A DNA stretch of 55,926 nucleotides from SAR202 cluster bacterium Casp-Chloro-G2. GTDB taxonomy: Bacteria; Chloroflexota; Dehalococcoidia; Lucifugimonadales; UBA3495. Positions 1 to 55,926 of the stretch are shown here, one piece after another. Numbering within the stretch: position 1 is the first letter of the stretch; every line of letters starts with the position of its first letter. The stretch covers positions 1-55,926 of the forward strand of contig MUCI01000049.1 of assembly GCA_002816575.1 (NCBI GenBank). The letters are read 5' to 3'. The notes below the pieces were generated by a model that had not been told where the DNA came from, did not search any database, and worked only from the letters and a program-made list of their open reading frames with translations. The position numbers and the translations under genes were made by a program.

Positions 1-74
1 AAAGGGGTATCCAAGGCAAACGGCTTAAAGCCGGATGGGTCGAGGACTACCTCCTCAAGGTGCTACTTGGTTAA
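1..74 (+). CDS. C-terminal end of an unidentified protein (partial)
   Basis: An open frame enters from the left edge and stops at TAA 72-74, giving about 23 C-terminal residues ending in DYLLKVLLG. The frame has no internal stop, but the piece is too short to assign to a family. It points the same way as dnaG, which begins about 200 bases downstream. A chance open frame cannot be excluded. Confidence 0.35.
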   Translation, partial: RGIQGKRLKAGWVEDYLLKVLLG

Positions 75-276
75 GACGCGATTGCCCTGACACCTCCGCC
101 TGTTCAAACGCTGCAAACCCATGATAGACTTATATTGACTCATTCCGCGATTCGCTAATGGCGGCGTGCGGTGAATCAGGGTTGACTCTGTTGTTGGGTG
201 GTGGCGTCACGAAGCATCTGCAGGCACATGCCGTGCGGCCCCCGAGCGCCGGGCTCGGCGTTGGAAAGGACGGGAT
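75..276. other. Leader region upstream of dnaG
   Basis: No gene is visible here. A TGA-TAGACT sequence at 122-130 resembles an extended -10 element. TTGACT at 135-140 could be a -35 box, but no good -10 lies 16-18 bases beyond it. The dnaG promoter is therefore only suggested. The last bases before dnaG contain AAAGGA, a weak ribosome site. Confidence 0.3.
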
Positions 277-2109
277 ATGACCGTTGTTGACGACGTAAAA
301 AGCCGGCTGGATATCGTTGAGGTCGTTTCCCAGCGTGTCGCCCTGCAGCGTTCCGGCCGTAGCTACAAGGCCAACTGCCCCTTCCATCAGGAAAAGTCCC
401 CTTCATTCCACGTCTTTCCCGACCGGCAGTCTTGGCGGTGCTTTGGGGCCTGCGCCACCGGCGGCGATGTTCTGTCGTTCGTGATGCGCGCCGAGAACTT
501 GGAGTTTGGCGAGGCTCTGCGGCAGTTGGCCCAGCAGACCGGAGTCACCCTGCCTAAACGGGGCCAGAACCCCCGGGAAGAAGCGGCCCACAAGATAAAT
601 GAGGACGCCCGCGCCTACTTCCAGCGCACGCTGGCGTCGGCCCAGGGAGCATCGGCCAGAGAATACCTGGAAGGCCGCAAGATGGACAAGAAGGCCGTGG
701 AGGCTTTCGAGGTCGGTCTTAGCCCAAATGACGGTGAATCGCTGAAGAATCACCTGACCAGAGAGGGATATTCCCTGGAGCAACTGGCCAGCGCCGGGGT
801 CGTACGCACTGGGGACGACGGCCTGGTGCACGATCAATTCCGGGGACGGCTGATGTTCCCGATACGCGACGTGCACGGTAACCTGGTGGGGTTCGGAGCC
901 AGGACCTTGGACGGGTCCGAGCCCAAGTACCTGAACTCGCAACAGGGGCCATTGTTCGATAAAAGCCGGCTGCTGTACTCGATGGACCGGGCACGCACGG
1001 AGGTAAGGAAACAGGGCGCGGTCATCGTCGAAGGCTATATGGACGCCATCGCGGCCCACCAAGCGGGATTCACCAACGTCGTGGCCCAGATGGGAACTGC
1101 TTTAACAGAATTTCAGGTTGATGAGATCCGGCGTCTCACGGGTAAGATGACCATGGCCCTTGACCAGGACGCGGCCGGTCAGGCAGCCACGTTGCGCAGT
1201 TTGGACGTGATCCTGGAGAGTTTCCGGACCAAGGTGAGCAAGCCAGGCCCCGACGGTTCTCCCCAATCTGCCGACCCCGACCTGAGAATCATAGTGATGC
1301 CGCCGGGGCAGGACCCGGATGACGTGATTCACCGGTCGCCATCCGATTGGGCCAGGTTGGTTGAAACCGCCATTCCGGCATACACATTCAGGCTGAACGC
1401 GATAATCGACCAAGGAGACGTGGCCACTCCCGAGGGCAAGGCCGAGATCGTCGCCAGGTGCGCTCCGATCGTTCACCTGGTCGGCGAGGGCATCCAACAG
1501 GCCAGCGCCATCGAGCTGCTGGCGACCAAACTCGGGGTGCCCATCGACACCGTCAAGGCTGCCCTGAGCCGCCCCTCGGTGGCCCGGCGCACGCGGCGTC
1601 CGGAACAACAGCGGCGCGCGGCGGCGACATCGTCGCCCTTCGCCAAGTTGGACCACGACCCGATAGAGGAGCACTGCCTGCAATTGCTTTTGGGGCACCC
1701 GGAGCTACGGGAATTGGCCCAGGGGCTGCGGCCGGAGTTCTTCCGGCGGCACGAAAACCGAGAGCTTTTCAGCCGGTGGCTGGACGCAGGCACTGGGATG
1801 GACAAAGATGAAATAGTGGCGTCGATCAAACGCAGCGGCGATGACGAGGTATCGGCGCAGTTGAATGCGTTGTTGTCGAAGCCGGTGATTCCGCTGGACT
1901 TCAACGGGCGGACTTCCTCGCTGAAGGAAGTAACGTCACGGCTGGAAGAGCGGAACCTGCGGATCCTAAAATCTGAAGAAGTTATTCGTTTCTCCGAATC
2001 CCCTCCAGACCTGGAGGACGGAGAACACGGCGACATACTGCGATTGAACGAGCAGATCAAAAAGAACGAAGGCCTACGGAGAGGCCAGGTCCAGGAAATC
2101 TCCGGCTGA
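277..2109 (+). CDS. dnaG: DNA primase DnaG
   Basis: DnaG synthesises the RNA primers used at the replication fork and works with the replicative helicase. The 610 residues show the family layout. An N-terminal CHC2 zinc finger has ligands C34, H37, C55 and C59 and the RCFGAC context. A Toprim core follows, with the acidic EGYMD motif (E252) and DQD acidic residues at 296-298. A C-terminal helicase-binding region starts near residue 459. The length is normal for bacterial primases. The start is ATG with AAAGGA upstream. The stop overlaps the ribosome site of the sigma-factor gene 12 bases downstream, so the two are almost certainly co-transcribed, the classic dnaG-rpoD macromolecular-synthesis pairing. 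Confidence 0.98.
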   Translation: MTVVDDVKSRLDIVEVVSQRVALQRSGRSYKANCPFHQEKSPSFHVFPDRQSWRCFGACATGGDVLSFVMRAENLEFGEALRQLAQQTGVTLPKRGQNPREEAAHKINEDARAYFQRTLASAQGASAREYLEGRKMDKKAVEAFEVGLSPNDGESLKNHLTREGYSLEQLASAGVVRTGDDGLVHDQFRGRLMFPIRDVHGNLVGFGARTLDGSEPKYLNSQQGPLFDKSRLLYSMDRARTEVRKQGAVIVEGYMDAIAAHQAGFTNVVAQMGTALTEFQVDEIRRLTGKMTMALDQDAAGQAATLRSLDVILESFRTKVSKPGPDGSPQSADPDLRIIVMPPGQDPDDVIHRSPSDWARLVETAIPAYTFRLNAIIDQGDVATPEGKAEIVARCAPIVHLVGEGIQQASAIELLATKLGVPIDTVKAALSRPSVARRTRRPEQQRRAAATSSPFAKLDHDPIEEHCLQLLLGHPELRELAQGLRPEFFRRHENRELFSRWLDAGTGMDKDEIVASIKRSGDDEVSAQLNALLSKPVIPLDFNGRTSSLKEVTSRLEERNLRILKSEEVIRFSESPPDLEDGEHGDILRLNEQIKKNEGLRRGQVQEISG

Positions 2110-2121
2110 GGAGGCACAAAT

Positions 2122-3714
2122 ATGGTCCGACGAAGAGACAGCTCAAGCGAATTGACCCCAGAGGACTTCCTAGAATCCAGGCAGGATGACTCTGATTCCC
2201 CGAACCCCGTTCTGGACATAATCCGCAACGTGGATGCCGCACGTGATGATGAGGGGACCGATCCCGACGGCATGCCCGCCGGCCGACCGGCTACCCTGAT
2301 CGAAAGTACGGGCGACGCTGCCTGGGAAGGCGGAACACCGGCAGCCGAGAAAGACGGCGAAACCACCGAAACCGCTGAAACCGCCGACGCCAATGACGAC
2401 GAGGAGCCCGAATGGGAGCCTGAGACCGAGTCGGTCGAGGTGTTGGACGACCCCGTGCGCATGTATCTGCGGGAGATCGGGCGGGTGCGCCTGCTCACCT
2501 CCGCGGATGAGCGCTCCCTGGCCCGCAAGATCGAGGGCGGGAAGCATCTGGAAGCCCTGCGCAATGAATTGACCGAGCTTGAGGGCCGCCCACCACGGTC
2601 ATGGGAGATCACCGCCGGACTGCTGAAACGCATGGTTGATGCAGCCCCGCTGGTGAAATCGCTGTCCGAGCAGTTGGGGTTGCCTTCTGATTTGACCATC
2701 TCCCAGATCACCGACCATCAGAAGCTGCGTGACGCCATCGACGCCGAGGTTTCGGTGGACCTGCTGGCGGCCATGGGCGAAGACCTGAATGAATACCCGG
2801 ACGACGTGTACCAGAGGGTTATCGCGCTCTCTCTGAGCTCCTGGTTAGTGCCGCCTGACGCGGTGGACGTCCTGGAGGACTCGACCCTTGACCAGTTGGA
2901 CGCCAAGCTGTCGGAGCTGAGCAGCTTCTCGGACCTGCAGGAACTGGACCCGCTATTCCGGGCCTATTTCCGGCGGATCGATGCCGAGAGCGAACGCGCC
3001 CAAGCCCGCCTGACCGAAGCCAACCTACGGCTGGTGGTCAGCGTAGCCAAGAAGTACATCGGGCGCGGCATGGCGCTGCTGGACATGATCCAGGAAGGGA
3101 ACATCGGGCTGATTCGCGCGGTGGAAAAGTTCGACTACCGCAAGGGCTACAAGTTCAGCACCTACGCCACCTGGTGGATCCGCCAAGCCATCACCAGGGC
3201 CATCGCCGACCAGGCGCGGACCATCCGGATCCCGGTGCATATGGTGGAAACCATCAACAAACTGATGCGCCAACACCGCCGGCTGCTTCAGGAGTACGGT
3301 CGCGAGCCCACTCCTGAGGAGATCGGCCTGGCCATGGAGATCGGGCCGGAAAAGGTTGAGGAGATCCTGAAGATATCCCAGGAACCGGTGTCTTTGGAAA
3401 CGCCCATCGGCGAAGAAGAGGACTCCCATCTGGGGGACTTCATCGAAGACCGCAACGCACTGGCGCCGGCCGATGCGGCGTCGTTCCAACTGCTTAAGGA
3501 GCAGGTTGGCGAGGTGCTGCACACCCTGACCGAGCGTGAAGCCCGGGTGCTCCAGCTCCGGTTCGGGCTGGAAGATGGACGGAGCCGCACACTGGAAGAG
3601 GTTGGACGAGAGTTCGGCGTAACCCGTGAACGGATCCGTCAGATCGAAGCCAAAGCGTTACGGAAGCTGCGCCACCCCACCCGCTCCCGGAAGCTCAAGG
3701 ACTTCCTCGAGTAA
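2122..3714 (+). CDS. rpoD: Primary RNA polymerase sigma factor (sigma-70/SigA)
   Basis: This is the housekeeping sigma factor that directs core RNA polymerase to promoters. After an acidic, poorly conserved N-terminus it shows region 1.2 ([12 protein letters not shown], from about residue 109). A nonconserved spacer follows, then region 2 from about residue 294 with [13 protein letters not shown] and the -10-reading [10 protein letters not shown] segment. Region 3 and region 4 complete it, with the [17 protein letters not shown] helix-turn-helix near residue 503. At 530 residues it is of primary-sigma size, unlike the ECF factor at 39.5 kb. Its start has a strong GAGGAGG site overlapping the dnaG stop. 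The conserved regions 2.4 and 4.2 fit the extended -10 promoters seen across the window. Confidence 0.97.
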
Positions 3715-3778
3715 GACCGAAAGCAAAACCTGGAGCAAGGCCAGACGCATCTAACAAACAGAGAACGAATACGGGCCG

Positions 3779-3813
3779 GGCGACATAACTATGAGATTCG
3801 TTATTATGTTGCC
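3779..3813. repeat. Inverted repeat after rpoD
   Basis: GGCGACATAA (3779-3788) pairs with TTATGTTGCC (3804-3813), with one G-T wobble and a 15-base loop. No T-run follows on the plus strand, so it is at best a weak terminator of the dnaG-rpoD transcript. It could equally be an operator. Confidence 0.45.
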
Positions 3814-3873
3814 TGGTCTCGTTATTATTAGTAATCATCGTGTCATATTCTGTTGTTCTGTGGAAAATGGCGG

Positions 3874-3882
3874 TGGTATACT
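3874..3882 (+). promoter_or_regulatory. Extended -10 promoter of the small zinc-ribbon gene
   Basis: TGG-TATACT is an extended -10 element; a weak TTGTTC lies 18 bases upstream. Transcription would begin near 3889, after the upstream in-frame ATG at 3853. This supports the GTG at 3913 as the real start. Confidence 0.55.
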
Positions 3883-3912
3883 CGGCCCATTCCGAGTTGG
3901 GAGGAAGACTTA

Positions 3913-4125
3913 GTGCAAGAATCGGCCATGCCCAAATGTATGAGTTGTGAGGTTGGGAGTCTTGTCCCTCTCTCGGACTACGGCGGCCAGGGCGCCGCGG
4001 TCCATTACAAGGCCTGGGTCTGCATCAACCCATCCTGCGGGTTCAATATCAAGATACGGAACGGCGACATATACCTCAACGAGCCGATATCACCCGGCGG
4101 CATGAACACCCCTAGGACGCGCTAG
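3913..4125 (+). CDS. Small zinc-ribbon-like protein
   Basis: This encodes a 70-residue protein from a GTG start with AGGAAG five bases upstream. A promoter just upstream rules out the longer form. Cysteines occur as a CMSC pair near the N-terminus and a C-x4-C group (CINPSC) about 30 residues later, the spacing of a single zinc ribbon. The domain is followed by a short hydrophilic tail. Such tiny ribbons bind zinc and often nucleic acid or protein partners, but the partner here is unknown. The gene is monocistronic by position, with its own promoter, and follows the primary sigma gene. The family is not recognised beyond the metal motif. Confidence 0.65.
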   Translation: MQESAMPKCMSCEVGSLVPLSDYGGQGAAVHYKAWVCINPSCGFNIKIRNGDIYLNEPISPGGMNTPRTR

Positions 4126-4258
4126 TCTGGAGCGTCGGCATTGGCCGTTCTGTGGGGTCGTCTGGTACCCGGACGTTGTGTATCTAAGGAACTACCGCGC
4201 TCTCCCTTGATTCATTAATTACGGGCGGTGGGTGTCGAGGAGGTGGAAAGTAAGTAGC

Positions 4259-5062
4259 ATGGAAGCTGGTTACGATTATGTGTTCATCAGGGACCAACTA
4301 CGGCGGCGTATCGCCAGGTTCACAGGAATATTCCTTCTAGTCTTTGGTTTTCTGTTGCTGGCCTCCGGTGGCATCTACTACGGTTACTCAGCCAAAGCCA
4401 AGTCAGACCTCGATGGTCTGGTGGCCGTGCTTGAGCCGCGCACAGTCAACGCCATAACGGGCAGTTCCGCCTCCAACGTAAGTCTGTTCCCCGGCAAGGC
4501 TCTCAGCGCCGCTTCGTGGGACAACCCCTACAGCTACGAACCAGCCTCTCTGCGAGAGCAAACCTTGCTGAAAGGCTTCTCGCCCATCGGCGCCGACAGA
4601 ATCAGCGTCCCTGCGGCAGTCCCATCCACTAGGATATTGGTCCCCGCCATAGGCATCGACTCGACGATCTCCGAATTGTCCATCCTGGACCGGGGCGATA
4701 GCCGGGCCTACGAAAGCCCCGATAACATCGTAGGCCACATCCCTGAGTCGGCCAACGCCGGCCAGCCGGGCACGTCATGGTTCTTCGGACACACCGAAAG
4801 TCCTGTCAGCCGGGAAGGGTCGGTCTTCTTCAATCTGCAGAAGGTCCCTGAGAAATTGCGCAACGGAGAAGACATCTTCATCATCACCGATAACGGCGTC
4901 AATCAGTTCCTTTACCGGGCAACATCCACCCAAGTGGTTCACCAGAACGACCTGCGGTTGGACGCCACGCCGGACTCGGACATCAACCTGGTATCGTCGG
5001 TCCCGCGGTTCGTTTACGATTACCGGTTAGTGGTGTCTGGAGAACTTATCGGCCTGAAGTAA
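4259..5062 (+). CDS. Sortase-like membrane protein with Ser at the catalytic Cys position
   Basis: Sortases are membrane-anchored transpeptidases that attach proteins to the cell wall or build pili. This 267-residue protein has a basic N-terminus, one membrane segment (FTGIFLLVFGFLLLASGGIYYG) and a C-terminal sortase-type domain. The catalytic-His motif is present as FFGHTES (H178). The C-terminal motif reads NLVSSVPRFVYDYRLVV: the Arg (R256) lies nine residues after S247, which occupies the place of the nucleophilic Cys of the usual LVTC-x8-R motif in class C/D/E sortases. The protein may be a non-transpeptidase relative or use Ser. ATG 4259 is preferred; GTG 4232 is in frame but lacks a ribosome site, and GAGGAGG lies a little far upstream of 4259. 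Confidence 0.8.
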   Translation: MEAGYDYVFIRDQLRRRIARFTGIFLLVFGFLLLASGGIYYGYSAKAKSDLDGLVAVLEPRTVNAITGSSASNVSLFPGKALSAASWDNPYSYEPASLREQTLLKGFSPIGADRISVPAAVPSTRILVPAIGIDSTISELSILDRGDSRAYESPDNIVGHIPESANAGQPGTSWFFGHTESPVSREGSVFFNLQKVPEKLRNGEDIFIITDNGVNQFLYRATSTQVVHQNDLRLDATPDSDINLVSSVPRFVYDYRLVVSGELIGLK

Positions 5063-5104
5063 AGGCAAATGCGGCCCACGCGCGTAAGCAACAGCGAACG
5101 AAAT

Positions 5105-5144
5105 ACCCCTCGCGTCACACCAAGTGAAGCGGGGGGTCTCTTTT
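5105..5144 (+). terminator. Rho-independent terminator after the sortase-like gene
   Basis: ACCCCTCG (5105-5112) pairs with CGGGGGGT (5130-5137), with one wobble, and a T-rich tract CTCTTTT follows. It separates the sortase-like gene from the hydrolase, so the short frame running across it is not counted as a gene. Confidence 0.7.
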
Positions 5145-5199
5145 CCGCCTCCGTAAACTGCATTAGCCAAGCAGGCAGCGCCGTCAATCACAAGTTAGG

Positions 5200-5205
5200 T
5201 ATACT
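5200..5205 (+). promoter_or_regulatory. Possible -10 box of the alpha/beta hydrolase gene
   Basis: TATACT lies 43 bases before the TTG start and downstream of the terminator. No convincing -35 or TGn extension is visible. Confidence 0.35.
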
Positions 5206-5247
5206 ACAAACCCGCCGCCGGCAAGCCGTCCAAATGGGAGTTGCAAC

Positions 5248-6153
5248 TTGAACGACCTCTCCAGCGTGGACTTCATCCAAACTCCGGTGCTCAACATCGG
5301 GTATGGCGATTTCGGGGACAGATCCGGATTTCCAGTAATGCTGCTGCACGGGTTCCCTTATGACGTGCGCTCTTGGGATGGTGTTGTCCCGGACCTGGTT
5401 GCGGCTGGCTATAGAGTTCTAACACCCTATATCCGGGGATACGGGCCCACCACATTCCTCGATGACGGCGCCCCGCGCATGGCCGAACAGGCCGCCATCG
5501 CCCAAGACGTGGTCGACTTCGCCGAAGCCCTGGGGATCGGCCGGTTCGCCCTGGCGGGTTTCGATTGGGGGAACCGCGCCGCCTGCATCACGTCCATCTT
5601 GCATCCCGAGATGGTCAAGGCCCAGGTGGCCATCGGCGGCTATTCGGTGCAGAACACCGTCGAGAAGGAGCGGCCCGCTTCGGCCCTGGAAGAGGCCCAC
5701 CGGTGGTATCAATGGTATTTCAACACGGAGCAGGGGCGCGTAGGTTTGGAGGAGAACCGGAGAGACATCATCCGCCACCTGTGGGAAACATGGTCGCCCA
5801 CCTGGACGTACACCGACGAAGCGTTCAATGCAGCGGCACCCTCATTCGACAACCCCGATTTCGTGGAGATCACCCTCCATTCGTACCGGCACCGGCATAT
5901 GAACGCGCCGGGGGAGGAACGGTTCCTGGGGGTAGAGCGAGAGCTGGCGGCAGGCCCCCCGATCTTGGTGCCGTCCATCGTGCTAAGGGGGGCTGACAGC
6001 GGCTTCGGCGCGCCCAGCCAGGACCCAACGGAAGACCAGAGGAGATTTCCCGGTCTTGTTGCACGCCGCATCGTTGCCGGCGCGGGGCATGACCTGCCGG
6101 TCCAGCGTCCCGATGCGGTTTCGGCGGCGCTGATCGAACTGCTGGGGAGGTAG
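5248..6153 (+). CDS. Alpha/beta hydrolase of the epoxide hydrolase / haloalkane dehalogenase type
   Basis: This 301-residue cytosolic hydrolase has the full alpha/beta fold. An HGFPYDVRSW oxyanion segment sits near residue 35, the nucleophile elbow reads GFDWG with Asp106 as nucleophile, and GAGHDLP supplies the catalytic His281. An Asp in the elbow is the hallmark of epoxide hydrolases and haloalkane or fluoroacetate dehalogenases rather than esterases. The lid region is rich in Tyr and Trp (RWYQWYF), as in epoxide hydrolases. There is no signal peptide. The start is TTG with GGGAG seven bases upstream. The gene has its own transcription unit and converges on the CBS-domain gene across a shared terminator. 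The substrate cannot be told from sequence. Confidence 0.85.
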   Translation: MNDLSSVDFIQTPVLNIGYGDFGDRSGFPVMLLHGFPYDVRSWDGVVPDLVAAGYRVLTPYIRGYGPTTFLDDGAPRMAEQAAIAQDVVDFAEALGIGRFALAGFDWGNRAACITSILHPEMVKAQVAIGGYSVQNTVEKERPASALEEAHRWYQWYFNTEQGRVGLEENRRDIIRHLWETWSPTWTYTDEAFNAAAPSFDNPDFVEITLHSYRHRHMNAPGEERFLGVERELAAGPPILVPSIVLRGADSGFGAPSQDPTEDQRRFPGLVARRIVAGAGHDLPVQRPDAVSAALIELLGR

Positions 6154-6225
6154 CTCCGCCAACGGCATTCAACGTACGAAACCAGCGGCGCTCACCAGCG
6201 CCACTCACCCGCGCCGACCAAAAGA

Positions 6226-6253
6226 AAAGAGACGCCAATCACGGCGTCTCTTT
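6226..6253. terminator. Bidirectional terminator between convergent genes
   Basis: AAAGAGACGCC (6226-6236) and GGCGTCTCTTT (6243-6253) form a perfect 11-bp stem with a 6-base loop. The stem is A-rich at its 5' side and T-rich at its 3' side, so it can end both the hydrolase and the CBS-protein transcripts. Confidence 0.8.
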
Positions 6254-6280
6254 CAAGTTTCTGAATCCCGAACTTCGGAG

Positions 6281-7507
6281 CTACGCGTTGGCTTCGACAG
6301 TTCCCTCGTCAACGCGGCGGATGCGCAGTTTGCGGAGACGGCGTCCCAACATACTCACAACTTCTATGTGCAGGTTGTCGGACTGCACCGTGTCTCCAGC
6401 CTGGGGGATGCGCCCCAGGTTGTGGTAGACATAACCGCCGACAGTGTCCACTTCGCTGGCCTCGATGGTGGTGCCGAATATCTCGTCAACATGCTCCGTG
6501 GTGACCCCCGCGTCAACCAGCACGGTGCCGTCGGGCTGGTGAATAACATGGGCGTCTCTTGAGCGCGAGAACTCGTCCTCGATCTCGCCGACGATCTCCT
6601 CCAGAACATCTTCCATGGTGACCAGGCCCTCGGTGCCGCCGTATTCGTCCACAACGATGGCGATCTGGGTCCGGCGTTCCTGCAGGTCCTCCAGCAGATC
6701 GTCGACCCGCTTGGTCTCGGGGACGATGAACGCCTCGCGCACCAGGTCGCGCAGGCTGTTCTTCGGCTTGGACCACACCAGGGCGGCGAGGACGTCGCGG
6801 GCGTGGATGATGCCCAATATCTTGTCCATGGTTTCTTCGTATACCGGCAGCCGGCTATGGCCCCGGCTGACCATGATCTCGGCAACGGCCTCAAGGGAAG
6901 AGTCGGCCTCGACAGCGGCCATGTCCAGACGGGGCACCATGACTTCTCTGACGGTGGTGGCGTCCAATCGGATGATGGACCGAAGCATCTCCCGGTCGCG
7001 GTCATCCAGGTTCGTTATCTCGTCTTCAGTGATCACCCGTTCTTCCAGCTCGGCTGCTGTCATGCTGCTGGATTGGGCTGCCTGTCCATTGCCGTTGCTG
7101 TAGCCATTAACGGCGGCCAGCGTCATCTCTTCATTGGTTGAACCGCGGGAACGGCCAATAGGCCATGACAATACAGGGTAGCGGTTGCTCAGGTAGCTGG
7201 CGGCGCGGTCGATCAAACCAAGCCCGGCCAACAGACCTAAGGCCATGAACGCGATGGGGAACCAATCGGTGGTGACCGTGCCTTGGACCAAGGCAAGGCC
7301 GGAGAGGGCAACCGCGAAGAGACAGGCCGCTTTCAACCAGGAGATAAGCGAACCGAAGAACGCCGTGGGGTTCTCATCTCTGCCGGCGGGACCGGGAGAA
7401 TTACCCGGGCGCAGAACGCTCAGGTATGAGAACACAAGAAGGGAGGCTACTAAAACTATGGTTTGTGGTAAATAATCTGTATCCAAACACCCCGTCCCCC
7501 CGGTCAA
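6281..7507 (-). CDS. CorC/HlyC-family CBS-domain membrane protein
   Basis: This is a member of the CNNM/CorC family, linked to Mg2+/Co2+ resistance or efflux. Three hydrophobic segments fill the first 120 residues, a shorter membrane part than the usual CNNM domain. A tandem CBS pair follows: EVMVPRLDM...GHSRLPVY, then IVPETKRVDDLL...VDEYGGTEGLVTMEDVLEEIVGEI. The C-terminal CorC_HlyC domain contains DTVGGYVYHNLGRIP. At 408 residues it is near family size. The longest frame starts at a TTG without a clear ribosome site, so a start some seven codons later (TTG near 7486) is also possible. It lies 69 bases after glmU on the same strand and is probably co-transcribed with it. Confidence 0.88.
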   Translation of the reverse strand: MTGGTGCLDTDYLPQTIVLVASLLVFSYLSVLRPGNSPGPAGRDENPTAFFGSLISWLKAACLFAVALSGLALVQGTVTTDWFPIAFMALGLLAGLGLIDRAASYLSNRYPVLSWPIGRSRGSTNEEMTLAAVNGYSNGNGQAAQSSSMTAAELEERVITEDEITNLDDRDREMLRSIIRLDATTVREVMVPRLDMAAVEADSSLEAVAEIMVSRGHSRLPVYEETMDKILGIIHARDVLAALVWSKPKNSLRDLVREAFIVPETKRVDDLLEDLQERRTQIAIVVDEYGGTEGLVTMEDVLEEIVGEIEDEFSRSRDAHVIHQPDGTVLVDAGVTTEHVDEIFGTTIEASEVDTVGGYVYHNLGRIPQAGDTVQSDNLHIEVVSMLGRRLRKLRIRRVDEGTVEANA

Positions 7508-7576
7508 CCCGCGTATCTGCCGCGGCCCATATGGCCCGCGTCTGGAAAGGTGCCTGCGGGAAGAGCTGCCGGGAGG

Positions 7577-8941
7577 TCAGTTGGGACCTGTACGTCTATC
7601 TAATATTCTAGCAGGAACGCCAACAGCTAGTCTAGCCGCCGGGACGTCTTTCGTGACGACCGCGCCCGCCCCTGTGACGGCGGCGGCGCCGACGGTAACT
7701 GGGGCCACCAGCAGAGTGTCACAGCCGATGAACGCGCCGCTCTCCACCACCGAACGGTGTTTTTCCCGGCCATCGTAATTGCAGGTCACCGTGCCCGCGC
7801 CCACGTTGACGTTGGAACCGATGGACGCGTCGCCAATGTACCCGAAATGGCCCATTACAGCGCCCGCCGCAAAACGGCTCTCTTTCACTTCGACGTAGTT
7901 TCCGATATGCACGCCAGACTCCAGGTAAGCGCCGGGCCTCAGATGGCTGAACGGACCGACATCCACCCCGGATTCCATGACCGCCTCTTCCATCGCGGAA
8001 GATGTCACCCGGCAATCGTTCCCGATGGCCGAGTCTCTGATCACCGAGCCAGGTCCGATCTCGCATCCGGAGCCGATGACCGTTCTTCCCAAGAGCATGG
8101 TATTGGGCAACACCACGGTGTCCTGTCCGATCACCACGCCGTCGTCAATCATCACTGAAGACGGGTTGGTGATGGTCACCCCTTCCAGCATCAATCGCTC
8201 CCTGATCCGGCGGCGTTGAATGTCCTCCAGGTGGGCCAGTTCCACCCGGTTATTGATCCCCAGGACCTCAACGGAGTCGTCTACCGGCTGGGCTGCCACC
8301 AAGTCCCCTTGCCTAGAGGCGATTCCCGCCAGGTCAGTCAGGTAACGCTCGGGACTACCGCCGGCCGCCACCTGGCCCAGGTTCGCCCACAGCCAATCGG
8401 CTTGGAAGCAGTAAACCCCCGAGTTGACCTCCACTGTCTGCCCGGCCCTGGCGGCGTCATCGGTGTACTCAATGATGGCGTTAACGCCCTGCTGAGAACC
8501 GGTATCCCTGCTGATGCGCCCCAGGCCGTGGCCGTCTTGCACCAGGCCGGAAAGGATGGACATCTGCCGGCCGCCCTCGATGTGGCCTTCAACAAGCTCG
8601 CGCACCGAGTCTTCAGTCACCAACGGGGAATCTCCGCCCATGACGACGATATCGCGCGCGCCGCGGACGGTTACGGAGGACGCAGCTTCCACCGCTCCGG
8701 CCGTTCCTGTCCTGGCTTGTTGAACGGCGTATTGCACCGAATCTCCCAGCAGTGCTTTGACCGCATCCTGATTGGACGGCGAAACCACCACAACGATGCT
8801 TTCCACGCCCAACTTACCCAACAGTTCCACGGGATACCGAAGCAACTCTTTGCCGCAGAGCCGGTGCAGCACCTTGGGCAACCGGGACTTCATCCTGGTT
8901 CCCTCGCCGGCGGCCAGTATTATGCCTGCCAAGTTGTCCAT
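7577..8941 (-). CDS. glmU: Bifunctional GlcNAc-1-P uridyltransferase / GlcN-1-P acetyltransferase GlmU
   Basis: GlmU makes UDP-N-acetylglucosamine, the precursor of peptidoglycan and surface glycans, in two cytosolic steps. The N-terminal half is the nucleotidyltransferase with the ILAAGEGTRM loop, K-x-L-P-K-V-L-H and the MGGDSPLV metal-binding region. The C-terminal half is a left-handed beta helix of hexapeptide repeats carrying the acetyltransferase (GAYLESGVHIGNYVEVKES, NVGAGTVTCNYDG). At 454 residues it is standard. It is divergent from the amidase at 9162 and first in a probable two-gene unit with the CBS protein. A TGC-TATAAT promoter lies about 50 bases upstream. Having glmU beside a sortase-like gene fits a cell with a peptidoglycan-type wall, though this is indirect. 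Confidence 0.96.
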   Translation of the reverse strand: MDNLAGIILAAGEGTRMKSRLPKVLHRLCGKELLRYPVELLGKLGVESIVVVVSPSNQDAVKALLGDSVQYAVQQARTGTAGAVEAASSVTVRGARDIVVMGGDSPLVTEDSVRELVEGHIEGGRQMSILSGLVQDGHGLGRISRDTGSQQGVNAIIEYTDDAARAGQTVEVNSGVYCFQADWLWANLGQVAAGGSPERYLTDLAGIASRQGDLVAAQPVDDSVEVLGINNRVELAHLEDIQRRRIRERLMLEGVTITNPSSVMIDDGVVIGQDTVVLPNTMLLGRTVIGSGCEIGPGSVIRDSAIGNDCRVTSSAMEEAVMESGVDVGPFSHLRPGAYLESGVHIGNYVEVKESRFAAGAVMGHFGYIGDASIGSNVNVGAGTVTCNYDGREKHRSVVESGAFIGCDTLLVAPVTVGAAAVTGAGAVVTKDVPAARLAVGVPARILDRRTGPN

Positions 8942-8990
8942 TACATTACCCCTGTCGTTGAGCGGTGGTCCAGCGTGGGCTGGTGTCAGG

Positions 8991-8999
8991 ATTATAGCA
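8991..8999 (-). promoter_or_regulatory. Extended -10 promoter of glmU
   Basis: Read on the minus strand this is TGC-TATAAT, a consensus extended -10. The start site would be near 8984, leaving a leader of about 43 bases before the glmU ATG. The -35 region is unremarkable. Confidence 0.65.
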
Positions 9000-9067
9000 G
9001 TGAGAGCCGGGATCCCCTCGCCTGCCGCATAGCCCGTACCGGCTTATCCATGGGCGGCGGTTTCACG

Positions 9068-9096
9068 TTGACAACGCGCCTGGCCGGAGTCAAAAT
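9068..9096 (+). promoter_or_regulatory. TTGACA promoter of the first amidase gene, overlapping a palindrome
   Basis: TTGACA (9068-9073) and CAAAAT (9091-9096) are separated by 17 bases and lie 66 bases before the amidase start. The -35 box sits inside the 11-base palindrome CGTTGACAACG (9066-9076). A closely similar sequence overlaps the -35 of the cupin gene near 52975. Confidence 0.55.
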
Positions 9097-9161
9097 GGCC
9101 GTGCTTCAGCTTCGCCCACATCTTTCACCGTATCCGTTAAAAGAAGGACGATTTCGACCTG

Positions 9162-10577
9162 ATGGACAAAGCAGACCTGCCCTTTTTATCGGCCACCGAA
9201 CTGGCATCCTTGATCAAGTCCCGCCAGGTATCCCCGGTGGAGGCCACCCAGGCATACCTGGACCGCATCGCACAGGTTGACGGCAAGCTCAACTCCTTCA
9301 TCACGGTGACCGGCGACCGGGCCATGGCCGACGCCCGCCTGGCCGATCAGGAGATCGCATCCGGCAGGTACCGCGGCCCGATGCACGGGATCCCGGTGGC
9401 GGTCAAAGACCAGTTCAACACCAAGGGGATTCTCACGACCGGCGGCTCCACCATATTAAGGGAATTTATCCCGGACGAAGACGCCACGGTTGTAAGCAAG
9501 TTGGACCGGGCTGGAGCAGTGCTGCTGGGCAAGCTGAACATGAGCGAATTCGCCATGGGCGACGCCTTCCACCACCCCTACGGGCGGCCCCGCAATCCCT
9601 GGGACCTGTCCCGGAACCCGGGCACGTCCAGCAGCGGCTCAGGCGCGGCCACCGCGGCTTTCCTGTGCGCCACGTCGCTGGGCGAAGACACCGGCGGTTC
9701 CATCCGCGGCCCGGCCTCGTTCTGCGGGTTGGTCGGCATCCGGCCTTCTTGGGGGCGGGTTAGCCGCCACGGCGTACTGGCCGCTTCCTGGTCCATGGAC
9801 CAGGTTGGCCCGATATCGCGCACCGTTTCCGACTGCGCCATGACGCTGGGCGCCATCGCCGGGCACGACCCCAAAGACGGCCACACCTGGGACGTGCCGG
9901 TGCCCGATTACCTGGCGTCCCTTGAGGGAGGCATCCGGGGCCTGAAAGTTGGCGTTATCACCGAGCGGGTGCAGAGCGATGTCGTCGACCCGCAGGTGCG
10001 CGACCTGGTTCTTCAAGCCATCAGCCAGTTGGGCGAGTTGGGCGCCGTCACGGAAGAGATTGATATCCCGCTGATGGCCCAGTCGGCCGCCATCTCCACC
10101 GCCGTGACATATGGCGACGTTTCCGGGGTGCACCGCGAGGGCATCGAGCAGCGCCTCCACGATTACGACTACAACGTCCAGCTTCGGCTGCTTACCGGGG
10201 CCATCCTGCCGGCCCAGGCACATCAGAAGGCGGTGCGGCTGCGGCACATGCTCCGGGAGCAGATATTGGAGGCCCTGAAACGGGTGGATGTCCTGGTGAT
10301 GCCAACCTCGTCCATCCCGGCGTCGCCCATACCCGCAATGGCCGGCGTCGCCAGCAAAGAGGAGTTTATGGAGATGCTGGGCGGACGGCGCAGTTACACC
10401 GCCCCGTTCAACCTGGGCAGCGTACCGGCCCTGTCGATCAACTGCGGTTTCACCTCGGACAACCTGCCCGTGGGGCTCCAGATCGCCGGTCGTCCCTTCG
10501 ATGAGTCAACCGTCTTCCGCGTGGCCTACGCCTACGAGCAGGCCACCGATTGGCACACCCGCCGCCCACCTGTCTAG
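9162..10577 (+). CDS. Amidase-signature family enzyme
   Basis: Amidase-signature enzymes hydrolyse carboxamides, and GatA of the transamidosome belongs to the same fold. The 471 residues contain the Ser-cisSer-Lys triad: K82 in PVAVKDQF, the cis-Ser in GTSSSGSGAA (about 156-157) and the nucleophile S180 in DTGGSIRGPAS. No signal peptide is seen, so it acts in the cytoplasm. It has its own TTGACA promoter and is divergent from glmU. GatA itself is unlikely because no gatB or gatC neighbours it and two further paralogues lie within 7 kb. The substrate is unknown; small amides or ureas are typical. The ATG start has AGAAGGA somewhat far upstream. Confidence 0.9.
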   Translation: MDKADLPFLSATELASLIKSRQVSPVEATQAYLDRIAQVDGKLNSFITVTGDRAMADARLADQEIASGRYRGPMHGIPVAVKDQFNTKGILTTGGSTILREFIPDEDATVVSKLDRAGAVLLGKLNMSEFAMGDAFHHPYGRPRNPWDLSRNPGTSSSGSGAATAAFLCATSLGEDTGGSIRGPASFCGLVGIRPSWGRVSRHGVLAASWSMDQVGPISRTVSDCAMTLGAIAGHDPKDGHTWDVPVPDYLASLEGGIRGLKVGVITERVQSDVVDPQVRDLVLQAISQLGELGAVTEEIDIPLMAQSAAISTAVTYGDVSGVHREGIEQRLHDYDYNVQLRLLTGAILPAQAHQKAVRLRHMLREQILEALKRVDVLVMPTSSIPASPIPAMAGVASKEEFMEMLGGRRSYTAPFNLGSVPALSINCGFTSDNLPVGLQIAGRPFDESTVFRVAYAYEQATDWHTRRPPV

Positions 10578-10630
10578 GCGGGAATAGCCGCTATTGAAAA
10601 GCCGCCCGCACCAGAATCCACTCCCACCAA

Positions 10631-10663
10631 CGTCATTCTGAGGAGTGAAGCGACGAAGAATCC
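10631..10663 (+). repeat. Dispersed intergenic repeat (CATTCTGAG...GAAGAATC type), copy 1
   Basis: A CGTCATTCTGAG core is followed by GAAGAATC. Related copies occur near 13656 and 30136, always between genes. This copy sits just before the broken GIY-YIG gene. Confidence 0.5.
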
Positions 10664-10700
10664 CGTCGCTGCCCAACAAACCGTGCCACGCCAGTACTAA

Positions 10701-10966
10701 GTCTACATAATGACCAACCGATCACGAGCTCTATATATATCGGGGTCACGAACGACCTCGAGCGCCGGGTACACGAGCATAAATCTGGAGCTATTGACGG
10801 ATTTACGAAGCGATACAACATAAATCGGCTGGTCTATTTCGAAACGACCAGCAGTGTTAAGGGCGCAATCTCCACCGAGAAACGGATGAAGAGATGGAGA
10901 AGATCCAAGAAGATCGACCTGATTGAACAGAACAATCCCGGGTGGAAAGACCTCTCCGAAGGGTAG
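10701..10966 (+). pseudogene. GIY-YIG nuclease-like gene broken by a 2-base insertion
   Basis: Two frames together encode a small single-domain GIY-YIG protein. The first frame reads VYIMTNRSRALYI. After a TA-rich run (10731-10740) the sequence continues two bases out of phase as GVTNDLERRVHEHKSG, then the conserved Lys/Arg-rich tail KRMKRWRRSKKIDLIEQ, ending at TAG 10964. Removing one TA pair would restore LYIGVTNDLERRV, the family signature. The initiating Met is also missing, since a stop lies just before VYIM. This is a decayed copy of the short GIY-YIG group often present as multiple intergenic copies in bacteria. A second broken copy lies at 19.24 kb. No remnant of a partner gene is visible. 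Confidence 0.75.
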
Positions 10967-10985
10967 TACGAGGTTGGTCGATAGC

Positions 10986-11150
10986 AATGAGACCCCTCGC
11001 TTCGCTCGGGGTGACAGGGTAGGTCGGGGTGACAGGGTAGGTCGAGACGACAGGGTAGGTCGGGGTGACAGGGTAGGTCGGGGTGACAGGGTAGGTCGAG
11101 ACGACAGGGTAGGTCGGGGTGACAGGGTAGGTCGAGGTGACAGGATCTGC
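10986..11150 (+). repeat. 18-bp tandem repeat with 54-bp higher-order period
   Basis: Eight 18-bp units run from 11007 to 11150. Most read CGGGGTGACAGGGTAGGT (type A); the third and sixth begin CGAGACGACAGG (type B), and the eighth is degenerate. The order A A B A A B A gives a 54-bp superperiod. The array starts directly at the end of a dispersed element (GACCCCTCGCTTCGCTCGGG, 10991-11010), from whose last bases it seems to have grown. Because 18 is a multiple of three, it keeps a frame open into the next amidase, but the real start of that gene is downstream. Confidence 0.9.
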
Positions 11151-11195
11151 TGGCCGGCAATCAGATTACAAGAACCAAGTTCGCCAGGAGGAGCC

Positions 11196-12545
11196 ATGGC
11201 CCAGACCCATGAACTATCGGCGGCGGAACTGGCGCGCCAGATTCGCCAGCGAAACATCGGCCCCGTTGAGGCGGCGAGGTCTCTGCTGGAACGCATGGAC
11301 GCTCTGGAACCCCAACTCGACGCCTGGGTGCGGGTCGACCGTGAGACCGTTCTGGCCGACGCCCAAGCCCGACAGGAGGACCTGGACGCCGGCAGGGAGA
11401 CCGGGCCCCTCCACGGCGTGCCGATCGGTATCAAAGACATCTACAACATCGCCGGCGTGCCAACCACCGCCGGCTCCAAGGTCTACGCCGACTACGTTCC
11501 GGACGAGACCGCCGTGACCATCAATCTGCTGGAGGATGCCGGTGCGGTCATCCTGGGCAAGACAGTAACCACCGAGTTCGCCTGTCTGGACCCGTCCCAC
11601 ACCAAGAATCCCTGGAACCCGGCGCACACCCCCGGCGGTTCCAGCAGCGGTTCGGCGGTTTCGGTGGCGGCCCGGATGTGCCCCATCGCCATGGGTTCCC
11701 AGACCGTCGGCTCGGTGCTCCGTCCTGCGTCATACAACGGCATCGTCGGCTTTAAGCCAACCTACGGGCGGGTGAGCCGCCGTGGCGTGGTTCCAGTGAG
11801 TTGGTCGCTGGACACCGTGGGCTGGATGGGCCGCACGGTGGAGGACATGGCGGTCCTGCTGCAGGTGATGGCCGGTCCGGACGAGCATGACCCGGTGACC
11901 TCACGCCTGCCCGCCGGCGATTACCTATCGGGCCTGGAATCGGCCGGTCCACCCAAGATCGGACTCATAACATCCTTCTTCATGGAGGAGTCCGACCGGG
12001 AAACCCAGAACTCCACCAGAGCCGTGCTGGCAAAGCTCAAGTCGGCCGGGGCGCCGGTGGTCGAACTGACGCTGCCGGAGAGTTTCAACACGGCGTTCCA
12101 GGACCAGCTGCTCATCATGTCAGTGGAGGCCGCCGCCTTCCACAAGCCCATGTACGAGAAGCAGGCCCAGGACTACCAGCCCAAACTAAGGGAGATGCTG
12201 CGTCAGGGGTTGGAGACCGACGCCGTCACCTATACCAGGGCATTGGAGCGCAGGCTCAGGTTCACCGCGGATATGAAGCTGCTGGCGGAGCAGGCCGACG
12301 TCCTGTTAACGCCGTCCACCCCCACCGCGCCGCTGGCCGACCTGACCAACACCGGCGACACCAGGTTCCAAGGGCCGTGGACGTCCTGCGGCCTGCCAAC
12401 CATCACCCTGCCGGCCGGACTAGCGGAATCGGGGCTGCCGACGGGCGTCCAACTGATCGCGGCCCCCTTCGCAGAGGCCCGGCTGCTGGCGGCTGCCCGG
12501 TGGTGCGAGAAAGTCATGGACGTGCATCTGGCTCCCCCACTGTAA
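11196..12545 (+). CDS. Amidase-signature family enzyme (second copy)
   Basis: This 449-residue cytosolic amidase has the triad motifs GIKDIYNIAG (Lys), GGSSSGSAVSVA (cis-Ser) and SQTVGSVLRPAS (nucleophile Ser). The residue before that Gly-Ser is Val rather than the usual Gly. The start is ATG 11196 with a strong AGGAGGAG site. The open frame extends about 90 codons upstream through the tandem repeat and the broken GIY-YIG gene, but that part has no ribosome site and is low complexity. It is followed 59 bases later by a cyclase-family gene in the same direction, so amide and ring-opening hydrolases may act in one route. It resembles the amidase at 15271 more than the one at 9162. Confidence 0.9.
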   Translation: MAQTHELSAAELARQIRQRNIGPVEAARSLLERMDALEPQLDAWVRVDRETVLADAQARQEDLDAGRETGPLHGVPIGIKDIYNIAGVPTTAGSKVYADYVPDETAVTINLLEDAGAVILGKTVTTEFACLDPSHTKNPWNPAHTPGGSSSGSAVSVAARMCPIAMGSQTVGSVLRPASYNGIVGFKPTYGRVSRRGVVPVSWSLDTVGWMGRTVEDMAVLLQVMAGPDEHDPVTSRLPAGDYLSGLESAGPPKIGLITSFFMEESDRETQNSTRAVLAKLKSAGAPVVELTLPESFNTAFQDQLLIMSVEAAAFHKPMYEKQAQDYQPKLREMLRQGLETDAVTYTRALERRLRFTADMKLLAEQADVLLTPSTPTAPLADLTNTGDTRFQGPWTSCGLPTITLPAGLAESGLPTGVQLIAAPFAEARLLAAARWCEKVMDVHLAPPL

Positions 12546-12604
12546 TAGCGGGGAATAGCCGGGAGCTAGCAGTAATCAGTAATCAGGTTTCTAGGAGGCG
12601 GAAT

Positions 12605-13555
12605 ATGCCGCAGGCGAACATTCCCAGCGAGGATGAGGTCCTCAGTTATTTCGACAAGTTCTCAAATTGGGGCAAGTGGGGCGATGACGATGAGTTGGGC
12701 GCGCCCAATTACATCACCCCCGCCAAGGTGAAACAGGCGATCGCCACGGTACAGGAGGGGGTAAGGGTCTCCATGGCCCGCGCCATCAGTTTCGAGCCGA
12801 CCATCGACGCCCCCAACACGCCGGTCCACTTCATGGTGGAGAGCGGCGAGGGCTGGGCCAGCGGTGACAAGGTCAGCTCCCGCGCCTTCCCCGCCGCCAC
12901 CGACTACTTCGGCATGATCTTCCACGGGTTCACCGTAACCCACGTGGACGCGCTCTCCCACTTCTTCTGGAACGGGAAGACCTACAACGGCAAACCGGCC
13001 CATCTGGTGTCCACCAGCCTGGGGGCGACCTTTGGCTCGGTGGAGGAGGCCAAAGACGGCATAATCTCCCGGGCGGTGCTGGTCGACGTTCCGATGATCC
13101 GGGGCATCGACTGGGTGGAACGAGGCGAAGGCGTCATGATCGATGACATCCTGGCCGCCGAGGAACGCTGTGGGTTCAAGGTCGAAGAGGGCGACGTGCT
13201 GCTGATCCGCACCGGACAGTTGCACCGCCGCAACGTGGAGGGGCCGGTGGACCGGTCCGCGGGCTCGACGGCGTGCCAGGCGTCGGTACTGCCTTTGTTC
13301 TACGAACGGGGCATCGCCATGATGGGTTCGGACACTGGCAACGATGTCAGCCCGCCCCAATACGAAAAGGTGCCCAGTCCCATCCACCAGGTGAGCATCA
13401 CGGCCATGGGCATCTGGATCCTGGACAACGCGGACCTCGAAGGAGTGGCCGCTGCCTGCAAGGAGCGCAACCGCTGGGAGTTCATGGTCTCCATCGGCCC
13501 GCTCCGCCTGCACAACACCACCGGCTCGCCGGTGAACCCAATAGCCATCTTCTAA
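12605..13555 (+). CDS. Cyclase-family hydrolase (kynurenine formamidase-like)
   Basis: This 316-residue protein belongs to the metal-dependent 'cyclase' family, which includes kynurenine formamidase and related amide, lactone or imide hydrolases. The signature H-G-x-T-x-T-H-x-D-x-x-x-H is present as FHGFTVTHVDALSHF near residue 102 and supplies the metal ligands. A second conserved stretch, GDVLLIRTG, and the late Asp/Gly loop (MGSDTGND) fit the larger cyclase subgroup. The start is ATG 12605 with AGGAGG seven bases upstream; an in-frame extension overlaps the end of the amidase and is rejected. It follows amidase 2 and probably shares its transcript. The substrate is unknown; a formamide or cyclic imide is plausible. 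Confidence 0.85.
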   Translation: MPQANIPSEDEVLSYFDKFSNWGKWGDDDELGAPNYITPAKVKQAIATVQEGVRVSMARAISFEPTIDAPNTPVHFMVESGEGWASGDKVSSRAFPAATDYFGMIFHGFTVTHVDALSHFFWNGKTYNGKPAHLVSTSLGATFGSVEEAKDGIISRAVLVDVPMIRGIDWVERGEGVMIDDILAAEERCGFKVEEGDVLLIRTGQLHRRNVEGPVDRSAGSTACQASVLPLFYERGIAMMGSDTGNDVSPPQYEKVPSPIHQVSITAMGIWILDNADLEGVAAACKERNRWEFMVSIGPLRLHNTTGSPVNPIAIF

Positions 13556-13620
13556 CCGGCCGGCACAGCCGGGGTTATTACCTCCGGCACGCCAGCGAGG
13601 TCGGCGGTTACGAAATAAGT

Positions 13621-13647
13621 GGCGGCGCGCTCCGTTTGTGCGCCGCC
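13621..13647. terminator. GC-rich hairpin between convergent genes
   Basis: GGCGGCGC (13621-13628) pairs perfectly with GCGCCGCC (13640-13647). It lies between the ends of the cyclase and the flavoprotein genes. There is no T-run on either side, so termination is only a guess. Confidence 0.45.
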
Positions 13648-13655
13648 AAAACCCA

Positions 13656-13685
13656 TGTCATTCTGAGCGTAAGCGAAGAATCTGC
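13656..13685 (+). repeat. Dispersed intergenic repeat, copy 2
   Basis: The sequence contains TCATTCTGAGCG followed by GCGAAGAATCTG, matching the copies near 10631 and 30136 in the same orientation. It lies just before the end of the minus-strand flavoprotein gene. Confidence 0.5.
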
Positions 13686-13713
13686 CACGGCGAACGAAGC
13701 AGAGGATTCCTCT

Positions 13714-15132
13714 CTAGCCTACCATTCGGGCGTACTTGCGCACGATCTTGCCCATGACCCCGCTCAGAAGTTGGTCCACCCTGAGCTTTGAGGCCAGTTG
13801 CTGCGAGGCCAGAGAGTAGGAGGGATAGATGTGCAGCGACTCGGCCATGTGGGCCAACTTAAGGCCTTGGTCCATGGCCAGCGCCCATTCTTGAATCATC
13901 TCCCCGGCACGCGAGGCCACGATGGTCGCCCCCAGCAGTTGGCCGTTGGGCCGGTATACCAGCTTCAGAAAGCCGGGAGAGTCGCCCTCCATCAGCCACC
14001 GGTCGGTCCGCTCCATGGGCCAGTTGGCCACCTGAACCTTGCCGCCGTACCGCTCAGTGGCTTGGGATTCGCTCAACCCCACGTGGGCCACTTCGGGGTC
14101 GGTAAACGTGGCCCACGGCACCCGCTCCAACACCGACTTCTTGTTGAACGGCAAGAACGCGTTCCGCACGGCCATGAATCCCTGATAACCGGCGTAGTGG
14201 GTAAACTGGTAGCCACCGGTGCAGTCCCCGGCGGCGTAGATGTTCGCCTGACTGGTGCGCAGGTGTTTGTTAACCTGAATGCCCGCTCGGCCATGGGCCA
14301 CCTTGGCCTCAGCCAAGCCCAGGCCATCCACCCGTGGCCACCTGCCAACGCAGACCAACACCGCATCGGCTTCCACCTGGCCCCCTCCGCCCAAGACCAG
14401 CCGCGCGCCGGTCTCCGTCTTCTCCACCCGCTCCAATACCGCTGAGCTGCGCAGGTCTACACCGTCTTCGGTTAGCCGCCGGGCTAGGGCATCCGCGGCT
14501 TCCGGTTCGTCCTGGAGCATGATGCGTTCGGCGCCTTCCAACAGCGTCACCGACGAACCCAGCCGGCAAAACGCCTGGGCCAACTCGCAGCCGATCGGAC
14601 CGCCGCCGACGACCGCCAATCTTGGCGGCAATTCCTCCAATCCCCAGACGGTCTCGTAGGTTAGAAAGTCGATCTCGGCCAGGCCTTGGATGGGCGGAAT
14701 AGCCGGTCCGGCGCCGGTGCAGACCAGGTACCGGCGGGCGGTGATGGCCCGGCCTGCAACCGACACCGTTCGCGGGCCGATGAACCGGGCCTCGCCCTGG
14801 ATCACGTCGACGCCCTCCGCCCGGAGAGTATCCGGAGATTCGGCTTCGTATACCTGTCCCACGACCGAACGCACCCGGGTCATGACCGATCTGAGATCGA
14901 CCCTTGGCTCAGTGGTGGTGATTCCGTGCTTCGCGGCGTCTCTGACGCTTTGGGCCGACTTGGCGGCCTTGAGCAGGGTCTTACTGGGCACGCAGCCGCT
15001 CCAGGTGCAGTCGCCGCCCAACCTCCCCTTCTCGACCAACGCCACCGACAGGTCGATCTGCCTGGCGAAGCGGGCCGCGGTCAGCGCCGCCGACCCTCCG
15101 CCGATGATCAGCAGGTCGTAATCTTTCTTCAC
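13714..15132 (-). CDS. Pyridine nucleotide-disulfide oxidoreductase (mercuric reductase-like)
   Basis: This is an FAD- and NAD(P)H-dependent oxidoreductase of the dihydrolipoamide dehydrogenase / mercuric reductase superfamily, 472 residues. Visible parts are the FAD-binding LLIIGGGSAALTAARFA, the redox-active disulfide GGDCTWSGCVPSKTL, the NAD(P) motif LAVVGGGPIGCELA and the second FAD motif YAAGDCTGG. The C-terminal dimer-interface motif is HIYPSYS, where true LipDH has HPTLSE; this suits the YkgC/mercuric reductase-like group. There is no HMA domain and no C-terminal vicinal Cys pair, so mercury reduction is not supported. GTG 15132 is chosen because GGAAGG sits five bases upstream; the longer TTG frame to 15177 has none. 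It lies 138 bases after the amidase gene. Confidence 0.88.
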   Translation of the reverse strand: MKKDYDLLIIGGGSAALTAARFARQIDLSVALVEKGRLGGDCTWSGCVPSKTLLKAAKSAQSVRDAAKHGITTTEPRVDLRSVMTRVRSVVGQVYEAESPDTLRAEGVDVIQGEARFIGPRTVSVAGRAITARRYLVCTGAGPAIPPIQGLAEIDFLTYETVWGLEELPPRLAVVGGGPIGCELAQAFCRLGSSVTLLEGAERIMLQDEPEAADALARRLTEDGVDLRSSAVLERVEKTETGARLVLGGGGQVEADAVLVCVGRWPRVDGLGLAEAKVAHGRAGIQVNKHLRTSQANIYAAGDCTGGYQFTHYAGYQGFMAVRNAFLPFNKKSVLERVPWATFTDPEVAHVGLSESQATERYGGKVQVANWPMERTDRWLMEGDSPGFLKLVYRPNGQLLGATIVASRAGEMIQEWALAMDQGLKLAHMAESLHIYPSYSLASQQLASKLRVDQLLSGVMGKIVRKYARMVG

Positions 15133-15270
15133 TGGAACGTCCTTCCCCTGGCCCGAATCTCGGTTAATCTTAGACAACCCGGTATACGGAGGAGGGTTAC
15201 CGCAAGATACCGGCTAAACCATGATCTTGGATGCCGGGAATCGGGGGAGGGTTTTCCCGAGGGACCTGGT

Positions 15271-16629
15271 CTAGCTGTAATTGGGCGGGGACAACTGCAC
15301 TCCCAGGACCGTTTCGCACCACTTGGCCACGCCCAATAGGCTGCCCTCCTCGAACGGCAGTCCCCCGAACTGCACGCCCAATGGCATGCCGTCCTTGCTT
15401 AGGCCCGATGGAATGGTCACCGTGGGGAGCCCGCAGGACGTCCAGGGCGACTGGAAGGACGCGTCGCCGGTGGTATTCCGGTCCTTGGGCGCGGGGGCCG
15501 GAGTGGTCGGCGTCATCACCGCATCCACCTGCCCCACCATCCGCACCATGTCCTGTCGGAACTGACGGCGGAGACGTTGGGCTTGGAGATACTTGGTCGC
15601 CGGTATCAGCATCCCCATCTCCATGCCGGCGCGGACCCTGGGGCCGTATTTCTCGGCTTGGGTAGCGTGGAACTGTTCGTGGAAGCTGGCACACTCCACG
15701 TTCATGACGATGCGCTGAACACTGTGGGCGGTGTTGAAGCTATCTGGCAGACCAAGCTCCACAACCTCGGCCCCGGCGCCGGCCAACTTCCGGACCACCT
15801 CTTGGGTGTGCGCCCAGACCTCCGGCGTTGACGTCTCCGAGTAATACTGGCTCACGACTCCGATGCGGGGAGGGGTGCTGCGCCGGGCCATCTGCTCGAG
15901 GAAATCTGGGACCGGTTGGCTGGCGGAGCCGGGGTCGTTGGCGTCCTCACCGGACATAACTTGCAACATGAGGGCGGCGTCATCTACGGTGCGCACCAGG
16001 ATGCCCACATGGTCCAGGGACCAACTCACCGGCACCACGCCATAACGGCTGATGCGCCCGTAGGTGGCCTTGAGGCCCACGATGCCGTTGTAGGCCGCCG
16101 GACGGCAGGTTGACCCGCCGGTCTGGGAACCTAGAGCGGCTCCCACGGTCCTGCTGGCGACGGCGACCGATGACCCGCTGCTCGAGCCGCCTGGAGTGTG
16201 CTCGAAGTTCCAGGGATTATAGGTCGGAGAGGGGTCGGAGGTGGCGAACTCGGTGGTCACGGCCTTGCCCAATATGATGCCGCCGGCCGCTTTGATCTTG
16301 GCTACCGACGTGGCGTCAAAATCGGGCACGAAATCGGCATAGACCTTGGACCCGGCCGCCGTCTTCATCCCAGCGGTGTAGAAGATGTCCTTCAGACCCA
16401 CCGGCACTCCGTGGAGCAGCCCTCTGGACTTGCCCAGCTTGGCCTCGGCCTCAAGCTCTTTGGCGTTGCTCAAGACCTCTTCCCGGTCAATGGTCACCCA
16501 CGCCTGCAAGTCTTTATCGGTGTTCTCTATGCGGTCCAATAGCGACTGGGCCAGTTCCACCGGAGACAGGCTCTTGTCCCTGATCTGTTGGGCGGCTTGA
16601 GAAACCGTTAGCTCATGGGGTTTGGCCAT
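15271..16629 (-). CDS. Amidase-signature family enzyme (third copy), paired with a small protein
   Basis: This 452-residue cytosolic amidase has PVGLKDIFYTAG (catalytic Lys), TPGGSSSGSSVAVA (cis-Ser) and SQTGGSTCRPAAYNG (nucleophile Ser). It ends with the CGLPTVTIPSGLSKDG strand typical of the family. The closest relative in the window is the amidase at 11196, with which it shares AGSKVYADFVPD and GVVPVSWSLD-type segments. Directly upstream, 44 bases away, is a 62-residue gene resembling AtzG/GatC small subunits. This suggests a two-subunit amidase like AtzE-AtzG, in which the small partner is needed for stability or activity. The start is ATG; the ribosome site GAGGTCC is weak. Confidence 0.9.
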   Translation of the reverse strand: MAKPHELTVSQAAQQIRDKSLSPVELAQSLLDRIENTDKDLQAWVTIDREEVLSNAKELEAEAKLGKSRGLLHGVPVGLKDIFYTAGMKTAAGSKVYADFVPDFDATSVAKIKAAGGIILGKAVTTEFATSDPSPTYNPWNFEHTPGGSSSGSSVAVASRTVGAALGSQTGGSTCRPAAYNGIVGLKATYGRISRYGVVPVSWSLDHVGILVRTVDDAALMLQVMSGEDANDPGSASQPVPDFLEQMARRSTPPRIGVVSQYYSETSTPEVWAHTQEVVRKLAGAGAEVVELGLPDSFNTAHSVQRIVMNVECASFHEQFHATQAEKYGPRVRAGMEMGMLIPATKYLQAQRLRRQFRQDMVRMVGQVDAVMTPTTPAPAPKDRNTTGDASFQSPWTSCGLPTVTIPSGLSKDGMPLGVQFGGLPFEEGSLLGVAKWCETVLGVQLSPPNYS

Positions 16630-16673
16630 GATTGGACCTCAGATTCAGATAACGAATGGGATGGGGACCGGGC

Positions 16674-16862
16674 CTATTGGTAGAAACCTGGTTCCAGGTC
16701 GGGCTGGATCGTCACTTGACCCACGTCCCACAGTTGCTGGGCCGTCTGTTGCAGCGACGGCTCCAACTCGGCTGCCCGCTGCTCGCCCCACAGGCGCACG
16801 GCCTGGGCGCGAAGTTCTTGGGCTATCTCTTGGACCGAATCGTTGGGCTTCATATTAACCAC
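16674..16862 (-). CDS. Small helical protein, candidate AtzG/GatC-like amidase subunit
   Basis: This is a 62-residue hydrophilic protein of two probable helices ending in a proline-containing tail (VTIQPDLEPGFYQ). In GatC and in AtzG (DUF4089), a short helical protein wraps around the amidase partner and ends in a similar D-x-E-P-x-F region. This protein has that size and ending and lies immediately upstream of an amidase gene on the same strand. The match is by shape and context, not by a diagnostic motif. The annotated start is GTG 16862; an ATG three codons later is equally possible. A TAGAAT box at 16921-16926 on the minus strand could be its promoter. Confidence 0.6.
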   Translation of the reverse strand: MVNMKPNDSVQEIAQELRAQAVRLWGEQRAAELEPSLQQTAQQLWDVGQVTIQPDLEPGFYQ

Positions 16863-16920
16863 GGCGATATCTCGTGCTCCCTAGCGCTCTTTTTGGTCAG
16901 TGTCAGGCCAAGTGCCTGGC

Positions 16921-16926
16921 ATTCTA
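16921..16926 (-). promoter_or_regulatory. Possible -10 box for the small-protein/amidase operon
   Basis: The minus strand reads TAGAAT about 58 bases before the GTG start. No -35 is evident. Confidence 0.35.
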
Positions 16927-17001
16927 AACAAGCCCCGCAGACCGGTCAATCGGGTGCGCAACATCAGGTGTCGAAACGAGAGTGCGCCACGCCCAGCATG
17001 C

Positions 17002-17010
17002 TGTTATAAT
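17002..17010 (+). promoter_or_regulatory. Extended -10 promoter of the SMP-30 gene
   Basis: TGT-TATAAT is a consensus extended -10, 56 bases before the ATG. The -35 region is weak. Confidence 0.65.
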
Positions 17011-17066
17011 CCCGCCTGTTAACTCCCAATGCCCACCCGCCAGCCACATCACCATCGGAGAGAAAT

Positions 17067-17966
17067 ATGCCCGACAACCTGGAAGACATCCTAGAGTCCC
17101 CCGAACACACCCGGTTAGCCGCCGACCTGGGCAACACCGAGGGCCCCCTCTGGCATCCTGAGGGTTATCTGACCTTTGTTGACCTGGTGGGCAACCGTCT
17201 GCTGCGTTGGGACCAGACCTCCGGGGTCGGCGTGGTCCGCGAGAACACCGGCGAAGGCAACGGCTGCACATTTGACCGCCAAGGAAGACTGCTGATGTGC
17301 GAAGGCGCCGACCACCGCCGGGTCACGCGCATGGACGCCGATGGCACGGTTACGGTGGTCGCTGACCGCTGGGATGGCAAACGGTTCAACAAGCCCAACG
17401 ACGTGGTCTGCCGGTCGGATGGGAGCATCTACTTCACCGACCCCTCGCTGCGGGTGCCCGAGGCCGAACGGGAGTACGATTTCGCCGGCGTTTTCCGCGT
17501 GGCGCCCGACGGGAAGATATCCGTGGCCACCGACGGTTGCGAGTACCCCAACGGACTCGCCTTCTCCCCCGATGAGTCCATCCTTTACGTGGCCATCAGC
17601 CGGGAGAGCCAGGTCTGCTTCGAAGAGGCCGAGAAAGGCTTGGTCTGCGAGCACCGGAAGATCCGGGCTTTCGACGTTGCCGCCGACGGCACCCTGAGCA
17701 ATAACCGGGTCTTCGCCAGCATGGCCTCCGCCGAAGCGGGCGTCCCGGATGGCATGAAGGTCGACACCCTGGGCCGCGTCTTCTGCACCGGCTCCGGCGG
17801 CATCTGGGTGTTCGACCCCAACGGGACCCATCTGGGCGTCATCAGAGGACCTGAAGTCCCCCGAAACATCGCATTCGGCGGTCCCGACTTCCGAACCGTA
17901 TTCACCACACCCGGAGTATCCTTATACAGCTTCCGGGTTAAGACGCCAGGCATCCGCCCTTATTAG
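17067..17966 (+). CDS. SMP-30/gluconolactonase/LRE-family protein
   Basis: SMP-30-type proteins are six-bladed beta-propellers with a central metal that hydrolyse sugar lactones or phosphotriesters. This 299-residue protein has the four expected ligand motifs: Glu in NTEGPLW, Asn in NKPNDVV, Asn in EYPNGLAF and Asp in VPDGMKVD. The length is normal. No signal peptide is seen, so it is probably cytoplasmic. The ATG follows GAGAGA and a good extended -10 promoter. It is followed 40 bases later by an NHL-repeat propeller gene with its own AAGGAGA site, so the two form an operon. A sugar acid or related lactone is a likely substrate, but not proven. Confidence 0.88.
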   Translation: MPDNLEDILESPEHTRLAADLGNTEGPLWHPEGYLTFVDLVGNRLLRWDQTSGVGVVRENTGEGNGCTFDRQGRLLMCEGADHRRVTRMDADGTVTVVADRWDGKRFNKPNDVVCRSDGSIYFTDPSLRVPEAEREYDFAGVFRVAPDGKISVATDGCEYPNGLAFSPDESILYVAISRESQVCFEEAEKGLVCEHRKIRAFDVAADGTLSNNRVFASMASAEAGVPDGMKVDTLGRVFCTGSGGIWVFDPNGTHLGVIRGPEVPRNIAFGGPDFRTVFTTPGVSLYSFRVKTPGIRPY

Positions 17967-18006
17967 GCCGGCCCTATCAGAGACGAACGTTAAGGAGAAC
18001 TAGATC

Positions 18007-18924
18007 ATGGCTGCAGTAAGTACCGTAGGCTCCGGAAAGTACACCTACGAGGTAAACGAAGATTGGGCCAAGCTGCCTGAGGGCTGGGAGATGCCCGCCG
18101 CGGCGGTCTACGGCGACTCCCAAGACCGGGTATATTGCTTCAACCGCGACCCCGAACATCCGGTGTGCATCTTCGACCGCGAGGGCAATTTCATCTCCTC
18201 TTGGGGCGCGGGCCTGATCGCATTCGCCCACGCCATCTACCTGGACAAGCACGACAACGTTTGGCTGGTGGACCGCAACAAACATCAGGTCTACAAGTTC
18301 ACCAAAGACGGTGAACTCCTGCTGACCATCGGCGAGGAGGGGTTCCGGTCGGACACCGGAGTCGCCCCCGACGACTACAGCTCGACCACCTGGTCCAGCG
18401 TGACCCACAGCGGACCTCCGTTCAACATGCCGGCGGGCATCGCGGTGAACGACGCCGGTGAGATATTCATCGCCGACGGCTACGCCAACGCCCGCGTCCA
18501 CAAATTCACACCCGAAGGCGAACTGATCATGTCCTGGGGCGACCCCGGCTCCGGCGAAGGTCAGTTCAACCTGCCTCACGGCGTGTGGATCGACCCCAAG
18601 GGCCGCGTCTTGGTCTCGGACCGCGAGAATGACCGCGTCCAGGCTTTCACCCAGGACGGCGAGTACCTGAGCACCTGGCCCTCCAAGTTGATCGGCCCGG
18701 CCCTGATGTTCGTCGACGACGAGGACATCGCCTACATCCCCGAGCACAACGGCGGCTTGGTCAGCGTGTTGGACCTGGACGGCAACCGGCTGGCGCAGTG
18801 GGGCGAGGCCCGGTTCCGCTCCTGCCACGGCATCTGGGCCGACTCGCACAAAGACCTGTACGTGGTCACCCCCGGCGACTGGGGCAAAGGCCGCCGCGTG
18901 GTGAAATACACTCGCAAGGGATAG
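18007..18924 (+). CDS. NHL-repeat beta-propeller protein (peptidylglycine alpha-amidating lyase-like)
   Basis: This 305-residue protein is made of NHL-type repeats, each like GIAVNDAGEIFIADGYANARVHKFTPEG. They would form a six-bladed propeller related to peptidylglycine alpha-hydroxyamidating lyase. At least five repeats are readable (near residues 35, 80, 145, 195 and 275). No signal peptide or membrane segment is visible. AAGGAGAA lies nine bases before the ATG. It is the second gene of a pair with the SMP-30 protein, so the two propellers may act in one pathway. A catalytic role is not demonstrated; binding or scaffolding is possible. Confidence 0.75.
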   Translation: MAAVSTVGSGKYTYEVNEDWAKLPEGWEMPAAAVYGDSQDRVYCFNRDPEHPVCIFDREGNFISSWGAGLIAFAHAIYLDKHDNVWLVDRNKHQVYKFTKDGELLLTIGEEGFRSDTGVAPDDYSSTTWSSVTHSGPPFNMPAGIAVNDAGEIFIADGYANARVHKFTPEGELIMSWGDPGSGEGQFNLPHGVWIDPKGRVLVSDRENDRVQAFTQDGEYLSTWPSKLIGPALMFVDDEDIAYIPEHNGGLVSVLDLDGNRLAQWGEARFRSCHGIWADSHKDLYVVTPGDWGKGRRVVKYTRKG

Positions 18925-18957
18925 TTCTTCCGTGACCGATTAGTCGCGGCCAAGTTC

Positions 18958-18986
18958 TTGTACCTGGATAGTGGTTTTGCTATGCT
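18958..18986 (+). promoter_or_regulatory. Promoter of the tRNA-Ala cluster
   Basis: TTGTAC (18958-18963), a 17-base spacer and TGC-TATGCT (18978-18986) make a good promoter about 57 bases before the first tRNA-like copy. Confidence 0.6.
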
Positions 18987-19042
18987 GTAATGCGGTGACT
19001 GGCCAGCCTGACGGCCGAACGCTCGTCGCCGCACACCGAAGT

Positions 19043-19118
19043 GGGGCTGTAGCTCATCTGGGAGAGCGTCCCGATGGCTCATCGGGAAGGTACGGGGTTC
19101 GAGTACTTGCGGCCTAGG
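19043..19118 (+). pseudogene. Damaged tRNA-Ala copy
   Basis: The 5' half (acceptor strand, D arm) is identical to the intact tRNA-Ala at 19132, including four bases of 5' flank. The anticodon arm has stem TCCCG/CGGGA, but the loop reads ATGGCTCAT, two bases longer than the normal ATGGCAT. The sequence matches again through GGTTCGAGT. The 3' T-stem and acceptor strand are then replaced by unrelated bases, so no cloverleaf can close. Confidence 0.7.
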
Positions 19119-19131
19119 TTTACATATCAGT

Positions 19132-19207
19132 GGGGCTGTAGCTCATCTGGGAGAGCGCTTCAATGGCATTGAAGAGGTACGGGGTTCGAGTCCCCGCAGC
19201 TCCACCA
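19132..19207 (+). tRNA. tRNA-Ala (anticodon GGC)
   Basis: A complete cloverleaf is visible. The acceptor GGGGCTG pairs with CAGCTCC (one G-T wobble). The D arm is GCTC/GAGC, the anticodon stem CTTCA/TGAAG encloses loop ATGGCAT (anticodon GGC), and the T arm is CGGGG-TTCGAGT-CCCCG. Discriminator A and an encoded CCA follow. It lies 14 bases after a damaged copy and is probably transcribed from the same promoter. Confidence 0.93.
19178..19207 (+). repeat. 30-bp direct repeat, left copy (inside tRNA-Ala 3' end)
   Basis: This is identical to 19525-19554. The two copies flank the broken GIY-YIG gene with 317 bases between them, as attachment-site duplications at tRNA 3' ends do. Confidence 0.7.
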
Positions 19208-19239
19208 CTCACTAAATAAGAATCCTTCCTTCAGCAATC

Positions 19240-19487
19240 ATGTTCTATGTGTACGTTCTCCGCAGCGAGCGCAATGGGCGTTATTACATCGAGAGCACCG
19301 GCACATGAATACTCGCCTGGAGCAGCACAACGCGGGGATGACCAAGTCCACCAAACCATATCGCCCCTGGCGGCTGGTCCATCACGAAGAGTTCGGGACT
19401 TTATCTGAGGCTGGGAAACGGGAATTCCGGATAAAATCTTGGAAGAGCCGCCCTTACTTAAAAGCCCAATTAGACATCGGCGCATAG
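19240..19487 (+). pseudogene. Second GIY-YIG nuclease-like gene, frameshifted
   Basis: ATG 19240 opens MFYVYVLRSERNGRYYIESTGT and stops at TGA 19306. The rest of the domain, NTRLEQHNAGMTKSTKPYRP followed by WRLVHHEEF and a GKREFRIKSWKSRPYL tail, continues in another frame to TAG 19485. Together they make a complete 80-residue GIY-YIG domain of the intergenic single-domain type. The Gly of the expected YYIGST is Glu here. An ATG (19305) overlaps the stop as ATGA, so coupled translation of the second part is formally possible, but decay is simpler. The gene lies between the intact tRNA-Ala and a broken tRNA-Ala copy. Confidence 0.75.
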
Positions 19488-19554
19488 CGCATTTGGGAGA
19501 GCGTCCCGACTGCCATCGGAGAGTTACGGGGTTCGAGTCCCCGCAGCTCCACCA
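19488..19554 (+). pseudogene. 3' remnant of a tRNA-Ala copy
   Basis: From 19525 to 19554 the sequence is a perfect 30-base copy of the 3' end of the intact tRNA-Ala (T arm, acceptor strand and CCA). Upstream the D arm is recognisable but altered, and the anticodon region (TCCCGACTGCCATCGGAGA) cannot form a regular stem-loop. The 5' acceptor strand is missing and is replaced by the end of the GIY-YIG gene. Confidence 0.7.
19525..19554 (+). repeat. 30-bp direct repeat, right copy
   Basis: Perfect copy of the tRNA-Ala 3' end at 19178-19207. It could come from tRNA gene duplication or from an integration event at the tRNA. Confidence 0.7.
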
Positions 19555-19584
19555 TAATTCTGCGAATATTCCCTCCACGGACCG

Positions 19585-19630
19585 GCGGGCCACCATGCCG
19601 CTGCCCGGAAACGCCGGGGCGGCGGCCCGC
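19585..19630 (+). promoter_or_regulatory. Strong GC-rich stem-loop before the antiporter gene
   Basis: GCGGGC (19585-19590) pairs with GCCCGC (19625-19630). Inside, GCCGC and CCCGG pair with CCGGG and GCGGC around a short loop. No T-run follows, so it may be a processing site, a leader element or a relic rather than a terminator. It ends 40 bases before the antiporter start. Confidence 0.45.
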
Positions 19631-19670
19631 GCGCTAACCTCTAATCCTCCCCCTTTCCGAGGATCTCCGA

Positions 19671-20729
19671 TTGATCTCCTTAATAGCCTTGGTCGGCGGC
19701 CTGGCACTCCTCCTCTTGGGAGCGGAGTTGCTGGTCCGCGGAGCCACCGGGGCTGCGAGACGCCTACGGATACCCGCCTTAGTTATCGGTCTGACCGTGG
19801 TGGCTTATGGCACCAGCGCCCCAGAGATGGCTGTAAGCCTGCGGGCGGCCCTCGCCGGTAACTCGGCCATAGCGGTTGGAAATGTTGTCGGCAGCAACCT
19901 CTTCAACATCTTGATGATCTTGGGATTGAGCGCCCTGATCACGCCACTCGCCGTAAAATCGCGGCTGATCCGCCTCGATATCCCGGTGATGATTGGTCTT
20001 TCGGCGTTGCTACTGCTCCTAGCGTTGACCCGAGGCGTCGGGAGGATCGAAGGGATCGGCCTGCTGTTGGGTCTGGTCATCTATACCGTTCTGACGTTCC
20101 GCCTTGGCCGACAAGAGGTTGGTCCTTCAACCGCTACCCCTGTTCCCGAACCGCAACGCCCACTGTGGCGCTCCTTGGGGTTCATACTCATCGGTCTGGT
20201 GGCCCTGTCGGTGGGGGCCCGGTATTTCGTCGACGGCGCGGTCTGGTTGGCGGACTCCATAGGAATCAGCGAAGTTGTCATCGGCTTGGTTATCGTGGCT
20301 GCCGGCACCTCGATGCCTGAGGTCGTTACCTCGGTCGTCGCGGCAGCCCGCGGCGAGCGCGACATCGCCGTGGGCAACGTCGTGGGCAGCAATATATTCA
20401 ACATCCTGGGTGTTATGGGGGTTTCCGGCATCGTTGCCCCGGCGGGTGTGGCGATCCCGGATTCGATAAGACAATTCGATCTGCCCATTATGCTGGCGGC
20501 AGCGGTGATTTGTCTCCCGATCGCGTTCACCGGCGGTAAGATCTCGCGGTGGGAAGGGGCGTTGCTTCTTGGGTATTTCGCATCCTACGTCACCTACATA
20601 ATCCTGAGGGCGGCGGACCACGATGCCGTCGAGCCGTTCGGCTGGGTGATGGCCGGAATCGTCATGCCATTAACCGGCATCACCTTGGCCCTGCTTGTCG
20701 GCCGAAGTATCATCTCTCATCGGCGTTAG
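19671..20729 (+). CDS. Calcium/sodium antiporter (CaCA family, YrbG type)
   Basis: This is an inner-membrane cation exchanger of 352 residues with about ten membrane segments arranged as two inverted repeats. The alpha-1 motif GTSAPEMAVSLRAALAG followed by AVGNVVGSNLFNI, and the alpha-2 motif GTSMPEVVTSVVAAARG followed by AVGNVVGSNIFNI, carry the ion-binding Glu and Asn residues. The length and repeat spacing are as in YrbG and NCX_Mj. The start is TTG 19671, which places the first membrane helix at the N-terminus; GAGGAT lies upstream. No regulatory partner is seen. It is followed by a separate permease gene. Confidence 0.93.
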   Translation: MISLIALVGGLALLLLGAELLVRGATGAARRLRIPALVIGLTVVAYGTSAPEMAVSLRAALAGNSAIAVGNVVGSNLFNILMILGLSALITPLAVKSRLIRLDIPVMIGLSALLLLLALTRGVGRIEGIGLLLGLVIYTVLTFRLGRQEVGPSTATPVPEPQRPLWRSLGFILIGLVALSVGARYFVDGAVWLADSIGISEVVIGLVIVAAGTSMPEVVTSVVAAARGERDIAVGNVVGSNIFNILGVMGVSGIVAPAGVAIPDSIRQFDLPIMLAAAVICLPIAFTGGKISRWEGALLLGYFASYVTYIILRAADHDAVEPFGWVMAGIVMPLTGITLALLVGRSIISHRR

Positions 20730-20906
20730 GGGTCCCGGTGTGGTCTCATGATGGAATCATATACAGCGGCGGTACTTACACAAACGTCGTGAAACTCACC
20801 TTAACCAAATGTGGCCTTCATCCTAGATTTATCGTTGCGACCCGTTCAGCTTGCCCCTGGGACCTGGAATACATTCAGGGCGACGGGCGATGCAGGTAAC
20901 ATTTCA

Positions 20907-22142
20907 GTGAACATCCCCCTGGTCGTCCTAGGATCGGTATTTCTTCTTATCGCTGTCCGCCAGGTGGGGCGGCTCAGGTTGGCCATCTGGCAGAGCATGA
21001 CACTTGGGGCAATTGCCGTTCTTGTTACCGGCCAGATCACCCCCAGCAAAGCTCTGGACGCGGTGAACCTGGATGTGATGGCCTTCCTCTTTGGCATGTT
21101 CGTGGTGGGCCGGGCCTTGGAGGAAAGCGGCTACCTGGCGGTGGTGGGTCACCATATCTTTGGACGGGTCCGCAGCACGGCGATGCTGCTCCTTGCCCTC
21201 CTCTTCGCTGCCGGGTTCGCGTCGGCGGTACTGATGAACGACACCTTGGCCATCATCGGCACGCCGTTAGCCATCCTCCTGGCCCGCCGGTACAACCTCT
21301 CCCCCAAGCTGCTTCTGCTGGCGCTGGCCTTTTCCATCACCATTGGCAGCGTCATGAGCCCCATCGGCAACCCCCAAAACCTCCTGATTGCCCTGGGCGG
21401 CGATATGCGGAACCCCTTCCTACCGTTCCTGAGGGGCCTGGCCTTGCCGACCATTCTCAACCTCCTGATAGCCTTCCTGTTCCTGCGTTTATACTATCGG
21501 GGCGAGTTCAAGCCGCTGGTTCCGGACAACACTCCTGCCGTCATCACCGACCGGTCTCTCGCCCGGCTAGCCCGGTTGGCTCTGCTCATCATCGCCGTCC
21601 TGATCCTGGCGAAGATCTGCCTCGCATTACTTAGCGTCGAGGTACGGCTTACTTACATCGCCATCAGCGGCGCTGTTCCGTTACTACTGTTGAGCCGGCG
21701 GCGGCTGGAACTCCTGCGCACGGTCGACGGGTATACCCTGGTTTTCTTCGCTGCCATGTTCGTACTGATGGGCAGTGTCTGGGGCACCGGCTTTTTCCAG
21801 GCACGCGTGGACGGTCTAAACGTCGACATCACGTCCACCCCCGTGATCTTGGCCGTCAGCATTCTCTTGAGCCAACTCATGTCCAACGTCCCGATGGTTG
21901 CCCTCTACCTACCGAGCCTGCTGCACGCCGGCGCTCCGCAGGAAGCCCTCCTGGCCGTTGCCGCCGGCAGCACCATTGCCGGAAACCTGACCATCTTGGG
22001 GGCCGCCAGCAACGTCATCATCATCCAGTACGCCGAGCGGCATGGCGGCCAGACACTCACCTTCTGGGAGTTCTTCCGCATCGGCGCGCCATTGGTGGCG
22101 GCTAACACCCTGGTCTACTGGCTCTTCTTAAAGTTTGTGTGA
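20907..22142 (+). CDS. SLC13/ArsB-superfamily anion permease
   Basis: This is a polytopic inner-membrane transporter of about 411 residues and roughly eleven hydrophobic helices. It belongs to the ion-transporter superfamily that includes ArsB, CitMHS and SLC13. Signature-like segments are AVLMNDTLAIIGTPLAI and GSVMSPIGNPQNLLIALG in the first half and LLSQLMSNVPMVALYLPSL and AAGSTIAGNLTILGAASNVII in the second half, the paired N-D/N-P re-entrant loops of this fold. The start is uncertain: GTG 20907 (after AGGTAAC) begins just before the first helix, while GTG 20811 would add 32 polar residues. The substrate (arsenite, carboxylate or cation exchange) cannot be assigned; there is no arsR, arsC or arsA nearby. 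Confidence 0.85.
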   Translation: MNIPLVVLGSVFLLIAVRQVGRLRLAIWQSMTLGAIAVLVTGQITPSKALDAVNLDVMAFLFGMFVVGRALEESGYLAVVGHHIFGRVRSTAMLLLALLFAAGFASAVLMNDTLAIIGTPLAILLARRYNLSPKLLLLALAFSITIGSVMSPIGNPQNLLIALGGDMRNPFLPFLRGLALPTILNLLIAFLFLRLYYRGEFKPLVPDNTPAVITDRSLARLARLALLIIAVLILAKICLALLSVEVRLTYIAISGAVPLLLLSRRRLELLRTVDGYTLVFFAAMFVLMGSVWGTGFFQARVDGLNVDITSTPVILAVSILLSQLMSNVPMVALYLPSLLHAGAPQEALLAVAAGSTIAGNLTILGAASNVIIIQYAERHGGQTLTFWEFFRIGAPLVAANTLVYWLFLKFV

Positions 22143-22300
22143 GCAGGCGGCAGTTTTCGACCGCATCGGGCGTTGGAGAATGATTCTCCCCATAGATGGT
22201 TCCGCTGCCAACCGGCTCCTCGCCTCCACTGCCCGTGACCGTCCCACTTCGTCCTCTCCCGCCCATAATCCATCATGTACCTCCTCCGGTCGTGACGTTC

Positions 22301-22306
22301 TATAAT
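22301..22306 (+). promoter_or_regulatory. -10 box directly before the first MFS start
   Basis: A consensus TATAAT ends six bases before the ATG at 22313, and no Shine-Dalgarno sequence lies between. If used, the transcript would be leaderless. No clear -35 is seen. Confidence 0.45.
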
Positions 22307-22312
22307 GCTCCG

Positions 22313-23506
22313 ATGACCACCCAAGCCCCCATCGTCGTTGCGTCGAGCCAAGCCCGCGCATTCGCCATCATCGCGGCGGCGCTGTTCTTGAACAACACGG
22401 CCGCTTTGATGCTGGGTCCCTTGCTGGTGGACATCGCCAGGGAATATGACACTTCCGTCGCCGTGGCCGGTCAATTGACGGCGGCCACCTTCGCGTCGTG
22501 GGCCATATTTGCTCCATTGGCTGGCCCTTTTTCCGATTCCTTGGGGCGGCGTCCCGTGGCGTTGGCCGGGCTATCGCTGATGGGGACCTGCATCCTGGGC
22601 GCGGCGTTCGCGCCCAATTTCTTCGTCCTGATGGCGCTGCTCATCGGCGCCGGATTGAGCGGCGCAATGATCCCGCCCAATAGCATGGCCGCCATCACCG
22701 ACGTCGTCGCGGTCGAACAGCGAGGCCGGGCAATCGGAGCGGCCCAGGGCATCAGCACGTCGGCGGCGGTGATCGGCGTTCCGGCGGTCGCGGTCCTGGC
22801 CAGTTTGGGCGATTGGCGGCTGCCCTTCGTTGTCTGCGGCGCGCTGCTCTTGGCCACGTTCGTCCTATCTTGGTTCTGGTATCCCAGAGGCCCCGCGGTT
22901 GGCCCCAAGGCGTTCTCCTATCTGGACCGGTTCCGCGAGTTGGGGTCCATATCCGTGTTCCGCATCGGGATGCTGGCCAGTTTCTCCCAGCGGACCGCCT
23001 TTTATGCGGTTGTCGGGTATGTCGCCGCCTACCTCATCGACACCTACGGTATGAGCGTCGGAGAGACCGCGTTGCCACTGGCCGTGGTCGGCTCCGGCGC
23101 CGTGCTCGGCAGTCTCTGGGCCGGGATGATTGCCGATCACCGGAAGCGGCTCAGTTTTACGGCGGGGGCCGCCTTGGCCGGCGGAGTCGGCGCGGTAGTT
23201 GTGTTCGCCATCGACCCATCGATCTGGGCAACCGTGGCCATCGCCTTTGGCGCCGTCTGTCTCTTGAGCGTCGGCTGGCCCGTCTTCATCACCTTCGCAA
23301 CCGACGTGGCGGGGCAGTCACGGGCCACCGCGGTGGGCATGATGGGCGGCAGCAACCGGCTGGGAGGCGTGGCTGGGTCTGCCATCGGAGGCGCGTTCTT
23401 GGCCATTGGCGGCTACGCGGCGGTGGGAATCTTCTGCCTGGCGGCGGTGGCATTCTCGGGATCGGTGATGCGGTTATTCATGCGGGAACCGGAACCGGCG
23501 GCGTAA
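22313..23506 (+). CDS. MFS transporter (tandem paralogue 1 of 3)
   Basis: This is a 397-residue major facilitator with about twelve membrane helices, probably a drug or metabolite exporter of the DHA1 type. The MFS loop motif GPFSDSLGRRPVAL lies between helices 2 and 3, and the motif MIPPNSMAAITDVV is shared by all three tandem copies. Twelve helices and a central hydrophilic loop (about residue 190) are visible. ATG 22313 is chosen because it immediately precedes the first helix region and has TATAAT six bases upstream. The open frame runs 39 codons further upstream through proline-rich sequence of no helix character. It is followed 44 bases later by copy 2. Confidence 0.9.
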   Translation: MTTQAPIVVASSQARAFAIIAAALFLNNTAALMLGPLLVDIAREYDTSVAVAGQLTAATFASWAIFAPLAGPFSDSLGRRPVALAGLSLMGTCILGAAFAPNFFVLMALLIGAGLSGAMIPPNSMAAITDVVAVEQRGRAIGAAQGISTSAAVIGVPAVAVLASLGDWRLPFVVCGALLLATFVLSWFWYPRGPAVGPKAFSYLDRFRELGSISVFRIGMLASFSQRTAFYAVVGYVAAYLIDTYGMSVGETALPLAVVGSGAVLGSLWAGMIADHRKRLSFTAGAALAGGVGAVVVFAIDPSIWATVAIAFGAVCLLSVGWPVFITFATDVAGQSRATAVGMMGGSNRLGGVAGSAIGGAFLAIGGYAAVGIFCLAAVAFSGSVMRLFMREPEPAA

Positions 23507-23550
23507 TTGAATCCAAACGCTCTCTCGCGCCCCTCCGGCCCTAGACTCCC

Positions 23551-24702
23551 ATGAGCCAAGCCCGCTTCCTGATATCCATCGCGGCGGCGTTGTTCGTCAC
23601 CCAGAGCGCGTCCCTCATGGTGGCGCCGTTGTTGGTCGATATCGCATCGGAGTTCAATACCTCGGTGGCGGTCGCCGGGCAGCTTGCCACCGCCACGTTT
23701 GCGGCGTGGGCCGTCTCGGTCGTGGTCGTTGGGCCCATGTCCGACTCGTTTGGCCGGCGGCCGGTGGCCCTCACCGGGCTTTCCCTGCTCAGCATCGGGG
23801 TATTGGCATCGGCCTTCGCGCCCAATCTGGGCACTTTGCTGGCATTCAGGGTGCTTACCGGACTGGGCGGAGGCATGATACCGCCCAACAGCATGGCTGC
23901 CGTGGCCGACGTTGTAGCGCCCGCCCACCGCGCTCGGGCGGTGAGCCGGTTGATGGCCTTCAACACCCTATCTTCGGTGATCGGGATACCTCTTTTGGCT
24001 CTTGCCGCCGAATGGGGAGGATGGCGGCTTCCCTTCCTGATCATGGGTTCCATATTAGGGGCGGTGGCCATCTTGAACTGGTTCTGGTTCCCCAAGAACG
24101 AGGGCTCCGGACTGCGGTCGTTTTCCTTCTTCTCCCGGTATCGGGCGTTGCTGTCGCTCCCGATATTCCGGGCGGCCATCGCGGTGAACCTGGCCCAGCG
24201 CATGGCCTTCTTCGCGCTGTTCAGCTACCTGGCGGCATACCTGATCGACACCTACGATATGAGCGTTGCGGCGGTCGCCCTGCCACTGGCCATCGTGGGC
24301 GTCGGCCGGGTGATTGGCAGCTACATGGCCGGGACCGTGGGAAACCGGGACGACCGGATGCCCCTGATATCCATTTGTTCTTTGAGCGGAGGGGTGGCCG
24401 CGTTGCTGCTGCTTTCGATCAATGTTCCCGTCTGGGTCGTGGTGGCCCTGGCCACATTGGCGATCGGACTGCTGAGCGTCGGTTGGCCGGTGATGATCAC
24501 CTTGAGCACCGAGGTGTCGGGACGATCAAGAGCGACCGGAGTAGGTCTGTTGGGCTTCAGCAACCAGTCTGGCGGAGTCGGCGGGGCGGCCATCGGCGGC
24601 GTTCTGCTGGCGGCCAGCGGGTTCCCCGGCATCGGGTACCTGTGTTTGGGCGCCGCGGTTTTCTCGACGGTGGTGATCGCGATCTTCATGCGGCGGCATT
24701 AG
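23551..24702 (+). CDS. MFS transporter (tandem paralogue 2 of 3)
   Basis: This is a 383-residue, twelve-helix major facilitator closely similar to its neighbours on both sides. The motifs GPMSDSFGRRPVALTGLSLL and MIPPNSMAAVADVV, and the late GWPVMITLSTEVSGRSRATG segment, occupy the same places as in copies 1 and 3. The ATG has no ribosome site; a TAGACT box ends four bases before it, so start control may resemble copy 1. The three copies differ throughout, so the duplication is not recent. Substrates are unknown. No TetR- or MarR-type regulator accompanies the cluster. Confidence 0.9.
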   Translation: MSQARFLISIAAALFVTQSASLMVAPLLVDIASEFNTSVAVAGQLATATFAAWAVSVVVVGPMSDSFGRRPVALTGLSLLSIGVLASAFAPNLGTLLAFRVLTGLGGGMIPPNSMAAVADVVAPAHRARAVSRLMAFNTLSSVIGIPLLALAAEWGGWRLPFLIMGSILGAVAILNWFWFPKNEGSGLRSFSFFSRYRALLSLPIFRAAIAVNLAQRMAFFALFSYLAAYLIDTYDMSVAAVALPLAIVGVGRVIGSYMAGTVGNRDDRMPLISICSLSGGVAALLLLSINVPVWVVVALATLAIGLLSVGWPVMITLSTEVSGRSRATGVGLLGFSNQSGGVGGAAIGGVLLAASGFPGIGYLCLGAAVFSTVVIAIFMRRH

Positions 24703-24707
24703 GCTGA

Positions 24708-24716
24708 TGCTAAACT
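24708..24716 (+). promoter_or_regulatory. Extended -10 promoter before the third MFS gene
   Basis: TGC-TAAACT ends nine bases before the ATG of a 28-codon upstream frame, so transcription would start within a few bases of that ATG. Confidence 0.45.
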
Positions 24717-24724
24717 GAATCTCG

Positions 24725-24811
24725 ATGAACCCGAACCATCCTTCGCGGCCTGTTTCGCCGCTTGATCATTTAATCTCGCAGATTCCGGCAACCGGCATCC
24801 GGCGGCCCTGA
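24725..24811 (+). CDS. Possible 28-codon upstream ORF (leader peptide) of the third MFS gene
   Basis: ATG 24725 opens MNPNHPSRPVSPLDHLISQI and ends with TGA at 24809-24811. The TTG start of the MFS gene follows with no gap. The ATG lies at the predicted transcription start of an extended -10 promoter and has no ribosome site, as in leaderless messages. The peptide resembles nothing known. It may couple translation to the transporter, or it may be chance. Confidence 0.35.
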   Translation: MNPNHPSRPVSPLDHLISQIPATGIRRP

Positions 24812-26002
24812 TTGGCGAAGACAGCAACTTCCCCGGCAGTGGGCCAGGGCCGGTTCCTGGCGGTCACCGCCGTCGGCATGTTCCTAAGTCAGAACGTTGG
24901 GTTGATGCTCGCCCCCCTTCTGGTTGACCTGGCCGCCGCGTTTGACGTGTCGGTTGCCGCGGCTGGGCAGCTTGCGGCGGTGACTTTTGGCGCCTGGGCG
25001 ATATCGGTGGTGTCGTCGGGTCCGATCTCAGACTCCTTCGGCAGGCGTCCCGTGGCGGTGACCGGGTTGGCTCTGTTGGGGCTAAGCACCCTGGCGTCGG
25101 GATTCGCTCCCAGCTTCGCGGTCCTGCTCGGTTTGCGGGTCGTCACCGGCCTGACCGGCGGCATCATCCCGCCCAACAGCATGGCGGCCGTGGCCGACGT
25201 TCTACCTCCGGCGAAAAGGGCTCGTGCGTTCGGACGCCTGATGGCGTTCACATCGCTGTCGTCGGTGATCGGAGCTCCGTTCGTGGCGGCGGTGGCCAGC
25301 GCCGGGGGGTGGCGGGTCCCGTTCCTGGTGATCGGGTCTCTGCTCTTGGTTTGCGCTGTTTTGGCCTGGTTCTGGTATCCCAGGACGCCCAGACCAGCGT
25401 TGGCATCGTTCTCCTTCCTGGCGCGGTACAAACAGATGGCTGGCATCGGGTTGTTCCGGTCGGCCTTGGCAGCGAACTTTCTACAGCGGGTGGCGTTCTA
25501 CGGGACCATCAGCTACCTGGCGGCGTTCCTGATCAGCGAGCACGGTCTGAGTGTGGGCGAGACCGCGGCGCCGTTGGCGGTCGTGGGCATCGGCGTCGTA
25601 GTTGGCAGCACGATGGCCGGGACCGTATCAGCCATGGAGCGGCGGGCCCAGGTGCTCGCCGGGTGCGTCCTGGCAGGGGGCCTGGCGTTTCTGGTCCTGT
25701 TCGCCCTCGACCTGGGAGCCTGGGGCAGCGTTGGCCTGGCGTTGGTCGGCGTCACCTTCATCAGCATCGGCTGGCCCACATTCTTGGCCATCAGCACCGA
25801 GATCTCCGGCGCCTCACAGGCCACCGCCGTGGGCATGTTGGGCGCCAGCAACCAACTTGGCGGCGTGGGCGGTGCGGCGTTGGGCGGCGCGGTTCTTGCC
25901 CTGGGCGGTTTCTCTACGATAGGATTTTTGTGTTTCGGCGCGGCGTTGGTCTCGGCAATGGTGTTGCAATTCGGGATGCGCCGCCGCCCGCCGTCGAGCT
26001 AG
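24812..26002 (+). CDS. MFS transporter (tandem paralogue 3 of 3)
   Basis: This is a 396-residue, twelve-helix major facilitator. It repeats the cluster motifs GPISDSFGRRPVAVTGLALL, IIPPNSMAAVADVL and GWPTFLAISTEISGASQATA. The longest reasonable frame starts at TTG 24812, directly abutting the stop of a 28-codon upstream frame (TGATTG). There is no Shine-Dalgarno site, so reinitiation after the upstream frame is plausible. Copies 2 and 3 are visibly closer to each other than to copy 1 in the helix 2-3 loop. All three may export related compounds; the linked amidase and oxygenase clusters offer no clear substrate. Confidence 0.88.
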   Translation: MAKTATSPAVGQGRFLAVTAVGMFLSQNVGLMLAPLLVDLAAAFDVSVAAAGQLAAVTFGAWAISVVSSGPISDSFGRRPVAVTGLALLGLSTLASGFAPSFAVLLGLRVVTGLTGGIIPPNSMAAVADVLPPAKRARAFGRLMAFTSLSSVIGAPFVAAVASAGGWRVPFLVIGSLLLVCAVLAWFWYPRTPRPALASFSFLARYKQMAGIGLFRSALAANFLQRVAFYGTISYLAAFLISEHGLSVGETAAPLAVVGIGVVVGSTMAGTVSAMERRAQVLAGCVLAGGLAFLVLFALDLGAWGSVGLALVGVTFISIGWPTFLAISTEISGASQATAVGMLGASNQLGGVGGAALGGAVLALGGFSTIGFLCFGAALVSAMVLQFGMRRRPPSS

Positions 26003-26037
26003 TCGGCCTCAGAGCAGATCAGGAGTACCGGGCAAGC

Positions 26038-26346
26038 ATGTTAGAACACAATGGGCTCAGGTGGGGATACGTCTTCTTGAAGGGGGCGGCTTACCTTAGC
26101 GCCGAGGAATTTCAGAGTTTGATGGTCCAGGCGGTGGAGATGTTCCTGGCCGGCGAAACCGAGCGGAACGTCAGGTCGGCGGAATACGAAGGACGGCTCT
26201 ATACCGAACGACGTTATGAACTTATCGGGACCATCGGCGGCCAAAGGTTCAACGCCGACCTCGAAACATCCCGGGGCCACGACAACGCATCTTTCCTGGT
26301 CAACGAGCAGACCCACGGGACGGGTGGGTCCATCTCGGTGAATTAA
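26038..26346 (+). CDS. Hypothetical protein, 102 residues
   Basis: This is a short soluble protein beginning MLEHNGLRWGYVFLKGAAYL, rich in charged residues, without Cys motifs, signal peptide or membrane segments. The family is not recognised. The ATG has AGGAG about 12 bases upstream. The frame is open far upstream, but that part overlaps the third MFS gene and has shadow-like composition. It lies between the exporter cluster and the dipeptidase operon in the same direction and could belong to either transcript. Confidence 0.6.
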   Translation: MLEHNGLRWGYVFLKGAAYLSAEEFQSLMVQAVEMFLAGETERNVRSAEYEGRLYTERRYELIGTIGGQRFNADLETSRGHDNASFLVNEQTHGTGGSISVN

Positions 26347-26448
26347 CGGAACCGCCACACTCTCGTTGACTCCAAACTCCGGCTAAACTACACTCCAACC
26401 CAACTTCCTTACACCCCGTTCTCCAGCCAAACGCCTCGTGAGGGAAAC

Positions 26449-27564
26449 ATGACTAGCATCAGCGATTTCCCAATGTCTAAAGAGATCGGGCGCGTCCCCT
26501 CTATCACCCTCCCGCTTAACTCCGAGGAAGAAGTGCGTTTCCGATCGCTGGCCGAAGAAGCGGTCATGATCGACGTCCACCAGCACCCGTTCGTGCTGCC
26601 GGAAGCCATGGACCGGTTCGTCGACTTCCTGCGCACCAACCGCTACCGGTGGGGATTCGAAGCTGTCCGGCATGGCGGCTGGTCCACCGTCACCACTTCC
26701 AACGTCTTTGGCGCGCTCCAGAACGCCACCGAGATGTCATTCGTGGAGTACGAGGACGTGGCGGCCGAAGTGGGCATGATGCTGGCCGACGTATCGACCC
26801 AGCAAGACGTGGTCCGAGTGGGGAACGCCGGCGAGATCCTGGCGGCCAAGCAGGCGGGCAAGGTCGGCTTCATGCCCACCCTGGAACACCTGCCCATCGG
26901 CAACCGGCTGGACCGCGTGGACCAGCTCCACGCCATGGGCGTGCGCCTTTCGGGCATCACCTACAACCGCAAGAACTTCATCGGCGACGGCATGTACGAG
27001 CGCAACCCCGGCGGCCTCAGCGAATTCGGCATCGAAGTCATCCACCGCATGAACGACATCGGCATGGCCGTCGATCTGTCCCACGCCTCCACCCCGACCG
27101 TCATGGACGCCATCGAGTTCTCCAAGGCGCCGGTGGTCTTTAGCCACAACGCCGCCTACACCCTGCGGCCGACCCGCCGCACGCGCAAGGACGAGGAACT
27201 CAAGGCCTGCGCCGCCAAGGGGGGCTTGGTCTGCATCACCGCCGTGCCCAACGCCCTCAGCGACGACCCGGAGCAGACCATCGAGTGCGTGCTGGACCAT
27301 TACGACTACATGGTCAACCTGATCGGCGTCGACCACGTTGGCATCGGCACCGACACCGTCATCGGCGACCACGTTATCTTCCAACACTACATGCTGGGCC
27401 GCGACCTGGACGAATTGCCAGCTCCCTATCTGAACGGCCTAGAATCGCCCGCTGACGGCAAGAATATCATTCGCGGACTCATCCGCCGGGGGTACTCGGA
27501 CACCGACGTAAAGAAGATCGTCGGGGGCAATGCATTGGATCTATTCCGCCGAGTGATGGCCTAG
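26449..27564 (+). CDS. Dipeptidase, peptidase family M19 (renal dipeptidase-like)
   Basis: M19 enzymes are zinc TIM-barrel dipeptidases that also cleave some beta-lactams and D-residue dipeptides. The 371 residues show the metal-site motif MIDVHQHPF near residue 40, where classical members have D-x-H-x-D. They also show VDLSHAS, PVVFSHNAAY and HVGIGTDTV, which supply the other ligands and the bridging region. The second acidic position of the first motif is changed (HQH rather than HND), as in divergent members. There is no signal peptide, so the protein is cytoplasmic. GAGGGAAAC precedes the ATG. Its stop abuts the start of the MetE-like gene, indicating a tight operon. Confidence 0.88.
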   Translation: MTSISDFPMSKEIGRVPSITLPLNSEEEVRFRSLAEEAVMIDVHQHPFVLPEAMDRFVDFLRTNRYRWGFEAVRHGGWSTVTTSNVFGALQNATEMSFVEYEDVAAEVGMMLADVSTQQDVVRVGNAGEILAAKQAGKVGFMPTLEHLPIGNRLDRVDQLHAMGVRLSGITYNRKNFIGDGMYERNPGGLSEFGIEVIHRMNDIGMAVDLSHASTPTVMDAIEFSKAPVVFSHNAAYTLRPTRRTRKDEELKACAAKGGLVCITAVPNALSDDPEQTIECVLDHYDYMVNLIGVDHVGIGTDTVIGDHVIFQHYMLGRDLDELPAPYLNGLESPADGKNIIRGLIRRGYSDTDVKKIVGGNALDLFRRVMA

Positions 27565-28650
27565 ATGCCCGAACCATTCGTTACCACGGTCATCGGCAGC
27601 ATGCCCAAGCCGCCCTGGCTCTATCGGCAGGCCCCACTGGACGCCAAGGAGTCGGACCACCACGGCGGCGGCACCGATTGGCTGCTATCCGGCCAGGAAT
27701 TGACCGACGCGCAGAACGACGCCGTTCGGCTAGCGGTCTACGATCAGGAGACGGCTGGCGTGCGGATCGTGAGTGACGGGGAACAGCGCCGAAAGTCGTA
27801 CCTGACCTACGTGACCTCCCGGTTGAGCGGCTTCGATTACGAGACGCTGGCAGAGAAATGGATCCGCGACGGCCGGCGTCTGGCCCAGGTTGGCCGCTGC
27901 ATCGGGCCGGTGGAATGGCTCGGCCCAATGGTGACGCCCGACCTGGCCTTCCTGCTGACCCAGACCACCTCGCCAGTAAAGGTCACCCTTCCCGGCCCGA
28001 TGACGGTGGTCGATTCAACCTACGACGCCTATTACGGCGACGAACGCGCCTTCGCCATGGCGGTGGCCGCCGCCTTGAACCGGGAGGCCCGTGCGCTGGA
28101 CGCCCTTGGACCCGCCGTCATTCAGTTCGATGAGCCGGCGTTCAGCCGCTACCCGGAGAAGGTGGCCGAATGGGGCATCGATGCGCTGAACCGGTGCTCT
28201 CAGGACCTCATCGCCCAGAGCGCCGTCCATGTTTGCTACAGCTACGCCATGCCCGGCGTGCCCCGTCCCATCAAGAACAGCTACCCGCAGATCCTGGCCG
28301 AGCTGGAACGGTCGCAGATCGACCAAATAGCCCTGGAGTTCCAAGCGCCGCAACTGGATCCGGCGCTGCTTGAACTGTGTCCGTCAAAGACGGTGCTCTT
28401 TGGCTGTATCGACAACGCCAACCCCGCAGTCGAGGACTCGCAGCAGATCGCCCTTCGGCTGCTGGCCGCCGCCGAGCACCACGACCCCGAAAAGATCCAA
28501 GCGGCGCCCGATTGCGGGTTGACGACCCTGACGCAGGCCAGCGCACGGGCCAAGCTTTCGGCCCTCTTCCGTGGGGCTCAGACCGCCCGCGACCAACTTA
28601 CCGGAGACACCGGACACGGGTACCATCACCACGAGCACCATGAACACTAA
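27565..28650 (+). CDS. MetE C-terminal-like methyltransferase (cobalamin-independent methionine synthase family)
   Basis: This 361-residue protein corresponds to the catalytic C-terminal barrel of MetE, which moves a methyl group to a thiol bound at zinc. Zinc ligands are visible as H222 and C224 (AVHVCYS), a Glu in IALEFQAP and C317 (APDCGLTT). The N-terminal MetE domain is absent, so it is a stand-alone relative and may use another methyl donor or be a thiol lyase. The C-terminus is an unusual metal-binding-like tail, GYHHHEHHEH. Its ATG directly follows the dipeptidase stop (TAGATG), and its own end overlaps the crotonase start by 11 bases. Translation of all three is therefore probably coupled. 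Confidence 0.85.
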   Translation: MPEPFVTTVIGSMPKPPWLYRQAPLDAKESDHHGGGTDWLLSGQELTDAQNDAVRLAVYDQETAGVRIVSDGEQRRKSYLTYVTSRLSGFDYETLAEKWIRDGRRLAQVGRCIGPVEWLGPMVTPDLAFLLTQTTSPVKVTLPGPMTVVDSTYDAYYGDERAFAMAVAAALNREARALDALGPAVIQFDEPAFSRYPEKVAEWGIDALNRCSQDLIAQSAVHVCYSYAMPGVPRPIKNSYPQILAELERSQIDQIALEFQAPQLDPALLELCPSKTVLFGCIDNANPAVEDSQQIALRLLAAAEHHDPEKIQAAPDCGLTTLTQASARAKLSALFRGAQTARDQLTGDTGHGYHHHEHHEH

Positions 28651-29473
28651 GAACCCTGGAAATCGGGATTTTCAGCACATCGGCCTGGACCGCCGGGACC
28701 GGGTGGCCGTCATCACGTTGCAACGTCCCGACCGGTTGAACGCCCTGAACCGGCAGATGGCCCAGGAACTGCACGACGCGCTCGACCTGCTCGCCGGGGA
28801 GTTCCCGGAAACCAGAGCGGTTGTCATAACCGGCGCCGGCCGCGGGTTCTGCTCCGGGGCCGATGTGGGTGACATAGCCAAGCGTCTCGACGACCAATTG
28901 GATGGAAACCTGGGTCCGGACGCCAGCGCAGGCCAAGGTCCGTCGATCACCATGCGGTTGGCGCCCCATCTCAGGCAGATCCCCCAGCCGGTCATCGCGG
29001 CGGTGAACGGGGTTGCCGCCGGTGCGGGGCTGGGCATCGCCCTGTGCAGCGACATCCGGATAGCCTCGGACGCCGCGCGGTTCACCTCGATCTTCGTCAA
29101 ACGATCATTGGTGCCTGACGCCGGGGTCTCACAGCTTCTAGGGGCTTTGGCCGGACCGGGCATCGCCGCTGAGATGGCGTTCACGGGCCGGGTCTACGAT
29201 GCCCAGTGGGCGCTGGACAAGGGCCTGGTTAACCGAGTGGTTCCCGCCGGAGACCTGATGGCTGAAGCCGAGGCCATGGCGCAGGAGATCGCCGCCAATC
29301 CGCCGCTGGCGGTGAAGGCAACCAAAGAGCTGCTGAACGCCCACTATGCCGACCTAGAGCAGGTGATCGAGTCCGAGCATCGGGCCAATGTCGCGATCCG
29401 GGGAACCGCCGACCAGAAAGAGGCGGTGGACGCCTTTTTGGAGAAACGCGAGCCAAGATTCACCGGCAGGTAG
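28640..29473 (+). CDS. Enoyl-CoA hydratase/isomerase family protein (crotonase fold)
   Basis: Crotonase-family enzymes act on acyl-CoA thioesters by hydration, isomerisation or related chemistry. The 277 residues contain both oxyanion-hole segments, RGFCSGADVGDI and GVAAGAGLGIALCSDIRIAS. The family's substrate-specific Glu positions are partly replaced (KRSLVPDAGVSQLL), so hydratase activity is not certain. ATG 28640 lies inside the end of the MetE-like gene, overlapping it by 11 bases. Third gene of the dipeptidase / MetE-like operon, it links that unit to CoA-ester metabolism, though no acyl-CoA ligase or dehydrogenase is nearby. Confidence 0.88.
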   Translation: MNTKNPGNRDFQHIGLDRRDRVAVITLQRPDRLNALNRQMAQELHDALDLLAGEFPETRAVVITGAGRGFCSGADVGDIAKRLDDQLDGNLGPDASAGQGPSITMRLAPHLRQIPQPVIAAVNGVAAGAGLGIALCSDIRIASDAARFTSIFVKRSLVPDAGVSQLLGALAGPGIAAEMAFTGRVYDAQWALDKGLVNRVVPAGDLMAEAEAMAQEIAANPPLAVKATKELLNAHYADLEQVIESEHRANVAIRGTADQKEAVDAFLEKREPRFTGR

Positions 29474-29658
29474 CACGGCGAGCAACACGGCAAGCGACGA
29501 TGGGGTCTAATAACGTGGGGCCCGATCCAAGTCGCGGCCTTCTGCGTACTTTATATACGGCCCGGCGGTATGACCTGGCGTGCCCAGTCCTAACCCGTAT
29601 GCTATCCTGGCCTAACAAACACCGGCCCGATACGCCCGGTATCTAGCGAGGAAATAGA

Positions 29659-30099
29659 TTGAACTGTCCACGTTGCAACGATGTCGCCCTTGACGAAAAG
29701 TCCCTCAAAGATATCGATATCGACCATTGCCCTGAATGCAAAGGGCTCTGGTTGGATCTCCGCGAGATGGACCAACTTGAGGACAACGCCATGAACGAGG
29801 ATGAAAAGAAGGGCATGATGGAGTACGCTCGCCGCGAAAGCAACATCTCTTGCCCCAAATGCCACGAGGTCATGGAGACGTTCAATTACCGGGCCAACGA
29901 CCTGCCCATCGACCATTGCAGGAACCAACACGGTTACTGGCTGGACGAGGGCGAAGAGAAGAAGATTTTGGCTGTGATGAAGCAACGTGTCCAAGACCTG
30001 AAACGCTCTTCTTCCGCCGAGGAGTCCTGGTCCGCATTCTTGGAGAGCGGCGGCGCCCGCTCTTTCCTCACCAAGGTCAAGGACCTGTTCACCGGCTAA
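29659..30099 (+). CDS. Zf-TFIIB-type zinc-ribbon protein
   Basis: This 146-residue protein carries two zf-TFIIB-like motifs. The first is complete: CPRC then HCPECKGLWLDLREMDQL. The second has CPKC, then HCRNQHGYWLDEGEEKKIL, where the last Cys is replaced by His. The C-terminal 50 residues are helical and charged. Such proteins are widespread and of unknown function, perhaps binding nucleic acid or protein. The start is TTG 29659 with GCGAGGAAA upstream. It is monocistronic by spacing. Confidence 0.8.
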   Translation: MNCPRCNDVALDEKSLKDIDIDHCPECKGLWLDLREMDQLEDNAMNEDEKKGMMEYARRESNISCPKCHEVMETFNYRANDLPIDHCRNQHGYWLDEGEEKKILAVMKQRVQDLKRSSSAEESWSAFLESGGARSFLTKVKDLFTG

Positions 30100-30135
30100 C
30101 CACCCCCACTCCCCCTCACCTATTTTCTAACAGAG

Positions 30136-30235
30136 AGTCATTCTGAGGCGGCAGCCGAAGAATCTCGATGCCGGTGAGACAGCCTTACCGATATGCACCA
30201 AGACCCTTCGCGAGCTCAGGGTGACATGCTGAGGG
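30136..30235 (+). repeat. Dispersed intergenic repeat, copy 3, with a related second element
   Basis: TCATTCTGAGG and GAAGAATCTC (30138-30168) match the copies near 10631 and 13656. About 40 bases later, CCCTTCGCGAGCTCAGGGTGACATG (30206-30230) is a second palindrome-like element ending in AGGGTGACA, the same ending as the element beside the tandem repeat at 10.99 kb. Confidence 0.5.
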
Positions 30236-30293
30236 AGTTGGTTGCCCAGTGAAAGCAAGCCTGAGAACTCTCGAGGGACAGCCCTGGGAATGT

Positions 30294-31766
30294 TCAGCCG
30301 CCTTCGAGTTCATCCATGAACGTGGCGAGCGAGGCGTCGGCCCGGGAGTAGTCGTAGCTGGCGTAGCGGCGTTGGCGCAGTTGCACCACATCGCCGTTGA
30401 AGAAACGCTCGTACAGCGACTGCCGGGATCCAAATTGGGTGCCGATCAGGTCCCAGGCCAAGCGGAACAGCCGCACCCGTTCTTTGGCGCCCACCGACGC
30501 CCCCTGGTAATATTTGCCGATGTCCTCCGCCAGCGGTCCCGCCAGATCCGCCTCGGTGGGGGTCAGCATCAGCCCGCCGGCGGCCAGTTGCTCGATGATG
30601 GACGCGGTCCGGGCGTAGGCTTCGGGGTACCAGTGGCGCATGGCGATCCACGGCTCGGCGGCCGGCCAGATCCCTTCCGCTCCGGGGCCCGCATCCTCGT
30701 ATCTGCCGGCGTCGGCCTCCGCGGCCCGCATATAGGCCCGCACGGTTTCCAGGGTGTCGATCACCTCTGCAGTCTTCTCCTGCACGTGGGCATAGCCGCC
30801 GATGCCGATGGACTCGGTGATGCCATGGACGATCCCCAAGATGAACTCCAGCTTGGCGATATTCTTGACCGACACCTGCTGCATGTACTGCCGCCAGAGA
30901 GTCACCTTCTGAACGGTCAAGTTGGCCAGTTCCACGTCGTCGTATATGAAGACCCTGTCCCACGGGATGAGCACGTCGTCGAAGATGGCCACGGCGTCCA
31001 TCTCGTCGAACTGGCCCGACAGGGGGTAGTCGGCCAAGGGGCGTCCCAAGTCGTGGCTGGGACGGCAGATGAACCTGAGGCCGGGAGTGGCCACCGGCAG
31101 GGCGAACCCGATGCAATACTTCCGGTCTTCCTCCACGCCGGGGCGGAGCGGGCGGTACACCGGACAGAATATCTCATCGGAGAACGGGGCCAGCGTGGCC
31201 AGGAGTTTGGCGCCGCGCACTACCACGCCCTCACTGGTCTTTTCGACAACCCCCACTGCCGTGTAGGCGTCGGGCAGTTCGGCCAGTGAGAGGGACCGGT
31301 TGACCTGGGGATGGCCAAAGGCGTGGGTCAGACACAGGTCGCGTTCCCTAACGTATTCGTGGTAGCCGCGCAGATTGTCGCCGTGGCGTTTGTCGTTTCG
31401 GCCAAATAGGTGGGCCAGTTGGCGAGATGCAGTCACCTGGATGTTCACATAGTCGGGGGTGCGGCCCAGCATGCCGTGGCAGGACCGGGCGGTAATCTCC
31501 AGCGCGGTCCGCCGCCGCAATAGGTCTTCGATGGTCTCGGGCACCAGATACGACAGGGCCACCGACTCCCCGCTGCTGGGCGACTTGAAAGTCATCCGGC
31601 CGTGGTTCTCGGGCAGGTGCTGTAGGTCGTAGAGCCCGGCCAGGGTCTTGGCCATGCGGGCCATCTTGGGGTGGGTGGTAACGTCGGCGACCCGCTCCCC
31701 TTCCAGCCAGACCTCCCGGCTGTCGCGCAGGCCCTGAAGGAATTGTTCGCCGGTCCGTACCACCAT
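30294..31766 (-). CDS. 4-hydroxyphenylacetate 3-monooxygenase-type oxygenase (HpaB family)
   Basis: HpaB-family enzymes are FADH2-using aromatic hydroxylases of acyl-CoA dehydrogenase fold. The 490-residue length is standard. Recognisable segments are LRDSREVWLEGERVADVTTHP at the N-terminus, ERDLCLTHAFGHPQVNRS, VRGAKLLATLAPFSDE, DDVLIPWDRVFIYDD and HGITESIGI. Activity needs a separate flavin reductase; the nitroreductase-like gene just upstream on the same strand could serve. It is last in a probable three-gene operon with a maleate-isomerase-like enzyme. The true substrate may be a phenol or an N-heterocycle; HpaB itself is only the founding member. Confidence 0.9.
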   Translation of the reverse strand: MVVRTGEQFLQGLRDSREVWLEGERVADVTTHPKMARMAKTLAGLYDLQHLPENHGRMTFKSPSSGESVALSYLVPETIEDLLRRRTALEITARSCHGMLGRTPDYVNIQVTASRQLAHLFGRNDKRHGDNLRGYHEYVRERDLCLTHAFGHPQVNRSLSLAELPDAYTAVGVVEKTSEGVVVRGAKLLATLAPFSDEIFCPVYRPLRPGVEEDRKYCIGFALPVATPGLRFICRPSHDLGRPLADYPLSGQFDEMDAVAIFDDVLIPWDRVFIYDDVELANLTVQKVTLWRQYMQQVSVKNIAKLEFILGIVHGITESIGIGGYAHVQEKTAEVIDTLETVRAYMRAAEADAGRYEDAGPGAEGIWPAAEPWIAMRHWYPEAYARTASIIEQLAAGGLMLTPTEADLAGPLAEDIGKYYQGASVGAKERVRLFRLAWDLIGTQFGSRQSLYERFFNGDVVQLRQRRYASYDYSRADASLATFMDELEGG

Positions 31767-31913
31767 GTAGAACCTCGAATCCCGTGGCTGGGATTACGGA
31801 TGGGCGGCGCAAAGGAACTCCACTCATCCGTGACACCGTGCTGGATGCCCAGTTATCGGCAGGGGTTGTCCCACAGGTCAGTGCCGCAGGCGTCTCTTAC
31901 CCGTGGGGGTTGA

Positions 31914-32531
31914 CTATTTGTAGGGATTATCCCAGCGGTCGATGCCGCAGACCTCTTCCAGGGGCTTGCGGGTGACCGAGCCAAACTCGCCCCGCGGATA
32001 ACCCAACGGCATGCAATAAACGATCTCGGCGGTTTCGGGGATGTTGAGCAGCTTGTGGACGCGCTCTTCAACCACGGCGTGGAGTGTGGCGATGGTGCCG
32101 CCGACGCCGTGTGCCCGGGCCGCCAAAAGCAGGTTCTGGGCGGACGGGATGATGCCGCCGGCGCCGCCTTTGTTGAGGGCGCAGATCAGGACCATCAGGG
32201 GAGCGTCGCCAAACTCGTTGGCCAACCGCATGGCGGAGCGCTGGGAATTCTTGCCCGGGGGAATATCCTCCGGACCCATGATTCCCTGGTCCTTACGCTT
32301 GGCCCACCAGGCCTCGTGGTACAACTCGCCCAGCTGCTTGCGGGTGTCGGCGTCCTTCACCACGATGAAGTGCCACTGCTGGGTGTTGCCGCCGTTGGGG
32401 GCGCGGATGGCCGCCTCCATGATGTCCCGCATGACGTCATCGGGTATCGGGTCGGGCTTGAGGCGGCGAATGGCGCGCTGGGTGAACATCGCTTCGCCCA
32501 GCGACATGGTTAAGCGGTCGGCAGTAGTCAT
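31914..32531 (-). CDS. Nitroreductase-family FMN oxidoreductase
   Basis: This 205-residue protein has the nitroreductase fold: TQRAIRRLKPDPIPDDVM at the N-terminus, AAIRAPNGGNTQQWHFIVV for FMN and the C-terminal MPLGYPRGEFG. Family members reduce nitro groups or quinones, or act as flavin reductases or flavin-fragmenting enzymes. It sits 30 bases after the maleate-isomerase-like gene and 147 bases before the HpaB-type gene on the same strand. A role as electron donor to that oxygenase or as a second redox step is likely. The ATG start is preceded by GGAGGGCAAAGT. Confidence 0.9.
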   Translation of the reverse strand: MTTADRLTMSLGEAMFTQRAIRRLKPDPIPDDVMRDIMEAAIRAPNGGNTQQWHFIVVKDADTRKQLGELYHEAWWAKRKDQGIMGPEDIPPGKNSQRSAMRLANEFGDAPLMVLICALNKGGAGGIIPSAQNLLLAARAHGVGGTIATLHAVVEERVHKLLNIPETAEIVYCMPLGYPRGEFGSVTRKPLEEVCGIDRWDNPYK

Positions 32532-32561
32532 ACTTTGCCCTCCAATATCTTGTGTTAAATC

Positions 32562-33329
32562 CTATGCAACACCGGCGGCGTTCTTGCGCAGGTCCGCTCG
32601 GGGTTCGGCCAGCAGACGGCCATAACCGGCCAACGGCTCGGTCTCGCCGGCCTGGCTCAGGACGCGCCAGAGAGTGGCGGTATGGGATGTCACCACGGGC
32701 TTCCCGGTCTCCTCCTCCAGCGCCTGGGCGGCCGCCATGCCGTCGAAGTTCATGCAACTGATGAACAGGCCATCGGCCTGGTCAGCGTACTCCCGCCAGG
32801 CGTCCATGGAGAAATCGAAGATCTCCTGGGGCGGAACGGCGGCGAAATCCTCGGCGGTTTCCAGGCCCATTCCCCGCATGGTCAGCGCCTCGATGCCAGC
32901 CTCCTTCAGGTAGGCCCGCTCGGACACGTGATGGCTGTCGGGATAGGGGGTGGTCACCACTATCTTCTTCATGCCCAGGTGTTGCAGCGCCTCGGCCACG
33001 GCCAGCATGGTCGACGTGATGGGCGTGCCCCATTCGGATTCCAGGTCCCGGCAGAACTCGCGGTCGGCTTCCATACCGCGCAGGGCGCCGCTGACGGTGC
33101 AGCAGTAGGCCACCGCGTCCACTTTGGCACTGGCCAATTCGCCCACCGCCCGGCCGGCGTTACCTTCCATCTCGATCAGCGCCTCGATGCTCTCGCCCGG
33201 GGCCAGCATCATCCGGCTGGTGAAGAAGCCAACCCCCGGAGGCGCGGCCCTGTTGTACCGCAACTCGGAAATGGTGGACGCGCTTACCACGACAAGTCCG
33301 ATCTTGGTCCGCAGTTCCAGCTGGTCCAT
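32562..33329 (-). CDS. Maleate isomerase / arylmalonate decarboxylase-like protein (Asp/Glu racemase superfamily)
   Basis: This 255-residue protein belongs to the two-cysteine racemase superfamily. The first catalytic Cys is in AYCCTVSGA (C76 or C77) and the second in FISCMNFDG (C192), close to the Cys positions of known maleate isomerases. An N-terminal SELRYNR segment and the TPYPDSHH loop also fit. It would convert maleate to fumarate, or decarboxylate or racemise a related acid. The start at 33329 is set by AGGAG eight bases upstream; a longer frame would begin inside the predicted promoter at 33386. It is the first gene of the nitroreductase/HpaB operon, suggesting a ring-cleavage route ending in a C4 diacid. 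Confidence 0.82.
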   Translation of the reverse strand: MDQLELRTKIGLVVVSASTISELRYNRAAPPGVGFFTSRMMLAPGESIEALIEMEGNAGRAVGELASAKVDAVAYCCTVSGALRGMEADREFCRDLESEWGTPITSTMLAVAEALQHLGMKKIVVTTPYPDSHHVSERAYLKEAGIEALTMRGMGLETAEDFAAVPPQEIFDFSMDAWREYADQADGLFISCMNFDGMAAAQALEEETGKPVVTSHTATLWRVLSQAGETEPLAGYGRLLAEPRADLRKNAAGVA

Positions 33330-33385
33330 CCGCCGCGCTCCTATCGTGTGGTTCCTCATCAGATCGCCCTTGGTTTTGGTTGCAA

Positions 33386-33394
33386 AGTTTATCA
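33386..33394 (-). promoter_or_regulatory. Extended -10 promoter of the HpaB operon
   Basis: The minus strand reads TGA-TAAACT 57 bases before the chosen start. It supports the shorter start of the isomerase-like gene. Confidence 0.5.
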
Positions 33395-33578
33395 CAATGG
33401 CCGCCTGGAAACGGGTCAGGCGTCACCCCTTCCCGGTCATTCAATCATTCGGGATAACGGCGGATAACGATGATGGGGACGCTCAAGGTGCATATCAATG
33501 ACAAGGACGCTCATGGTGACGAAGTGTACACAATTTATCCGCTCCAGTTCACGCTGGAGAGGCCATTGGTTCGTACAC

Positions 33579-33641
33579 GCTAAAGGCGGCGGCAGTCTCC
33601 TATTCTGGGTGCTTCGGGTTCGAATCCTGTTAGGCCAGCCA
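33579..33641 (+). pseudogene. tRNA-like 3' fragment (possibly tRNA-Gln)
   Basis: GGG-TTCGAAT-CC forms a T arm, and TAGGCCA plus G and CCA forms an acceptor 3' strand and tail. The G discriminator and a TTCTG in the anticodon region recall tRNA-Gln. No matching 5' strand TGGCCTA is found upstream and the anticodon arm does not pair, so it is a fragment rather than a working tRNA. Confidence 0.4.
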
Positions 33642-34031
33642 GCCCCAGGCAGCCGGGACGCTAATCGAACCGTTTCTGGCAGCAACCCATCTGACAAGTT
33701 ATGGTTTCAGGTTCTGGGAAACACGTATTGAGAGGCGAGCGGTGCTCATTCCTAAACCAGGCCGATGGCAGTGTCGGTAATGCCAGCACCACCCCTTTAT
33801 GCTCAGGGTTAGGAGCGACTTGAGGATTTCCATGGCTGCATCCACGGACAGAAGAAAACGGCCCACGCGAACCGGTATCGGTTCCCCTGTGGGCCGCTGT
33901 TGGAAATCCACGGTCGCTAGAGATCGGCCCGATTCCGTGGCTTGTACGGTTGGGCCCACAACCTCGAATTGTCAGACTCCTGCTCCAAGATATGGCTTCT
34001 AGGTTCCCTCAGATGGCCGGCAGTAAGTACT
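33642..34031. other. Intergenic region with a large hairpin, no gene seen
   Basis: Apart from the inverted repeat at 33824-33909, nothing coding is convincing here. Short frames exist on both strands but run through the hairpin and lack start signals. Confidence 0.5.
33824..33909. repeat. Nested inverted repeat (large hairpin)
   Basis: Outer arms GGATTTCC (33824-33831) and GGAAATCC (33902-33909) enclose CGGCCCAC (33859-33866) / GTGGGCCG (33889-33896) and GAACCG (33869-33874) / CGGTTC (33879-33884). All three pairings are perfect. There is no T-run. It lies between the tRNA fragment and the MscS gene end. Confidence 0.65.
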
Positions 34032-34634
34032 TCAGGTCAAATGCCGCACCAAGACGCTGGTTACCACGTTTGAGCTCGGAATCATGATCTCGCGGTCTTC
34101 TATTCCCAGAACGATGTGCATCAAAGTAATATTCGTCACCCTCCCAGAATTGCCCCCAATAGTCACATTGTCCCCGATTCGGATTGGGCGGGAAAGAGTC
34201 AGGAACATACCAGCTACGGCGTTACCCATGACCGATTGTGTGGCAAGACCTGCCACCAATCCCGCAAAACTCCCAGCAGTTAATGCGGCTGCCACGTTGG
34301 AGGTCAGAAGAGAAACGACCGCAGAAAGAATGACCGCATACGCCACGATTCGAGCGATGACGCGAAGAGGCACAGCAACATCGACGGATGTGCGCGATAA
34401 AGCAACGTAATATGCCCACCGAGCGCCGAACTCGGTCGCCAGGGATCCGAAGACAACGACCTCGATGGCGTGGACGTACTGTTGGTAACTCTCTAGGAAC
34501 TCCAACGGCCCCCCATCGGCTACAAGCCTCGCCGTGAAGGCCAGTACGGTCATAAGCAGCCCTACAGCTAACACTGTAAGCAGCGCGAACTGTATTATTT
34601 TCCCCGTGCTTTTATGTGGAGACGTAACCGACAT
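34032..34634 (-). CDS. Short MscS-family mechanosensitive channel protein
   Basis: This 200-residue membrane protein has three or four hydrophobic helices, then the MscS pore and beta-domain: AGSFAGLVAGLATQSVMGNAVAG, LSRPIRIGDNVTIGG and GRVTNITLMHIVLGIEDREIMIPSSNVV. It stops soon after the beta domain, so the C-terminal alpha/beta vestibule of canonical MscS (about 280 residues) is missing. It may be a natural short member or a truncated gene; the surrounding DNA is decayed. AAGGGA precedes the ATG. Channels of this family release solutes on hypo-osmotic shock. Confidence 0.75.
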   Translation of the reverse strand: MSVTSPHKSTGKIIQFALLTVLAVGLLMTVLAFTARLVADGGPLEFLESYQQYVHAIEVVVFGSLATEFGARWAYYVALSRTSVDVAVPLRVIARIVAYAVILSAVVSLLTSNVAAALTAGSFAGLVAGLATQSVMGNAVAGMFLTLSRPIRIGDNVTIGGNSGRVTNITLMHIVLGIEDREIMIPSSNVVTSVLVRHLT

Positions 34635-34642
34635 CTTTTCCC

Positions 34643-35341
34643 TTAGAACGCCAGCGATCCCATTTTCATTACCCGGAATTCAACGCTTGCACAATCGCCC
34701 GCATTGTTCTGCGCAGTGGAAAAACGCGCTGTAAAATTCACCAAAGTGCGGGCTTCGGGTATTATACACATTGTCCCATCTGCACAGACCCCAATTTGAT
34801 AGCCAGACTGGTAAATGAGCATTGGTGCGTGGGACTGATAGGCGTTACTATCGGGTCGATGGGATTGGCCGTGTCTTCCGCCGTGTCTTCCTTTGTAATA
34901 GCTACTTCGACACGCGCCGGAATCATCGTCGGGACCTTCTGCTGCATGGTGAGCCCGTCGAACCACTGGTTTGGGTCAAGCGGGGTTCTTGCGGGCAGCA
35001 ACTTGACTGATGCGCGCCCTTCGAGAGCCTCGGGACGAACGGGACCACCTCACAATCCTAGTCACCGGGTTGCGATTCGAGTCACCATAGTCGCTATCGT
35101 AGTCACCCAATTCTCGCTTGCTGTTGATATACAAGCTTGTCGAACCACCGCCGAGGGCGCACCCAGTTTTCTTAACCGGGAACTTAATTGGTGCGCGCCC
35201 CTCGATACCCACAAGACCGGCGGCCAGATCGACTTTGCAGCGAAACGATTTTGGCAAAACCCCTGTGACCCATTCCTGCCGAGTACCAGCTGAATACCAG
35301 CCCAACCCGAGCAATGTGCTAATTGATATAATGTGCCTCAT
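34643..35341 (-). pseudogene. Frameshifted remnant of an unidentified gene with an internal duplication
   Basis: Three successive minus-strand frames look like pieces of one protein. The first, from ATG 35341, starts MRHIISISTLLGLGWYSAGT and contains GIEGRAPIKFPVKK. A frame change near 35045 leads into a second piece containing ALEGRASVKLLPARTP, and another near 34820 into a third ending at 34643, nine bases before the MscS start. The EGRA(P/S)(I/V)K segments are related, as are the DNA stretches 34948-35025 and 35131-35213, indicating an old internal duplication. No family is recognised. An alternative is that the region is non-coding; a TATAAT on the minus strand (34770-34775) may drive the MscS gene. 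Confidence 0.3.
35324..35332 (+). promoter_or_regulatory. Extended -10 promoter of the SelA-like gene
   Basis: TGA-TATAAT lies 45 bases before the ATG at 35378, with a weak -35 region. Confidence 0.6.
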
Positions 35342-35377
35342 CTTTCCCGTAGCTGGCGGTACGCGCCAGGAGGCGTA

Positions 35378-36514
35378 ATGGCTATCGATTTGTCCAGCGC
35401 TGCGCAAGCATACCAACGTCTTGGCGTGAAACCGGTGATTAACGCCACCGGTTCAGTCACCAAGTACGGTGGCACCAGGACCCGGCCCGAGGTCATGGAA
35501 GTGATGGCGGGGGCAGCCCGCATCATGGTCAATGTGGATGAACTCAACCGGAAGGCCGGGGAAGAGATCGCCCGGATCACCGGCGCGGAAGCCGGATTCG
35601 TTTGCAGCGGCGCCGCCGGTGGGCTGGTGCTGCAAGCCGCGGCCTGCATCGCCGGCAAGGACCCGGTCAAGATGCGCCGATTGCCCGACACCACCGGCAT
35701 GAAGCGCGAGATAATCATCCAGAACATGCACCGCTTTCCCTACGAGCAGGCTTACCGGGCGGGCGGCGCCAAGCTGGTGGAGATCGGCGACTCCCGGTAC
35801 TCCCACCCCTGGGAGTTGGAAGGCGCCATCGGCGAGAACACGGCGGCCGTGGCGTTCCTCTGCGCCCCGTTGACCAACCGGCGGGCGATACCGCTGCCCC
35901 AGGTCTGCGAGATCGCCCACAGCCGTGGCGTGCCGGTGATCGTCGACGCCGCCTCCATGCTGCCGCCCAGAGAGAACCTCAAGAGATACCTGGCCGACGG
36001 CGCGGATATGGTGGCTTTCAGCGGCGGCAAGGGTATCCGCGGCCCTCAGGGGACGGGTATCCTCTGCGGGCGGGCCGACCTCATTGAGGCGGCCGCCGCC
36101 CATGCCAACCCGGCACAGTTCTTGGGACGCCCCATGAAGGTGGCCAAGGAAGAGATCGTAGGTCTGATCACCGCCTTGAACATGTTCGTGGAGGAAGACG
36201 AGGACGCCGAGATGCGGGCCTACGCCGCAATGGCCCAACAGGTGGTGGACGCGTTGAGCGAGGTCCCAGGTCTGGACGTCACGCTGATGCATGACAAACA
36301 CGATTACCTGATTCCCCACGCGCTGCTGCGGTTCAGCGAGGACTGGCGCGGACCCAGCAAGAACGAGATCACCAAGGCGATGGAAGAGGGCGAGTTGCCC
36401 ATCTACCTGCACCAACTGGGCCAACCCGAGGAGTTGGCGGTGGACCCGTTGAACCTGACCCAAGAAGAAACCACCATCGTGATCCAGCGGCTGCGTGAAG
36501 AACTGACCCGCTAG
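35378..36514 (+). CDS. SelA-like PLP-dependent enzyme (aminotransferase fold)
   Basis: This 378-residue protein belongs to the fold-type I PLP enzymes related to selenocysteine synthase SelA and to D-glucosaminate-6-phosphate ammonia-lyase. The PLP Lys is K218 in FSGGKGIRGPQGTGIL. The N-terminal GVKPVINATGSVTKYGGTR is typical of the SelA-like group. It lacks the tRNA-binding N-terminal domain of SelA, and no selB or selD is nearby, so it is more likely an ammonia-lyase or aldolase than a selenium enzyme. The ATG has AGGAGGCGT just upstream. It is probably co-transcribed with the LLM flavin oxidoreductase 63 bases downstream. Confidence 0.82.
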   Translation: MAIDLSSAAQAYQRLGVKPVINATGSVTKYGGTRTRPEVMEVMAGAARIMVNVDELNRKAGEEIARITGAEAGFVCSGAAGGLVLQAAACIAGKDPVKMRRLPDTTGMKREIIIQNMHRFPYEQAYRAGGAKLVEIGDSRYSHPWELEGAIGENTAAVAFLCAPLTNRRAIPLPQVCEIAHSRGVPVIVDAASMLPPRENLKRYLADGADMVAFSGGKGIRGPQGTGILCGRADLIEAAAAHANPAQFLGRPMKVAKEEIVGLITALNMFVEEDEDAEMRAYAAMAQQVVDALSEVPGLDVTLMHDKHDYLIPHALLRFSEDWRGPSKNEITKAMEEGELPIYLHQLGQPEELAVDPLNLTQEETTIVIQRLREELTR

Positions 36515-36577
36515 ACACGTCAACCCTCGTAGAATCGTCAGCGACCGATAGATAACCACCACGCTAAGGAGAGACAG

Positions 36578-37624
36578 ATGGCCATCAAGATCGACCTGAG
36601 GGTGCCCCCGTGCAAGCCCGTCCCCGAGATCACCGCATTCGTCAAGGAATGCGAGGACGCTGGGTTCGACGGCGTGGGCATGTTGGACTCACAGATGCTG
36701 GAGCGCGACGTGTTCGTTTCCATGGCCCACGCGCTGATGAACACCTCCAGGATCAACGTGGCGTCGGCGGTCACCAACCCCGTGACCCGGCATCCGTCGG
36801 TGCTGGCCTCCGCCGCCCAGACCGTTTCCGAAGTCGCTCCCGGCCGGGCCCAGATCTGGATCGGACGGGGCTACAGCTCGGCCAACGTGGTCGGCATCCC
36901 TCCGGCCACCGTGCGCCAGATGCGGGACGCGGTCTCCATGATGAAAGAACTCATGGCCGGGAACCAGGTCGATTTCGGCGGCGTCTCCAGCCGCATGCGT
37001 CACGGCGGCGGCGGGGCCACGCCGGTCTACATCGCGGCCACCGGCCCCAGGGTGATGAAGGTGGCCGGCGAGGTGGCCGACGGAGCGGTGTTGATGACCG
37101 GCATCCACCCCCAGGCGGTGGCGGAAGCCCGGGAGTTGATCGCCGATGGGGCCAGGAGCGCGGGCCGGAACCCCGACGAACTGGAGACGATCTTCACCTG
37201 CACAACCATCATCAGGGACGACCTGAAAGAGGCCCGCGAGATTGCCCGGCCCCTGGCGGTGCAGCGGTTGATGGAAAAGACCTATGTCCGCTGGTTGAAG
37301 GCGGCCGGCATGGATTTCTCGGACCTAGAAGTGCCCCGGGGCCTCTGGGACCTCTACCCCGACGTACCCCACGCCGAGGACTGGGAGAAGGCCAAGGAAT
37401 TGTGCGCCTTCCTGCCGGACGATGCCCTGGCCCAACTCTGTGACACCATGGGGCTGATCGGTTCGCCCGAGTATGTCGCCGAACGCATTCAGGCGGCGGA
37501 AAAAGCCGGCCTGGAGCATATCTATCTGATGACCGACCAGACCTACGAGTTCGCCACCGGCGAGCTTGCCGCCTTCCGGAACAAGATATTCCCGGCGCTG
37601 GGCCGGGCCATGCAGCCGGCATAA
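36578..37624 (+). CDS. LLM-class flavin-dependent oxidoreductase (luciferase-like)
   Basis: This is a 348-residue TIM-barrel protein of the bacterial luciferase / F420-dependent oxidoreductase superfamily. Characteristic segments are ECEDAGFDGVGMLDSQ, INVASAVTNPVTRHPSVLASAAQTV, GRAQIWIGRGYSSA, VYIAATGPRVMKVAGEVADGAVLM and the C-terminal IGSPEYVAERIQ. Members oxidise or reduce varied organic substrates using FMNH2 and O2 or F420. Multiplication of such enzymes is known for SAR202-type Chloroflexota, which supports the tentative taxonomy. AAGGAGAGAC lies just upstream of the ATG. It ends before a strong terminator. Confidence 0.9.
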   Translation: MAIKIDLRVPPCKPVPEITAFVKECEDAGFDGVGMLDSQMLERDVFVSMAHALMNTSRINVASAVTNPVTRHPSVLASAAQTVSEVAPGRAQIWIGRGYSSANVVGIPPATVRQMRDAVSMMKELMAGNQVDFGGVSSRMRHGGGGATPVYIAATGPRVMKVAGEVADGAVLMTGIHPQAVAEARELIADGARSAGRNPDELETIFTCTTIIRDDLKEAREIARPLAVQRLMEKTYVRWLKAAGMDFSDLEVPRGLWDLYPDVPHAEDWEKAKELCAFLPDDALAQLCDTMGLIGSPEYVAERIQAAEKAGLEHIYLMTDQTYEFATGELAAFRNKIFPALGRAMQPA

Positions 37625-37674
37625 CGGCAGACATATCGGGCATCTATCGGTCTGTGGAAGAATGCCGAATATCC

Positions 37675-37702
37675 AGGGGCAGGCTTGAAACCTGCCCCTT
37701 TT
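37675..37702 (+). terminator. Rho-independent terminator after the LLM gene
   Basis: AGGGGCAGG (37675-37683) and CCTGCCCCT (37691-37699) form a perfect 9-bp stem with a 7-base loop, and T's follow. Confidence 0.88.
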
Positions 37703-37941
37703 CGTTTGTCTTTAGGGGGTGACCATCGTAACCGGCAGTTCGCCGGGTCGATACTCCCGATTCGCAGCGGTACTGAACGATCTGGGCGCGGCTGAGGGAT
37801 GACTCGGCGTCCCCACGTCTTCGGGCCGCGCCTACGTTGCCGAAAAAATGGCAGCGATAGCATCACGCCGTGGCGCCGCAAAACGACTCATCTGGATCCC
37901 CCAGCAGATTGAAGCATCATACTATTTACAGGAGTTAATTG
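37703..37941. other. Intergenic region, no gene seen
   Basis: No convincing frame, repeat or RNA is visible. Presumably it holds the promoter of the DUF3179 gene; TACTAT at 37920-37925 is the best -10 candidate but would put the start site inside the ribosome site. Confidence 0.4.
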
Positions 37942-39243
37942 ATGCAAAACATTCGAATTCTTGGACTGATCTCCGGGGCCGTCGCCCTCGCCGCCGTGGC
38001 CTGTGGCAGCGGTCCGGCTGCCATCCCGGCCGCGGCTTCACCCTCTCCAGCCGGCTCTTCGGCTGCAACCGCCACCCCAAGTTCCGCCACGCCGACGCCT
38101 GGGGCCGAGTCCAAAAGCGTGAAGGGAACTTTCGTGGAAATCGACCCGACCGGACTGGTTGAGCAAGACCTCGATTTTGAAGATGGCCTCCGTTCCGCCA
38201 GGTTCAGCCTGGGCGGTTGGAAGACCGATTTCAGTTACCATACCGTGCCCTATGACGAGTTTCTCTCGGGCGGGCCGCCCAGGGACGGCATACCCCCGCT
38301 GGATAACCCTCGATTCGATTCCATCGACCAGGCCGACGGCTGGCTGGCCGGCATGGAGCCGGTGATCTCCTTTGAGATAAACGGAGACCAGCGGGCCTAT
38401 CCGCTGCAGGTGCTGATCTGGCACGAGATCGTGAATGACGTGGTGGGCGGGGTGCCGGTCGCGGTTACGTTCTGCCCACTCTGCAACAGCGCCATCGTTT
38501 TCGAGCGCACGGTGGGCGGCCGGGTCCTGGACTTCGGCACCACAGGCAATCTGCGGAACAGCGACCTGGTCATGTGGGACCGTCAGACCGAGTCTTGGTG
38601 GCAGCAATTCACGGGCGAAGCCATCGTCGGCGTCATGGCGGGGACCAGATTGACCTTCCTGCCGGCGCCCATCGTGTCTTGGCAGGACTTCATGACCTAT
38701 CAGCCCGACGGCAAAGTCCTGAGCAAGGACACCGGGTTCGACCGCCGGTACGGGCAGAACCCCTACGTTGGCTATGACCGCGTCGACGAGCCGCCGTTCC
38801 TTCTACTGGGGGACTCCGACGGCCGCCTGCAGCCCAAAGAACGGGTTGCCGCCGTCACCGTGGATGGGGTGAACGCGGCGTTCCCCTTCGCCGTTCTCGC
38901 CGAGGAAGGCGCCGTGAATTATCGAGTTAACGGCGTTGATCTGGCCGTGTTGTTCAAGTCCGGCACCAACTCGGCCCTGGACGGCGCCCGGATCGAGTCG
39001 TCCAAAGACATTGGCTCAACCGGGGTTTTCAAATCGGAACTCAACGGCCAAAAGTTGACATTCACCGCCACCGACGGCAGTTTCACCGACGCCGAGACGG
39101 GTTCCACTTGGAACATCCTGGGCGAGGCCACTAACGGCCCTTTGACCGGGGAGCGGCTGACTAAGATGGTCCACGCCGAGCACTTCTGGTTCGCCTGGGG
39201 CGCGTTCAAACCGGACACTCTGATCTACCACGGCGTGGGCTGA
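37942..39243 (+). CDS. DUF3179-domain lipoprotein
   Basis: This 433-residue protein begins with a lipoprotein signal (ISGAVALAAVACGSG; lipid-modified Cys near residue 21) and a Pro/Ser/Thr-rich linker, so it should be anchored on the outer face of the membrane. The rest is the DUF3179 domain: GDQRAYPLQVLIWHEIVND, VPVAVTFCPLCNSAIVFER, GTTGNLRNSDLVMWDRQT and the C-terminal WFAWGAFKPDTLIY. The conserved C-P-L-C pair could bind a metal or be redox-active. The family's function is not known. ATG 37942 has AGGAG seven bases upstream. It stands alone between a terminator and the ECF sigma gene. Confidence 0.88.
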   Translation: MQNIRILGLISGAVALAAVACGSGPAAIPAAASPSPAGSSAATATPSSATPTPGAESKSVKGTFVEIDPTGLVEQDLDFEDGLRSARFSLGGWKTDFSYHTVPYDEFLSGGPPRDGIPPLDNPRFDSIDQADGWLAGMEPVISFEINGDQRAYPLQVLIWHEIVNDVVGGVPVAVTFCPLCNSAIVFERTVGGRVLDFGTTGNLRNSDLVMWDRQTESWWQQFTGEAIVGVMAGTRLTFLPAPIVSWQDFMTYQPDGKVLSKDTGFDRRYGQNPYVGYDRVDEPPFLLLGDSDGRLQPKERVAAVTVDGVNAAFPFAVLAEEGAVNYRVNGVDLAVLFKSGTNSALDGARIESSKDIGSTGVFKSELNGQKLTFTATDGSFTDAETGSTWNILGEATNGPLTGERLTKMVHAEHFWFAWGAFKPDTLIYHGVG

Positions 39244-39451
39244 TGCGGCGCTGACGCCCCGCTCGATATATTGCTCCATATGTTGATCGGAACCGGTGAT
39301 TTAGGCCGGGATGAACCAAGCAAAAACCGGACCAACGCCTTGCAGGCGGTCTCTAGGACGCATACACTTGATTGCAAGCCGACTTATCAATAGTCACCCG
39401 CTAAATAAATCACTTTCAGATAGCCTCTCTGGCACTCCCCAGGAGACCCCG

Positions 39452-40039
39452 ATGTCGAGTCAAGAAGAGACCACGGCGGCAGACCTGGAGCGCGCATTCA
39501 CCGAGATTGTTGAGCAATATTCCGACCTGGCCTACAGCGTCGCCATCCGCATGCTCCGGAACGCTGAAGACGCTGAGGACGCCGTGCAGGAAGCATACAT
39601 CTCGGCCTTCAAGGCCCTGCCCAAGTTCAAGGGCCAGTCCAAGCTTTCCACCTGGCTCTACCGCATCGTCGTCAACGCCTGCTTGATGAAGATCCGCAAG
39701 GACAAGTCCCGGGCCAAGTACATCTCCGAGAAGAACTTCGACGACGCCATCGTCTACGATTGGAAGAATGACCCGGAAGATGCGGCGGTAAACAGCGAGC
39801 TACGCTCGAATCTGGAGGAGGGCCTGGACCGGCTTCCACCCGACCTCCGCGCTGCCTTGGTGTTGAGAGACATCCAGGGGCTTTCAACCGAGGAAGCCGC
39901 CGAAGCCCTGAATATCTCCATCGCCTCCATGAAATCGCGCCTGCACCGTGCCAGGGTCCAACTTCGGAAACGGCTGGATGAGTACGCCGCCCTCTCCCGA
40001 TCGACCGCCCCGGAAGCAGAGGTCGACGCCGGCGGCTAA
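39452..40039 (+). CDS. ECF-type RNA polymerase sigma factor
   Basis: This 195-residue group-4 sigma factor has region 2 (YSDLAYSVAIRMLRNAEDAEDAVQEAYISAF, STWLYRIVVNACLMKIRK) and region 4 (LPPDLRAALVLRDIQGLSTEEAAEALNIS, SMKSRLHRARVQLRKRL). Regions 1 and 3 are absent, as expected. ATG 39452 is chosen for its AGGAGA site five bases upstream; an in-frame extension of 47 codons has no such site. No anti-sigma gene with a zinc or membrane motif follows; transketolase is next. A GGAACC (39289-39294) upstream resembles an ECF -35, hinting at autoregulation, but no matching -10 is clear. Confidence 0.9.
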   Translation: MSSQEETTAADLERAFTEIVEQYSDLAYSVAIRMLRNAEDAEDAVQEAYISAFKALPKFKGQSKLSTWLYRIVVNACLMKIRKDKSRAKYISEKNFDDAIVYDWKNDPEDAAVNSELRSNLEEGLDRLPPDLRAALVLRDIQGLSTEEAAEALNISIASMKSRLHRARVQLRKRLDEYAALSRSTAPEAEVDAGG

Positions 40040-40236
40040 CCCGTCGGTCGCCAGGGTGGAAATGCACCGTCTCCCGGCCCGATTGGTAGTGACAACCTGT
40101 CCCCGGTTCGCTACCATATCCTGGGGATTTAGATTCCCTATAGACTCGATCAAAGATTCGATTCGTGTGTCGAGATTCCGGGTTCAGCCAGTCGATGAAT
40201 CTCGGTGAAGGCTCGCAGACTTTAGGGGGTTCCACC

Positions 40237-42249
40237 TTGGCTGACCAGGCTCTTGACCAACTCTGTATCAACACCATCCGATTCCTGGCCGTGGACTCTG
40301 TCCAAAAGGCCAAGTCCGGACACCCCGGCGCACCCATGGGACAGGCGCCCATGGCCTACGCATTGTGGGACCGTTTCCTAGAGCACAACCCCGCCGACCC
40401 GACGTGGCCCAACCGCGACCGCTTGATACTTTCCTCCGGCCACGCGTCGGCCCTGTTGTATTCCCTGCTCCATCTCACGGGCTACGACCTGTCTCTGGAC
40501 GATCTGAAACAATTTCGTCAGTGGGGCAGCCGCACCCCAGGCCACCCAGAGTACGGCATTACACCAGGAGTTGAGGCCACCACCGGCCCCTTGGGGCAGG
40601 GTTTCGGCAACGCCGTGGGCATGGCACTGGCCGAGAGGTGGCTGGCGGGGCGTTTCAACCGGCCGGGCCACGAGATCATCGATCATCATACCTACGCCAT
40701 AGTTTCTGACGGCGACCTGCAAGAGGGCATCGCGTCGGAGGCCGCGTCCATGGCCGGCACCCTGGGTTTGGGCAAGCTCATCACGCTCTATGACGACAAC
40801 GAAGTGTCCATCGAGGGCAGCACCGACATCACTTTCAAAGAGACTGTGTCCCAGCGGTTCGAGGCCTACGGCTGGCACGTGATCGGACCCATCGACGGCA
40901 TGGACGTGGAGCAGGTCACTGCAGCTTTGACCGCGGCCAAGGCCGAAACCGGCAGGCCCAGCATCATCGTCTGCACCACGGTGATCGGCTACGGAAGCCC
41001 CAACAAGGCAGGCAAAGCCTCAGCCCACGGCGACCCCCTGGGCGATGAAGAGGTTAGCCTGGCAAAACAAGCGTTGGGATTTGGATTCGATGAAGCATTT
41101 TCCATCCCCGCCGAGGCCGGCGCCCACCTGGGTCTGGCCGGCGAGCGGGGCAAGTCGCGACAGGCGGCCTGGGATGCGGCTTTCAGTGAGTACCGGGAAG
41201 CTTACCCCAAGGAAGCGCAACAGCTGGACGACGCACTCCACGCACGGCTTCCCGACGGCTGGGATGCCGGGCTAGACGGCCTGTTCGACGAACCCAAGCC
41301 CATCGCGACACGGGAGGCATCCGGTCGGGTGATGAACGCCATCTCCAACGGCGTGCCGGCGTTCCTGGGCGGGTCGGCCGACCTGGCCCCATCCACCAAG
41401 ACGATATTGAACGACCGGGGGCACATCGCGTCCGGAGATTATTCCGGTCACAACATACATTTCGGCGTGCGCGAGCACGCCATGGGCGCGGTGGCCAACG
41501 GTCTGGCCCTCCACGGCGGCGCTATCCCCTATACGGCCACGTTCCTGGTCTTCTCCGACTACATGCGCGGGTCCATCCGGCTGGGGGCGCTCATGGGCAA
41601 GCAGGTGGCCTACATCTTCACCCACGATTCCATCGGAGTTGGCGAAGACGGCCCAACCCATCAGCCCATCGAACACCTTATGGCGCTGCGCGAGATACCA
41701 GGCCTGGTGGTCAGCCGGCCGGCCGACGCCACCGAGACGGTGGAGGTCTGGCGCGCCGCCATGACCCGGCAAGAAGGCCCCACCGCCATGGCATTTACCC
41801 GCCAGAACCTGCCGGTGTTGGACCGGACCAAGCTGAGCCCGGCGTCCGGCGTGCTGAAAGGCGCCTACATCCTTCGTGAGAGCAGCGGCCCGCCCCAGTT
41901 GATCATCATCGCCACCGGGTCCGAGGTCCACATCGCACTGGAAGCCGCTGAGATTCTGGAGACCGAGGGGATCGCCGCCAGGGTGGTCTCCATGCCGTCT
42001 TGGGAGCTGTTCGACAATCAGCCCAAGGAATACCGGGACCAAGTTCTGCCCCCCTCGCTGCGAGCCCGGGTTTCCGTTGAAGCCGGATCCACCAAAGGGT
42101 GGGAGCGGTACGTAGGTCTGGACGGCGCCTGCGTCGGCATGAACGGCTACGGCGCATCGGCCCCAGCCGGGGTGCTCTACGAGAAATTCGGCATCACCGC
42201 CGAGCGCGTCGCCGATGAGTCCCGGAAGTTGATCAACGGGGCCGGTTAG
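40237..42249 (+). CDS. tkt: Transketolase
   Basis: Transketolase moves two-carbon units between sugar phosphates in the non-oxidative pentose phosphate pathway, using thiamine diphosphate. The 670 residues contain the N-terminal [11 protein letters not shown], the TPGHPE and [17 protein letters not shown] segments, the ThDP motif from [13 protein letters not shown] to DDNEVSIEG, and the pyrimidine domain with [14 protein letters not shown] and [19 protein letters not shown]. The length is standard. TTG 40237 is preferred because AGGGGG lies eight bases upstream and the protein then begins [18 protein letters not shown] 40195 is in frame but lacks a site. It opens the sugar-phosphate block continued by gnd and zwf. 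Confidence 0.95.
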
Positions 42250-42411
42250 CTTTCCCGCTGCCAACGAGCCTCGGAGGCGCATCCTTCTGCCGGTGATTGC
42301 ATCTCAACTGAAGTGCGGCCTGCTCGCGAACGGGCCCTTCCGCGAATCGGCCTTTCTGACAACGGGGAAAATACGGGCGGGGGTCCAACCGCCACCTGAT
42401 CTGGGGATGTG

Positions 42412-43779
42412 ATGCGGAAGTTTGACATCATTGTGATTGGCTCCGGCTCCGGCCTGGAAGTCTCCTCCGACCTCTCGGATGAAGGCTGGTCGGTCGCGGT
42501 GATCGAAGAGGGCCCCTTCGGCGGCACCTGCCTCAACCGCGGTTGCATCCCCTCAAAGTTGCTCATCCACTGCGCCGACGTCATGCAAACCGTCCAGAAC
42601 GCCGCCAGATTCGGTATCCACGCTAAGGTCGAGCGCATCGACTGGCCTTTCATCGTCAACCGCGCCTTTGAAGAGGTGGACGCTGACGCGGCGATGATCG
42701 AGCGGGGCAACCGCCAAAGCGAGAATATTGAGGTCTTCAAGGGCCGTGGCCGCTTCACCGGCCCAAAGACCCTTGAAGTGAACGGCGAACAACTGACCGC
42801 CGAAACGGTCCTGATCGCCGCCGGCGCCCGGCCATGGGTGCCCGAGATTCCCGGCCTGACGCAGACTCCGTACGTCACGTCCGACGAAGCACTGCGCCTG
42901 CCCGAGCAGCCAAAACGGCTCACAGTGGTGGGGGGCGGGTACATCGCGGCGGAGTTGGCCCATTTCTTTGGGGCTTTGGGCACGGAGGTGACCATCATCC
43001 ACCGCCGGAGAACCATGCTCCGGGAGGAAGACGACGAAATCGCCCGCCGGTTCACCGAGGTCTATCAACGGCGCTTCAACATGGTGCTGGACTCCCAAGT
43101 ATCCGGTGTCTCGTCCAAAGACGGGGAGATAACGGTTGCGGTCACGACTCCGGACGGGCCTAAGACGATTACCTCGGACACCCTGCTGATGGCCACCGGC
43201 CGCGTCCCCAACACCGACATACTGGACGTGGGCAAGACCGGGGTGGCGGTCAACCAACGGGGCTACGTTAAGACCGACGAATTCTTGCAGACCAACGTGC
43301 CCGGCATTTGGGCCTTGGGCGACATCGTGGGCCGGTATCTGCTGAAGCACAGCGCTAACCTGGAGGCGGCCTACGCAACCAACAACATCCTCAACCCAGA
43401 CAACCCGGCGGCGGTGGACTACCACGCCATGCCCCATGCCGTGTTCGCCTCACCCCAGGTGGCGTCGGTGGGCATGACCGAAGAAGAAGCCGAGGGCCGG
43501 GGCGCATCCTACGTCACCGCCAGCTATAACTACTCGGACACCGCCTACGGGGCGTCCATCGAGGACAAAGACGGCTTCGTCAAGGTGCTGGCCGACCCTG
43601 GGTCCGGCGATATCCTGGGCTGCCACATCATCGGGACCGACGCGGCAACCCTGATTCAGGAAGCCGCCAACGCGATGCGGCTGCGGTTGGGCGTGGACGC
43701 AATCACCCAGTCGATCTACGTGCATCCCGCGCTGCCCGAGGTGGTGCAAAGGGCCTTCGGCCAACTACCGCTCGAATAA
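42412..43779 (+). CDS. FAD-dependent disulfide reductase (mycothione reductase / LipDH-like)
   Basis: This 455-residue flavoprotein has FDIIVIGSGSGLEVSSDLSDEG for FAD, the redox pair in GGTCLNRGCIPSKLL, the NAD(P) motif LTVVGGGYIAAELAHFFG, IWALGDIVG and the C-terminal HPALPEVVQRAFG with the catalytic His-Pro. Family members reduce disulfides such as mycothione, glutathione, trypanothione or lipoamide. GLEVSSDLSDEG and the position between transketolase and the NADPH-forming gnd-zwf pair favour a mycothione-reductase-like or other thiol role, but specificity is inferred. The start is the ATG of GTGATG after GGGGAT. It shares only the superfamily with the reductase at 13714. Confidence 0.88.
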   Translation: MRKFDIIVIGSGSGLEVSSDLSDEGWSVAVIEEGPFGGTCLNRGCIPSKLLIHCADVMQTVQNAARFGIHAKVERIDWPFIVNRAFEEVDADAAMIERGNRQSENIEVFKGRGRFTGPKTLEVNGEQLTAETVLIAAGARPWVPEIPGLTQTPYVTSDEALRLPEQPKRLTVVGGGYIAAELAHFFGALGTEVTIIHRRRTMLREEDDEIARRFTEVYQRRFNMVLDSQVSGVSSKDGEITVAVTTPDGPKTITSDTLLMATGRVPNTDILDVGKTGVAVNQRGYVKTDEFLQTNVPGIWALGDIVGRYLLKHSANLEAAYATNNILNPDNPAAVDYHAMPHAVFASPQVASVGMTEEEAEGRGASYVTASYNYSDTAYGASIEDKDGFVKVLADPGSGDILGCHIIGTDAATLIQEAANAMRLRLGVDAITQSIYVHPALPEVVQRAFGQLPLE

Positions 43780-43850
43780 ACGCCGAGCCGGCAGTGAGGT
43801 TTCGGCGACCCGGGTTAGACAGCCCGGTTTAGATATAAAGGAGTTCACCT

Positions 43851-44798
43851 GTGGAATTGGGAATGATTGGCCTGGGAAGGATGGGCGGCAACATGGCCCA
43901 GCGGCTTTTGGTGGGGGGCCACCGGGTGGTCACCTATGACCGCGACCCGATGGCCATCGCCGGACTTCAGGTACTGGGCGGGGAGGGGGCTTCTTCCCTG
44001 GCTAACGTGGTCTCCCGGCTCTCCACTCCCCGCGCATTGTGGATCATGGTGCCGGCCGGGCAGCCGACCGAGGACACAATCGACGAGCTGGCCCCGCTGC
44101 TCAGTCCGGGTGACGCCATATTGGACGGCGGCAATGCCAACTATAAGGACAGCATGCGCCGGGCCGCCAAGTTGGACGAGCATGGCATAAAATTCATCGA
44201 CGTCGGCACCAGCGGCGGCATCTGGGGCCTGGCCGAGGGCTATTGTCTGATGGTCGGCGGCGAAGAAGCGACGGTTACCCGTTTGGAACCCATCTTCCGC
44301 ACGCTGGCCCCCAGCCCAACCCAGGGCTACAGCCGGGTCGGGCCCAGCGGCGCCGGTCATTTCACCAAGATGGTGCACAACGGCGTGGAGTACGGCCTGA
44401 TGCAGGCGTACGCCGAGGGCTTCGAGTTGCTGGAGGCCAAAGAGGAGTTCGGCCTGGACCTTCAGTCCATCGCCGAGACCTGGCGTTACGGCAGCGTGGT
44501 GCGGTCCTGGCTTTTGGACCTGGCCGCCGCTGCCCTGGCAGAAGACCCCGGACTGGCAACCCTTGATTCGTACGTTGACGACTCCGGCGAAGGCCGCTGG
44601 ACGGTGGACGAATCGGTGGAGTTGGCCGTGCCCATCCCGGTAATCACCATGGCCCTGCAAGCCCGGTTCCGGTCGCGGCAGGAACGGCCATTCGGAGGCC
44701 GCATGCTGGCCGCGCTGCGGAACCAGTTCGGCGGTCATGCCGTTCGAAAATCCGGTCAAAGCCCCAGTACACCTCCCGGCCAAAGCTCCGGTCAATGA
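43851..44798 (+). CDS. gnd: 6-phosphogluconate dehydrogenase, decarboxylating (short form)
   Basis: This enzyme oxidises and decarboxylates 6-phosphogluconate to ribulose 5-phosphate. The 315-residue length marks the short YqeC/GndA-type form, which is often NAD-dependent. Visible motifs are the N-terminal MIGLGRMGGNMAQRLL (dinucleotide fold), IMVPAGQPTEDTI, LDGGNANYKDSMRRA, VGTSGGIWGLAEGYCLMVGG and GAGHFTKMVHNGVEYGLMQA with the catalytic Lys. The start is GTG with AAGGAG. Its TGA overlaps the zwf ATG as ATGA, so the two are translationally coupled. The first Gly of the G-x-G-x-x-G loop is present. Confidence 0.93.
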   Translation: MELGMIGLGRMGGNMAQRLLVGGHRVVTYDRDPMAIAGLQVLGGEGASSLANVVSRLSTPRALWIMVPAGQPTEDTIDELAPLLSPGDAILDGGNANYKDSMRRAAKLDEHGIKFIDVGTSGGIWGLAEGYCLMVGGEEATVTRLEPIFRTLAPSPTQGYSRVGPSGAGHFTKMVHNGVEYGLMQAYAEGFELLEAKEEFGLDLQSIAETWRYGSVVRSWLLDLAAAALAEDPGLATLDSYVDDSGEGRWTVDESVELAVPIPVITMALQARFRSRQERPFGGRMLAALRNQFGGHAVRKSGQSPSTPPGQSSGQ

Positions 44799-46285
44799 CG
44801 TCTGATTCCGGGGACCAGGTCCCGGCGCAAACAACCACGATCGTGATTATGGGCGCCTCGGGAGACCTGGCGCGCCGCAAACTGATCCCGTCGCTGTGCA
44901 GCCTGTTCTGCAAGGGCAGGTTGGGGCCGGAGGTGCGGATCGTGGGGATGGCCCGTACCCGCCAGACGGAACAGCAGTTTCGCGAGTCGCTGGCTGAGGG
45001 GATGGAGGAGTTCGCCCACTTCAGCCCCGGCTCTGACGCCTGGGATGAGTTCATCTCCCGCGTCGGCTATTGCTATGGCGACGTCACTTCCCAAGACGAC
45101 CTGGAAAACCTGGATGAAACCCTGCGGGGGATCGAATCGCCCGGCCAACCGGCCAACCGTTTGTACTACTTGGCATTGGCGCCTTCCCTGTACGGACCGG
45201 CGGTGTTGAACCTGGGCGCCACTGGAATGGCCCGCGAGACCGGCTGCTGGCGGCGGGTGGTCATCGAGAAACCCTTCGGTTCCGACCTGGCCACGGCCCA
45301 AGAACTGAACCAGGTGGTCCACTCGGTCTTTTCCGAAAGCCAGGTATTCCGCATCGACCACTACCTGGGCAAGGAGACGGTCCAGAACCTCTTGGTTTTC
45401 CGGTTCGCCAACACCATATTTGAGCCGATCTGGTCCCGGAGCTACATCGATAACATTCAGATCACCGTCTCAGAAACCGTGCCGGTCTCCGAGCGCGCCG
45501 GTTACTATGATCAGGCTGGGGTGCTCCGGGATATGTTCCAGAACCATCTGCTTCAACTGCTGACCGTGGTTGCGATGGAGCCGCCCTCCAATTTCCAGGC
45601 TGACCTGCTCCGCAATGAAAAGGTTAAGGTGCTGAACGCCGTGCGCCGGCCCACTTTGATCGAACACGGTGGAACCAGGGGAAACCACGAAACCAGCAGG
45701 ATCGCTGTCACCGGCCAGTATGGCGGCTATCTTGACGAGCCGGGCGTGCCCAGCGGCTCGCGGACTCCCACCTACGCGGCGGTCCGTTTGGACATCGACA
45801 ACTGGCGTTGGCAGGGGGTGCCGTTCTACCTCCGCTCCGGAAAGGCGCTGGAGGACAAACGCACCGAGATCATCATTCAATTCCGCAAGCCGCCCCACAT
45901 GATGTTCGCCCACGAAATCACCGCCAACATATTGGCCATCCAGGTGCAACCGCACGAGGGATTGCACATCGAGTTCCAGGCCAAAACCCCGGACGAAAAG
46001 ATGGAGATGCGACCCGTGGACCTAGAGTTTCATTACGAGGACTCGTTCGGCGGAATGGACCTGCCCGACGCCTACGAACGCCTGCTCCTGGATGCAATGA
46101 ATGGCGACGCCTCGCTGTTCACCCGGAGCGACGAGATTGAGGAAGCCTGGGAGATAATTGACCCAATCATCCAGTCGCTGCCGGCCCCGGACCACTATAA
46201 CGTGGGCAGCCGGGGGCCGGAAGCAGCCGATGACCTCCTGGCCAAAGACGGTCGAAGGTGGCTGGATCCCCACTCCAGGTTCTAA
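44795..46285 (+). CDS. zwf: Glucose-6-phosphate 1-dehydrogenase
   Basis: Zwf catalyses the first step of the oxidative pentose phosphate pathway, making NADPH. The 496 residues contain the nucleotide loop IMGASGDLARRKLIPSL, the EKPFGSDLATA segment and the active-site signature RIDHYLGKETVQNLLVFRF with the catalytic His. They also include VPFYLRSGKALEDKRTEI for substrate phosphate. The length is standard. It overlaps gnd by four bases (ATGA) and is followed 105 bases later by a GH15 enzyme. Together with tkt, this suggests carbohydrate entering as glucose from the glycosidase and flowing to NADPH. Confidence 0.96.
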   Translation: MTSDSGDQVPAQTTTIVIMGASGDLARRKLIPSLCSLFCKGRLGPEVRIVGMARTRQTEQQFRESLAEGMEEFAHFSPGSDAWDEFISRVGYCYGDVTSQDDLENLDETLRGIESPGQPANRLYYLALAPSLYGPAVLNLGATGMARETGCWRRVVIEKPFGSDLATAQELNQVVHSVFSESQVFRIDHYLGKETVQNLLVFRFANTIFEPIWSRSYIDNIQITVSETVPVSERAGYYDQAGVLRDMFQNHLLQLLTVVAMEPPSNFQADLLRNEKVKVLNAVRRPTLIEHGGTRGNHETSRIAVTGQYGGYLDEPGVPSGSRTPTYAAVRLDIDNWRWQGVPFYLRSGKALEDKRTEIIIQFRKPPHMMFAHEITANILAIQVQPHEGLHIEFQAKTPDEKMEMRPVDLEFHYEDSFGGMDLPDAYERLLLDAMNGDASLFTRSDEIEEAWEIIDPIIQSLPAPDHYNVGSRGPEAADDLLAKDGRRWLDPHSRF

Positions 46286-46390
46286 GGCCGGGCGCCGGGC
46301 GGTTCTTTTCCCGGTGTTTGATTCAAGCAGATCCGTGGGGGATGATTAACACGGATGATTATCGATGATTATTAACGTAGGAATCTTTCT

Positions 46391-48265
46391 TTGACCTATA
46401 AGCAGATACACGAATACGGTCTCATCGGCGACATGCACGGCTCGGCCCTGGTTGCGTCCGACGGCTCCATCGACTGGTGCTGCATCCCCAGGTTCGACTC
46501 GCCGGCGCTTTTCAGCAAGATATTGGACGACCACAACGGCGGGTTCTTCAAGTTAACGCCCAGCAATATCCACAGTGTCACGCGCCGTTACCGTCCTGAC
46601 ACCAACGTCTTGGAGACCAGTTTCAACACCTCCAGCGGCTCTGGGATCCTCTACGACTTCATGCCGGTCCACCATCACTCGGTCATGCCGCGGGCGCCGC
46701 GGGAAGTGACCGAGACTCAGCGGGTTGTGCGCATCCTCCACTGTACTCAAGGCCGCCTGGATTTCGAGATGGAATGCTGTCCCAAGTTCGACTACGGGAC
46801 CATCGTGCCCCACGCAGCGCTGAGCACTCCCCATACCGGCATCGCCCACGGGGGCTCCGATGCGGTGTCGGTCTTCTGCTCGGCCCCACTAACCCTGGTC
46901 AACGACGGGTTCCGGGCCAGGGGAGCCATCTTTGAGCAGGAAAAGCTTTACGCCACGGTCTCCAACCAGTCATCGTTCTCCCACCATACCGAGCCTCTAA
47001 CCCCGGAAAAACTGGACCAGGAATTGGACGACACCACGGCCTTCTGGGAGGGTTGGGCGGCCCAATGCACATTCCGTGGTGAACACCGCGACGCGGTTGT
47101 CCGCAGTGCGCTGACCCTCAAAGCTCTAACCTACGCACCATCCGGCGGTCTGGTCGCCGCGCCCACCACGTCCCTGCCTGAAACCATCGGCGGCGTGCGT
47201 AACTGGGACTACCGGTACACCTGGATCAGGGACGCCACGTTCGCCCTGTACGCCCTTTCCATCATCGGCTTCACCGGGGAAGCCAGGGCGTTCAAGGACT
47301 GGCTGGAATGGAGCACATCGGGCCGGGCGCGCGACCTGCAGGTGATGTACGGTCTGGGAGGAGAACGGCGGCTCACGGAGATCGAGATTCCGGAGCTGGA
47401 CGGCTACGAACGCTCCAGACCGGTGCGCATCGGGAACGGGGCCTATAACCAGTTCCAGTTGGACATCTACGGCGAGATCATGGACTCGGCCCATATCTTC
47501 CGGAAATTCGGCGGCTCAGTGGACGCCGAATACTGGGAGTATCTACGCCGGGTGGTCAATTTCGTGATCGACCACTGGCAGGAGCCAGACGATGGCATCT
47601 GGGAAACCAGAGGCGGGCGCCAACACTTTGTGTTCTCCAAGGTGATGTGCTGGGTGGCCATGGACCGGGCCATCAAGGCCGTCGACACAATGGGGCTGCC
47701 CGGCGACGTTAAAGTCTGGAGGACGGTCCGAGACCAGATCCGGGACGAGGTGATGGACAAGGGTTACTCGGAGAGCCGTCAGGCGTTCGTCCAGTCCTAC
47801 GGCAGCAAGAACCTGGACGCCGCCAACCTGATGCTGCCTCTGGTGGGGTTCATCCCGGTCACCGACCCTAAGATGCGCTCAACCATCCGGGCGATCCAAT
47901 CGGAACTGACCAACTCCAACGGATTTGTGTACCGCTACCGGGATTTCGACGATGGTCTGGGCGGATCGGAAGGCACGTTCACCATCTGCACGTTCTGGTT
48001 GGCCGACAACCTGATACAGATCGGAGAGCTGAAAGAGGCCCGGCATCTTTTTGAGACGGCAATGAGCTGCGCCAACGACCTGGGCCTCCTCAGCGAGGAA
48101 TATGACGACGCGACCAACACCATGCTGGGCAATTTCCCTCAGGCGTTCTCCCATATGGCGATGATCAACACGGCGGTCCATCTGCAGGTGGCGGAGGAAG
48201 GTACTGAATCGCCTCTGGCGCGCTTGTCACTCGTTCGAGGCGCAAGTATCATTCCCCCAAAGTGA
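46391..48265 (+). CDS. Glycoside hydrolase family 15 protein (glucoamylase/trehalase-like)
   Basis: GH15 enzymes release glucose from trehalose or alpha-glucans. The 624-residue protein has an N-terminal beta-sandwich (YGLIGDMHGSALVASDGSIDW, CCIPRFDSPALF) and an alpha/alpha-barrel with GGVRNWDYRYTWIRDATFAL, EIPELDGYERSRPVRIGNGAY and DGIWETRGGRQHFVFSKVMCW, in which the catalytic acids occur. The layout matches the actinobacterial/Chloroflexota trehalase-like group. There is no signal peptide, so the substrate is intracellular, for example trehalose or glycogen fragments. The start is TTG 46391 with TAGGAA upstream. Its place after zwf suits feeding glucose to the pentose phosphate pathway. Confidence 0.92.
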   Translation: MTYKQIHEYGLIGDMHGSALVASDGSIDWCCIPRFDSPALFSKILDDHNGGFFKLTPSNIHSVTRRYRPDTNVLETSFNTSSGSGILYDFMPVHHHSVMPRAPREVTETQRVVRILHCTQGRLDFEMECCPKFDYGTIVPHAALSTPHTGIAHGGSDAVSVFCSAPLTLVNDGFRARGAIFEQEKLYATVSNQSSFSHHTEPLTPEKLDQELDDTTAFWEGWAAQCTFRGEHRDAVVRSALTLKALTYAPSGGLVAAPTTSLPETIGGVRNWDYRYTWIRDATFALYALSIIGFTGEARAFKDWLEWSTSGRARDLQVMYGLGGERRLTEIEIPELDGYERSRPVRIGNGAYNQFQLDIYGEIMDSAHIFRKFGGSVDAEYWEYLRRVVNFVIDHWQEPDDGIWETRGGRQHFVFSKVMCWVAMDRAIKAVDTMGLPGDVKVWRTVRDQIRDEVMDKGYSESRQAFVQSYGSKNLDAANLMLPLVGFIPVTDPKMRSTIRAIQSELTNSNGFVYRYRDFDDGLGGSEGTFTICTFWLADNLIQIGELKEARHLFETAMSCANDLGLLSEEYDDATNTMLGNFPQAFSHMAMINTAVHLQVAEEGTESPLARLSLVRGASIIPPK

Positions 48266-48296
48266 TTTCCCATTACCCCATCGGAGAGCGTCCAGG

Positions 48297-50396
48297 ATGC
48301 AGAGATTCCGGATTGGCGTGGACATCGGCGGCACGTTCACTGATATCGTCTTTCTGGGCGATGACGGCCAGGTGCTGGCCCGCAAGGTCGCTAGCACGCC
48401 CGGCGACTACAGCCGGGCGGTCCTGAACGGCATCAGCAGCGGCATAGAAGAACTGGGACTGACCGCCGACATGGTGTCCGAGGTCAGCCACGGCTTCACC
48501 GTCGCCACCAACGCCATCATCGAGCAGAAGGGCGCCAAGACCGCCCTGATCACCACCGAGGGCTTCCGGGACGTTCTGGAGTTCCGGCGCAACCGCATCC
48601 CCCGCCTCTACGACCTGCATTACGAGAAGCCGCCGCCCTTGGTCAAGCGGCAATTCCGGCTGGAGGTCGGCGAGCGGCTGAACTTTCAGGGCGAGGTGCT
48701 GAGGCCGCTGAACAAGGCCGACGTGGACCGCGCCGTTAGATACGTGCTGGACAACCGCATCGAGTCGGTGGCCATCTGCCTGCTGCATTCCTACGCCAAC
48801 CCGGCACACGAGCAGTACATCGCCCAGGTGTTGACCGAGAAAGCGCCGGGCGTGAACCTCACCATATCCTCGGACCTGCTTCCTGAGATGAAGGAGTACG
48901 AACGCACCAGCACCACGGTGATCAACGGCTACGTCCGTCCGGTGGTCGAGAATTACCTGACACTGCTGACCGGCGGCCTCACCGAGATGGGCGTCACAGT
49001 CCCTCTGACCGTGATGCAGTCCAACGGCGGCCTGGCCACTGCCGACATCGCCAAGGAACGCCCGGTCTACTGCATCGAATCCGGCCCGGCCGCCGGAGTG
49101 GTGGGGGCCTATCACCTGGGCAAGCGTTTGAACATCGCCAACCTGATGACCCTGGACATGGGCGGGACCACGGCCAAGGCATCGATCATTGAAGACGGCG
49201 AGATGCTGCAGGCCCCCGAGTACGAGGTCGGCGGCGAGATCAGCGTGGGCCACCGGCTGCTGCGCGGCTCGGGCCACATCCTGCGGGTGCCGGCCATCGA
49301 CCTGGCTGAGGTCGGCGCGGGCGGCGGCAGCATCGCCGCCGTTGACCGCAGCGGATCCCTCCGGGTGGGCCCTCAAAGCTCCGGCGCCGACCCCGGGCCG
49401 GCCTGCTACCGGCTGGGCGGACAGGACGCCACCGTGACCGACGCCAATGTGCTACTGGGCTTCTTGCATCCAAAGCACCTGCTGGGCGGTGATTTCCAGA
49501 TCGACTCGGAACTGGCCCGTAAAGCCATCACCGACAATGTGGCGCGGCCCCTTGGCATGTCCGACGTCGAGGCTGCCTACGGCATCCACACGTTGGTCAA
49601 CTCAAACATGGGCCGGGCGCTGCGGGCCGTTTCCAGCGAGCGGGGTCGGGACCCTCGAAGATTTGATCTCATCACCTTCGGCGGCAGCGGGCCGGTGCAC
49701 GCCGTGGGCCTAGCCGAGATGCTGGACATCTCTCGGGTGGTGGTGCCGCCATTCCCCGGCGTGTTCAGCTCCTTCGGCCTGTTGGTGGCCGATGTGGAGC
49801 ACCATTTCGTGCAGACTTACTTCAAGACCTTTGCTGAACTTGACATAACTGCTTTGGCGGGCTTGCTGGATAGCCTCTGGGAGCAGGGCCGGAGCCAGCT
49901 GCGCCTTGAGGGTTTCGACGACTCCCGCCATGAGGTGGTGACCCAGATAGACATGAAATACGAAGGCCAGGTATCGGACCTGACCGTGCCCTTCCCCACC
50001 GGCCCCGTCAACCGGCAGACCATCCAGGCAGTGATCGGCGCCTTCGAGGAAGAACACGAGAAGAGCTTCGGGTACAGCAGCCCCGACTCGGGGTACCAAC
50101 TGGTCAACGTGCGGGTCATCGCGCGTGGGTTGCCAGAGGTCGCCCGCATGCCGGAGCGGCTGGAACTTCCAAAATCATCCAATGGCGCCGGCGATTCCCT
50201 AAGGAATGTCTACTTCGGACCCAACAAGGGCTGGTCCAGCGCCCCAGTGGTCGACCGCCAGGCCCTGGCCGGAAACACCACCCAAGGACCGCTGATCGTC
50301 CAGGAATACGACTCGACCACCGTGGTGCCCCCCGGCTGGAACGCCACCACCGACCGGTGGAGCAACATCGTGCTAGAGAAAACTCCGGCGGCCTAG
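48297..50396 (+). CDS. hyuA: Hydantoinase/oxoprolinase subunit A (HyuA)
   Basis: HyuA is the ATP-binding subunit of ATP-dependent hydantoinases and oxoprolinases; relatives are acetone and acetophenone carboxylases. The 699 residues begin with the actin-like phosphate loop FRIGVDIGGTFTDIVFL and contain HGFTVATNAIIEQKGAKTALI, DMGGTTAKASII, GPQSSGADPGPACYRLGG and ITFGGSGPVHAVG. It is followed at once by the B subunit with its own AAAGGAGC site, so the two form one complex. It could act on hydantoins, 5-oxoproline or another cyclic amide, or carboxylate a ketone. The ATG follows a weak GGAGAG. Confidence 0.94.
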   Translation: MQRFRIGVDIGGTFTDIVFLGDDGQVLARKVASTPGDYSRAVLNGISSGIEELGLTADMVSEVSHGFTVATNAIIEQKGAKTALITTEGFRDVLEFRRNRIPRLYDLHYEKPPPLVKRQFRLEVGERLNFQGEVLRPLNKADVDRAVRYVLDNRIESVAICLLHSYANPAHEQYIAQVLTEKAPGVNLTISSDLLPEMKEYERTSTTVINGYVRPVVENYLTLLTGGLTEMGVTVPLTVMQSNGGLATADIAKERPVYCIESGPAAGVVGAYHLGKRLNIANLMTLDMGGTTAKASIIEDGEMLQAPEYEVGGEISVGHRLLRGSGHILRVPAIDLAEVGAGGGSIAAVDRSGSLRVGPQSSGADPGPACYRLGGQDATVTDANVLLGFLHPKHLLGGDFQIDSELARKAITDNVARPLGMSDVEAAYGIHTLVNSNMGRALRAVSSERGRDPRRFDLITFGGSGPVHAVGLAEMLDISRVVVPPFPGVFSSFGLLVADVEHHFVQTYFKTFAELDITALAGLLDSLWEQGRSQLRLEGFDDSRHEVVTQIDMKYEGQVSDLTVPFPTGPVNRQTIQAVIGAFEEEHEKSFGYSSPDSGYQLVNVRVIARGLPEVARMPERLELPKSSNGAGDSLRNVYFGPNKGWSSAPVVDRQALAGNTTQGPLIVQEYDSTTVVPPGWNATTDRWSNIVLEKTPAA

Positions 50397-50449
50397 ATTT
50401 GCTAGCACGGACCAGTAAACCCGTACCCGCAATCCCGAAAGGAGCCCCC

Positions 50450-52186
50450 ATGCAACAGGTCACCGATCCGGTCACGAGAGAAGTAATCAAGAATGCCCTG
50501 ATGAGCACCGCCGACACCATGGCGTTGACGGTGGTGCGCACGGCCCGGTCCGCGGTGATCAAGCACGGCATGGACTTCTCCACCTCACTGTTCAACGCCG
50601 AGGGACAGCAGGTGGCCCAGGGGCTAACCCTGCCGCCCCATCTGGGCTCCATGGCGCCGGCGCTGGAAGGGGTGATGAACGCCTTTGGCGACGACGTGCT
50701 GCCGGGTGACATCTTCGCCAACAACGACCCCTATGAAGGAGCCAGCCACCTGCCCGACATCTTCCTGTTCAAGCCCATATTCAAGAATGACGTATTGGTC
50801 GGCTGGAGCTGCTGCATCGGCCATCAGACGGACATCGGCGGCCGCGTGGCCGGAGGCAACGCCTGCGACAACACCGAGATATACCAGGAGGGACTGATCC
50901 TGCCGCCCCTCAAGCTCTACGAAAAGGGCGAATTGAACAAGGCGGTCTGGCGCATCCTGGAGAAGAACGTGCGGGTGCCCGACAAGGTGTTGGGCGACGT
51001 TCAAGCCCTGCTGGCCGCGGTACGGTTCGGCGAGCGCGACCTGCTGCGGCTGGTGGACGACTACGGCCTGGAAGAGCTGAAAAGCTATATGACCGACATC
51101 CTGGACACCACGGAGCGCCTGACCAGGGCCGAGATAGAGCTATTGCCCCAGGGCGAGTGGGAGTTCACCGACTACATCGACAACGACGGCATCGACCTCC
51201 ATCCCATCGCGATACACGCCAAAGTGAAGATCGAGGGCGGCGAATTCTTTGTGGACTTTGACGGCACATCGCCCCAGGCCAAGGGCTCGATCAACCTCAA
51301 CTTCGCCTACACCAAGTCCAACGTCTACGCCGTGATGAAATGCCTCATCGACCCGGCCATCCAGTCCAACAGCGGTTTTTTCCGGCCCTTCAACATCACC
51401 GCTCCCGAGGGCTGCTTCGTTAACCCGCAGCATCCGGCGCCGGTGGCCGCGCGGGGGCTGGCCGGGTTCCGCATCTGCCAGACCATCTTCGGGGCGATGG
51501 CCCAGGCCCTGCCCGGCAAGGTCCCGGCGGCCTGGGGCGGTGGCGAGATCGGCGTTAGCTGGGGCGGTTATTATCCCAACCGCAAAGCCTGGGTTTACCT
51601 GGAGTTCGCCAACGATGGCCCCCGAGGCGGCGGGCCACAACTGGACGGCGCCGACGGACTGGCCGCGCCCATCTTGAACATGGCCAACACGCCCATCGAG
51701 AGCATCGAGTCGGAGCAGCCGCTGATGGTGGAACGCTACGGTTTCGTGCCCGACACCGGCGGCGCGGGCAAGTACCGGGGCGGCCTGGGCATCGAGCGGG
51801 AGTTCCGTCTGCTGGCCGAGGACGCCACGTTCCAGTTGCGTTCCGACCGGACGGACTTCACCCCCTGGGGGGTCCTGGGCGGCAAGCCGGGCACCCCCAC
51901 CGAGAACTACCTGAACCCCGGCACCGACTGCGAGGAGAAGCTGCCCGGCAAGACCCTGCGCCAACTCAAGAAGGGCGACCTCTACCGGGTGGTGCAGGCC
52001 GGCGCGGGCGGCTACGGCAACCCGCTGGAGCGGGACATGCACGCGGTGGCCGACGACGTGGAACAGGAGAAGCTATCTGCGGAATACGTCCGCCGGGAGT
52101 ACGGCGTGGTGGTGGACCCCAAGACCTTTGCTTTGGATGTGTCAGCCACCGAGAAGCTGCGCGCGGAGATGGCGGCCGGGGATTGA
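50450..52186 (+). CDS. hyuB: Hydantoinase/oxoprolinase subunit B (HyuB)
   Basis: The partner of HyuA, 578 residues, starts MQQVTDPVTREVIKNALMS at ATG 50450 with AAAGGAGC upstream; the frame extends earlier, overlapping HyuA, but without a site. Family segments include DFSTSLFNAEGQQVAQG, NDPYEGASHLPDIFLFKP, IGHQTDIGGRVAGG, FVDFDGTSPQAKGSINL and the C-terminal ERDMHAVADDVEQEKLS. Metal-binding residues of the carboxylase relatives lie in the N-terminal D-F/N-D-P region. A paired terminator follows. Function follows the A subunit: ATP-dependent opening of a cyclic amide or a ketone carboxylation. Confidence 0.94.
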   Translation: MQQVTDPVTREVIKNALMSTADTMALTVVRTARSAVIKHGMDFSTSLFNAEGQQVAQGLTLPPHLGSMAPALEGVMNAFGDDVLPGDIFANNDPYEGASHLPDIFLFKPIFKNDVLVGWSCCIGHQTDIGGRVAGGNACDNTEIYQEGLILPPLKLYEKGELNKAVWRILEKNVRVPDKVLGDVQALLAAVRFGERDLLRLVDDYGLEELKSYMTDILDTTERLTRAEIELLPQGEWEFTDYIDNDGIDLHPIAIHAKVKIEGGEFFVDFDGTSPQAKGSINLNFAYTKSNVYAVMKCLIDPAIQSNSGFFRPFNITAPEGCFVNPQHPAPVAARGLAGFRICQTIFGAMAQALPGKVPAAWGGGEIGVSWGGYYPNRKAWVYLEFANDGPRGGGPQLDGADGLAAPILNMANTPIESIESEQPLMVERYGFVPDTGGAGKYRGGLGIEREFRLLAEDATFQLRSDRTDFTPWGVLGGKPGTPTENYLNPGTDCEEKLPGKTLRQLKKGDLYRVVQAGAGGYGNPLERDMHAVADDVEQEKLSAEYVRREYGVVVDPKTFALDVSATEKLRAEMAAGD

Positions 52187-52242
52187 TCTTACGGGGAACA
52201 TTCGGCGGGGAACATTCGGCGCCAAAGCACGCAAGATAGATA

Positions 52243-52272
52243 AAAAGCTCCCGGCTTGCGCCAGGAGCTTTT
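52243..52272. terminator. Bidirectional terminator after hyuB
   Basis: AAAAGCTCC (52243-52251) and GGAGCTTTT (52264-52272) form a perfect stem with an inner GGC/GCC, flanked by A's and T's. It serves the hyuB and cupin transcripts, which converge. A 15-base repeat (GGGGAACATTCGGCG twice, from about 52193) lies just before. Confidence 0.85.
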
Positions 52273-52318
52273 CTGCCCCCTAAGAGTAATTTCGCTTAGG
52301 GATTCTGATGGTCCTTGG

Positions 52319-52897
52319 TCAGCGGCCCATGACCTTCATGGAGCCATCCACGGGGTTGTACTGAAAACGCGTCACCCGATCTAACTTCTGGGATTCCAGG
52401 CGAACGACCAGCGTGCGGTCGTCTTCCACGTTCAGGGTGTCGTGAATCTCGCCGGGCATGAAGTAGGCCACCGAGCCGTCTTCCTGCACGAACCGGCCAT
52501 GCTCCACGATCTGGGCCTTCTCCACACCCTCACCGGGGAACGCCCAACGCCATTTCCGCTGCTGGATGGCGCCTTTGTAGACGCCGTAGACCACCCAGGT
52601 AACTCCGTGGTCATGGGGCAGGTTGTCTTGGCCTGGCTTTTGGACCGAGGCCATGAGCCACCAGCCGTTGCCGGGGTGCCCGGTCTCCTCGTCCAGATGC
52701 AGGGAGAACCGGCCGTAGCCGCCCTCTTCCGGAAGTTCCAGCTTCTCTTCCAACCAACCGGGGACCGCGAGCAACCGCTTCAATAACCCAGCCACGGTCT
52801 TCGCCTGAACATGGGGGTCGGATTCATTCCTAAAGATGTCTCTAACATCTTCTACGAAGGCTTCCATGGTGTAATTGGTCGTCTGCGTCTGTGCCAT
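52319..52897 (-). CDS. Cupin protein of the cysteine dioxygenase-like type
   Basis: This 192-residue protein has the cupin metal motif P-H-D-H-G in DNLPHDHGVTWVVYGVYKG and a second His in FMPGEIHDTLN. The spacing and the region before it resemble thiol dioxygenases and related iron cupins that oxidise small thiols. The helical N-terminus (MEAFVEDVRDIFRNESDPHVQAKTV) is as in that group. There is no signal peptide. ATG 52897 is chosen with GGAGGATC upstream; an adjacent GTG is possible. It has a consensus TTGACA promoter. The substrate is not known. Confidence 0.72.
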   Translation of the reverse strand: MAQTQTTNYTMEAFVEDVRDIFRNESDPHVQAKTVAGLLKRLLAVPGWLEEKLELPEEGGYGRFSLHLDEETGHPGNGWWLMASVQKPGQDNLPHDHGVTWVVYGVYKGAIQQRKWRWAFPGEGVEKAQIVEHGRFVQEDGSVAYFMPGEIHDTLNVEDDRTLVVRLESQKLDRVTRFQYNPVDGSMKVMGR

Positions 52898-52948
52898 CAC
52901 GATCCTCCAATCAGTCCAATCTTGGGTCTCGGCGATTGTAAGTATTTC

Positions 52949-52977
52949 ATTCTGATGGGATGACGCCGCGGTGTCAA
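52949..52977 (-). promoter_or_regulatory. TTGACA promoter of the cupin gene
   Basis: On the minus strand TTGACA (52977-52972), a 17-base spacer and CAGAAT (52954-52949) form a good promoter. The -35 lies in a TCACGTTGACA block also found at the amidase promoter near 9068. Confidence 0.6.
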
Positions 52978-53243
52978 CGTGACATCCGTGATATTACAGC
53001 CTGGGGATAATCGCCGATCTGTTAATGGTAACTGGTCGCGGACCTCGTTATCCGGCGCTCAAGTCGTCAACCGATCGATCTCGGCCTTCCCCGTGAAGCA
53101 AGCGATTGAGCACCCGGGGATGCACCCTAAGAACCAACCGGTAGATGATCGCTGGCGTTTTTAGCTGGCCGGGGCTATCATATGCGCACCATTTTCCCGG
53201 CATCCGGTACTCAATCTGACCCTGGAATATAGGAGGTTACCCG
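52978..53243. other. Intergenic region before the BNR protein gene, no gene seen
   Basis: No credible frame or repeat is visible. TATCAT near 53176 is a weak -10 candidate for the BNR gene. Confidence 0.4.
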
Positions 53244-54230
53244 ATGGCTAACGACTTTACGATCCTGGTAGGCACAGTCGGTCAAGGGATGAACGTAAGC
53301 GGCGACAGCGGCGAGACCTGGACAAAGATCCGGCAGCCGATCCCCACGGAGTGCAGCATTCGGGCGCTCCGCACCTACCCCAACGACCCTCACCGGATAC
53401 TGGCCGGTTCCGACGGACATGGCCTGTTCCGCAGCGACGACAACGGCATCAGTTGGGAGAGTGTTGACTCGCCCATCGGCGACCTGCAGATCTGGTCGGT
53501 GGCCGTTGACCCATCCAACCCTGAGACCATCTTTGCGGGCACCCGCCCCGAGGGCTTCCGCTCCCGCGACGGCGGCAAGAGTTGGGACAAGCTGTCCATG
53601 GGCGTTAACAAGGAGTGCCCCATCGGCACGCCCCGCACGACCAATGTCATCGTTGACCCCCGCGACAGCAACACCATCTGGGCCGGCATCGAGGTCGATG
53701 GCGTCTACAAGAGCATGGACGGCGGCGACAATTGGGTGCACATGCCCAACCTGGGTCCCGACCCGTTCCACGGCGACATCCACGGTATGGCAGTGAAGCC
53801 CGGCGCCAACTCGGCCGTCTATTGCACCAGCCCCTTCGGTTTCGCCACCAGCCTGGACGAGGGCGAGAGCTGGGACTATCACTACTTCCCCAAGTTCAAC
53901 CCCGAAGACGCCCGCTCGTACTGCCGCGGCATGATCATCAAGCCCGACAACCCCGATGTCATGTACGTGGGCAACGGCGACTTCATCCCCGGCGTCATCG
54001 GCACGGTCCAGATGACCAAGGACGCTGGCAAGACCTGGGCCCCGGCCAACCTGCCCGTGGAGCCCAACTCGGTGGTCTACTGGCTGGCCAACAACCCTGA
54101 GATTCCCAACGTTGTCGCCGCGGCTACCCTCTTCGGCTACGTCTACGTGAGCGAAGACGGCGGTGACACCTGGAGTAAGCTCCGCAAAGAGTTCGGTGAG
54201 ATCCGGTCTCTGGCCGTCACCCCCAACTAA
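53244..54230 (+). CDS. BNR/Asp-box beta-propeller protein
   Basis: This 328-residue protein carries seven Asp-box motifs (S-x-D-x-G-x-x-W): SGDSGETW, SDDNGISW, SRDGGKSW, SMDGGDNW, SLDEGESW, TKDAGKTW and SEDGGDTW. They are spaced about 42-55 residues apart and so form a complete seven-bladed propeller. It resembles sialidase/VPS10/YCF48-like propellers but lacks the arginine triad of sialidases, so binding rather than hydrolysis is likely. There is no signal peptide, which is unusual for Asp-box proteins. TAGGAGGT precedes the ATG. A strong terminator follows. Confidence 0.82.
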   Translation: MANDFTILVGTVGQGMNVSGDSGETWTKIRQPIPTECSIRALRTYPNDPHRILAGSDGHGLFRSDDNGISWESVDSPIGDLQIWSVAVDPSNPETIFAGTRPEGFRSRDGGKSWDKLSMGVNKECPIGTPRTTNVIVDPRDSNTIWAGIEVDGVYKSMDGGDNWVHMPNLGPDPFHGDIHGMAVKPGANSAVYCTSPFGFATSLDEGESWDYHYFPKFNPEDARSYCRGMIIKPDNPDVMYVGNGDFIPGVIGTVQMTKDAGKTWAPANLPVEPNSVVYWLANNPEIPNVVAAATLFGYVYVSEDGGDTWSKLRKEFGEIRSLAVTPN

Positions 54231-54261
54231 GAACCCAAGCGGACCCAGATCAAGGCAGATC

Positions 54262-54299
54262 AAGAGGGGCGTCCCGGTGTGTCGGGACGCCCCTCTTTT
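54262..54299. terminator. Strong bidirectional terminator after the BNR gene
   Basis: A perfect 15-bp stem, AAGAGGGGCGTCCCG (54262-54276) with CGGGACGCCCCTCTT (54283-54297), is followed by T's. It also suits the converging MFS gene on the other strand. Confidence 0.9.
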
Positions 54300-54335
54300 C
54301 GTCGTTCATCCGCTGGACTTAGCCCGCCGGCCCGA

Positions 54336-55748
54336 TCAACTCTCCGGTCTGCCCCGGCTGAGACCCAAACTGGCGAAGATGGCGATGGCCGCGGCGCCTA
54401 GGGATAGGATGAACACCAGTCCCAAGCCGCCCACATCGGACTTATCCGCGCCCAAAATCGCCGCGATCACGGCCGAGCCGATGATGCTGCCAAGATATCT
54501 GCTCGTCGAATAGAGTCCGGCCGCCGAACCCGAGTCCTTGCGGCTAACCGCCTCCACCGCCGACGTCTGCAGTCCGGGGGTGGACAGACCCAAGCCAAGG
54601 CCCACCAGTGACAGTCCCGCCAAGAGTTGGGATAGCGACACATCCTGACCGGCCAAAGCGATTGGCACCACGCCAACAGTCAACAGCACCATCCCGGCGG
54701 TGGTTGGCAGACGCCGCCCAAGACGGTCGATCATGCGGCCTCCGGCGAAAGACGAGACCACCATCCCGGCCGACATCGCCGTCAGGATCAGTCCGATACG
54801 CAATGAAGAATCGTCCCTGGCCGATAGGAGCAACGGTATCGCGATCAGCAGGGAATACATCGACAGATTGGCGAATCCTATCCCGGCGGCAGCGGCGCTG
54901 AATGACCTATTCAGGAAGAAATTAAGCTGGACTATCGGGTCGGGTTGACGCCTTTCGTACCAACCGAAGGCGATGGCGCCCACTGCCACGATCGGTATTC
55001 CGACGGCGATCAGCAACACCTCCGCGCCCTTGGAGAAGGAGATCAATATCCAAGCGGCGGCCACCAGAACGACGGGCAAGGCCATCGCGCCGAAGATATC
55101 GAAGCCGGGCTTGGCGGGAGTGGCCGCGATGGAAGGAAGCGCCTTGAAGCCGATCAATAAAGCAGGGGCGACGAATATTAAGTTGACATAAAATATGGAC
55201 CGCCACCCTGCCAGTTCCACCAGCAGCCCGCCCAGGGGCGGCCCGCCCGCCGCCGCCACCGCTATGCCAGCCCCAAGCAGACCGAACCCAGCCCCACGGC
55301 GGTGCGCCGGCAGTATCTCCCTTAGCAAGGCTGAACTGTTGGGCACGATCAGCGCCGCGCAGACGGCCTGCAACACCCGGAAGGCCAGCAGCAATGACAG
55401 TGATGGGGACAGCGCCGCTCCGATGGAAACGAACCCGAAGACCGATAGGCCGCTGAGCACCATGTTGCGGTGGCCGAAACGGTCGCCCAATTTGCCCGCC
55501 AGAGGCTGCAGTGACGCCATGGAGATCAGATACGCGGTGATGAGCCAGCCGGCGCTGGTGATGGCCACATCGAAGTCCGTCATGATATCGGGAAGGGCCA
55601 CCGCGATCATGGTGGAATTCAGCGGGGCCAGAACGATGCCAAGCATGACCGTCAGTAAGATGAGGCGCTCGCCCCTGACGGTCATGCCGGCCGGTTCCGT
55701 GCCTGCCCCCGTATCCGCGGGTTTGGTGGGCTCAGCCTCTGGAGTCAA
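54336..55748 (-). CDS. MFS transporter, DHA2 (14-helix) drug-exporter type
   Basis: This 470-residue major facilitator has about fourteen membrane helices. The motif LGIVLAPLNSTMIAVALPDI at helix 1 and AGWLITAYLISMASLQPLAGKLGDRFG in the helix 2-3 region are characteristic of the EmrB/QacA DHA2 group. It is distinct from the three 12-helix paralogues at 22-26 kb. The longest start is a TTG overlapping the upstream gene's stop by 17 bases; an ATG at about 55682, closer to the first helix, is also possible. No regulator or membrane-fusion partner is visible. Confidence 0.9.
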   Translation of the reverse strand: MTPEAEPTKPADTGAGTEPAGMTVRGERLILLTVMLGIVLAPLNSTMIAVALPDIMTDFDVAITSAGWLITAYLISMASLQPLAGKLGDRFGHRNMVLSGLSVFGFVSIGAALSPSLSLLLAFRVLQAVCAALIVPNSSALLREILPAHRRGAGFGLLGAGIAVAAAGGPPLGGLLVELAGWRSIFYVNLIFVAPALLIGFKALPSIAATPAKPGFDIFGAMALPVVLVAAAWILISFSKGAEVLLIAVGIPIVAVGAIAFGWYERRQPDPIVQLNFFLNRSFSAAAAGIGFANLSMYSLLIAIPLLLSARDDSSLRIGLILTAMSAGMVVSSFAGGRMIDRLGRRLPTTAGMVLLTVGVVPIALAGQDVSLSQLLAGLSLVGLGLGLSTPGLQTSAVEAVSRKDSGSAAGLYSTSRYLGSIIGSAVIAAILGADKSDVGGLGLVFILSLGAAAIAIFASLGLSRGRPES

Positions 55749-55926
55749 TCCTCACGATTCCCTTGGCCCCGTCGACTGTCAGGGTCATACCGTCGGTGAT
55801 GACTGCCGTGCCCACTACCGTGCCGACCACGCAGGGCATCTTGTACTCCCGGGATACGATGGCGCAGTGGCTGAGCGGACCGCCGGTGTCGGCGACCACC
55901 GCCCCCGCGATGGAGAAAAGAGGAGT
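55732..55926 (-). CDS. PEP-utilising enzyme, mobile domain (C-terminal end, partial)
   Basis: The frame enters from the right edge and stops at 55732, giving 64 residues. It contains AVVADTGGPLSHCAIVSREYKMPCVVG, the swivelling phosphohistidine domain shared by PEP synthase, pyruvate phosphate dikinase and rifampin phosphotransferase. His in PLSHCAIV is the phospho-carrier. The catalytic parts lie outside the window, so the exact enzyme is unknown. It overlaps the MFS start, suggesting coupled translation; pairing with an exporter would suit antibiotic phosphotransferases, but this is speculative. Confidence 0.85.
   Translation of the reverse strand, partial: TPLFSIAGAVVADTGGPLSHCAIVSREYKMPCVVGTVVGTAVITDGMTLTVDGAKGIVRIDSRG

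Follow-up and report, generated by a model that had tools for sequence, protein, structure and literature searches.

How does a tRNA gene come to stand between two damaged copies of itself, with a GIY-YIG endonuclease gene enclosed among them? This question is raised by a locus in the window, a stretch of 55,926 nucleotides that represents a whole contig (C49 of genome G000) of a SAR202 cluster bacterium with a genome of 1.9 Mb, 76% complete. The locus is probably a decayed member of a chromosomal family of tRNA-resident, free-standing GIY-YIG elements of the homing type, which would operate in a mode resembling that of the phage endonuclease SegB without being a SegB. The existence of a widespread family of tRNA-resident GIY-YIG elements is well supported, and with it a strange heap of tRNA pieces between genes becomes a recognisable, recurring element.

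The tRNA-Ala locus of the window

The features of the locus, all on the forward strand, are as follows.

19043 to 19104, +, 5' tRNA-Ala copy (copy 1), from BLAST and alignment to nucleotides 1-60 of the intact tRNA
19069 to 19087, +, hairpin TCCCGAT-GGCTC-ATCGGGA replacing the anticodon arm of copy 1, a pattern common to tRNA copies of many phyla
19132 to 19207, +, intact tRNA-Ala(GGC), from ARAGORN
19178 to 19207, +, left copy of a perfect 30-bp direct repeat (T arm, 3' acceptor strand and CCA), from BLAST
19240 to 19487, +, GIY-YIG endonuclease pseudogene with a frameshift near 19299-19305 and its TAG stop at 19485-19487, within copy 3
19485 to 19554, +, 3' tRNA-Ala copy (copy 3), from BLAST and alignment to tRNA nucleotides 8-76
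19525 to 19554, +, right copy of the 30-bp direct repeat, identical to 19178-19207, from BLAST

A sequence-only reading of the window had described a single intact tRNA-Ala between two damaged copies, and this arrangement was confirmed. The intact gene is 97-100% identical to those of same-genus relatives and 100% identical to the genes at two empty sites (L079 and L080); it is presumably the working host gene. Copy 1 follows the tRNA from nucleotide 1 to 60 and is divergent thereafter in the BLAST alignment. It retains the complete 5' end and the D arm and lacks the 3' acceptor strand, as had been proposed; the supposed two-base insertion in its anticodon loop, in contrast, proved to be the exchange of the anticodon arm for a hairpin with a 7-bp stem, whose loop varies among tRNA copies in many phyla. 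Because of this hairpin, ARAGORN calls copy 1 tRNA-Ser(GCT). In copy 3, the 5' acceptor strand is missing, the D stem is present, and a decayed hairpin at 19504-19520 is a damaged form of that in copy 1. The earlier description of this copy, with its perfect 30-bp 3' end and its 5' end lost to the tail of the GIY-YIG gene, was accurate, as was the observation that the perfect repeat brackets the GIY-YIG gene. About 320 bp separate the two repeats, and the GIY-YIG frame is their only content. Within the 1.9-Mb genome, copies 1 and 3 are the strong matches to the tRNA-Ala of the window besides the tRNA itself; since such matches are limited to these two and the layout recurs in relatives, it represents more than chance.

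Two points had been missed in the sequence-only reading, namely the hairpin nature of the anticodon arm in copy 1 and the frameshift in the GIY-YIG gene. The first frame (19240-19308) encodes MFYVYVLRSERNGRYYIESTGT*, that is, 22 codons followed by a stop, while the remaining 60 aa are read in another frame from 19305 and match the Pfam GIY-YIG family with an E-value of 4.7e-6. Intact homologues form one 82-aa frame in three relatives (G002, G006 and G010). Both the G002 homologue (53.7 bits) and the window remnant (27.3 bits) score above the curated PF01541 cut-off of 22.6 bits. Pfam recognises the GIY-YIG domain alone in the element nuclease, and NCBIfam and PHROGs searches with this protein returned zero matches. 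The closest solved structures by sequence in a PDB search are the UPF0213 proteins 1ywl (E 4.4e-6) and 1zg2 (E 1e-3), which are single-domain GIY-YIG proteins like the element nuclease and were deposited as hypothetical proteins. Between close nuclease pairs, dN/dS is 0.04-0.15; therefore, intact nuclease copies are kept by purifying selection.

From one genus to many phyla

The same site was compared by a DNA search of 60 relatives. In G002, G006 and G010, an intact 82-aa GIY-YIG gene lies between an intact tRNA and a hairpin-bearing 3' copy, with three tandem 5' copies in G002 and two in G006. The GIY-YIG gene is frameshifted in the window and in G011, only scars upstream of the tRNA are left in G001, G007 and G009, and G005 and G008 are empty, with one undisturbed tRNA following the same NHL-type gene; the site in G003 is masked by N. 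One genus shows the whole life cycle of the element, in the form of intact, frameshifted, scarred and empty sites, and filled and empty alleles with matching flanks coexist within it. An empty site had been named beforehand as a check, and G005 and G008 provide it with the same flanks. Similarly, four relatives of the same genus and members of other families have a GIY-YIG gene next to tRNA-Ala, and in other phyla one adjoins other tRNAs. These comparisons support the original suggestion that a tRNA gene was targeted or duplicated by a small GIY-YIG element, which subsequently decayed.

The limits of the insertion were determined against the empty locus L080. In most filled loci, upstream homology ends 0-33 bp short of the first copy. 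Downstream, distances were counted from the CCA of the last copy where the locus is filled and from that of the lone tRNA in L080; on this scale, homology with G006 and with G011 resumes at about 76 bp in both of the sequences compared, and G002 is near register. Therefore, the insert is bounded by the tRNA's own two ends. One intact tRNA is kept, through which host function is retained.

Two further observations concern this neighbourhood. Positions 22196-26002 of the window hold three similar major-facilitator transporter genes in tandem, and in relatives such a gene is located directly 3' of the tRNA-Ala site. In L085 (G040), the intact tRNA-Ala(GGC) gene (7926-8001) is followed, about 4.2 kb downstream, by a 45-nt fragment of a tRNA-Ala(GGC) 3' end at 3656-3700; this contrasting case is a more ordinary footprint of integration at a tRNA 3' end.

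Beyond the genus, a strict pattern (D stem, hairpin and variable loop) was searched in species genomes of many phyla and yielded at least 116 hairpin-bearing stretches in a tRNA context, a sample biased towards the hairpin since the pattern requires it. Hosts belong to Bacteroidota, Chloroflexota, Nitrospirota, Acidobacteriota, Patescibacteria and other phyla, and cultured carriers include Flavobacterium, Niastella, Chitinophaga and Marinifilum. An assembly artefact of the single MAG, which had been considered for the window, is unlikely, because the same hairpin copies are present in isolates grown in culture (Flavobacterium aquatile, Niastella caeni, Chitinophaga pinensis and Marinifilum). 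Copy numbers at single loci could be altered by MAG assembly. With a GIY-YIG profile built first from 10 sequences and rebuilt by iteration, a GIY-YIG frame was detected at most 1 kb away in 63 of 143 scored hairpin loci; several of the remaining loci are at the ends of the retrieved DNA or consist of arrays only. In a set collected without the hairpin, from PF01541 hits, tRNA flanks about 10 of the roughly 80 standalone genes, where about one would be expected by our own estimate (about 45 tRNAs, a 1-kb window each, 3 Mb). Rfam at its cut-offs reported only tRNAs in five carrier loci.

Elements turn up repeatedly at genes for various tRNAs in many phyla; the linked tRNAs are Ala (GGC, CGC, TGC), Met, Ile, Val, Pro, Gly and Arg. 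The hairpin that usually replaces the anticodon arm is CCCGATnnnATCGGG. Loci of tRNA-Asn bear other hairpins (GTCCGCC..GGCGGAT and GTCCTTC..GAAGGAT), and an independent tRNA-Asn variant, GGTCC..GGATTAACC, is rare, being found in 2 of 250 genomes of the order and in G078. At L157, L160, L186 and in G006, the hairpin otherwise seen in the anticodon arm also replaces D and T arms. An intact element is thus composed of a single-domain GIY-YIG gene of about 80 aa, an intact host-type tRNA, and at least one hairpin-armed, non-functional tRNA copy. On an IMG/VR contig classed as viral (L273), a copy of a tRNA-Pro element carries three hairpin-bearing copies; such a contig is a possible vehicle between hosts.

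Two layouts occur. The first consists of the intact tRNA, the GIY-YIG gene and a 3' copy; in the second, a 5' copy is followed by the GIY-YIG gene and the intact tRNA, with the upstream sequence duplicated (L081, L082, L160 and L210). The copies have a clear polarity: 42 of 56 upstream of the tRNA begin at nucleotide 1, while 36 of 48 downstream reach the last nucleotide and only 2 of these 48 begin at nucleotide 1, the 104 copies including some from overlapping retrieved stretches. The tRNA is co-directional with the nuclease gene in all 57 cases (57/57). The nuclease reading frame ends on a stop codon drawn from tRNA sequence at many type-A loci, namely the TAG of TGTAGCTC or TTAGAGCG. Two units of GIY-YIG gene, hairpin and 3' tRNA stand in tandem at L215, and tandem 5' copies also occur at L071 and L172, reaching five in Niastella caeni.

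Palindromes, the nuclease tree and alternative explanations

The nuclease tree (129 rows, 78 columns) is poorly resolved at depth, its deepest split having 76% support. Association with tRNA requires 10 changes on it, compared with 42.3 for shuffled labels, and none of 500 shuffles was as low; 54 of the 57 tRNA-associated proteins fall within one 62-row half. Rows from Chloroflexota and Patescibacteria are nested in Bacteroidota groups (G281, L247), and Flavobacterium tRNA-Ala elements are nested among tRNA-Met elements. This nesting suggests that elements may have been transferred and may have switched targets, with moderate supports of 84-94 at these nodes and a long branch for L247.

The relatives of these nucleases raise the strongest alternative. 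When left and right 450-bp flanks were compared by BLAST, a test that replaced a search for exact hairpin arms (13 of 71 loci), a shared repeat was found at 44 of 78 standalone GIY-YIG loci of the order versus 3 of 291 random positions. Outside the tRNA class, the shared flanks are mostly REP-like palindromes, inverted or direct, and the palindrome type tracks the nuclease tree (3 changes, where shuffled labels needed 15.8 on average and never fewer than 11). Across loci L043-L135, the families CATTCC..GGAAT, CTGAGC..TCGAAGG and CATTCTGAG..GAAGAATC are each confined to their own GIY-YIG clade. The window itself holds a second standalone GIY-YIG frame at 10700-10966 (Pfam E 6.7e-11), placed by the tree in a palindrome-associated sister clade; a repeat of the GTCATTCTGAG..GAAGAATCC type lies about 80 bp upstream of it, and a short tandem repeat, GGGGTGACAGGGTAGGTC, downstream at about 11000-11140.

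The CCCGAT hairpin is over-represented in carrier genomes, where pattern searches of whole genomes counted 1-391 sites versus 0-2 in controls. Confinement of the hairpin to tRNA copies holds for the window genome (5 sites in 1.9 Mb) and fails in carrier genomes, where it occurs outside tRNA contexts; therefore, it is not exclusive to the element. In G480 (L280 1501, L282 2571, L294 1501), CCCGAT..ATCGGG hairpins are found within the loops of other palindromes, in the nested forms TGTCATTCTGAG-[hairpin]-GAAGAATCTC and TGTCATTGCGAG-[hairpin]-GAGGAAGCAATCTC, which look as if hairpins insert into hairpin loops.

On this basis, a hairpin-targeting analogue of REP systems can be entertained tentatively, at somewhat less than even confidence. 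Here, a putative single-domain GIY-YIG protein recognising hairpin or cruciform DNA would mobilise REP-like palindromes in most relatives, while the tRNA clade would use tRNA genes, which fold into cloverleaves, and swap their arms for its own hairpin; the unit of recognition would be a structure and not, as in ordinary homing, one allele. The excess of shared flanks over control positions, the agreement of palindrome type with the tree, the swapped D and T arms and the hairpins inside other palindromes favour such a system. However, the flanks of the tRNA class are direct copies and not inverted palindromes, and the palindromes could merely be preferred landing sites. In its broadest form, single-domain GIY-YIG proteins might be the engine of an undescribed class of bacterial mobile DNA living in hairpins, its clades paired with the three palindrome families above, which cross phyla, and one clade residing in tRNA genes with arms turned into the CCCGAT hairpin; we consider this possible, with the balance of belief against it. 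The element family offers a testable candidate driver for the spread of several widespread palindromic repeats.

Vertical inheritance within the family combined with concerted evolution of the copies, and no homing, would explain part of the pattern.

The hairpin pseudo-tRNAs could instead serve the host as decoys for tRNA-cutting toxins or defences, amplified by the nuclease. Tandem arrays of 5' copies, with the five of Niastella caeni, are in line with such a role, and a precedent exists in the amplification of tRNA-Tyr by SegB in phage T6 under Septu pressure (PMC13096335). The copies, however, lack one acceptor strand as well as a normal form of the anticodon loop, which such enzymes usually attack; there is no dosage gain, because just one functional tRNA remains, and the locus is patchy in the genus, where empty sites exist. 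A host-serving locus is thus quite unlikely.

The sequence-only reading had likened the 30-bp repeats to attachment sites. As a description of the layout this stands, with a directly repeated tRNA 3' end and the tRNA restored on one side. As chemistry it fails: if the repeats were the attL and attR sites of an element that had integrated at a tRNA 3' end and lost its integrase, an integrase would be expected in intact elements, and those of relatives hold the GIY-YIG gene only; the hairpin-bearing 5' copies do not fit either, and neither these nor the reversed order at L081, L082, L160 and L210 are made by tRNA 3'-end integration. We regard this origin as highly improbable. Passive duplication and decay of a tRNA beside an unrelated GIY-YIG gene has next to no credibility. 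Duplication of tRNA genes is a known event, and these genomes are rich in GIY-YIG genes, but the same polarity, hairpin, strand and shared stop codon at many tRNA genes and phyla contradict this reading.

Proposed mechanism and comparison with known systems

For the preferred reading, a tRNA-resident homing-type element, the following course can be proposed by analogy. The nuclease would cut or nick an element-free tRNA gene, and recombinational repair would copy the element in, duplicating tRNA segments as in the case of phage SegB. The hairpin copies may represent the ends of the element or products of repair, either recognised by the nuclease or no longer open to cutting by it. Once the element is fixed, its nuclease gene would mutate and the element would be lost; the locus in the window is probably at such a stage. 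The hairpin may either destroy the nuclease's own target, protecting the filled allele, or be the structure that the nuclease recognises, which would tie the tRNA clade to its palindrome-flanked sister clades. We favour the second role on account of the replaced D and T arms and the hairpins nested in other palindromes.

Several known systems share single traits with the element. Integrative islands that use tRNA 3' ends leave the 3' end directly repeated and the tRNA restored. The element shares both traits; unlike these islands, it has no integrase, has hairpins and 5' copies, and is under 1 kb. An island of this type was rejected for the window, as an integrase gene is absent from the roughly 320 bp between the repeats. 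In REP/RAYT systems, RAYT is a Y1 (HUH) tyrosine transposase working with REP palindromes. The likeness lies in a small nuclease gene between palindrome copies and, in the sister GIY-YIG clades, in the pairing of palindrome type with protein clade; in contrast to RAYT, the nuclease has the GIY-YIG fold and the tRNA-class flanks are direct tRNA copies. A REP/RAYT system proper was rejected, since intact elements encode GIY-YIG only and inverted palindromes occur in the sister clades only. A group I intron was likewise rejected: ARAGORN finds tRNA-Ala uninterrupted, and intron families are absent from the Rfam scans.

The double-hairpin elements of fungal mitochondrial DNA are short hairpins regarded as mobile (Paquin 2000, cited in PMC5910586), and in this they are alike. 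The present hairpins differ from that description in being bacterial, in being tied to a nuclease gene and a duplicated tRNA, and in sequence. In the literature searched, a description of the element was not found, nor was any such element linking GIY-YIG with REP sequences, palindromes, pseudo-tRNA, tRNA-Ala or Bacteroidetes tRNA repeats; most subscription journals lay outside that scope, so this absence is weak evidence. In annotation pipelines, such elements end up as isolated GIY-YIG genes and pseudo-tRNAs, the latter at times assigned the wrong amino acid, as when copy 1 is read as tRNA-Ser.

The closest counterpart belongs to phages and is SegB, whose family has proteins longer than 200 aa. 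Membership in the SegB protein family was rejected for the 82-aa nuclease, which has no PHROGs match. SegB of phages T4 and T6 is a free-standing GIY-YIG homing endonuclease in tRNA gene clusters, for which cutting, repair-driven copying and duplication of tRNA segments were demonstrated experimentally, and tandem repeats of tRNA-Tyr and segB arise via microhomology of the segB 3' end with the start of the tRNA (PMC13096335). The element is free-standing as well, with tRNA-Ala uninterrupted and the nuclease gene between tRNA copies, outside any intron or intein; alleles with and without it occur at one site, and the unit is amplified in tandem (L215), as in free-standing homing. As with SegB, a GIY-YIG gene adjoins a tRNA, the tRNA-plus-nuclease unit is duplicated in tandem, and the tRNA range is wide. 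In SegB, the 3' end of the nuclease gene is fused with the tRNA 5' region; here, the stop codon is fused with the tRNA D loop, a junction of the same kind. Unlike SegB, the elements reside in bacterial chromosomes and not in phages, their proteins of about 80 aa consist of the catalytic domain only, the anticodon arm of their tRNA copies has given way to a hairpin, and broken copies flank one intact tRNA. The principle shown for SegB, joint travel and duplication of a GIY-YIG nuclease with a tRNA gene, is thereby extended to bacterial chromosomes.
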